From positions 1 to 33,049 of the forward strand of contig NZ_LR213817.1 of NCBI RefSeq assembly GCF_900659865.1: a DNA stretch of 33,049 nucleotides. The letters are read 5' to 3'. Positions within the stretch are counted from its first letter, which is position 1. Every line of letters begins with the position of its first letter. Position numbers and translations under genes: made by a program. The notes beneath the pieces were generated by a model. That model had not been told where the DNA came from, did no database searches, and saw nothing but the letters and a program-made list of their open reading frames with translations. Below are positions 1 to 33,049 of this stretch, in pieces. The DNA comes from Hyella patelloides LEGE 07179. Its GTDB lineage: Bacteria > Cyanobacteriota > Cyanobacteriia > Cyanobacteriales > Xenococcaceae.

Positions 1-2
1 GG

Positions 3-210
3 AATGGGGCAATTTTAGAGCCAGTTGAGGCACGCGATTAACTGGGCATCTAACATGACATGGAAAGGTAAACATCCTCATACTTATTTAATAGACAATA
101 CTTATAAAAAGGGAATTACTATTCAATCGTCTGAGTTACATTTTTATCAACAATTTTGGCATCCTTCGGAAAATTTACCAAAGTGGGACATTACTATTGC
201 TCCTCTGTGA
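3..210 (+). pseudogene. 3' remnant of an ISAzo13-like transposase, frameshifted and cut by the window edge
   Basis: This is the C-terminal tail of a DDE transposase. The frame starting at base 3 reads NGAILEPVE and the frame ending at 210 reads HAINWASNMTWKG, then a tail ending in LPKWDITIAPL. Together they give the NG-x-x-L-x-x-x-E ... WASNMTWKG order that I associate with the end of ISAzo13-family transposases. The two halves are in different frames, and the switch falls around bases 27-33; the second frame has a TAG stop at 16-18 just upstream. The gene is therefore interrupted by an indel. The rest lies outside the window, so I cannot tell whether other copies are intact. The family call comes from motif memory, not from a search. 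Confidence 0.6.
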
Positions 211-316
211 ATGGTAGTTTATTTTTGCGCAAGTCCCTAAACAGCAAAAAAAGCAATCAGCAGAAAATCCCTAATTGCTAATTATTATTTACTTTTACTA
301 TCAAAGGAATTTTTGA

Positions 317-778
317 CTAAGCCAAAGTTTTAAACTCAAACACATCATGAGTACCGCCACGCAGTACTGATTCTGTATGAAAACCTCGGTAACGTTGACC
401 GTAAATATTTTCCAATGCACCCCAGACAGCACCAAGGGTATAAGTACACTTACGGGGTGAACCTTCCTCTTCTCCAGAGGAGCAAACAGTTTCTTTTGTA
501 TAAACTTTAAGCAAATCGTCAGTTCGCTCTACTTTATCTACCATACAGAGTCTAGTACCATTTGTACCCAAAGCCCGATCTAATTTAGAAGCAATATCTT
601 CTACAGAAATCTTAGCACCAGATAAACCCAAACTATTAGTTAAATTTTTGCCTCTAGTACGACCTGCTGCAATCAGAGCAATAGCAGTTGCTTTTTCTCC
701 TAAAGCATCCTCCATTCCTGTAATGACCCCTTTGAAACAAACAATACTAACAAAATCGCCCAAATTTTCTCTTTTCAT
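317..778 (-). CDS. V4R-like small protein, last gene of a GTPase/Roadblock cluster
   Basis: A 153-residue soluble protein with no signal peptide or membrane segment. Residues about 111-149 contain a Cys, then LGAVWGALE, YG-Q-RY, TESVLRGG and a final FEF. This resembles the C-terminal pattern of V4R (4-vinyl reductase-like, small-ligand-binding) domains, although the second cysteine group of classical V4R proteins is absent. That assignment is an inference; the protein could be a separate cyanobacterial family. It follows a Roadblock protein, a GTPase and a DUF4388 protein on the same strand, which suggests a shared signalling role. The 153 bp spacer upstream holds a GC-rich dispersed repeat, so cotranscription is uncertain. 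The ATG at 778 gives the longest frame. Confidence 0.6.
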   Translation of the reverse strand: MKRENLGDFVSIVCFKGVITGMEDALGEKATAIALIAAGRTRGKNLTNSLGLSGAKISVEDIASKLDRALGTNGTRLCMVDKVERTDDLLKVYTKETVCSSGEEEGSPRKCTYTLGAVWGALENIYGQRYRGFHTESVLRGGTHDVFEFKTLA

Positions 779-811
779 AATTCTAAATCCTATAAATTAC
801 TATTGACGAAC

Positions 812-905
812 GAACCTGCTGTCCTAAAGGATACACCTTCGGATAAGGTTTCCTCGTGCTGTCGGAACGCCCCTTTAGGACTAGCTTCGCGTCGCACGAG
901 TTGTG
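812..905. repeat. GC-rich dispersed repeat (R1) between two cluster genes
   Basis: This stretch stands out from its AT-rich surroundings. It carries cctaaagg at about 823-830 opposite cctttagg at about 872-879, and tcgtgc near 853 opposite gcacga near 894, so it can fold. Words such as tttaggact and aaggtttcctcgtgc resemble blocks in the copies near 4800, 8100, 12600 and 13230. No reading frame is supported here. Confidence 0.55.
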
Positions 906-931
906 ACATTTCAAATAAAAATTCTGAAAAA

Positions 932-1300
932 CTATGCTACCATCTTGGCTAATTTGGCAGTGATACGCTTAATTTCTAAGAATAATAATCCTTGTTTTGC
1001 TTGCTTATCTGCTAACACCAATAAGACAATATCTTCACCACAGCCCACCATAATGCTATAGCCTTTATCCCCTTCAACAAAGATACGTTCAATAACGCCT
1101 CTTGATAGTTCCTTCCCGATTCTTTCTCCTAAAGAAAGCATTGCAGCAGACATCGCAGCAGTTCTTTCTTCATCCATACTTGCAGGAAGAATCGAACTAA
1201 GGGGTAGACCGTCAGAACTAACTAAAGCTGCTCCTTGAATATTCGGAGTTCCGCTTACGAATTGCTGTAATACATCATTTAAAGTTAAAGTTTGAATCAT
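932..1300 (-). CDS. Roadblock/LC7 domain protein (MglB-like)
   Basis: A 122-residue protein that is essentially one Roadblock/LC7 domain. It shows QGAALVSSDGLPLS near residues 22-35, the helical AAMSAAMLSLGERI block near 48-61, VEGDKGYSIMV near 75-85, and a closing LLFLEIKR helix. Roadblock proteins bind small GTPases, and MglB acts as GTPase-activating protein and scaffold for MglA. The next gene upstream on the same strand (start at 1996) encodes such a GTPase, so the partner is probably local. The spacer of about 160 bp is AT-rich. The family call is firm; the cellular process (polarity, motility or another switch) is inferred from context only. Confidence 0.93.
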   Translation of the reverse strand: MIQTLTLNDVLQQFVSGTPNIQGAALVSSDGLPLSSILPASMDEERTAAMSAAMLSLGERIGKELSRGVIERIFVEGDKGYSIMVGCGEDIVLLVLADKQAKQGLLFLEIKRITAKLAKMVA

Positions 1301-1459
1301 TATATATCTTCCTTTTTAGTGTTGATTAGAGTTCAAATAGTTTGTTGATTTTTTTAACTCTTGCTATTACAATAATTCCCAATTTAAAATCGAAAATTAC
1401 TATTGATTAGAATTCAAATAATAAAAATCTGCTTTTCTAGAAATAATACTGAAAAAAAG

Positions 1460-1996
1460 CTAAACATTAGCCATCATTAACTGCTCTAAAAGACAAATCA
1501 AACTATTAGCAACAGAACTAGAATCACTGGCATTGACTGTAATAATAGGTGGTCTACGACGGCGATTTTTCAGTCCTAAAGCTAATGCCACATCATCAGC
1601 TTCCCAAGCACCCTCACAATCAGTATGAGTCAGACCAATAATCATTGGTAAATTGACTTTACTCTGCATAAAATTAAAAATGCGACGACCATTATAAAAA
1701 TCTTGAGGACGATGGGCATCAATTAATACGATGTAAGCATGAGCTTTCTCGATAATAATCTCCCACATAAAATCGAAACGATTTTGCCCTGGTGTTCCGT
1801 ATAAGTAAAGAACTTGCTCTGCATTGAGAGTTAAACGACCAAAATCAAGAGCTACAGTAGTATTGTGTTTTAGCTGATTAACTTCATCGCTAGCTTTTTT
1901 TTCTGTACTAACTACCTCAATTTCGCTAATTGTTTTGATAAAACTTGTTTTTCCAGCACCAACATTACCCGTAATTGCAATATTAAAAGCTTCCAT
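1460..1996 (-). CDS. Small Arf/MglA-like GTPase
   Basis: A 178-residue Ras-like GTPase of the bacterial MglA/COG2229 type. The P-loop GNVGAGKT is at residues 10-17, a switch-I threonine pair at 46-47, and YGTPGQ at 66-71 in place of the canonical D-x-x-G. THTD at 123-126 takes the place of N/TKxD, and NAS at 155-157 serves as the G5 region. Loss of the switch-II Asp is typical of MglA relatives; the His for Lys in G4 is less usual. The gene overlaps the upstream DUF4388 gene by one base in a TAATG arrangement, which indicates translational coupling. A Roadblock partner follows. It probably acts as a nucleotide-dependent switch; the downstream target is not visible. Confidence 0.9.
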   Translation of the reverse strand: MEAFNIAITGNVGAGKTSFIKTISEIEVVSTEKKASDEVNQLKHNTTVALDFGRLTLNAEQVLYLYGTPGQNRFDFMWEIIIEKAHAYIVLIDAHRPQDFYNGRRIFNFMQSKVNLPMIIGLTHTDCEGAWEADDVALALGLKNRRRRPPIITVNASDSSSVANSLICLLEQLMMANV

Positions 1997-2901
1997 TAAA
2001 AATTATTCCTTAAAAAATCGACTAAGTTTCCTAACAAAGAATTACTAACTTTTCCTTGGGATTTGGTTTTCACCATACTATTCGTAGATGATAAAGCAAG
2101 TTTTCGTTCTAATGATGGTGCTGCGTAAGTTTGTGGCTCTTCTCTTGAAACTGGTACTTCTTCTAATAAACCAATTAAAATTAATCTGAGTGCTGTTGTT
2201 TGTAAATCTTGAATCTCAAACAGAGTTTTTTGGGCTATTTTTTTCAGGGACATTTTACCATTTGCATCATCCCAAAGACAAGCTTCTATGGGCAATAACT
2301 TACAATTAAGATTGTCTTCTAACTTAATAAGTCCAGAGTTAGGCTCAGGCATTTGCTCTGTTAAACGATTATCTAACTTGGATAACGAACGCATTCCCTG
2401 TAAAGAAATAGTTAAAGTGTCGCATTTTTTTCCAGTCATTTCCATCAAAGGAAAACTTTCTTTTGGTTCAGAAACTTGATTATTACTATCTGCATCATCA
2501 AAGAAAAACCAACCATCATCAAGCTCAAATAAGGAATAAACTTCTTTTAATTGGTTTTCCAACAATTGATTAACTCGCTCGACACTTAAAAGTGATTGTT
2601 GAAGACAATATTCACCTAAAGGAATAGATATCTCTCGCTCTAAACTATAAAGTTTAACTATATTTTTAGAGGAAATAATATTTTCTTTTTTAATTAAACT
2701 AAGTAAATTATTATATTTAAACGGGTTAGATAGGGCGACAAAATTGCCATTTTTAAACCATAAATCATTAGTACCTTGATTTTGTAAGGCTTTTCCCTTT
2801 AAGCTTGAGGTGATTGATAATCGACCAGACTTAGAGCCGTTGTCAATAATTTGTAATATTTCTGGTAAAGAAAAATCCTGTAATGAGCCACTAATTCCCA
2901 T
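1996..2901 (-). CDS. DUF4388 (PatA N-terminal-like) protein
   Basis: A 301-residue protein. Residues about 4-80 match the DUF4388/PatA N-terminal pattern: GSLQDFSLPEILQII, then KSGRLSI, then a WFKNGNFVA strand. In cyanobacteria and delta-proteobacteria this domain often occurs with receiver domains and GTPases in motility and development regulators. The rest is acidic, low in recognisable motifs, and ends in a Ser/Lys-rich tail without a membrane anchor. It is the first gene of the minus-strand cluster, and its stop codon overlaps the start of the GTPase gene. It may be the upstream sensor or adaptor of the switch; that is inference. Confidence 0.8.
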   Translation of the reverse strand: MGISGSLQDFSLPEILQIIDNGSKSGRLSITSSLKGKALQNQGTNDLWFKNGNFVALSNPFKYNNLLSLIKKENIISSKNIVKLYSLEREISIPLGEYCLQQSLLSVERVNQLLENQLKEVYSLFELDDGWFFFDDADSNNQVSEPKESFPLMEMTGKKCDTLTISLQGMRSLSKLDNRLTEQMPEPNSGLIKLEDNLNCKLLPIEACLWDDANGKMSLKKIAQKTLFEIQDLQTTALRLILIGLLEEVPVSREEPQTYAAPSLERKLALSSTNSMVKTKSQGKVSNSLLGNLVDFLRNNF

Positions 2902-3106
2902 ATGATTATTTGAATAGTTATTTTAAATTAAACAACTTACATTATATTGCTCAGAAAATTGCAATCGTAAAAGTATCTAATTAAGACTATCCAAATTGTA
3001 TCTGTAACATTTTTTGATGACGACAGTATAATTACAGGTTTGAGTTGCCGAGTATTTTCTACAATCACCGCAAATATACGAAAATTATTGCTAAAAAACC
3101 AACTAA

Positions 3107-3832
3107 ATGAACAATGTTAACTTAGGTACTCTTTATGGCGTTAGTGTGGGAACTGGCGATCCTGAATTAATCACTGTCAAAGGATTACGCCTACTGCAAA
3201 AAACAAAGATTATTGCTTTTCCTGCTGGGATCAACAACCAACTAGGTATTGCTCAACAAATTATTACCCAGTGGCTACAATCAACGCAAATTACTGTACC
3301 TCTTGACTTTCCCTATGTCAGAAATAAGGCGATCTTACAAGCAGCATGGCACAAATCAGCTAATATTGTTTGGCAATATCTCCAAAAAGGAGAAGATGTT
3401 GCTTTTGCTTGTGAAGGAGATATCAGTTTTTATAGTACTTTTACTCATTTAGCGACTACTCTCAAGCAACTAGAACCCACAGTAAAAATAGCTACTATAC
3501 CTGGAGTTTGTTCTCTTGTTGCAGCAGTCTCTGATTTGGGTATTCCTCTAACTATTAATCATCAAAGACTCACCGTGTTACCCGCTCTTTACACGGTCAA
3601 AGAGTTAGAAACTGCTTTAGACACCGCAGAGGTAGTAGTGCTTTTGAAGGTAAGCTCTGTGTATCGGCAAGTGTGGCATATTTTACAGCAACGCCAGTTA
3701 TTAGAATATAGTTTTGTAGTAGAAAAAGCCACTTTGAGCGATCGCAAAATATATACTAATCTGATTAATCATCCTGATTTACAACTGCCCTATTTTTCGT
3801 TACTTGTTGTGAAGTGCGACCAAAAACAGTAA
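3107..3832 (+). CDS. cobI: Precorrin-2 C20-methyltransferase
   Basis: A 241-residue SAM-dependent methyltransferase of corrin-ring synthesis (CobI/CbiL). It adds the C20 methyl to precorrin-2 or its cobalt form. Diagnostic features are YGVSVGTGDPELITVKG at residues 10-26, the GEDVAFACEGDISFYST block at 95-111 and IPGVCSLVAA at 131-140. The length is normal for the family. The start is an ATG in an AT-rich leader with no obvious Shine-Dalgarno sequence. The gene is divergent from the DUF4388 gene with 205 bp between them; I see no cobalamin riboswitch there. A second corrin methyltransferase (cbiET) lies 2.8 kb away on the other strand. Confidence 0.93.
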   Translation: MNNVNLGTLYGVSVGTGDPELITVKGLRLLQKTKIIAFPAGINNQLGIAQQIITQWLQSTQITVPLDFPYVRNKAILQAAWHKSANIVWQYLQKGEDVAFACEGDISFYSTFTHLATTLKQLEPTVKIATIPGVCSLVAAVSDLGIPLTINHQRLTVLPALYTVKELETALDTAEVVVLLKVSSVYRQVWHILQQRQLLEYSFVVEKATLSDRKIYTNLINHPDLQLPYFSLLVVKCDQKQ

Positions 3833-3968
3833 AATTACTCAACATATTTTAATGAAATCACGAAATATATTGCAAAATATTGAGAGCCAGGGAAAAATTT
3901 CACTTGATCGTCAAAGTTCATGTTAACTTAAACAAGTATTATTAAAAGCGATCTGAAGGATTTAACCT

Positions 3969-4178
3969 GTGAACCTACGCCCAGAAAATAACAACACAGA
4001 AATATTTCGTGAAGATATCAGTGAGTACGTGGCACAACTCCAACTTCATATGGCTCTACAAGCTCGTAATTTAGTTCCCACTCTGACAGATGTCAATAAC
4101 AGCAGACATCAATTTTTGCAAGAAACTCAAGCAACCGTTGAAAAATTAGCTTCTCGTCAGTCTGGTAGACTAGGCTGA
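3969..4178 (+). CDS. Small hypothetical protein with GTG start
   Basis: A 69-residue hydrophilic, probably helical protein that I do not recognise. A good Shine-Dalgarno sequence, gaagga, at 3955-3960 sits eight bases ahead of the GTG start. It has no Cys, no membrane segment and no known motif; the middle (VAQLQLHMALQARNLVP) looks amphipathic. It lies 137 bp downstream of cobI on the same strand, so it could share the transcript or stand alone. The following 850 bp are free of convincing genes. It could be a lineage-specific small protein; support is the ribosome binding site and even codon use only. Confidence 0.5.
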   Translation: MNLRPENNNTEIFREDISEYVAQLQLHMALQARNLVPTLTDVNNSRHQFLQETQATVEKLASRQSGRLG

Positions 4179-4800
4179 GTAAGTAGGTTGGAAAAGATCG
4201 ATCTGTCACAAAGCTATTATTTTTCTAATCGATGTATTATACATTGATTATTTCAATCTCAATTATTTTTTCCTCAAAAAATATCAACATGAATATTCAT
4301 GAAGTGTATTTGTCAGAACTATAAACTATACTTTGAAAATTCTCTTTTCCTGATTTTTTTTAGCATTAATTTCGTACTTCAGTAACTACAGCAACACTAA
4401 TCGCGTATTTTTTGTGCTTGATTTTTTGAATAAAGTCTCCATTAGTATTTAACTCAAAAAACCAAAATTCAATTCTCATAAAAGCAGCATTCAGCTTATT
4501 GATTTTATTCATTTCTCACCAATAACTGAGCCACACTTCTCCTCAATCGTCATTTATCTTAATCCACAATTATAGTCGAAATTCGTAAAATAGCTATTCT
4601 AAAAATTTATCAAGCTCTACTGATATTTGCTTTGTGTAGGCAAAGATTATTGTTGATTGGTCTATCTGTAGAGTAATAAATTTATTTTTAAGACTGGCGA
4701 TAGTGGTTTTTCAGCTTTAAAATTAAGTTAGCAACTTACACTAAATACCAAAAGCCTTTATTTTCAAAATTAGATTAAAGCAAAAACAATGCTGATACAA
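4179..4800. other. AT-rich gene-free spacer
   Basis: About 620 bases of AT-rich sequence with stops in all frames and no RNA gene that I can recognise. The only open frame with a plausible ribosome binding site is a 48-codon minus-strand frame at 4366-4512 (ggtgag ahead of ATG). I do not count it as a gene. Confidence 0.5.
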
Positions 4801-4960
4801 TATTTTGACCGAGAGGGATGGCGAGTTTTGGAGGGGTCGTGCTCTGAGGAAACCTCAGAACCTTGTGAACCCCGTCTTGTCAACAGCGCGACTGGATATG
4901 CCGAACTAAATTCAGCATCCCTCGCGCTCATATCTAACCCTTGGTGTTGACAAGCTACTT
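4801..4960. repeat. GC-rich repeat block with hairpin (R2)
   Basis: This segment is GC-rich relative to its flanks. It contains a perfect hairpin, tctgagg/cctcaga with a three-base loop, at 4843-4859. It also contains gtcaac near 4880 facing gttgac near 4950. The words cgtgct and gaggaaacctcag recur upstream of psaC near 13230. It creates a fortuitous 94-codon frame on the minus strand that ends at 4770; its low-complexity, repeat-derived composition argues against a protein. Membership of the same family as the 8000-8340 copy is less certain. Confidence 0.55.
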
Positions 4961-5030
4961 CATCCGCAACAAAATAAACACTGCTTTTCTTTGCTGTGGA
5001 AACAAATCGCTCATTACTAAGTAATGGTGA

Positions 5031-6431
5031 ATGAATAAAGAATACTATGAACAAGCAAAAGCGAATATTCTAATTGTAGATGATTCACCAGAGAACTTAC
5101 GACTTTTATCATCACTGTTGGTAAAGCAAGGTCATCGAGTGAACTGTGTCGCTGATGGAGAAATGGCTTTGCACGCCATTAGAGGAAAGCTTCCAGACCT
5201 CATTATACTTGATGTCTTGATACCTATTATTGATGGGTATAAAGTGTGTCAAATTCTCAAGGCTAATGAAAAAACCCGTCACATTCCAGTTATATTTTTT
5301 AGCTCTTTAGATTCAGAGAGTGACAAAGTTCAAGCTTTTCAATTAGGCGCAGTTGATTACGTCACAAAACCTTTCTTTGTAGAGGAAGCGATCGTTCGTA
5401 TTAATGCTCAACTGGATGTTGGTCAAAGGGAAAAACTATGGCAAAAAAAGCTTCAAGAGCAAATTAGAGAACGCAAAAGTGTTGAACAAGAGCTTAATCA
5501 ATCCCGCGCGCTTTTAGCTGGAGTTTTAAATAGCTCTTTGGATGGAGTCGCAGCTTTTGAAGCTGTGCGAGATCGCTGGGGAAAAATAGTTGATTTTCGC
5601 TGGTTAATTGCGAACCCTGTAGCGACAATGACTGTGGGAGAAACAACAGAAAGCCTTGAGGGTAAATTACTTTTTGAACAGCTAGATCTTACAGGACATC
5701 TCTTTGAAGGATTATTCGATTTATTTGTACAAGTAGTCGAAAATTGCATTGTTATTAGTAAGGAACATTACTATAGTTTGGATCAGGCTTGGTTTCATAT
5801 TGTGGCGGTTAAACTTGGTGATGGTTTTGCGATGACTTTTCGTGATATCAGCGAACATAAGCAAATGGAAATCACTCTTAAAGAAGTTAATGAAGAACTA
5901 CAACGTCAAGCCAATATAGATAGTTTGACCCAGATAGCAAATCGCCGTCGTTTTGATGAATACCTCGCTCAAGAATGGTCAAGATGTACCAGGGAACAAG
6001 AACATCTTTCTTTGATTTTGTGTGATGTGGATTATTTTAAACTTTACAACGATGCTTATGGACATCAAGCTGGCGATCGCTGTTTGTATGAAGTTGCTCA
6101 AGCAATGAGTCTCATTGTTAAGCGTCCTGCTGATGTGGTATTTCGCTACGGAGGAGAAGAGTTTGCAGTTATCTTACCTTTTACAAAAGGAGAAGGAGCA
6201 TTACAAGTAGCTCAAGAAATTAGAGAAGAAGTCTTAGAACTACAAATTCCTCACGATCTTTCTCAAGTTAACGATCATATTACTCTTAGTTTAGGAGTTT
6301 CTAGTATTGTTCCCAATCTCAGCTCAAATTTTGAGTCTTTAATTGAAACTGCGGATCGTGCTTTATATGAAGCAAAAGCTCTTGGTAGAGATCGGGTGAT
6401 TTATAAAGCATTAGAACGACCTTTAATTTAG
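5031..6431 (+). CDS. Response regulator diguanylate cyclase (receiver-PAS-like-GGDEF)
   Basis: A 466-residue cytoplasmic regulator that should synthesise cyclic di-GMP when phosphorylated. The receiver domain spans about residues 11-130, with the acidic pair D17-D18, phosphoacceptor D61, S91 and K113. A coiled linker at 135-160 leads to a PAS-like segment (about 160-275, ending in MTFRDISEHK). The GGDEF domain spans about 292-462. The active site is GGEEF at 374-378, so it should be catalytic. An inhibitory site, RPAD at 365-368, lies exactly five residues ahead, as in feedback-controlled enzymes. There is no EAL domain. No partner histidine kinase is in the window. The gene starts at an ATG 70 bases past the repeat block. 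Confidence 0.93.
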   Translation: MNKEYYEQAKANILIVDDSPENLRLLSSLLVKQGHRVNCVADGEMALHAIRGKLPDLIILDVLIPIIDGYKVCQILKANEKTRHIPVIFFSSLDSESDKVQAFQLGAVDYVTKPFFVEEAIVRINAQLDVGQREKLWQKKLQEQIRERKSVEQELNQSRALLAGVLNSSLDGVAAFEAVRDRWGKIVDFRWLIANPVATMTVGETTESLEGKLLFEQLDLTGHLFEGLFDLFVQVVENCIVISKEHYYSLDQAWFHIVAVKLGDGFAMTFRDISEHKQMEITLKEVNEELQRQANIDSLTQIANRRRFDEYLAQEWSRCTREQEHLSLILCDVDYFKLYNDAYGHQAGDRCLYEVAQAMSLIVKRPADVVFRYGGEEFAVILPFTKGEGALQVAQEIREEVLELQIPHDLSQVNDHITLSLGVSSIVPNLSSNFESLIETADRALYEAKALGRDRVIYKALERPLI

Positions 6432-6632
6432 CCAGAGAGCGGATAGATTTTAGCCCAATTAAACTCTTAAGCGAAAAGTGTACTTTCAGAATCGAATTTA
6501 GTACCAATGTTATTTTTTTACTTCCGTCGCTCATTTGTCCCCCGACTTATCAGCGAGACAGAAGCTAGGTTGTCTATCTAGATTAGGCGATTTTCTCTGA
6601 ATTTGGAAGCTTGCGATCAGAACGCGGGTAGT

Positions 6633-7886
6633 TCAGTTCACAAGCTTGATAATAGTTATAGGATTGAGAGGAGAAAAGCGGGTTAAATTAGCAATGGGAA
6701 TAGATCGCGAGATTTGTACTTGTAATAAGTGATAATGCCAATTATTTTGTTTTGCCCATTGTAAGACTTCTGCAAAATGTTCAATGGTAGCAAGAGTAAT
6801 AACAATAATTCCTTGGGGTGCTATTTTGCTTTGACAGGTATTTAAAATAGAGATCAGGTTTCCACCACTACCTCCAATAAATATCCGATCTGGTGTGGGT
6901 AATTCGGCTAAAGATTCTGGGGCTTTGGCAGAGATCGGTTGAATATTTTTTACTGCAAAACGTTGGCAATTTTGTTTAATTAAAGAAATACCCATTGCAG
7001 TTTTTTCAATGGCATAAATTTTAGCAGTAGGGCATAAACGAGCAATTTCAATGGATACTGAACCCGTACCCGCGCCTAGATCCCAGACTGTTTGCTGAGA
7101 TTGTAATGCTAATTCGGCAAGAATAACAGAGCGTACTTCTTTTTTGGTAATTAAATTAGGGCGATCGCTAAAGCTTAAAAATGCAGAATCGGAGATCCCA
7201 AACAGAGGTAAATTAGCTAAGTTTAAGTTATTTTGTGTTAAGTTTTCTCTGATTAAAACTAATACGTTTAAAGCAGCAAACCTATCTTGTGGCAACTTAG
7301 CTAAAGCTGTAATTTCTTGAGGTGAAAAAGAAGTAATTTCCCCATTTTCTAAAGTTAGATTTTCACAAATATGAAAAGAATAAGCTACAGTAAGTTCTAA
7401 AGAATCATATAATTTTGCGATCGCAATAGGATTATTGAAACTATCTGTCAGAACAGCAATTTTATTTGTTCCCTGTTTTAAGTGTTTAATCAATTCATCA
7501 CAATCTCGACCGTGAACACTAATTAAAGCTGAATCTTGCCAAGGAATTTTAAGTTTACTAAATGCTAGTTGAATCGAACTTAAATGAGGATAAAACTGTA
7601 ATTTTTTTAATGGTATTTTCGATAATAATAAACGCCCTAAACCAAAAAAAAGCGGATCGCCACTAGCAAGAATTACTATCTTGTCTGTAGTAGCTTTTTC
7701 AATTAATAGCTCAATGTCCTGCTGTAAATTATTTAGAGGGATTTTAACTGCTGGATGCTTTGAAAAATAACTAAGATGACGCTTTGCGCCACTTAAAATA
7801 GTTGCTTGCTCAATAATTCGCGTTGCCGTATCTGTCAGTTCCGATTTACCATCTAAATCAATACCTACTACATCAATTTGGTTCAT
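6633..7886 (-). CDS. cbiET: Bifunctional precorrin-6Y C5,15-methyltransferase (decarboxylating)
   Basis: A 417-residue fusion of CbiE and CbiT (CobL type), which methylates C5 and C15 and decarboxylates the C12 acetate during corrin synthesis. The CbiE half has VVGID at residues 6-10 and ASGDPLFFG at 74-82. The CbiT half has the SAM-binding DLGAGTGSVSIE at 269-280 and later IFIGGSGGN. The length is normal. It stands alone on the minus strand; with cobI at 3107 it gives the window two steps of the cobalamin pathway that are not in an operon. The upstream region (7887-8000) is AT-rich, and no riboswitch was recognised. Confidence 0.93.
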   Translation of the reverse strand: MNQIDVVGIDLDGKSELTDTATRIIEQATILSGAKRHLSYFSKHPAVKIPLNNLQQDIELLIEKATTDKIVILASGDPLFFGLGRLLLSKIPLKKLQFYPHLSSIQLAFSKLKIPWQDSALISVHGRDCDELIKHLKQGTNKIAVLTDSFNNPIAIAKLYDSLELTVAYSFHICENLTLENGEITSFSPQEITALAKLPQDRFAALNVLVLIRENLTQNNLNLANLPLFGISDSAFLSFSDRPNLITKKEVRSVILAELALQSQQTVWDLGAGTGSVSIEIARLCPTAKIYAIEKTAMGISLIKQNCQRFAVKNIQPISAKAPESLAELPTPDRIFIGGSGGNLISILNTCQSKIAPQGIIVITLATIEHFAEVLQWAKQNNWHYHLLQVQISRSIPIANLTRFSPLNPITIIKLVN

Positions 7887-7989
7887 AAAGTAAAGTACTA
7901 ATTATTAGTGATGAACAATCAAAAATCATTAATTAACGAGCAATCAACTAATAACCACTTACTCAATTGTAAATAAGTAGCAAGTAGCA

Positions 7990-8340
7990 ATTTTGATTGA
8001 AGATTGACCAACGGTCAGAACAGCGATGTGCGGGGATGGGGGGACTTTTCTGGTTTGATGTTTTGCTGACCACAGTTGATTGCGGGCTGTTGAAGTCCCC
8101 CCTATCCACCCCCGCGTTATGCGGAGCGGTATCCGTGATAGGCGGCGTAAGACCCTAAAGGACTCGCTACACATCGCGCAAGGGAACGCGCATCAAGACA
8201 GGCTTCGGAGGGGCTGTCTCTTGAATGCGATTCAAGAGTTTACATTGTCCTCGAATGGGGATAAGCCCCGTTCGTTGAGAGCGCGGAGTAATCTCTGACT
8301 TTTGCACATAGGTCTAATGAAGTCCATGTGTCAATGTGTC
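7990..8340. repeat. GC-rich mosaic dispersed repeat (R3)
   Basis: This 350-base block fills most of the spacer between cbiET and the membrane-protein gene. It shares several words with other copies: bases 8123-8153 match 12660-12690 in inverted orientation at 30 of 31 positions. Bases 8178-8191 match 12623-12636 inverted, 14 of 14. Bases 8004-8017 match 17696-17709 directly, 14 of 14. Bases 8283-8302 match 17784-17803 directly, 19 of 20. The open frames crossing it are by-products. No transposase-like protein is encoded. Confidence 0.8.
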
Positions 8341-8400
8341 AGATAGAGAAGTTGTAGGAGCAAGACTTTCATCTATTACTTATTACTTCCCAAAGACTGA

Positions 8401-8421
8401 CTACTAACTACTAACCTCTAA
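8401..8421. repeat. Heptamer tandem repeat
   Basis: Three consecutive 7-base units (ctactaa, ctactaa, cctctaa) lie just past the stop codon of the minus-strand membrane-protein gene. They belong to the same type of heptamer array seen at 13495, 13605, 27130 and 29864. Confidence 0.6.
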
Positions 8422-8424
8422 CAA

Positions 8425-8781
8425 TTATGATTCTACAACTAATTTCTGATAAACAAAATATAAAACCAGACCTAAAATTCCTAAGACTATTAAATTAGTA
8501 ACCAAATGTAAAACCATATTTAACGCAGTAAAACCAAGCCAAATACCTGCAACTCCTACAACTAGTTTTCCACCAGAAGAAAGACTATTAAATTTGTTAC
8601 GAGCTAAACTCAGCCAAGAATAAACTTTAGCAATTAATTCTGCTTCTTCTTCGGTATCGGTTTCAATTTCTGCGTGGACAGTTTCTACTTTTTTTTCATT
8701 AGCTGCTTGTTTTTGGTTAACTTCTGCTTCTAGCTCTTCGAGTCTTGCTTTTAAATCTTGCTCTGTATTATTGCTGCTCAT
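8425..8781 (-). CDS. Coiled-coil membrane protein, hypothetical
   Basis: A 118-residue protein when started at the ATG at 8781. That start follows a gagaga ribosome-binding-like stretch and begins MSSNNTEQDLK. A longer frame to 8901 adds 40 residues of poor composition, and I reject it. Residues about 5-45 are a charged coiled coil (LEELEAEVNQKQAANEKK, then an acidic run). Two hydrophobic helices follow (about 68-90 and 91-112), and the protein ends in a short hydrophilic tail. This layout suggests a small thylakoid or plasma-membrane protein of cyanobacteria. It has the look of membrane-shaping or CAAD-like proteins but lacks clear CAAD residues. No function is assigned. Confidence 0.7.
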   Translation of the reverse strand: MSSNNTEQDLKARLEELEAEVNQKQAANEKKVETVHAEIETDTEEEAELIAKVYSWLSLARNKFNSLSSGGKLVVGVAGIWLGFTALNMVLHLVTNLIVLGILGLVLYFVYQKLVVES

Positions 8782-9085
8782 TTCTCTCTCAATCCTTGAC
8801 GACTTATTTCCTATTTTATAGATTTTGTCCTCTTCAAGCAGAGTAAAAACCGTAAAAGTTAACCGTTGGTCAGAATTGATTGGCAAAAATTTCTGTGACA
8901 ATAGAAGCCAAAAACACTATACGATTACTTGCCATCACCAAAATTCCGCTAGACAACTTACACCAAGTCTATTCGGTTATTGAGACGTAACACCTTTTCC
9001 AATTTGATGTAATGCAAATTATAGAAATATTTTTTAAGAAATGTTAAAAGTAGAGAGCAAACTTTAGACGAAAGCCAACTAATCC

Positions 9086-9745
9086 ATGCTGTCCGCAATT
9101 TTATTTGATTTAGATGGGACTTTAGCCAATACAGACCCCATACACTTTACAGTATGGCAAGAAATATTCGCCAAATATGGGATAAAATGCGATCGCTCTT
9201 TTTATCAAGAAAACATTTCAGGTAACACCAACGAGCAACTTATTGCCAAAGTTTTACCTCACCTCTCTCCAGAAGAAGGTAAACAGCTAGGGATGTACAA
9301 AGAAGCCGAATATAGAGCCAGAGCCAAAACTTTACAACCAATGCCAGGGTTAGAGCGCATCTTACAACTAACAGATCGAGTACCCCTGAAAAGAGCCGTT
9401 GTTACCAATGCACCAAGAGAGAATGCTTTTCATATGCTGTCCGCTTTAAATCTAACAGAAACCTTTCCTCTTGTGGTATTGGCAGAAGATGCACCCCCAG
9501 GAAAACCCGATCCTGCACCTTACTTATTAGGCTTAGACAAAGTAGAGGTAAACGCCGATCGGGCGATCGCTTTTGAGGATTCTCCCACAGGTATTAAAGC
9601 TGCGGTAGCTGCTGGTATTTACACTATAGGCGTTGCATCTACTCATGATCCAGAGTTTCTCCAAGAATGTGGTGCAAATATGGTAATTCAAGACTTTAAC
9701 AGTGAAAAATTATGGCAATTTATCGACAAAAAAGTCTTTTGGTAA
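9086..9745 (+). CDS. HAD-family phosphatase / beta-phosphoglucomutase-like
   Basis: A 219-residue HAD subfamily IA hydrolase. Motif I is DLDGTLANTD, with D8 as nucleophile and D10 as acid/base. Motif II is VVTNAPREN, motif III is the Lys in PPGKPDPAPYL, and motif IV is AFEDSPTGIKAA. A helical cap domain fills residues about 15-85. Close families include beta-phosphoglucomutase and sugar-phosphate phosphatases (CbbY/Gph type); the substrate cannot be read from the sequence. It has its own upstream spacer and converges with the chemoreceptor gene that ends at 9834. Confidence 0.88.
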   Translation: MLSAILFDLDGTLANTDPIHFTVWQEIFAKYGIKCDRSFYQENISGNTNEQLIAKVLPHLSPEEGKQLGMYKEAEYRARAKTLQPMPGLERILQLTDRVPLKRAVVTNAPRENAFHMLSALNLTETFPLVVLAEDAPPGKPDPAPYLLGLDKVEVNADRAIAFEDSPTGIKAAVAAGIYTIGVASTHDPEFLQECGANMVIQDFNSEKLWQFIDKKVFW

Positions 9746-9833
9746 GTTCAGGATTGAAAGCGTAATGAGCAGAAAGATTCTCTGATTATTTTTCTCAACG
9801 TAAATTTAAGAAAGCCTCAAACTGATTACTGAT

Positions 9834-11606
9834 TTAATTAACCGATGTCTTCAACTGCTCTGCAACAGAGGTCAAATCTTGGGTAGTGCTTCTGACTTTA
9901 GTAATACCTTGGGCTGTTTCTTTTGCGCCGAGGTTAATTTCGCCGATGGCACTTAAAATTTGTTGAATAGCCACTGCTTGCTGTTTAGAGCTAAGAGAAA
10001 TTTGTTGAGTATTGAGAAAGACATTATTGACAGCATCTTTTACACCAAGAAAAGATGTTGCTGTCTCTTTTGTAAGTTGAATACTAGAATCTGCCGTTTT
10101 TGTTCCTTCATTTGTGACCATAATTGCGCTGTTCATGGCAGCTTGGATCTCACCAACTAAATTATTAATTTTCTCGGCGGATTTCTTACTTTCATCAGCT
10201 AATTTACGAATTTCACTAGCCACAACATTAAATCCCTTACCATGCTCTCCTGCTCGCACTGCTTCCACCGCAGCATTAAGAGCTAACATATTAGTCTGTT
10301 TTGCTATTTTGGCTACTGAGTCAGAAATCTGAGAAATTTGAGCGGTTTGTTCTCCTAAATTAAGAATTTGTACGGCAATTTCCTCAACTTTTTCTTTGAG
10401 ATTTTCTACCCCTTTCATCGTTTGCTGAACTGTCTTTTCTCCTTCTTCTGCCAAAGCTAAAGCTTGACTCGCCCCATTAGCAGAGACTTCTGCTTGTTGT
10501 GCTGACTGGCGAGAAGTTGAACCCAATTCATCTACAGTAGTCGTAGTTTCGTTAACTGAAGCAGCTTGTTCGGTTGCAGTTTGCTCCTGTTGTTCTACAG
10601 TAGTGGCAATATTGGTAGAAGAAACTGCAATGGAATTAGCAATAGTACGAATAAAAGATGTCACGTATTCTGCTAACCAGTAAGCAATACCCGTAGTTAT
10701 AGTAGCAGTAATAATTGTTCCTAAGAAGATAACCCAGGCTAATCTTTTTTGCCCTGCAAATACCGTTGCTGTTTCGGTGGCTACTACTGTTCCCCAAGGA
10801 ATTTGAGGTAAGCCTTCTAGCTTAGTAAAAGGAGCATAAGCAATCAATTCTGGTTCGTTATCAAGCTGACTTGTGATAATGCCACTGGCAACAGTTTGTT
10901 GATTGATATTCGTAAAAATAGGAAAGTAGGAATTAATATCTTTGCCGATAGTTTCTGCTTGTGAGGCTCCAATAATTTTACCTGAAGCATTATCTACTAA
11001 ATGCCATGATTGACTACTATCTTCTAAACTTTCTCCTAAACGATCCATATTAGAAATAGGCATTCGGGAACGAGCGATCGCAATCATCTTTCCCGTGTTA
11101 CTATCTATCACTGGGGAAACAAAATAAACGGCGACAATTCCTGTAGATTTAGAAATAGTAACATCGCTCATATAAGGTTGTTTAGTTTTTAAAACCTCTT
11201 GAAAATAACCGCGATCGCTATGATTGGATAAAGGTTTCCCCGCAGATTGAGCAATCACATCCCCTTCCAGATCGAAAACAGCAATGCTGTTATAAATTAA
11301 ATAAAGCTCAATATATTTATCAATTAGCTTATTTTTTTCCTGAGTAGTCATAGCTGCAATGACATCAGCATTATTAAAAGCTGGCAAATTAGCCACAGCC
11401 TGAATATCTGCATAGCGTTCAAACAAAAAACGATTAATCTTATCACTCAGATTAATTGCACTTAATTCTTTTTCGACAACTTTAGTCTGATAAAGATTTT
11501 TATTAGCAAAATAATAAGCAAGACCTCCACTCCCCAACACAGGTAAAATCCCAAAGGCACTGGATAAAACTATTGCTTTAGCTTTTAATGATAGTTTGTT
11601 AAACAC
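9834..11606 (-). CDS. Methyl-accepting chemotaxis protein with periplasmic dCACHE-like sensor
   Basis: A 590-residue transmembrane chemoreceptor. TM1 is about residues 11-33, and a periplasmic sensor covers about 35-288. The sensor contains [11 protein letters not shown] and [11 protein letters not shown], the usual marks of a double-CACHE fold. TM2 is about 289-309. The cytoplasmic signalling domain carries the hairpin tip at about 438-474: [20 protein letters not shown] followed by [16 protein letters not shown] domain is not obvious between TM2 and the coiled coil. It should signal through CheW/CheA, none of which are in this window. In cyanobacteria such receptors serve phototaxis or chemotaxis by type IV pili; the ligand is unknown. 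Confidence 0.93.
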
Positions 11607-11730
11607 AATTCAATACCTCGTAAATATATCAATTAGGAATAGTCAAGACTTGATAACTTTATGATTCCCAAAACAAGATCAAAATTAACGAGGCTTTATA
11701 TCTATAACCAGTAAAAAACAGTACTTTTAC

Positions 11731-12435
11731 CTAAATAAATTCCGAAATATCTTCTTGGCAGTCATCAGCCAAATAAGAAAGAGAGCGAAAGCGTAATCCT
11801 ACAAACTGATCGTAAAGAGGATTCAGCTTACATAAAGGTGGAATATGAGCAATTTTGCGTCCAAATAAATTAAGATCTCGCTCAAAAGGACATTGTGGAG
11901 GAATTACTTTACAAACAAAGCGAGCCAGTCGGGGGTCTTTGATATCCATTTCATCCAGCCAGTCTTTAACAGGATGCAATACATTAACACCTTGCTTTTG
12001 AGGAGGAGGAGTCAGGCCCGAAGCAGCACCACTATTATTACTATTATTGTCTGTTTCAGTTTCTTCTGGCTTGTAAAGAGTTTTTTCTAAAGACTTGAGG
12101 GCTGCAATTTCTATTTCTAAAGCATCACTAAATTGATGCAACAATTCAGACTCAGGAGTGGAATAAACCCCATCTGCTACTGCTACTAATACCGCAGTGC
12201 GTAAAAAGTTTTCTGCTGTATCGCGATCTTTCCCTAAACCTGTAGCTAACTCTTCAGGTGTAATCGATTCTAAAGACTGATTTTCCTTTAAATTGGCTAA
12301 ATCTCCAGTTAATTGAGTAATTAATTCTTGTTCTTCTGGGTCATAATTTCCGTCTGCCCAGGCTATAGTATACAAACCTCGCAGCCAAGTAATAATCTGA
12401 CTATCAGTATAAGAAGAATTGGTGATTTCAGTCAT
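11731..12435 (-). CDS. TerB-like domain fused to Mo-dependent-nitrogenase C-terminal domain
   Basis: A 234-residue, two-part protein. Residues about 10-118 form a TerB-like helical domain with two similar acidic loops: AWADGNYDPEEQELI at 25-39 and VAVADGVYSTPESELL at 84-99. In TerB these loops can bind metal. A Thr/Asn/Ser-rich linker (125-150) leads to residues 153-232, which match the cyanobacterial Mo-dependent nitrogenase C-terminal family (PF06967). That part has DWLDEMDIKDPRLA, VIPPQCPFERD, IPPLCKLNPLY and YLADDC, with Cys at 175, 182, 202 and 226. Despite its name, that family occurs widely in cyanobacteria and is not proof of nitrogen fixation; no nif gene is in the window. The gene stands alone. 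Confidence 0.82.
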   Translation of the reverse strand: MTEITNSSYTDSQIITWLRGLYTIAWADGNYDPEEQELITQLTGDLANLKENQSLESITPEELATGLGKDRDTAENFLRTAVLVAVADGVYSTPESELLHQFSDALEIEIAALKSLEKTLYKPEETETDNNSNNSGAASGLTPPPQKQGVNVLHPVKDWLDEMDIKDPRLARFVCKVIPPQCPFERDLNLFGRKIAHIPPLCKLNPLYDQFVGLRFRSLSYLADDCQEDISEFI

Positions 12436-12574
12436 AATCTTTTAAGGAAGAAAGAGGTAATAGTAAATAATAACCAGCAACGAGCGACTAGTTATAGCTG
12501 TACAAAATTAGATTAGGACAAGAAAGTTATTGATTCGGAAGGAGCAAATAGACGAGCGACCCTGATGATTAAAA

Positions 12575-12775
12575 ATCACTTAAGGAACGCCCTAGGTAGC
12601 AAGTGCTTCATGTGGCAAAGGTGCGCGTTCCCTTGCCCCCAAATGCGATGGGTGTAAACGTCTTACGCCGTCTATCACGGATACCGCTCCCGCCTTAGGA
12701 CTCGCTCTGCATCGCGCGATCAAAGGAAGTCCTTTAGGGCATAACGCGGGGTCGCACCGCAAGTAGAAAATTTTA
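12575..12775. repeat. GC-rich mosaic dispersed repeat (R4)
   Basis: This block sits in the gene-free stretch 12436-12825 between the TerB fusion gene and the psaC terminator. It shares 12660-12690 and 12623-12636 with the 8000-8340 copy in inverted orientation. Its aggactcgct block at 12697-12706 is in direct orientation relative to the same copy. The 15-base word gcggggtcgcaccgc at 12746-12760 is identical to 29343-29357 inside aroH. Bases 12722-12739 include aaaggaagtccttt, a near palindrome. The rest of the spacer holds nothing I can name. Confidence 0.8.
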
Positions 12776-12825
12776 AAATGCCCTAACCTATATACATAGT
12801 GCTATATCAGTCACCAAAAACTGGC

Positions 12826-12886
12826 AAAAAAATAGTGTCGTTAACTCCAAACTATAAAAAATTATAGCCATAAAGTTAAACGACAC
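12826..12886 (-). terminator. Rho-independent terminator of psaC
   Basis: Read on the minus strand, gtgtcgtttaact pairs with agttaacgacac (one-base bulge). A further inner stem formed by ctataa/ttatag lies within the loop. The outer stem is followed by a short run of seven T residues at 12832-12826. The structure lies 60-120 bases past the psaC stop codon and has the expected form and direction. Confidence 0.75.
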
Positions 12887-12945
12887 CAATTTTAGATTGT
12901 AAATAGCGAATTTATAATTGCCATTTTTAAATCTGGTTTTTTGTA

Positions 12946-13194
<249 letters not shown>

Positions 13195-13204
13195 TTATTC
13201 GCTC

Positions 13205-13290
13205 CTGAGCGAGTGTTCTCCAGTGCAACGTGCTGAGGAAATCTCAGTAAACTTCAGTCACAAGCATTTGAGAAAACCTCAAATGTCGCA
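13205..13290. repeat. Hairpin repeats upstream of psaC (R5)
   Basis: Two perfect hairpins lie 40-95 bases ahead of the psaC start codon. They are ctgag/ctcag around gaaat at 13233-13247 and catttgag/ctcaaatg around aaaac at 13265-13285. The first shares cgtgct...gaggaaa with the block near 4840. They would lie within the psaC leader if transcription starts further upstream, but no promoter is assigned. Confidence 0.55.
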
Positions 13291-13494
13291 AACTTAACGA
13301 ACGCGCACAAATAGTAATTAAAGGATTTAACGGTTAGTTTACCTCATAGAACTATTCACTCTCTGCAAAAGGCTACATAACTTTAAATTCTGTAACAGGA
13401 AGATGAGTCAGTAACCAATGGTCAATTATCAGTGATTGGTTGTTTTTCGCTTGCAAATGGCGATCTCTTTACCCTCATAAAGGGCTTCGCCCTA

Positions 13495-13525
13495 GCTATA
13501 AGCCATAAGCTATAAGCTGTAAGCC
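13495..13525. repeat. Heptamer tandem repeat, four units
   Basis: The seven-base units gctataa, gccataa, gctataa and gctgtaa run head to tail from 13495 to 13522, followed by gcc. They lie in the 490-base spacer between the E2 gene and psaC. Confidence 0.75.
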
Positions 13526-13561
13526 AGTTAGAAGAAGTTTTAAACCTCTCCTAACTGTAGA

Positions 13562-13583
13562 CTACTAAACAATACCTGTTTAG
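13562..13583. repeat. Short inverted repeat between two heptamer arrays
   Basis: The stem ctaaaca/tgtttag with a short loop lies between the two heptamer arrays, downstream of the E2 gene. It might act as a weak terminator on the minus strand, but no T-run follows directly. Confidence 0.45.
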
Positions 13584-13604
13584 TAGGGGTCTTAAACCCT
13601 TTTA

Positions 13605-13635
13605 GCTTAGAGCCTAGAGCTTAAAGCTTAAAGCT
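13605..13635. repeat. Heptamer tandem repeat, second array
   Basis: The units gcttaga, gcctaga, gcttaaa and gcttaaa run from 13605 to 13632, followed by gct. They resemble the array at 13495 but have a different core. The array lies 50 bases past the E2 stop codon. Confidence 0.75.
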
Positions 13636-13683
13636 TTTTGATAAACCATAAAACCTTCTGTTTTTTAAACAGCGAAGATGAGT

Positions 13684-14988
13684 TTATAAAGTAAGAGATT
13701 GAGCATCAGTTTCAATTAACAGAGCCAAATCTTTTAAAAATGCAGCAGCTTGCGCTCCGTAAATAATACGGTGATCGCTGGTGATATTGACTTTCATTTG
13801 TTGTTGAACACCCATCATACCCGCATCATTAGCAATTACTTGGGGACAAGCAGCAGCGATCGCCAAAATAGAGCCTTGTCCTGATGGTAAGATAGCATCG
13901 AAGGTATCAACACCAAACATTCCTAAGTTGGATAAGGTGAATGTGCCTGTACTGTATTCATCAGGTTGTAATTGTTTAGCTCTAGCGCGATTAACTAAAT
14001 CTTTCCAAGTACGGGATAAAGAATAAATATCCATCCGATCTGCATTACGCAATACAGGAGTAATCAGGCCACCATCAGGCATTGCTACGGCTACAGCAAT
14101 ATTAATATCAGAATTGTATTTAATCGCATCAGGAGCATAGCTAGCATTAACCACAGGATGTTTTTGCAGGGTTACCGCTACAGCTTTGGCTAATAGAGCC
14201 GTCATGGTAACGCCTTTGGGTTTGATTTGCTTGTAAAGTTTATCTAAAGCATCCGTAGCAATGGTATAACCCACATGAAAAGTAGGTATTTGTAAACTCA
14301 TGTTCATGTTTTGCACCACAGCTTTTTGCAGAGTATTGAGTGGTACAGTTTCTCCTGCCATAGTGTTGACGGGAGTAGGTGTGCTTTGTGGTGTTGTTAC
14401 GGTTGGTTGAGTTACTGCTATAGGTTGAGAAACAACTGGAGAGCCAAATCCGATAGCTTTGCTTTCAGTCACAGGTTGACCCGCAGCACTTTCCACATCT
14501 GCTGCAATGATACGCCCGTAAGGACCACTTCCTTGTAAAGTTTTGAGATCGACTTTATATTCTTTTGCTAGTTTACGCGCTCTAGGAGATGCCACAATGC
14601 GGCCATTACCGTTAGATGCTGCTACGGTTTTTGCAGGAGTTGTTGCTGTAGTAGTAGTAGCTGCTGTAGTTGCTTGAGATTCAGTCTGTGCGGGAGGAGC
14701 GACACTTCCGCCTGATGCTGCTTTCTTTTGTGCTTCGGCAATTTCGGCTTCGGTTGATGCTAAATAAGCGATCGCATTTCCTACGGGTGCGGAGTTTCCA
14801 GCTTCCACTAAAACAACGGCTAAATAACCTTCATTAAAGGATTCTACATCCATATCCGCTTTGTCTGATTCGACAATAACCACAGTTTCCCCTTTCTCTA
14901 CTTTGTCTCCTGGGGCTTTTGTCCATTCCACAATTTTTCCTTCTGTCATTGTGGAGCTTAAAGCAGGCATAAATATATCGTGAATCAT
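13684..14988 (-). CDS. pdhC: Pyruvate dehydrogenase E2, dihydrolipoamide acetyltransferase
   Basis: A 434-residue E2 when started at the ATG at 14988 (MIHDIFMPALSS). The frame runs 24 codons further upstream, but that stretch is not E2-like. The lipoyl domain is residues 1-78, with the lipoylated lysine at K43 in ESDKAD. An Ala/Thr/Pro-rich linker follows, then an E1/E3-binding domain (about 131-168, VASPRARKLAKEY) and a second linker. The acetyltransferase domain covers about 212-434, with the catalytic histidine H406 in TSDHRIIYG. The DHRxxYG form is that of plastid and cyanobacterial E2. It transfers acetyl groups to CoA in the link between glycolysis and the acetyl-CoA pool. Other PDH subunits are elsewhere, as is usual in cyanobacteria. 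Confidence 0.95.
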   Translation of the reverse strand: MIHDIFMPALSSTMTEGKIVEWTKAPGDKVEKGETVVIVESDKADMDVESFNEGYLAVVLVEAGNSAPVGNAIAYLASTEAEIAEAQKKAASGGSVAPPAQTESQATTAATTTTATTPAKTVAASNGNGRIVASPRARKLAKEYKVDLKTLQGSGPYGRIIAADVESAAGQPVTESKAIGFGSPVVSQPIAVTQPTVTTPQSTPTPVNTMAGETVPLNTLQKAVVQNMNMSLQIPTFHVGYTIATDALDKLYKQIKPKGVTMTALLAKAVAVTLQKHPVVNASYAPDAIKYNSDINIAVAVAMPDGGLITPVLRNADRMDIYSLSRTWKDLVNRARAKQLQPDEYSTGTFTLSNLGMFGVDTFDAILPSGQGSILAIAAACPQVIANDAGMMGVQQQMKVNITSDHRIIYGAQAAAFLKDLALLIETDAQSLTL

Positions 14989-15167
14989 AGTGACAATTTT
15001 TCTCTCTGTAATAATGAACTCAAACAATAAGTTAGTTTTGATTATAAAGTTGCCAAACAAGCATAGTTACTCATGAATTACTGATAGCTATATCGAGTAA
15101 GCGATGGTGGCACAATCTACAATTATATGGGATCGCACTTCATAGAGTACTAAATTTTCTAATGACC

Positions 15168-15183
15168 AAGGAGAATAATTTTG
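15168..15183 (+). promoter_or_regulatory. Shine-Dalgarno that fixes a TTG start
   Basis: The sequence aaggag at 15168-15173 lies seven bases before the TTG at 15181. The only nearby ATG (15162) runs into a stop after eight codons, so TTG is the likely start of the OsmC gene. Confidence 0.65.
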
Positions 15184-15666
15184 ATTAAATACTCAAAAGA
15201 ACATCTTTATCAGCTTGCTCTCCAATGGACTGGTAATCGTGGTGAGGGTACTGTCAATTATCGAGCTTATGAGCGTACTTATCAAATTGAAGTATCGGGA
15301 AAACCAGTAATTTTAGGTTCGTCCGATCCAGCTTTTCGCGGTGACAAAAATAAATATAATCCAGAAGAATTGTTAGTTGCTTCTATTTCTAGCTGTCACT
15401 TGCTGTGGTATCTCCATTTGTGTGCTGATGAGGGAGTTATTGTAATTGATTACAGCGATTTCCCTGTAGGAAAAATGTGCGAAACTAAAAACGGTGGTGG
15501 AAGATTCACCGAAGTAATATTACAGCCAGAAATTACAATTACTACTGAAAGTGATTTAGAACAAGCCACAAAACTGCATCATAAAGCCCACGAGCTTTGT
15601 TTTATTGCTAATTCGGTTAATTTTCCCGTTATTTGCCAACCCTCAATTAAATGTAAGGACAATTGA
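15181..15666 (+). CDS. OsmC/Ohr-family peroxiredoxin
   Basis: A 161-residue protein of the OsmC superfamily, thiol peroxidases that reduce organic hydroperoxides. The two redox cysteines are C72 in ASISSCHLLW and C140 in HELCFIANSVNFPV. The active-site Arg is probably R53 in DPAFRGD, and a Glu of YNPEELL follows. The spacing matches OsmC-like proteins, not classical Ohr. It begins with TTG after a strong Shine-Dalgarno sequence. It is divergent from the E2 gene with a spacer of about 190 bp. A role in oxidative stress fits a phototroph; the substrate is unknown. Confidence 0.88.
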   Translation: MIKYSKEHLYQLALQWTGNRGEGTVNYRAYERTYQIEVSGKPVILGSSDPAFRGDKNKYNPEELLVASISSCHLLWYLHLCADEGVIVIDYSDFPVGKMCETKNGGGRFTEVILQPEITITTESDLEQATKLHHKAHELCFIANSVNFPVICQPSIKCKDN

Positions 15667-16150
15667 TGAATTTCCTTTACCTACGACCATAAATATAAAA
15701 GTGTCACTTCTCTTGCTGGATTGGGCGACGTTGAAATCGATTTAATCGCCACAATAGACGATTAAATTGCCAAATTTTCGTTGATTATTCATTATTTAAT
15801 TGAATAATACTTCTATTTTCGGCGTTGGTGAATGCATAATGCTGAGACAAGTTTTTACTAATCTATACTGTTATTCAAAATAATTTCAAAGCTTATAGCT
15901 TATAGCTACGAACCGTATTATTTGGGGTGACATTACTTAAATCAGCAACGCCCTATTTTCCTTTTTATTTGTTGCTTGAAATTTTCTTTAGTAAAATTTT
16001 TTTTAACTAAAGAATGATTTACTACATCAAAAAACAGATAAGCTGTCGGACAAAAAGTTGTTCGTCTTATAGATTGAGTGTAATTTCACTAAATCCACTA
16101 TATATATTTCTTTTGTATTACAATATTGATAATCTTGCTCAATCATAGTC
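15667..16150. other. Gene-free spacer with a short heptamer run
   Basis: The 484 bases between the OsmC gene and the next gene hold no convincing gene. A run of gcttata, gcttata, gcta at 15891-15905 belongs to the heptamer type seen near 13495. A frame from about 15682 to 15765 reads like part of a repeat-containing protein but has no start codon, and I do not annotate it. Confidence 0.5.
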
Positions 16151-16627
16151 ATGAAGAAAAAAGCAGCAAATATCAAAAAAGAAAAGATAAAAAATAGAAG
16201 TAAGGAATTAAAAAAATTAATTGATTATTCAATTCCTGGATATCCTGAAATTAGTGATTGGGATATTCTTGTTAAACCTCCATTCAGCATAGGTTTGATT
16301 CTTAATTTTCGCTGCTATAGTGACACTGTATTTATTATTGAAGATGCCAATAAAACCCCGTTTACCTTTTTCTTCGATGGTTTTTTGGGTAGGCTATGCT
16401 TTGGTGCAGAAAGTTATCGAGAAGAAACAGCAGCATATATTAAAGCCAATTCTAAACTAGAAAAGGAAGCATTTGCAGCAATCGAATCTGCCATCAATGA
16501 TTTTCAATCAGAATTCTCAGGAGATTATCACGGGTTATCTCTTATCAGAGAACGCTTAGAAAAAGCAAAAGTCTACGCTGGAAGTAAAGATATCGTGCCG
16601 AGTTTTTTATTAGACAAAGCCAGATAA
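16151..16627 (+). CDS. Hypothetical protein
   Basis: A 158-residue protein that I do not recognise. Residues 1-25 are strongly Lys/Arg-rich. An alpha/beta-looking body follows with WDILVKPP, LNFRCYSD and FFFDGFLGRLCFG, then a charged helical C-terminus (about 95-150). It has no signal peptide, metal motif or Walker motif. The start is an ATG with little Shine-Dalgarno support. It converges with phoH, with 29 bases between the stop codons. The aromatic-rich centre looks like a folded domain and not a random frame, so I regard it as a real but uncharacterised gene. Confidence 0.65.
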   Translation: MKKKAANIKKEKIKNRSKELKKLIDYSIPGYPEISDWDILVKPPFSIGLILNFRCYSDTVFIIEDANKTPFTFFFDGFLGRLCFGAESYREETAAYIKANSKLEKEAFAAIESAINDFQSEFSGDYHGLSLIRERLEKAKVYAGSKDIVPSFLLDKAR

Positions 16628-16656
16628 ACGTATTACCTAGCCAAAGTTAATTTAAT

Positions 16657-17613
16657 TTACTTTTCAAACTTCTCATAAGCAGCGACAATTTTCTGCACTA
16701 GGGGATGTCTTACTACATCTGCTTGAGTCAGATAACAAAAAGCGATTCCATCTACAGATTTTAAAATTTTGCTAGAGACAATTAAGCCCGATTGTTGATT
16801 TTGAGGTAGATCGGTTTGGGTAATATCTCCTGTAACTACCATTTTTGAACCAAAGCCTAAACGTGTCAGTACCATTTTTAACTGTGCGGGAGTGGTATTT
16901 TGCGCTTCATCGACAATCACAAAAGCATTATCTAAAGTGCGTCCCCGCATATAAGCTAAAGGAGCTATTTCAATTTTGCCTCTTTCCATGAGATCGGGAA
17001 TTTTTTCCGCATCAATAAACTGATACAAAGCATCATAAAGAGGACGCAAAAAGGGATTAACTTTCTGTTGTAAGTCTCCTGGTAAAAAGCCTAATTTTTC
17101 TCCAGCTTCTACCGCAGGACGAGTTAAGATGATTCTTTCGCATTCATCAGTTAAAAGAGCTTTGACAGCTAAAACGGCTGCTAAAAAGGTTTTTCCTGTC
17201 CCAGCAGGGCCAATACTAAAAATAATATCGTGGGTTTGGATCGCTTTGACATATTGTTTTTGTTTAAAGGTTTTAGCGCGGATTAAGTCTCCTCTTTTAG
17301 TTTTAGCCAGAACATCTTTTTGCAGTTGGCTATATTCGTCAGTACGTCCTGTATCAACGGCTTGAAATGCGGTTAAGATATCTGGCTCTGTAATAGTTTT
17401 GTTCTCTTCCCAAAAGGGTTTTAGCGATCTAACTACCTGAACTGTTCTTGCTACAGCTTTTTCGCGCCCAAAAATCAATAATTCCTGTCCTCGCAAAACA
17501 ATTTTAACTCCAGTATGACGAGAGAATACAGCTAAATTAGCTTCTCCTGAACCTGCTATGGCAATTGCGCTTTCTTGACTGGGAAGTTGAATATTCTGAG
17601 ATATTTCGGACAT
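16657..17613 (-). CDS. phoH: PhoH family ATPase/nuclease-like protein
   Basis: A 318-residue PhoH-like P-loop protein. The N-terminal region (about 15-65) has a KH-like fold pattern. The ATPase core has Walker A GPAGTGKT at 135-142, TRPAVEAGEKLGFLPG at 164-179, Walker B VIVDEAQNT at 232-240, and sensor TGDITQTDLP at 261-270. The length matches the long PhoH (PhoL/YbeZ) type. In other bacteria it works with YbeY in rRNA and RNA quality control; no ybeY is in view. The original phosphate-starvation name is not a firm function. The start codon is an ATG at 17613. Confidence 0.95.
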   Translation of the reverse strand: MSEISQNIQLPSQESAIAIAGSGEANLAVFSRHTGVKIVLRGQELLIFGREKAVARTVQVVRSLKPFWEENKTITEPDILTAFQAVDTGRTDEYSQLQKDVLAKTKRGDLIRAKTFKQKQYVKAIQTHDIIFSIGPAGTGKTFLAAVLAVKALLTDECERIILTRPAVEAGEKLGFLPGDLQQKVNPFLRPLYDALYQFIDAEKIPDLMERGKIEIAPLAYMRGRTLDNAFVIVDEAQNTTPAQLKMVLTRLGFGSKMVVTGDITQTDLPQNQQSGLIVSSKILKSVDGIAFCYLTQADVVRHPLVQKIVAAYEKFEK

Positions 17614-17689
17614 TGGAAATGTTAAAGTAATAAATTATATTAAAAAACTATATAGTCTATAGGTTACAAAATTTTTCGTATCAGCCACA

Positions 17690-17850
17690 TACTTCTTGAC
17701 CAACGGTCACGTGCCGTCTCCGTCGTGTCTTGACGAGCATTCCCTTGCGTCTTACGCCGACGCGGGGTCTCGTCGCTTTTACGGCGGAGTAATCTGTGAC
17801 TTTCATGTTGGAGTACAGTGTCAATCTTGGACAGTCATAAGTATGTTTTT
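17690..17850. repeat. GC-rich mosaic dispersed repeat (R6)
   Basis: This block lies in the 394-base spacer between divergent phoH and the FHA gene. The words ttcccttgc (17740-17748) and gtcttacgccg (17749-17759) are joined here, but the same words are 23 bases apart in the copy at 12575-12775. It also shares two blocks with 7990-8340 (17696-17709 and 17784-17803). The remainder of the spacer (17851-18007) is AT-rich, with no site that I can name. Confidence 0.8.
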
Positions 17851-18007
17851 TTTATAATACAAGACAGACAGAGACAGTCCATCTGGGCTATATTGTGTAA
17901 TGTTACCCTTATCACTTTTGCCGTGATATTCACAGAATATTGGTAAAAAAATACTATGTTCGATACTTTAGAAAACAAAACTCAAAAATAACTATTTCAC
18001 ACCCCCG

Positions 18008-18439
18008 ATGGGGATTGTAAATTCTCAACAAGATGACAAATCTGTGATTACACTAACTCTATTACATCCTTTACAACCAGTACCAGTACAAAGCTGGACG
18101 TTCAAAGAAGAACCACAAATTAGAATTGGACGCTCTACTAATAATGAAGTTGTCCTGTATAGCGCGGTTGTCTCCCGTAATCATGTGGAAATCAGAAAAG
18201 TTGGTCAAGGGTGGGAAGTTGTGAATTTGGGTGCAAACGGAACTTATATTGATGGCAAAAGAGTAACCCAAACTTTAGCAACTGATGGTATGGTAATGCG
18301 TCTTGCCAGTTCAGGACCTAAAATTTTAATTAAAATTGACCTAGATACAGCATCTCCATATTCAAAAAATAACTCTCAATCTTCAGAGGAATCAGATATT
18401 AAAAAAGTCAAAAGTCCGAAAGAGACTTTAATTAATTAG
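18008..18439 (+). CDS. FHA-domain phosphopeptide-binding protein
   Basis: A 143-residue protein formed mainly by one forkhead-associated domain. The signature residues are G41-R42 (IRIGRS), S56-R57-N58-H59, N73, and N77-G78-T79 followed by YIDGKRV. These contact a phosphothreonine in partner proteins. The last 30 residues are polar and low in complexity. The ATG at 18008 has no clear Shine-Dalgarno sequence. FHA proteins act as adaptors for Ser/Thr kinases; no kinase is adjacent, so the partner cannot be named. Confidence 0.93.
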   Translation: MGIVNSQQDDKSVITLTLLHPLQPVPVQSWTFKEEPQIRIGRSTNNEVVLYSAVVSRNHVEIRKVGQGWEVVNLGANGTYIDGKRVTQTLATDGMVMRLASSGPKILIKIDLDTASPYSKNNSQSSEESDIKKVKSPKETLIN

Positions 18440-18525
18440 AATTAATGGGAAAAATTCAATTTACATATATTGTTTTGGGACTTGTAAAGCAGGGTTAAAC
18501 TATTTTTATTTTTTTCCTTTCCTTA

Positions 18526-18903
18526 CTATTCGTTTTTTTCTATTTGATAGGTGAAAAATTTATCAAAAATACCTAAAGTAGCAAAATGATATTCTGGAGT
18601 AACGGGAGAAATCGAGAGTTCAGTTTGATAAATGCTAAACAAGAGAAAGTTTTGCTGTTTTGTATTTCTATTAAGAGCAGCTTGAATTTGTGGACGTGCT
18701 GTATCAATCAAAATAACACAAGGACTGCGGAGTTTTTCACTGATTTGTTCTGTCACTTGGCTACATAAATCATCTTTGAGATAGGTAATCAATCTTGCCG
18801 ATGCGTATGATTGATATTTATTATTTCCTGGGTTAGTTACTACCAAAACAGCTATTAGTACAATAATTATCAGTTGGGAAATTTTTAAAATTAAGCTATT
18901 CAC
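18526..18903 (-). CDS. DUF4359 family protein, membrane-anchored
   Basis: A 125-residue protein with one N-terminal hydrophobic helix (about 6-23), ending just before VTNPG, a strong DUF4359 sign. The remainder is predicted to lie outside the cytoplasm or face the lumen. It ends with TLGIFDKFFTYQ, which matches the closing GIF-x-x-F-x-TY pattern of the family. Two Cys (in DLCSQ and SPCVI) could pair if exported. The function of the family is not known to me. It converges with the FHA gene and has its own AT-rich upstream region of about 190 bases. Confidence 0.78.
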   Translation of the reverse strand: MNSLILKISQLIIIVLIAVLVVTNPGNNKYQSYASARLITYLKDDLCSQVTEQISEKLRSPCVILIDTARPQIQAALNRNTKQQNFLLFSIYQTELSISPVTPEYHFATLGIFDKFFTYQIEKNE

Positions 18904-19095
18904 ATTTAGATAAATTAGATTAATTCATTATTATACTGTTTCTTATAGAATATATAGCGGTTCTTAAACTCATAAAATACGAATTTAAACAATCACGAAA
19001 AACATTGAAAGCTCGATTTATTGTTTCCTGACTCTACCAAATTGTACCTCAAACAAACGAGAATTGCGATATTCTCTTGACTGATTTTTTCTTGC

Positions 19096-21921
19096 TTATA
19101 ATCCAACAAAAGACAATTGCCAATCTCCATAAATATAAGCATTATTCCAGTAACCAGGACTATCAAAAATCAAGTGTTCTGCTTGAAATTTCTTGGATGT
19201 TTTTTGCAGAGATTTCAAGATTTTATAGTTTTTTTGTAAAGATTTTGCTTCAGTTTTATAACCTACACTTTCTAAAATTTTAATAGCTACTTCATAAGCT
19301 TCTGTTGCTCGATAATAATCTTGTCCTAAAGTCATTACATCTCCTATATACTTAGTAATTAAAGCTCTTAAAGCACGATCGCTTTCAGTTTGCCAAGGAA
19401 TATGACTTTGTAAATAGTGGCAAAAATCTAAGGCTTCTTGAGCAGTAACTAAACGTAATTGTTTTTGTGCTTGTCGTAAAGCTTCTGCTACAGATTGACC
19501 AAAATATAATCCTTGATGGAAAAATGAAGTTAAAATTGCGGTAGCTAAACTGTCTTCCCCATCAAAAATAGTTACTACTGTTTTCGCTCCTGTATTAATA
19601 ATACTTTGACTGAGGTTAGTTAATTGTTTACTTGGTAACTGTTTGATTTTAAAGTCTCGAATACTGAGAATAACTAATTCGCTAGTAATATTTTGCTGAA
19701 TTAATTTATTAAGTAATAAATTCGTCTCTGATAAAAATAAATGAATTACTGGTTTAAAATCTATTAACTTGAGGATTTTTGCAGAAATTTGGTTTAAATT
19801 GTTCAAAGGATGAATGTTATAAATTTGTGCGATTGCAATTGCTAATCCTTGAGATAGAGATAAACATGATGAGTTACTATGTAATTGCTGGTTTGTTTGA
19901 TGACGAATTAGATTGCCATCTTCTGTAAAAATTAATACTTTATTAGTGGCGGTAGCAGTTAGTTGACAGTCTGCTAATTGACTAGCATAAAAAAGATAAG
20001 AAATAGATTTTTCTTCTCCAAGACTTGCTTCTTTTTTGAGGATATTAGCATTAACAGAATAATGATATTTTAAGGCAGCAAAAGATAGTCCTCTTAGGCG
20101 ATCGCAGGTGGTAATTACGAGATGCTTATTAGTTTCAATTTCTGAGGTAAAAGGGTTTAATAGTATTTGTTCTAAAATTTTAGTTGGTTGAGAATCGAGA
20201 TTAAAGTCTACCAAGCTATTGAGCCGAGCATTAATTACTTGCTCTAATTTTTTTATTTGAAATTTTTCGCCGTCTATTTTATCTAATATATTGCTTTTTA
20301 CTAATCCTTTGTTGGTGATTGCCCAGCTTAATAATTTCGTAGAGGTAGTAAGAAAAGATAATAATACTGTATTCAAAGGTAGGAAAGTAGCTATTTTTTC
20401 TAATGGAATAACGCTATTAAGCTGGGCTTCTAAATAAAGTGCTTGACTAGCCGATCTATGTTGAGAATGTATGCCATGAATTTTTACTTTCTCTGCTGCG
20501 ATAAAAGCCTGTTGCCAATCATTTTTTTGGGCAAGCTCCAATGCTAAATTACGATAAAAATCACTAATTACTGCATGACAATGTTGCCAAAATTGACTAC
20601 AAGAAACCGAAGAAAAAACAATTTTAATATCGATCGCCTTAGTTGCAATAATCTCGGCAATTTTAATTAATTTTTTACTAACAACAACACCATTTTCTTG
20701 AGGTAAAACTTCTTGAGCTGCTGCGGTAAAAACCAGTAACCAACTCATCGCGAAAGTAGCTGTGCCATTATCAAACATCCAGTTAGCAGAATGTTGCAAA
20801 TTTTTGAATAATTCTGCTTCTAAAGCCTCGTATTGCAAAAAACTCCACAAATACCCCATTTCGGCTGCAATCGCATTTAAACGATCTCCCAAATTAATAA
20901 AGATTTTGTGTGCTTCTTCATAACCACAAGCTGCCAGATACCATTGCTCTTGTACGGCATTAACATAAGCTAGACGCATAGTAGCCATTGCTTCCCCTCT
21001 TGGTGCAGAAGCCTTACTAAAATATTGTCTGGCTTGCAAATACTGTTGTTGTGCAAAAGCTGTATCAATTGTGGAACGATCTAATAATTTAATGGTGGTA
21101 CAATCAAGATTATTTTCGATTAATCGATAGCCAAAAACTATCGGTTTACCAAAGGGAGCAGTTTCCATAATTAAATCTCCCTGACACATTAAATACCAAG
21201 CAGTTTCCAGATATTTTTCTGAATTCAGGTAAGCAGGAGCTAACTGTTCTAAAAGTTGCCAACCAGCCACAAATTGTCCTGATAGTGCCAGTAATTCGGC
21301 AAAACAACAGTATAAAAATTCTGCGATCGCATAATAAGATTGTCCTTGGTAAATTTCTAATTGTTTGGTTAATTTTTCGAGAATTAATTCTTGATATTTT
21401 TCTTGTTTGCTGTCATCAGTTTGCTTGGCGATTGTAGTGCGCCAACAGGGTAAAATAGCTGCGATTTGCTGAATTAGATTGATTTCTAAGCGATATTCTA
21501 AGTCTTGTATTTCTTGCTTAAGAACTTGGGTTCTTTGCTTCCATAATGTATCAGTTTCGGTCTTAGTTGCACTAAGAGAAAAACCATCTGCCAGATTTTC
21601 TTTAGCTTTTCTTTCTGTTAAATAAGCAATAGTAGCAATGATTAATTTATTCTTATCTTCTGACTCTCTAAGAAAAGCTTTCTCTAATAAAGAAATTGCT
21701 TGATTATATTCTCCCTGTAGTTGATGTACTAATGCCCTTGCCAACACATTAGACAGATTCCATTCGCCCAGTAGAGCAATTTCTATTTTTGCCTGAGCGT
21801 GAGCAAAGTTTCCTTGACCAAAATCAACCAACCAAGCCCAATCTAAAGTATCAACTAATTCGTTACTTATGGAAGGAAGAGCAGAAAGAGTATCATTCAG
21901 CCTTTGTGTGATTTGCATCAT
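19096..21921 (-). CDS. TPR/CHAT-domain protein, catalytic dyad apparently lost
   Basis: A 941-residue protein. Residues about 25-480 are helical repeats (TPR-like, for example 30-110 and 290-360). A CHAT caspase-like domain follows from about 510. Its landmarks are LVITTCDRLRGLSFAALK at 601-618, TGAKTVVTIFDGED at 777-790, and SVAEALRQAQKQLR at 810-823. At the usual cHG position it reads VIHLFLSE (725-732), and at the usual LSAC position it reads ILSIRDF (751-757). The catalytic His and Cys therefore seem absent. A further TPR-like unit (about 845-900) separates the core from the last CHAT-like strand, SPGYWNNAYIYGDW at 921-934. I believe related proteins with this tail occur in other cyanobacteria. 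It may bind without cleaving; no function is assigned. Confidence 0.8.
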   Translation of the reverse strand: MMQITQRLNDTLSALPSISNELVDTLDWAWLVDFGQGNFAHAQAKIEIALLGEWNLSNVLARALVHQLQGEYNQAISLLEKAFLRESEDKNKLIIATIAYLTERKAKENLADGFSLSATKTETDTLWKQRTQVLKQEIQDLEYRLEINLIQQIAAILPCWRTTIAKQTDDSKQEKYQELILEKLTKQLEIYQGQSYYAIAEFLYCCFAELLALSGQFVAGWQLLEQLAPAYLNSEKYLETAWYLMCQGDLIMETAPFGKPIVFGYRLIENNLDCTTIKLLDRSTIDTAFAQQQYLQARQYFSKASAPRGEAMATMRLAYVNAVQEQWYLAACGYEEAHKIFINLGDRLNAIAAEMGYLWSFLQYEALEAELFKNLQHSANWMFDNGTATFAMSWLLVFTAAAQEVLPQENGVVVSKKLIKIAEIIATKAIDIKIVFSSVSCSQFWQHCHAVISDFYRNLALELAQKNDWQQAFIAAEKVKIHGIHSQHRSASQALYLEAQLNSVIPLEKIATFLPLNTVLLSFLTTSTKLLSWAITNKGLVKSNILDKIDGEKFQIKKLEQVINARLNSLVDFNLDSQPTKILEQILLNPFTSEIETNKHLVITTCDRLRGLSFAALKYHYSVNANILKKEASLGEEKSISYLFYASQLADCQLTATATNKVLIFTEDGNLIRHQTNQQLHSNSSCLSLSQGLAIAIAQIYNIHPLNNLNQISAKILKLIDFKPVIHLFLSETNLLLNKLIQQNITSELVILSIRDFKIKQLPSKQLTNLSQSIINTGAKTVVTIFDGEDSLATAILTSFFHQGLYFGQSVAEALRQAQKQLRLVTAQEALDFCHYLQSHIPWQTESDRALRALITKYIGDVMTLGQDYYRATEAYEVAIKILESVGYKTEAKSLQKNYKILKSLQKTSKKFQAEHLIFDSPGYWNNAYIYGDWQLSFVGL

Positions 21922-22125
21922 TAACTATCAGTAAAATTGCCGATTATTTTAACAAAAGCTATTGCCTTTGTCGGGAATGATAAATGGGCAAGAGACAATA
22001 AGTTTACTATTTTTTACTCTCTTGTTTTAACTCCTTCACGATAGTATAGTGCGGAAAAGGGTTTAGTGTTGGTATTAGCTATCACGCTTTATATTCACTA
22101 TTGTCTATTTCCCGTTGTCTTTTAT

Positions 22126-23094
22126 TTAAGCTTTAGCTGTCGAATCACTAGATTGTGCGAGATAGATTCCTCCTAAAACTAAAACAAATGCCAAACCATT
22201 AAATAAAGTTAGACTTTCCGCAAAAATTCCCCAAGCAAGCAAAGCAGCCAACACGGGTTGTGATAATAAGAAGATAGCAACTAATCCCGAAGAAAATTGC
22301 TTAAGACTATACACTAATAAGCCTTGTCCAATAACTTGAGAAACAATCGCCAATAAAATTAAGATTAACCATCCTTGTCCAGAATTAGGAAACAAAGTTT
22401 CTTCAGTGAACAAAACCATTGGAAAGATAAATAAAGCTCCTAATGCACTACGCCACAGCAAAATAGTAGTTGTATTGAGGCTATTTCGCAAATGTTCCAC
22501 TGCAAAAAGATAGATGGCGTACAAGAATGCAGAAAGTAAAGCAATACTATCTCCCCATAAACTTTCTGTCCCTAGTTGTAAATCATCCCAACCAATAGCT
22601 ACCGCACCGAAAAGAGCTAAGATCATTCCTAATATAAACTGGCGATCGAACTTAACCTTTAAAAATAACCAACCTCCTAAGCTAGTAAATAATGGTGTTA
22701 GATTACGCAATACTGTAGAGTTAGCAACGCTGGTTTGTGTTAGTGACCAAGCCCAACAAGCTACAGAAGCAGTAGAAGCTACAGCAATTAAAACTAACAA
22801 TCCCGATCTTTGATAACTAAGATCGCCAATTGCTTGGGGTTTGTCTACCTTTTCGCTTTGTGGTTTTTGTTCTTGAATTATACTTTTCCACAACCATAAA
22901 ACTAAACTGGCTATCCAAAGACGATGAAAAATTGTTGCATTGGGACTAATTTCTGTTATGCTGAGTTTGATTAAAATTGCTGTAAAAGAGAGAGCCGTTA
23001 AAGCAGTAATCAAAGCAATACTAGCGTAACCGATATTTTCTGCGATCGCATTAAGTGAAGAAGAGAAAAATTGTATTTTTTGACGCATTAGCAA
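22126..23094 (-). CDS. DMT superfamily (EamA) transporter
   Basis: A 322-residue integral membrane protein with about ten hydrophobic helices in two EamA halves (residues about 15-165 and 180-315). A soluble loop of about 20 residues (EQKPQSEKVDKPQ) separates helices in the first half. Features include the first-half FTAILIKLS helix and the second-half SQVIGQGLLVYSLKQFSSGLVAIF block, both typical of drug/metabolite exporters of the RhaT/PecM type. The substrate cannot be predicted. It is divergent from the HyuA gene, with 163 bp between the starts. Confidence 0.9.
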   Translation of the reverse strand: MLMRQKIQFFSSSLNAIAENIGYASIALITALTALSFTAILIKLSITEISPNATIFHRLWIASLVLWLWKSIIQEQKPQSEKVDKPQAIGDLSYQRSGLLVLIAVASTASVACWAWSLTQTSVANSTVLRNLTPLFTSLGGWLFLKVKFDRQFILGMILALFGAVAIGWDDLQLGTESLWGDSIALLSAFLYAIYLFAVEHLRNSLNTTTILLWRSALGALFIFPMVLFTEETLFPNSGQGWLILILLAIVSQVIGQGLLVYSLKQFSSGLVAIFLLSQPVLAALLAWGIFAESLTLFNGLAFVLVLGGIYLAQSSDSTAKA

Positions 23095-23257
23095 ACAGAA
23101 TTGGGTTAAATTGAAGGATAGTAAAAAGCTTAAGACTATTTTTGATTTTGATTAATTACCTCCCAGACTGACAAATAAAACATAGCATCATAAGCCTAAC
23201 GATAAGTATTGAAATCGCTTCTGTTTGTTTATTTTTACGCAAGAAAGAAAAATTTTG

Positions 23258-25324
23258 ATGACTTCTACTAAACAATGGCAATTTTGGATCGATCGCGGTG
23301 GGACTTTTACTGATGTTGTGGCAAAGTCTCCTGAAGGCAAAATTTTGACTTATAAGTTACTCTCAGAAAATCCCGAACAATATGAAGATGCTCCAGTACA
23401 AGGTATTAGAGATATTTTAGGATTAGAAAAAGAGCAACCTATTCCAATAGATTGTATAGAAGCAATCAAAATGGGAACAACTGTGGCGACAAATGCACTT
23501 TTAGAAAGAAAAGGTGAGAGAGTTGTTTTGATCGCTACTAAAGGTTTTAAAGATGCGTTACGCATTGGCTATCAAAATCGCCCTGATATTTTTGCGTTGC
23601 AAATTACTTTACCCGAAATGCTTTATGAATCAGTGATAGAAGTTGCCGAACGTTATACTGCTACAGGGGAAGAGTTACAAAAGGTTAATCCCCAAAAAGT
23701 TCAACAAGATTTACAAGCTGTTTTCGATCGAGGTATTCGTAGTTGTGCCATTGTTTTTATGCATTCCTATCGCTACCCTAACCATGAATTAGAAGTGGCG
23801 AAAATCGCGCAGGAAATCGGTTTTACTCAAATATCTGTATCTCATCAAGTAAGTCCTTTAATTAAATTCGTTAGCAGAGGAGATACTACCGTTGTTGATG
23901 CTTATCTTTCTCCTATTTTGCGTCGCTATGTAGAAAAAGTAAAAAGCAATCTGTACGGACAAGGCAGTGATTTACCCCAACAACAAACCAAATTAATGTT
24001 TATGCAATCCAATGGGGGGTTGGTAAACGCTGATTCATTTCAAGGTAAAGATAGCATTCTTTCTGGCCCTGCTGGGGGTATCGTAGGTGCAGTAAAAACT
24101 TGTGCCATGGCAGGTTTCCCAAAAATTATTGGCTTTGATATGGGGGGTACTTCTACCGATGTCAGTCACTATAGAGGAGAGTACGAACGTAGCTTTGAAA
24201 CAGAAGTAGCAGGAATCAGATTGCGTTCGCCCATGATGGCTATCCACACTGTAGCAGCAGGAGGAAGCTCGATTCTCCATTTTGATGGTAGCAGATATCG
24301 TGTTGGGCCTGATTCTGCGGGTTCTGACCCTGGTGCAGCTTGTTACAAAAAAGGGGGGCAGCTTACCATAACTGATTGTAATGTAATGCTTGGTAAATTA
24401 CAACCCCAATTTTTTCCTCAAGTTTTTGGTCACAATGCCAATGAAAGCTTGGATAAAGAGATAGTAATAACCAAGTTTAAACAGCTTGCCAATAAAATTA
24501 ATGATGGTAGAAATAGTGAAGAAATTTCCTCTGGCTTTATAGCGATCGCGGTTAATAACATGGCTAATGCGATCAAAAAAATATCTCTACAGCGAGGATA
24601 TGATGTTTCTGAATATGTTTTATGTTGCTTTGGTGGCGCAGGAGGACAACACGCTTGTTTACTAGCAGATGCCTTGGGTATACAGCAAATATTTATTCAT
24701 CCTTATGCAGGAGTTTTATCTGCTTATGGTATTGGGTTGGCAGATATTAGAATTAGTAAGGAAAAATCGGTAGAAAAAATATTAACAGAAAGGACTCTAA
24801 AAGAAATTAATACTATTTTTAATAAGTTACAAACTTTAGCACAAAGAGAATTATTGCAACAAGGTGTAAACGAAGCTCAAGAAATTACTAATAACTTCAA
24901 ACTTCATCTTAAATATGAAGGAACAGACTCTAGTTTAATTGTTGATTTTAATAGTATTGAATTAATGAAACAACAGTTTAATCAATCTCATCAACAACGC
25001 TATGGCTTTATCGTTCCAGAGAAAAATTTAATTGTGGAAACCGCATCTTTAGAACTGATTTGTCCCACTTACAAACCAGAGAATAACGTTGTAGAACAAA
25101 CTGCTACAGCCTATCCAGAAGTATCTCCCATAGAAACAGTTGCTATGTATGTTAATCATACTTGGCAAGATACCCCAGTTTATCAAAGAGAGCAGTTACC
25201 ACCAGGAACAATAATTAACTCTCCTGCAATTATTATCGAAGCTACGGGAACAAATATCATCGAACCAGGTTGGCAAGGAATAATAAGCGATCGCGGAGAT
25301 TTAATCTTAAGTAGGGCTTACTGA
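23258..25324 (+). CDS. Hydantoinase/5-oxoprolinase subunit A (HyuA-like)
   Basis: A 688-residue actin-fold ATPase subunit when started at the ATG at 23258 ([10 protein letters not shown]); the frame extends 11 codons upstream without support. The first phosphate motif is DRGGTFTD at residues 12-19, and the second is [10 protein letters not shown]. Later it has [14 protein letters not shown]. The C-terminal HyuA domain ends with [14 protein letters not shown], the place where bacterial HyuA stops or where fused oxoprolinases continue into HyuB. A HyuB half is neither fused nor next door. The enzyme would open 5-oxoproline or hydantoin rings with ATP only if a HyuB partner exists elsewhere. Confidence 0.88.
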
Positions 25325-25487
25325 AAAAGTTTTTTAGTGATAGAAATCAGTAGTAAAAGTTGAGAAATTAGATGGAAGGGTAGGGGCGCATCAAGCTTAA
25401 AATAGTGTAATAGATTTTCGATAAAACAATTAATCTTAAAGTATTTCAGCGATTTACTAATGCCTCATTTAAAGTTTGATACGCCAG

Positions 25488-25513
25488 TAGGGGCGAACGA
25501 CCGTTCGCCCTTA
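25488..25513. repeat. Short palindromic repeat
   Basis: The arms gggcgaacg (25491-25499) and cgttcgccc (25502-25510) flank a two-base loop, with taa/tta-like edges around them. This form is common among dispersed palindromes of cyanobacteria. It lies 170 bases past the HyuA stop, and a partial word, taggggcg, occurs near 25381. Confidence 0.65.
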
Positions 25514-25568
25514 CAAGGTTTACTTGTCATTTTACAGACAGGAAGTATTTTGTTAATTAATATTGTTT

Positions 25569-25928
25569 CTATTCTGGTAAATCTAAACCATAAGCATAAA
25601 GATCGAAATCAATTTCACATCCTAATGTTGATATTTGTCTAATTTGTTGAGCATTTAAACCCCATCCACCCATCCAACTTTTGTACCCGTAGTAAGCAAT
25701 ATTAATGCTGACATAATTTGTAGAGGCTAACTTAGCTATCTTTTCTTGATATGGTGCAAGACAATCTAGTAAATAATCGAGTTTTCTTTCTAATTCTTCA
25801 GGTACATCTTTTTGTGGCTCAAAGCACCAGACAGAAAATTTTAATCTCGCACGATTAGTTCTTGTGGGTTGTAATCTAATCTCAGAAGTTATTTCTTGTG
25901 CCGTTAATTCTTTACTCTTAATGTTGAA
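25569..25928 (-). pseudogene. DUF4279 remnant lacking its start
   Basis: A continuous open frame of 119 codons that no standard start codon opens near its beginning (no ATG, GTG or TTG until an internal ATG about 40 codons before the end). It begins FNIKSKELTAQEITSEI, then has LQPTRT, FSVWCFEP, SINIAYYGY, WGLNAQQI and ends CEIDFDLYAYG. This order matches DUF4279 proteins. The usual first residues and the W-x-x-G-D segment after PTRT are missing. The frame overlaps the end of the truncated Uma2 gene. I infer that a deletion joined two broken genes here. Confidence 0.65.
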
Positions 25929-26230
25929 TACTTTTCCCAGAGAGGTTCGTCTTTTAAACCCGTGCGATCGATAATTAAGATATCAGGAGAATAACCAGAA
26001 TTACGATCTTTAGGTTTAACTAAAGCAGTTTTGGGAATAAAATAAGGAAGTTTTAATTTTCTGTATTCTAAAGTAAATTCTGTAGCTAAAAAACCAATAA
26101 TTTCGTCGTGCTTACCTGTGGGCTGCATTTCAATAATTACTCCCTCATGCAGTTCGTATGGTTTTCCTTCTGGTTTCCATAGTAAAAATTCTTCAAAAGT
26201 TACTGATTTTGGCAAGGCTTGGGTCATCAT
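25904..26230 (-). pseudogene. Uma2-family protein, C-terminally truncated
   Basis: A 108-residue frame with the N-terminal half of Uma2 (DUF820), a restriction-endonuclease-like family very common in cyanobacteria. It shows VTFEEFLLWKPEG, YELHEGVIIEMQPTG and the YSPDILIIDR strand that carries an acidic active-site residue. Normal members are about 180-200 residues and continue with VVEVVS and a final EYWIVD strand; these are absent. The frame stops a few codons after EPLWEKYST. It then runs into a DUF4279 remnant. The enzyme is almost certainly inactive. Confidence 0.8.
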
Positions 26231-26382
26231 GTCAATATAGTTATCACTTCACAGTAGATTAACTCAAATAGTAAATAATAAAAAATAAATGCTAGTAAAT
26301 AATAATTTTCAAGTAATATTTTAACAATATTCATAATTTTGAAATAAATTTTTTATTCTTTAACTATTATCAATTTTACTCA

Positions 26383-27018
26383 ATGACTAATTATCCTTTT
26401 GTCTCTTCTGTAGTAACTGTAGACCATCTTCAATTCGCGCAAAATGGCATTTGGGAGCAGGTTCAGACGGTATATCCCGATCGCTTTGAAGACATTTATA
26501 ATTTGTCAAACTGGTTGGATCGCGCACCCCGCGACATTGCAATGGAAATGTTGTTTATGGATGAAAAATTAGAACTTTCTGGTTTTTTTGGAGTACGTAC
26601 TAAAGATTTACCAAGTGCTAACCGTACATTGTTATGGATGCGTCTAGCAACATTAGTAGCAACAAAAGATAATAAGCCTTTTAGCGAGTTGGTTAGTCTA
26701 TGTCTTGAAACACTTAAACTACCTTCTATGTTACCCAAGACAAAGCCTGTTTTTGAGATGGGAATTTTTAACTTTTGGAACACAGCCGAACCCCTGAAAT
26801 TAGGCGACTCTCCATTTGAGGAAATCAAAAAGTTGATGGCATTAAAAACAGGCTCATCATGGCTATATGATGGTCACGAAGCTCCTATCTGTTTTGAGTA
26901 TGTCTGGTATCTTCCAGCACATATTTGGATTTCTCGCAATATTAGCGTTAAATCAAACAATCGATATTTCATAGATATGGCACGCTTCAAAAGAACTTAC
27001 TATGGTGAGAACCAATAG
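26383..27018 (+). CDS. Hypothetical protein
   Basis: A 211-residue soluble protein that I do not recognise. It is mixed alpha/beta in look, rich in aromatic residues (WYLPAHIWIS near 182-191; MGIFNFWNT near 126-134), and has no signal peptide, membrane segment or nucleotide motif. The early segment IWEQVQTVYPDRFEDIYNLSNWLDRAP may be helical. The ATG at 26383 has an AT-rich upstream sequence and no clear Shine-Dalgarno sequence. It sits next to the Uma2/DUF4279 scar, in a stretch that has seen rearrangement, but its own frame is intact. It is probably a real, lineage-restricted gene; no function is proposed. Confidence 0.65.
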   Translation: MTNYPFVSSVVTVDHLQFAQNGIWEQVQTVYPDRFEDIYNLSNWLDRAPRDIAMEMLFMDEKLELSGFFGVRTKDLPSANRTLLWMRLATLVATKDNKPFSELVSLCLETLKLPSMLPKTKPVFEMGIFNFWNTAEPLKLGDSPFEEIKKLMALKTGSSWLYDGHEAPICFEYVWYLPAHIWISRNISVKSNNRYFIDMARFKRTYYGENQ

Positions 27019-27129
27019 TGTTTTCTTTAAGTACAAAATATAAGAAAAGACGAGGAACGCACCGCTTAATCACACAAAATCTAAGTATATAGAATGCAAA
27101 GCATACCAAATAAGTACTAAAACATCAAT

Positions 27130-27150
27130 AACTAACAACTAACAATTAAC
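27130..27150. repeat. Heptamer tandem repeat
   Basis: The units aactaac, aactaac and aattaac are head to tail, just past the stop of the RNase D-like gene on the minus strand. A related run (aactaac, cattaac) occurs near 27879, past the trpB stop. Confidence 0.65.
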
Positions 27151-27164
27151 CACGAACAAAATAA

Positions 27165-27800
27165 TTAATGTTCAAAAATATTTTGGTAATGCATAATATC
27201 AAGCACTGCAAACACAGGAACACATTCAAAACATTTTTTAGCCAATCCCCAACGATCTTCCCGCTTTAACATCGTAGTTAATTTATCTTGGGCTTCCAAT
27301 AAATAGCGCACATCATTACCTGCATAACTAAGCTGTTCTTCTGAGAGACTATCAAGATCGCCCCAATCAGAACTTTGAGAACTTTTATCAAGTGTTACTC
27401 CCATAAGTTCAGAAATTAAGCTTTTTAAGCCGTGGCTAGAAGTATAAGTACGAGCTAGCTTACTGGCAATTTTAGTACAAAAAATAGGTGCAGTTTCAAT
27501 ACCAAAAGTATAACGAAATTGAGCTACATCAAAGCGTGCAAAATGAAACACTTTAGTGACATCTTTGGCTTGCAAAACTCGTTCTAAATTGGGTGCAGAT
27601 TTTTGTCCTTTTTCGATCCGAACAACCGTAACATAGCCTTGAGAATCGCATAATTGTACCAAACATAGACGATCGCGTCCCATGACTAAACCCATTGTTT
27701 CCGTATCTACAGCGATCGCCTCTGACCCTAAATAACGGGCTGCACTAGCACGATCTAAATCCCAATCGCAAATTTGAAAATTGTCTAGACTCATTAGCAA
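27165..27800 (-). CDS. rnd: RNase D-like 3'-5' exonuclease
   Basis: A 211-residue DEDDy exonuclease. Exo I is VDTET (D32, E34), Exo II is VFHFARFD (D91), and Exo III is YAGND (Y159, D163). All four metal-binding acids and the Tyr are present, so activity is likely. It is much shorter than E. coli RNase D because it lacks the HRDC domains; this short form is usual in cyanobacteria. It would trim RNA 3' ends, probably tRNA precursors. It follows trpB on the same strand with about 145 bases between, so cotranscription is possible but not shown. The start could also be the third codon (MSLDN). Confidence 0.88.
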   Translation of the reverse strand: MLMSLDNFQICDWDLDRASAARYLGSEAIAVDTETMGLVMGRDRLCLVQLCDSQGYVTVVRIEKGQKSAPNLERVLQAKDVTKVFHFARFDVAQFRYTFGIETAPIFCTKIASKLARTYTSSHGLKSLISELMGVTLDKSSQSSDWGDLDSLSEEQLSYAGNDVRYLLEAQDKLTTMLKREDRWGLAKKCFECVPVFAVLDIMHYQNIFEH

Positions 27801-27944
27801 GTAAGGAAAAAGAAAAGAAGAAGAATAATAAAAGAGGAAAAGTCGAAAGTAGTTTCCATTTGAAGATCGACGATCGGTAACTAACCATTAACCATTTTAT
27901 CCCGTCAAGCGGGATCGACTACCCCCTAACAACCACTAAAAAAT

Positions 27945-29189
27945 TTAAAGATCGTCATTACCGAGATATTTAGCAATGGTGTTAACGTCTTTATCGCCTC
28001 TACCAGAACAATTAATCACAATGCGGGGGCTACCTTCTAACTGAGGACAAAGCTTATCCAGATAAGCAAAAGCATGAGCAGTTTCCAGTGCGGGAATAAT
28101 ACCTTCTAATTCAGAAACCTTGCACAGCGCGTCTACTGCTTCTTTATCGGTTACACTATGATACTCTGCTCTACCAGTATCTTTGAGATAACTATGTTCG
28201 GGCCCTACACCAGGATAATCTAAGCCAGCACTTATAGAATGGGCTTCTACTACTTGTCCTTCAGTATCCTGTAATAAATAGCTCATCGCACCGTGTAGCA
28301 CTCCAGGACGACCTTCTGTGAGGGTCGCAGCGTGCTTACCAGAGATCACGCTTTCTCCTGCTGCTTCCACACCAATGAGTCTGACAGACTCTTCTGAGAC
28401 AAATTCATGGAATAAACCCATTGCATTAGAGCCACCACCAACACAAGCTAAAAGAATATCAGGTAAACCTCCCCACTTTTCTTCGCATTGATGACGGGTT
28501 TCTTTGCCAATTACCCCATGAAAATCTCGAACCATCATCGGGTAAGGATGGGGACCTGCAACAGAGCCTAAAATGTAGTGGGTGTTTTCAACGTTGGTTA
28601 CCCAATCTCTAATTGCTTCGGAAGTGGCATCTTTTAGTGTCCCTGTACCAGCAGTTACAGGCTGTACTGTTGCACCTAATAAACGCATTCTAAAAACGTT
28701 GAGCTTTTGACGCTCCATATCTTGAACGCCCATGTAAATGATGCATTCTAAACCAAAACGGGCGCATACCGTAGCTGTAGCGACTCCATGCTGTCCTGCA
28801 CCAGTTTCAGCAATAATACGCTTTTTACCCATGCGAATAGCTAGCAAAGCTTGAGCTAGAGCATTGTTAATCTTGTGCGCCCCTGTATGGTTAAGGTCTT
28901 CGCGTTTGAGATAAATTTGCGCTCCTGTACCGTCTGGACGTGCGTAGTGTTGGGTTAAACGTTCGGCAAAATAAAGGGGATTGGCTCTGCCAACATAGTC
29001 TTTTAAAAGACCATTAAGTTCTTCATTAAACTCTGGATCGACTTTATATTTGGCGTAAGCAGTTTCTAACTCGGCTAAGGCGGGCATTAACGTTTCTGGA
29101 ACGTATTTTCCCCCATAAATGCCAAAACGCCCTAAATTATCGGGTACTTGGTGCTTAAGGCGATCGCTTTTAAGAGGTGTTGCAGTCAT
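27945..29189 (-). CDS. trpB: Tryptophan synthase beta subunit
   Basis: A 414-residue PLP enzyme that makes tryptophan from indole and serine. The PLP lysine is K106 in [10 protein letters not shown]. The phosphate loop is [10 protein letters not shown], and the final serine is in the GRGDKD segment. The length and the [18 protein letters not shown] start match TrpB1, the form that pairs with TrpA. No trpA is in the window, as is common in cyanobacteria, where trp genes are scattered. It lies 110 bases after aroH on the same strand. Confidence 0.98.
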
Positions 29190-29299
29190 GAACTTAAAAC
29201 TAAAGATTACTATAATAAAATTTATTGTCCCACTTTCTCTAAAATATGTGTCAGATTATCCAGTTTGCTCAACTAACTATTCAGTCACTGGATCGCTGA

Positions 29300-29740
29300 T
29301 TACTGATTGTATGGTGTGCTACTAGATGCTCCTGTCGTCGAAGCGGGGTCGCACCGCTGATTACTAATTACTGTACTAAGATCGGGACGGAGATATTGAG
29401 CTTTTCTCAGATAAGAATGAACTATAGCTGATTGAGGCGCGGTGGTATTAACCTGAATCAAGACCCGAATACAGAAAGTTAGGCTACCAGGGACAGCCAT
29501 TTGTTGCAAATCGAGGAGAGGTACTCGATCCCAACCAGGACGGCTACGAGCGATCGCAGCAGGGAAAACCGCATCTAAATCGGGAGTGGTCGTAAAAAAG
29601 ACATAACTGATATCTTCGGAGTTAAAGCTATTGTGAGCTTCAATGTCATCTAGTAATTCGGTAACGGCTTCGGCGATCGCTTTTTTGCTATTTTCATTAA
29701 CCGTGATCGCGCCACGAATTCCTCTTACTTTCCACTCCAC
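29300..29740 (-). CDS. aroH: AroH-type chorismate mutase with repeat-derived C-terminal tail
   Basis: A 146-residue AroH-fold chorismate mutase that converts chorismate to prephenate for Phe and Tyr. It starts MEWKVRGIRGAITV, has TTPDLDAVFPAAIARS, a CIRVLI strand with the key Arg (R92) and YLRKAQYLRPDLS near the end. The position of B. subtilis Glu78 is Gln here (LQQM). The family normally ends soon after RPDLS. Here about 24 more residues (TVISNQRCDPAST...) are encoded by the dispersed repeat that has the word gcggggtcgcaccgc at 29343-29357. The tail is probably an accident of repeat insertion and may be disordered. Confidence 0.93.
   Translation of the reverse strand: MEWKVRGIRGAITVNENSKKAIAEAVTELLDDIEAHNSFNSEDISYVFFTTTPDLDAVFPAAIARSRPGWDRVPLLDLQQMAVPGSLTFCIRVLIQVNTTAPQSAIVHSYLRKAQYLRPDLSTVISNQRCDPASTTGASSSTPYNQ
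29325..29375. repeat. GC-rich mosaic repeat fragment (R7) inside the aroH 3' end
   Basis: This fragment shares the 15-base word gcggggtcgcaccgc (29343-29357) with 12746-12760. It overlaps the last codons of aroH and supplies most of the extra tail. Confidence 0.7.
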
Positions 29741-29863
29741 GGCTTATTCCTCCCATGATTGCTTATCAAAATGATAGTTATCAGTTGCTCTTTCGTCACT
29801 ATTATCGCAGGAGAATCCGAAAATATTGGTCAAATTAACTTGTTTCCATTAAAAGTTAGTCAA

Positions 29864-29898
29864 CAATTGACAATAGACAATTGATAATTAACAGTTAG
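29864..29898. repeat. Heptamer tandem repeat
   Basis: Five seven-base units follow in register: caattga, caataga, caattga, taattaa and cagttag. They lie between sppA and aroH. The last unit runs into an inverted repeat. Confidence 0.65.
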
Positions 29899-29947
29899 GT
29901 TCTTATAGCTTCTGGGGTTAGCATCGGAGTTATACTAAGAACCTAAC
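29894..29947. repeat. Perfect 12-base inverted repeat past sppA
   Basis: The arm gttaggttctta at 29894-29905 pairs with taagaacctaac at 29936-29947 around a 30-base loop. It begins 12 bases past the sppA stop on the minus strand. No T-run follows, so it may be an mRNA-end structure or a repeat rather than a normal terminator. Confidence 0.6.
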
Positions 29948-29958
29948 AGCAAAAAACT

Positions 29959-30786
29959 TTAAGGTTTGTAAAGCCACAGTGGTTGACCAGAAGTTTTGAT
30001 TTCAAAATCCAGCCAATCAATAGTTGCTCCGATACGGGATTTACTTTGGCTTCTTCCTGGTAAGAAACGATTAATAAAAGGTTTTGGCTCTTCGATGGTA
30101 AAACATTCAGCTTTGTCAGGATCTAAACCTACTAATTCCGCAGCCCAACGACGAGCATCTTCTTCTGTTCCTAAACGATCTACTACTCCTAATTTTAGGG
30201 CTTGTTCTCCTGTAAAAATACGTCCATCAGCAAAAGTTTTCACTGTTTCAACATCTAAGTTACGCCCTTCTGCTACGGTCTTAACAAACTGATCGTAGCT
30301 GGTATCGATTAGCTGCTGTAGTATTTGTTCTTCTTCTGAAGTTAGTTGCCGATCGAAAGATAAAATGTCTTTGTAAGGGCCTGATTTAATAGTTTTAAAA
30401 GAAACGCCAATCTTATCTAATAAGCGTTCTAAATTATTACCTCGTAAAATAACCCCAATGCTTCCCGTAATTGTTCCTGGGTTTGCCACAATCTGCTTTG
30501 CGCCAACACCAATATAGACCCCTCCTGAAGCGGAAATATTACCGAAGCTGGCTACAACCTTAACGTCTTTTTCTTCTTGTAAGCGTTTTAAGGCTGCATA
30601 GATTTCTTGGGAATCTCCCACTGTTCCCCCAGGAGAATCAATGCGTAATAAGATAGCGGGAAATTGCTTCTCTTCAACAGTTTTAAAGGCTTTGAGAATA
30701 TGGTTTCTGGTTTCTCCAGCGATCGCACCTGTAATTTCAATCCGCGCTATCTGTTTTTTGGTTTTTTTTCTAAAAGGCCAAATCAT
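29959..30786 (-). CDS. sppA: Signal peptide peptidase SppA, short form
   Basis: A 275-residue serine protease of the S49 family that degrades signal peptides and membrane proteins. The nucleophile is probably S87 in SASGGVY, and the general base K139 in SGPYKDIL. The RIDSPGG segment at 48-54 forms the oxyanion region. It lacks the long N-terminal repeat of E. coli SppA and has no strong membrane helix, a form known in bacteria and cyanobacteria. In Synechocystis, SppA relatives act in antenna turnover; I cannot say whether this paralogue does. It is divergent from the peptide-binding protein gene. Confidence 0.93.
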   Translation of the reverse strand: MIWPFRKKTKKQIARIEITGAIAGETRNHILKAFKTVEEKQFPAILLRIDSPGGTVGDSQEIYAALKRLQEEKDVKVVASFGNISASGGVYIGVGAKQIVANPGTITGSIGVILRGNNLERLLDKIGVSFKTIKSGPYKDILSFDRQLTSEEEQILQQLIDTSYDQFVKTVAEGRNLDVETVKTFADGRIFTGEQALKLGVVDRLGTEEDARRWAAELVGLDPDKAECFTIEEPKPFINRFLPGRSQSKSRIGATIDWLDFEIKTSGQPLWLYKP

Positions 30787-30953
30787 TAATTATAGTTATG
30801 TTTTTTATACAACTAAGAAGACAATATAGCAATTTTAAACCGCATCCAGTAATTAGTAATCTCCTCATCACCTAATCATGGGATAAGTATTTGGGAAACC
30901 CCTTCGCTAAGATAAATCAAAAACAGATAGTAAATAGTCAGGGAGGGGTGACG

Positions 30954-32732
30954 ATGGAGCATCTATTTTCAATGAGACACAAGGGGATTAATCAAAGTAA
31001 ATATCTCGTAGTTTGTTTAATTGCGATCGCAACTTTTTGTCTGACTGCTTGTACTAGCACATTGATGCAATCGAATGCTAATCAAACACCGCAAATAGTT
31101 GATGCGCTCTTGAGCGATCCTAAAACTTTTAACCCTGTATTGACTTCAGACGCTGTTAGCAGTGCGGTAAGTTCTCTGATGTTTGATGGGTTAATAACTT
31201 TAAATCCTATTACAGGAGAAACTGAACCTGCTTTAGCAGAATCTTGGACAATTTCTGACGATGATTTAGAAATTATTTTTACCCTCAGAAAAGGCTTAAA
31301 GTGGTCTGATGGAGAGCCTTTAACGGCTGATGATGTAGTTTTTACTTTTAATGAATTATATCTTAATGATGATATTCCCTACAATGGCAGAGCTACTTTA
31401 AGAGTCGGGGAAAGTAACGAATTTCTTAAAGTAGAAAAGATCGACGATTTACAGATTAAATTTATTTTACCCGAACCCTTTGCACCATTTTTTAGTACTA
31501 TTGGCAAAAGTATTTTACCCCAACACATTTTAAAACCCACAGTAGAGCAAAAAGATGGAGGTGGTAGACCTCTTTTATTTTCTACTTGGGGTGTGGATAC
31601 TCCTCCTAACAAAATAGTGGGCAGTAGTGCTTATAAAATGCAAGAATATGCTAACGCCCAAAGAATAATTTTTACAGCCAATCCTTATTATTGGAAGAAA
31701 GGTAAAAATAACCAAGAATTACCAAAAGTCAAGAGAATAGTGTGGCAAATTGTTGAATCAACCGATACTGCTTTTTTGCAATTTCGTTCTGGTGGTTTGG
31801 ACTCTCTTGGTGTAAATCCTGAATTCTTTTCCCTCCTAAAAAAAGAAGAAGACCGTGGTAATTTTACTATCTATAATGGTGGTGCAGCTTACGGTACTAC
31901 TTATATAACTTTTAATCTTAATCAAGGTAAAAGAAATGGTAAACCTTTAGTCGATCCTGTAAAATCTCAGTGGTTTAATGATGTGAGATTTCGACAAGCG
32001 ATCGCCTATAGTATAAACCGTCAAAATATTAACAATAATATTTACCGAGGCTTAGGAAAACTGCAAAATTCTCCGATTTCTATTCAATCTCCTTTCTATG
32101 ATGATAGTCTTTCTGGTTACGATTACGATTTAGACAAAGCCAAAGCATTATTTAAAGAAGCTGGTTTTAGCTACAATAATCAACAACAATTAATTGACAA
32201 AAATGGTAAGCGTGTAGCCTTTACTCTTAATACCAATGCGGGTAATAAAATACGCGAAGCTATGGGTTCTCAAATTAAAGAAGATTTAAAAAAAGTAGGT
32301 ATTCAAGTCAACTTTAAACCCCTGGCATTTAACTTATTAGGCGATCTTCTTGATAATAGTTTAGATTGGGATTGTATTCTACTCGGTTTAACAGGTGGTA
32401 ATGAACCAAATAATGGAGCTAATGTTTGGTATCCTGACGGCGATTTACATATGTTTAATCAATCTCAACCAGGTATTGAAGGGCGCAAAGTTGCTGACTG
32501 GGAAGAAGAAATAGGTGATTTATTTATTAAAGCTGCTAGGGAATTAGATGAAGCTAAACGTAAAGCAATTTATGCCGAAGTACAAGCATTAATTTCAGAA
32601 AAAGTTCCCTTTATCTATTTAGTAAATCCCCTATCTTTAGGTGCAGTTAGAAATGACATTCAAACTATAGAATATTCTGCTTTAGGTGGAGCTTTTTGGA
32701 ATTTAGAAGAATTAACTATCACCGAACATTAA
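30954..32732 (+). CDS. ABC-type peptide/nickel substrate-binding lipoprotein
   Basis: A 592-residue periplasmic solute-binding protein of family 5 (DppA/OppA/NikA type). The ATG at 30954 follows a strong ggaggggtgac Shine-Dalgarno sequence; an earlier in-frame TTG at 30891 lacks one. The signal sequence is residues about 14-32, with lipobox LTAC and the lipidated cysteine at C33. The mature part begins with DPKTFNPVLTSDA and contains LRKGLKWSDGEPLTADDVVFTFNELY, the family signature near residues 100-125, then FRQAIAYSINRQN. The permease and ATPase genes are not in the window, which is common for this class in cyanobacteria. The ligand is unknown. Confidence 0.92.
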   Translation: MEHLFSMRHKGINQSKYLVVCLIAIATFCLTACTSTLMQSNANQTPQIVDALLSDPKTFNPVLTSDAVSSAVSSLMFDGLITLNPITGETEPALAESWTISDDDLEIIFTLRKGLKWSDGEPLTADDVVFTFNELYLNDDIPYNGRATLRVGESNEFLKVEKIDDLQIKFILPEPFAPFFSTIGKSILPQHILKPTVEQKDGGGRPLLFSTWGVDTPPNKIVGSSAYKMQEYANAQRIIFTANPYYWKKGKNNQELPKVKRIVWQIVESTDTAFLQFRSGGLDSLGVNPEFFSLLKKEEDRGNFTIYNGGAAYGTTYITFNLNQGKRNGKPLVDPVKSQWFNDVRFRQAIAYSINRQNINNNIYRGLGKLQNSPISIQSPFYDDSLSGYDYDLDKAKALFKEAGFSYNNQQQLIDKNGKRVAFTLNTNAGNKIREAMGSQIKEDLKKVGIQVNFKPLAFNLLGDLLDNSLDWDCILLGLTGGNEPNNGANVWYPDGDLHMFNQSQPGIEGRKVADWEEEIGDLFIKAARELDEAKRKAIYAEVQALISEKVPFIYLVNPLSLGAVRNDIQTIEYSALGGAFWNLEELTITEH

Positions 32733-33010
32733 AACCTCAAATTTAATTTTTAAGACCAATTTTCACAAGGTATATTTTGACTCCTGATACCAATTCTCGC
32801 GTACTAGCTAGATAGATAGTACATTATTTCTGATTAATCAAAAACACTAAAACTATTGTTTACATTAACTCCTGTAGAGATGTGAAATAAGAGGTCTCTA
32901 CTAAATTCTGCATAATTCTGACGCTCAATCTCTATATATAGTTGGAAACGTTCTGATCAACCCGATGTTGGTCAGCTTAGAGGTTGTCTGAGAAGTCCCA
33001 TTTTGTTACA
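32733..33010. other. Gene-free spacer with one inverted repeat
   Basis: About 280 bases past the binding-protein stop hold no gene. The arms gtagaga (32874-32880) and tctctac (32895-32901) form a small hairpin of the dispersed type. I see no clear terminator. Confidence 0.5.
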
Positions 33011-33049
33011 CCAAAGCCCCCTAAATCCCCCAAACTTGGGGGACTTTCT
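33011..33049. mobile_element. Edge of a MITE-like repeat, cut by the window end
   Basis: The stretch ccccctaaatcccccaaac followed by ttgggggacttt at the very end is a form I associate with dispersed, non-coding cyanobacterial elements. A piece of similar pattern (gggggacttttc, gaagtccccc) occurs near 8038-8102. The element cannot be measured because the window ends within it. Confidence 0.5.

Follow-up and report, generated by a model that had tools for sequence, protein, structure and literature searches.

A cyanobacterial GTPase, Roadblock and DUF4388 gene cluster with V4R-fold and other accessory genes: a candidate sensor-gated switch

The DNA analysed here, termed the window, is a stretch of 33,049 nt from Hyella patelloides LEGE 07179 (assembly GCF_900659865.1, contig NZ_LR213817.1). 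A check of the open reading frames placed four genes on the minus strand between positions 317 and 2901, as the original prediction had described (Table 1). The overlap of the first two genes at TAATG was also confirmed: the stop codon of the DUF4388 gene and the start codon of the GTPase gene have a single base in common. The description of the cluster as compact holds for this pair and fails for the other gaps, which measure 159 bases between the GTPase and Roadblock genes and 153 bases between the Roadblock and V4R genes. A dispersed repeat with 26 matches in its own genome, the window copy included, makes up most of the latter gap. No inverted repeats were found in the two spacers.

Table 1. 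Features of the four-gene locus, in window coordinates
Feature	Coordinates	Strand	Evidence
DUF4388/PATAN protein, 301 aa	1996..2901	-	Pfam DUF4388, E 1.7e-18
Small GTPase, 178 aa, MglA type	1460..1996	-	Pfam ATP_bind_1, 2.1e-15, and Ras, 1.1e-4; column conservation in 144 relatives
Roadblock/LC7 protein, 122 aa, putative GAP or GEF for the GTPase	932..1300	-	Pfam Robl_LC7, E 1.7e-17
Protein of V4R/TRAPPC3 fold, 153 aa, putative ligand sensor	317..778	-	AlphaFold model; structural matches
TAATG: DUF4388 stop and GTPase start, one base (1996) in common	1994..1998	-	
Dispersed repeat in the Roadblock/V4R spacer, outside the proposed function	805..905	.	Genome-wide matches

The names DUF4388 (PatA-N), GTPase and Roadblock given to three of the products are backed by Pfam, which assigns the second to the P-loop GTPases. 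Its length and its location near a Roadblock gene are those of the MglA family, whose members range from ~160 to 240 aa, and in a profile search of the PDB it matched MglA (3t12, E 1.2e-4) more weakly than Arl/Arf chains. The protein carries GTPGQ in G3 and THTD in the place of G4. Among 144 GTPases the G3 residues are nearly constant (G67 in 144, T68 in 139, P69 in 144, G70 in 143 and Q71 in 140), and T46 and T47 are each present in 140, where equating T46/T47 with the arginine position of G2 is a reading of the motif. The Asp-Gly pair of the Roadblock protein (D30 and G31) is found in 137 of 137 relatives. The combination of GTPGQ, threonine for the G2 arginine and a Roadblock Asp-Gly pair appears to place the system among Groups 2-5 of the MglA scheme of Wuichet and Sogaard-Andersen (PMC4316618). 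That paper reports Group 5 among the MglA groups of Cyanobacteria, and PATAN genes in the vicinity of some mglA genes of Groups 1 and 5.

The 153-aa product had been called V4R-like, and this name is borne out by its predicted fold. Because its own sequence lacks a Pfam match (at E 0.1), its identity was taken from structure; identification from sequence was dropped, as the NCBIfam search was also empty and a profile search of the PDB returned only a chance match (E 0.27). Of 51 family members, seven match PF02830 at E <=0.5, the best at 0.047, and the window protein is not one of them. The AlphaFold model (pLDDT 87.3, pTM 0.84) predicts a four-stranded antiparallel sheet with helices packed against it. 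The best Foldseek match is mouse Bet3 (E 1e-6), and VIA-align gave Z scores of 16.2 for MopR, 14.0 for Thorarchaeal TRAPPC3 and 13.5 for MJ1460; the phenol-sensor domains of MopR, PoxR and DmpR span 14.4-16.2 and the TRAPPC3/Bet3 matches stand at 14.0 and 13.9. The Bet3/V4R motif consists of glycine pairs three residues apart in helices 2 and 5 (PMC2253512), and G39/G43 and G116/G120 are invariant in all 51 rows (49 distinct) of alignment A1 of the family. Judged by the model, the protein is a member of the V4R/TRAPPC3 superfamily. An H-NOX identity was ruled out by a weaker fold match (Z 8.5) and the lack of an invariant haem histidine: His144 is present in 39 of 51 rows, and column 134 holds Gln in 27 rows and His in the other 24. 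Alignments A2 (45 rows, 43 distinct), A3 (39 rows, 38 distinct) and A4 (44 rows, 42 distinct, two tandem copies being identical) likewise contain doubled genes.

The model of the DUF4388 protein (pLDDT 86.0, pTM 0.77) predicts a PATAN domain with a helical insertion, followed by a winged-helix-like domain at residues ~175-253. Binding of c-di-GMP by the insertion was considered and rejected, the match to MshE being weak (profile E 0.27, Foldseek E 2.9, Z 4.3). We also dropped the inference of a type IV pilus output from the gene neighbourhood, as no pilus family is present among the 25 commonest of the 81 Pfam families matched by 74 adjacent same-strand neighbours. Type IV pili could be proposed as the output by analogy.

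The conserved neighbourhood by which the original prediction was to be judged exists, with gene order and strand kept across the class. In 27 genomes of the family, all seven intact V4R copies adjoin the GTPase gene on the same strand. A survey of 291 genomes of the class gave 88 full-length V4R matches, of which 55 lie within 2.3 kb of a GTPase gene, every one on its strand; two fragments with stops in one genome were excluded from the 88. Rough arithmetic, which assumes ~1.3 GTPase copies per genome of ~5.5 Mb, predicts that ~0.1 of the 88 would lie this close by chance, and the family and class counts together with the strand agreement therefore indicate an adjacency beyond chance. A GTPase gene is present in 67 of the 73 genomes with V4R, compared with 105 of 291 overall (short or weak rows were dropped, leaving 105 of 108 genomes; the globin linkage count below used one row more). 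The other 33 V4R matches have no GTPase match near them, and of the 22 of these that were examined, five lie beside a Roadblock gene; the remaining 17 stand alone, some on short contigs. Where a cluster has both genes, V4R adjoins Roadblock in 60 of 63. In a search beyond cyanobacteria, the V4R profile had no match in eight of nine genomes with a GTPase relative and a weak one (E 5.4e-4) in the ninth; two of the three cyanobacterial genomes in the same search carry V4R.

Since one set of 70 loci overlaps in places, cluster counts were taken from the globin survey and from a set of 141 GTPase clusters. Roadblock is present in 125 of the 141 and DUF4388 in 120, and the commonest gene pairs of the R-G-P order are separated by short gaps (medians 34-98 bases). 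Accessory genes are more variable: a stand-alone protoglobin occurs in 64 clusters, V4R in 59 and a hemerythrin-like protein in 28. At least one of the three is present in 114 clusters and none in 27. The clusters that lie near the end of the examined stretch and may be cut also number 27, but the two groups need not coincide. V4R is thus an accessory gene added to a core of Roadblock, GTPase and DUF4388, and the window holds the V4R version. The original view of the four genes as one set stands as regards the conserved cluster and falls as regards V4R, which is not a fixed fourth part. A quick and weakly supported tree of the GTPases shows 26 changes of the V4R label and 23 of the globin label, with starred branches forcing just 5-8 changes per group; frequent changes of this kind are as expected of exchangeable inputs. 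A paired test of V4R against globin revealed no significant trend (median p 0.625), and the notion that the two are strict alternatives was rejected, as 20 clusters carry both. The linkage of GTPase-Roadblock genes with PATAN is already published; we found no published account that adds V4R, globin or hemerythrin to it.

The accessory globin is also linked to the GTPase gene, with 66 of 78 matches within 3.5 kb (65 of the 66 on the same strand) and a GTPase in 66 of 68 globin genomes. PF11563 matched all three proteins scanned (E 4.5e-17 to 3.6e-20), identifying them as protoglobins, and both the predicted proximal haem histidine (His101) and a helix-B tyrosine are present in 65 of 65. The hemerythrin-like protein matched PF01814 in both sequences scanned, and H32, H69, E73, H92, H130 and D135 are each found in 29 of 29. 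A hemerythrin diiron centre uses five histidines, one glutamate and one aspartate (PMC9388753). In the presumed place of the fifth histidine, one position of an HxxxH pair, all 29 proteins have N88, and this replacement of an iron-binding histidine makes diiron oxygen binding doubtful.

We favour a sensor-gated small-GTPase switch with exchangeable sensor inputs, V4R being the input in the window, and give this reading a probability of roughly 0.55. The GTPase would cycle between GDP and GTP, and a Roadblock dimer would bind it and set its nucleotide state, as suggested by MglA/MglB. The V4R protein, probably a dimer, would bind a small hydrophobic ligand or a metal and alter Roadblock or GTPase activity, a role we infer from its fold and its usual adjacency to Roadblock. 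In relatives a globin would supply a gas signal in its place. By comparison with PATAN response regulators, the DUF4388 protein would act as the effector and respond to the state of the GTPase, perhaps at the motor of type IV pili. The proposal that V4R may be a ligand sensor gains indirect support, because its closest predicted folds are phenol sensors and because globin and hemerythrin-like proteins fill the same accessory position in relatives. Taken together, these sequence comparisons suggest a widespread environment-sensing switch in cyanobacteria.

An unlikely alternative is that V4R is a structural subunit flanking the Roadblock dimer, in the arrangement of Bet3/TRAPPC3 around the longin dimer, and that the two form a joint GEF for the GTPase; any lipid or metal bound there would have a structural part, and nothing would be sensed. 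The near equality of the TRAPPC3/Bet3 and V4R sensor matches, the adjacency of V4R to Roadblock and the invariance of both glycine pairs are what such an arrangement would lead one to expect. However, the closest fold matches are ligand sensors, Roadblock is not a longin, and V4R is absent from 82 of the 141 GTPase clusters and so cannot be an obligatory GEF subunit. Quite unlikely, in our estimation, is a switch that takes V4R or globin as input and controls transcription, with the DUF4388 protein binding DNA by its winged-helix-like domain. The model is confident in this region, two loci (L130 and L132) have a NarL-type response regulator next to the cluster, and MopR, PoxR and DmpR are V4R phenol sensors that regulate transcription; yet the best fold matches of residues 175-253 are GATOR1/SEA complex chains (Z ~10) and not DNA-binding proteins, and none of the DNA-binding regulators listed reaches a Z of 5.

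We consider it least probable of these three that the core acts as one unit by itself and that the V4R, globin and hemerythrin genes serve separate purposes, such as dealing with NO or oxygen, and are co-expressed for ecological reasons. Protoglobins may detoxify reactive nitrogen (PMC4020757), and 12 of 78 globin matches, like the 33 V4R matches noted above, are away from a GTPase gene. Against such loose association stand the frequency of the GTPase in globin and V4R genomes relative to all genomes and the near-complete strand agreement of both accessories. A bolder extension of the favoured switch, which we hold to be doubtful, would see in the cluster a bacterial equivalent of the TRAPP core. 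A protein of V4R/TRAPPC3 fold seated on a Roadblock dimer would render the action of Roadblock on the GTPase ligand-dependent, and in the same Roadblock-GTPase-PATAN core this input would have been repeatedly exchanged for or combined with a haem globin, to give a family of ligand- and gas-gated Ras-like switches.

Few inputs of Ras-like GTPases in bacteria are known, and this cluster names candidates for input, regulator and output at one locus. It also places the single-domain protoglobins of cyanobacteria in a regulatory setting. Should V4R and Roadblock act jointly on the GTPase, the locus would be a bacterial case in which the three TRAPP-Rab folds cooperate, with a bearing on how that system arose.

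Among known systems, the MglA/MglB polarity switch of Myxococcus and Thermus resembles the window cluster in having a small GTPase beside a Roadblock protein. In contrast to MglA/MglB Group 1, with its TVPGQ and intrinsic Arg finger, the cyanobacterial GTPase has GTPGQ, threonine for the G2 arginine and THxD in the place of G4; its clusters add V4R, globin and hemerythrin-like accessories. Actinobacterial conservons (Cvn) are likewise clusters of GTPase and Roadblock genes, and the window Roadblock profile matches CvnB5 (3leq, E 6.3e-15). The cyanobacterial cluster has DUF4388 and candidate sensor genes instead of the histidine kinase and CvnC, neither a CvnA kinase nor CvnC being present among the four genes in the window, where the contig ends downstream of V4R. 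HGbRL of Methylacidiphilum, a globin-Roadblock fusion proposed to be a sensor (PMC4476040), is similar in coupling a globin to a Roadblock module, but it belongs to another globin subgroup, whereas the cyanobacterial protoglobin and Roadblock are separate genes. In MopR, PoxR and DmpR the V4R domain is fused to AAA+ and DNA-binding domains, while that of the window stands alone. Its Cys78, Glu96, Cys99 and Cys111 recall the Cys-Glu-Cys-Cys zinc site of DmpR, although just 20 of the 51 alignment rows have all four. The TRAPP core and the Asgard GTPase/Roadblock/TRAPPC3 sets share the same three folds with the window cluster, namely a small GTPase, a Roadblock/longin-type dimer protein and a TRAPPC3/V4R protein. 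The TRAPP complex joins a longin heterodimer to Bet3-type subunits and has GEF activity; the window cluster has Roadblock in the place of longin. In the Asgard archaeon MK-D1 the three genes are generally not clustered (PMC10933270), whereas in the cyanobacterial locus they lie together.

The four genes, all on the minus strand, run in the order given in the table, and the first two overlap by one base, within TAATG. The 153-aa product of the fourth gene has no match in Pfam or NCBIfam, and because the window's first base is also that of the contig, the view ends downstream of this gene.

Genes of the cluster in the window, in order of transcription
Product	Coordinates	Strand	Transcription order	Named by
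DUF4388 protein	1996-2901	minus	1st	Pfam
Small GTPase	1460-1996	minus	2nd	Pfam
Roadblock protein	932-1300	minus	3rd	Pfam
153-aa protein	317-778	minus	4th	

A dispersed repeat that matches 26 places in this genome, counting the window copy, takes up most of the spacer between the Roadblock and 153-aa genes (805-905). Corrin biosynthesis genes are found around the cluster, encoding precorrin-2 C20-methyltransferase (3107-3832) and a CbiE/CbiT fusion (6633-7886), and of the 74 genes next to clusters in relatives, 5 match a CobB/CobQ-like amidotransferase domain. The same neighbourhood holds a receiver-GGDEF protein (5031-6431) that is likely a diguanylate cyclase.

An AlphaFold model of the 153-aa protein (pLDDT 87.3, pTM 0.84) was built from an alignment of 51 rows, 49 of them distinct, taken from cyanobacterial loci. 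Its top Foldseek matches are Bet3, MopR, TRAPP subunits and PoxR. In VIA-align comparisons, MopR gives Z 16.2 (rmsd 2.6 over 138 residues), Thorarchaeal TRAPPC3 Z 14.0 (2.8 over 140), MJ1460 Z 13.5 (3.5 over 128) and H-NOX Z 8.5 (3.4 over 129). The lack of an invariant His in the alignment counts against H-NOX as the identity of the protein. The model shows the V4R/TRAPPC3 fold. Seven of the 51 members, scanned singly, weakly match the Pfam V4R model (best E 0.047). The two glycine pairs described for Bet3 and V4R in an excerpt from Podar and co-workers (PMC2253512) are matched by G39/G43 and G116/G120, which are invariant in all rows and, by our reading of the model, would lie in the same helices. 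C14, E96 and C99 are also invariant. The window protein has C78, E96, C99 and C111, a set that is complete in 20 of the 51 rows and recalls the zinc ligands of DmpR, listed in an excerpt as Cys151, Glu172, Cys177 and Cys185 (PMC7264223), although the spacing is unlike that of DmpR.

Among 27 Xenococcaceae genomes, the GTPase is found in 11 and the V4R protein in 8. Seven of these 8 carry an intact V4R copy, each within 1.5 kb of a GTPase gene on the same strand, and the eighth retains only fragments with stops. Loci L046 and L047, from a family member that lacks the GTPase, contain V4R remnants with stops, as if the pair had been lost together. Across 291 Cyanobacteriia genomes, V4R occurs in 73 and the GTPase in 108; 55 of 88 full-length V4R matches have a GTPase match no more than 2.3 kb away, all 55 on the same strand. 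With a trimmed GTPase list, the GTPase is present in 67 of 73 V4R genomes versus 105 of 291 overall; as the genomes are related, these neighbourhood counts are not independent events.

Clustering of neighbours at 70 loci recovered a same-strand protein of ~184 aa in 18 and one of ~140 aa in 6. Pfam identifies the larger as Protoglobin (all three scanned) and the smaller as Hemerythrin (both scanned). The globin is found in 68 of the 291 class genomes, and 66 of its 78 matches lie within 3.5 kb of a GTPase, 65 of these 66 on the same strand. The GTPase is present in 66 of the 68 globin genomes (Fisher p 6e-35, uncorrected for kinship). A His at the proximal-ligand place is conserved in 65 of 65 globin sequences, and a helix-B Tyr is also kept; we take both to be haem residues. 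The hemerythrin-like protein keeps four of five His, together with Glu and Asp, in 29 of 29 sequences, and all 29 have Asn where, by our own placement, the fifth His is expected. Therefore, we make no claim of oxygen binding.

We read 162 loci covering the GTPase matches used, 20 with V4R but no near GTPase, and two globin loci. These loci yield 141 GTPase clusters; Roadblock occurs in 125 of them, DUF4388 in 120 and both in 111. Of the accessories, globin occurs in 64, V4R in 59 and the hemerythrin-like protein in 28; 27 clusters have none of the three. The commonest orders are globin-Roadblock-GTPase-DUF4388 with a final hemerythrin-like gene (16) or ending at DUF4388 (16), V4R-Roadblock-GTPase-DUF4388 (14), the window's order of DUF4388-GTPase-Roadblock-V4R (11), and globin-V4R-Roadblock-GTPase-DUF4388 (11). 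Gaps between the genes are short, and V4R directly adjoins Roadblock in 60 of 63 clusters with both. V4R and the hemerythrin-like protein share none of the 141 clusters, which kinship may explain. Three loci (L140, L142 and L179) have V4R-Roadblock tandem duplications before a single GTPase gene, and L140 and L142 each hold a pair of Roadblock copies with the same protein sequence. In relatives from another family, a NarL-type response regulator adjoins the cluster (L130, 2670-3335; L132, 5010-5672).

A quick tree built from 141 GTPase rows shows 26 label changes for V4R, 23 for globin and 12 for the hemerythrin-like protein, of which starred branches force only 5-8 per group. A paired test of V4R versus globin on this tree gave no trend. 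Gain and loss of accessories on a constant core agrees with the tree, which is not proof of it. The Hyella genome carries a further set of GTPase, Roadblock and DUF4388 genes on a different contig (L048, 8621-10984), with 64% (GTPase) and 66% (Roadblock) identity to the window proteins. A globin gene adjoins this second set on the opposite strand, and a run of N separates the two. Thus, this genome seems to hold one set with V4R and another with globin nearby; within the family, globin occurs in 2 of 27 genomes. A third Roadblock gene of the Hyella genome (L049, 6283-6648; 33% identity) has no GTPase, V4R or DUF4388 gene near it in the 14 kb fetched.

The DUF4388 model (pLDDT 86.0) comprises a PATAN part and a winged-helix-like domain (residues 175-253). 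The best matches of the latter (Z ~10 over 73-79 residues) are GATOR1/SEA complex chains, which we take to be NPRL2/3. A helical insertion in the PATAN part (residues 60-120) weakly resembles the N-terminal c-di-GMP domain of MshE (profile E 0.27, fold Z 4.3). An analogy with pilus control is drawn because PATAN regulators of Synechocystis, according to an excerpt, interact with PilB1 and PilC (PMC12288463). Same-strand genes adjoining the cluster, 74 in number, match 81 Pfam families, and the 25 commonest of these include no pilus family.

In an alignment of 144 GTPases, G1 keeps its glycines and lysine, the G2 region two Thr, G3 the motif GTPGQ and the place of G4 HxD, all nearly invariant; an Asp-Gly pair is invariant in 137 Roadblock proteins. 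An excerpt from Wuichet and Sogaard-Andersen names three marks of Groups 2-5: GTPGQ, Thr rather than Arg in G2, and the Asp-Gly pair (PMC4316618). In PDB profile searches, the GTPase matches Arl/Arf chains best, with MglA at 1.2e-4; the Roadblock protein is nearest to 7f8m (E 1.7e-32) and 9jue, followed by CvnB5, and MglB is a weaker match (E 0.0045). The predicted roles of the GTPase as switch and Roadblock as its regulator are well supported by family membership. V4R, and globin likewise in relatives, may provide the input, as suggested by linkage, fold and exchangeability. DUF4388 could be the output, as 120 of 141 clusters contain it and by comparison with other PATAN proteins.

Asgard archaeon MK-D1 offers a comparison, in that an excerpt describes its GTPase genes as generally not in operons with Roadblock, longin or TRAPPC3 genes (PMC10933270). 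Excerpts from PMC4316618 report GTPase-Roadblock gene linkage, with PATAN genes linked to some, and describe Group 5 neighbourhoods as varied; 'V4R' is absent from its main text. Among the matches listed in open-licence PMC, no paper joins V4R, protoglobin or hemerythrin to the cluster in full text, and one names DUF4388, in a table annotation. Relative to the open-licence PMC matches listed, what is new is the addition of V4R, globin and the hemerythrin-like protein to the published GTPase-Roadblock-PATAN linkage.
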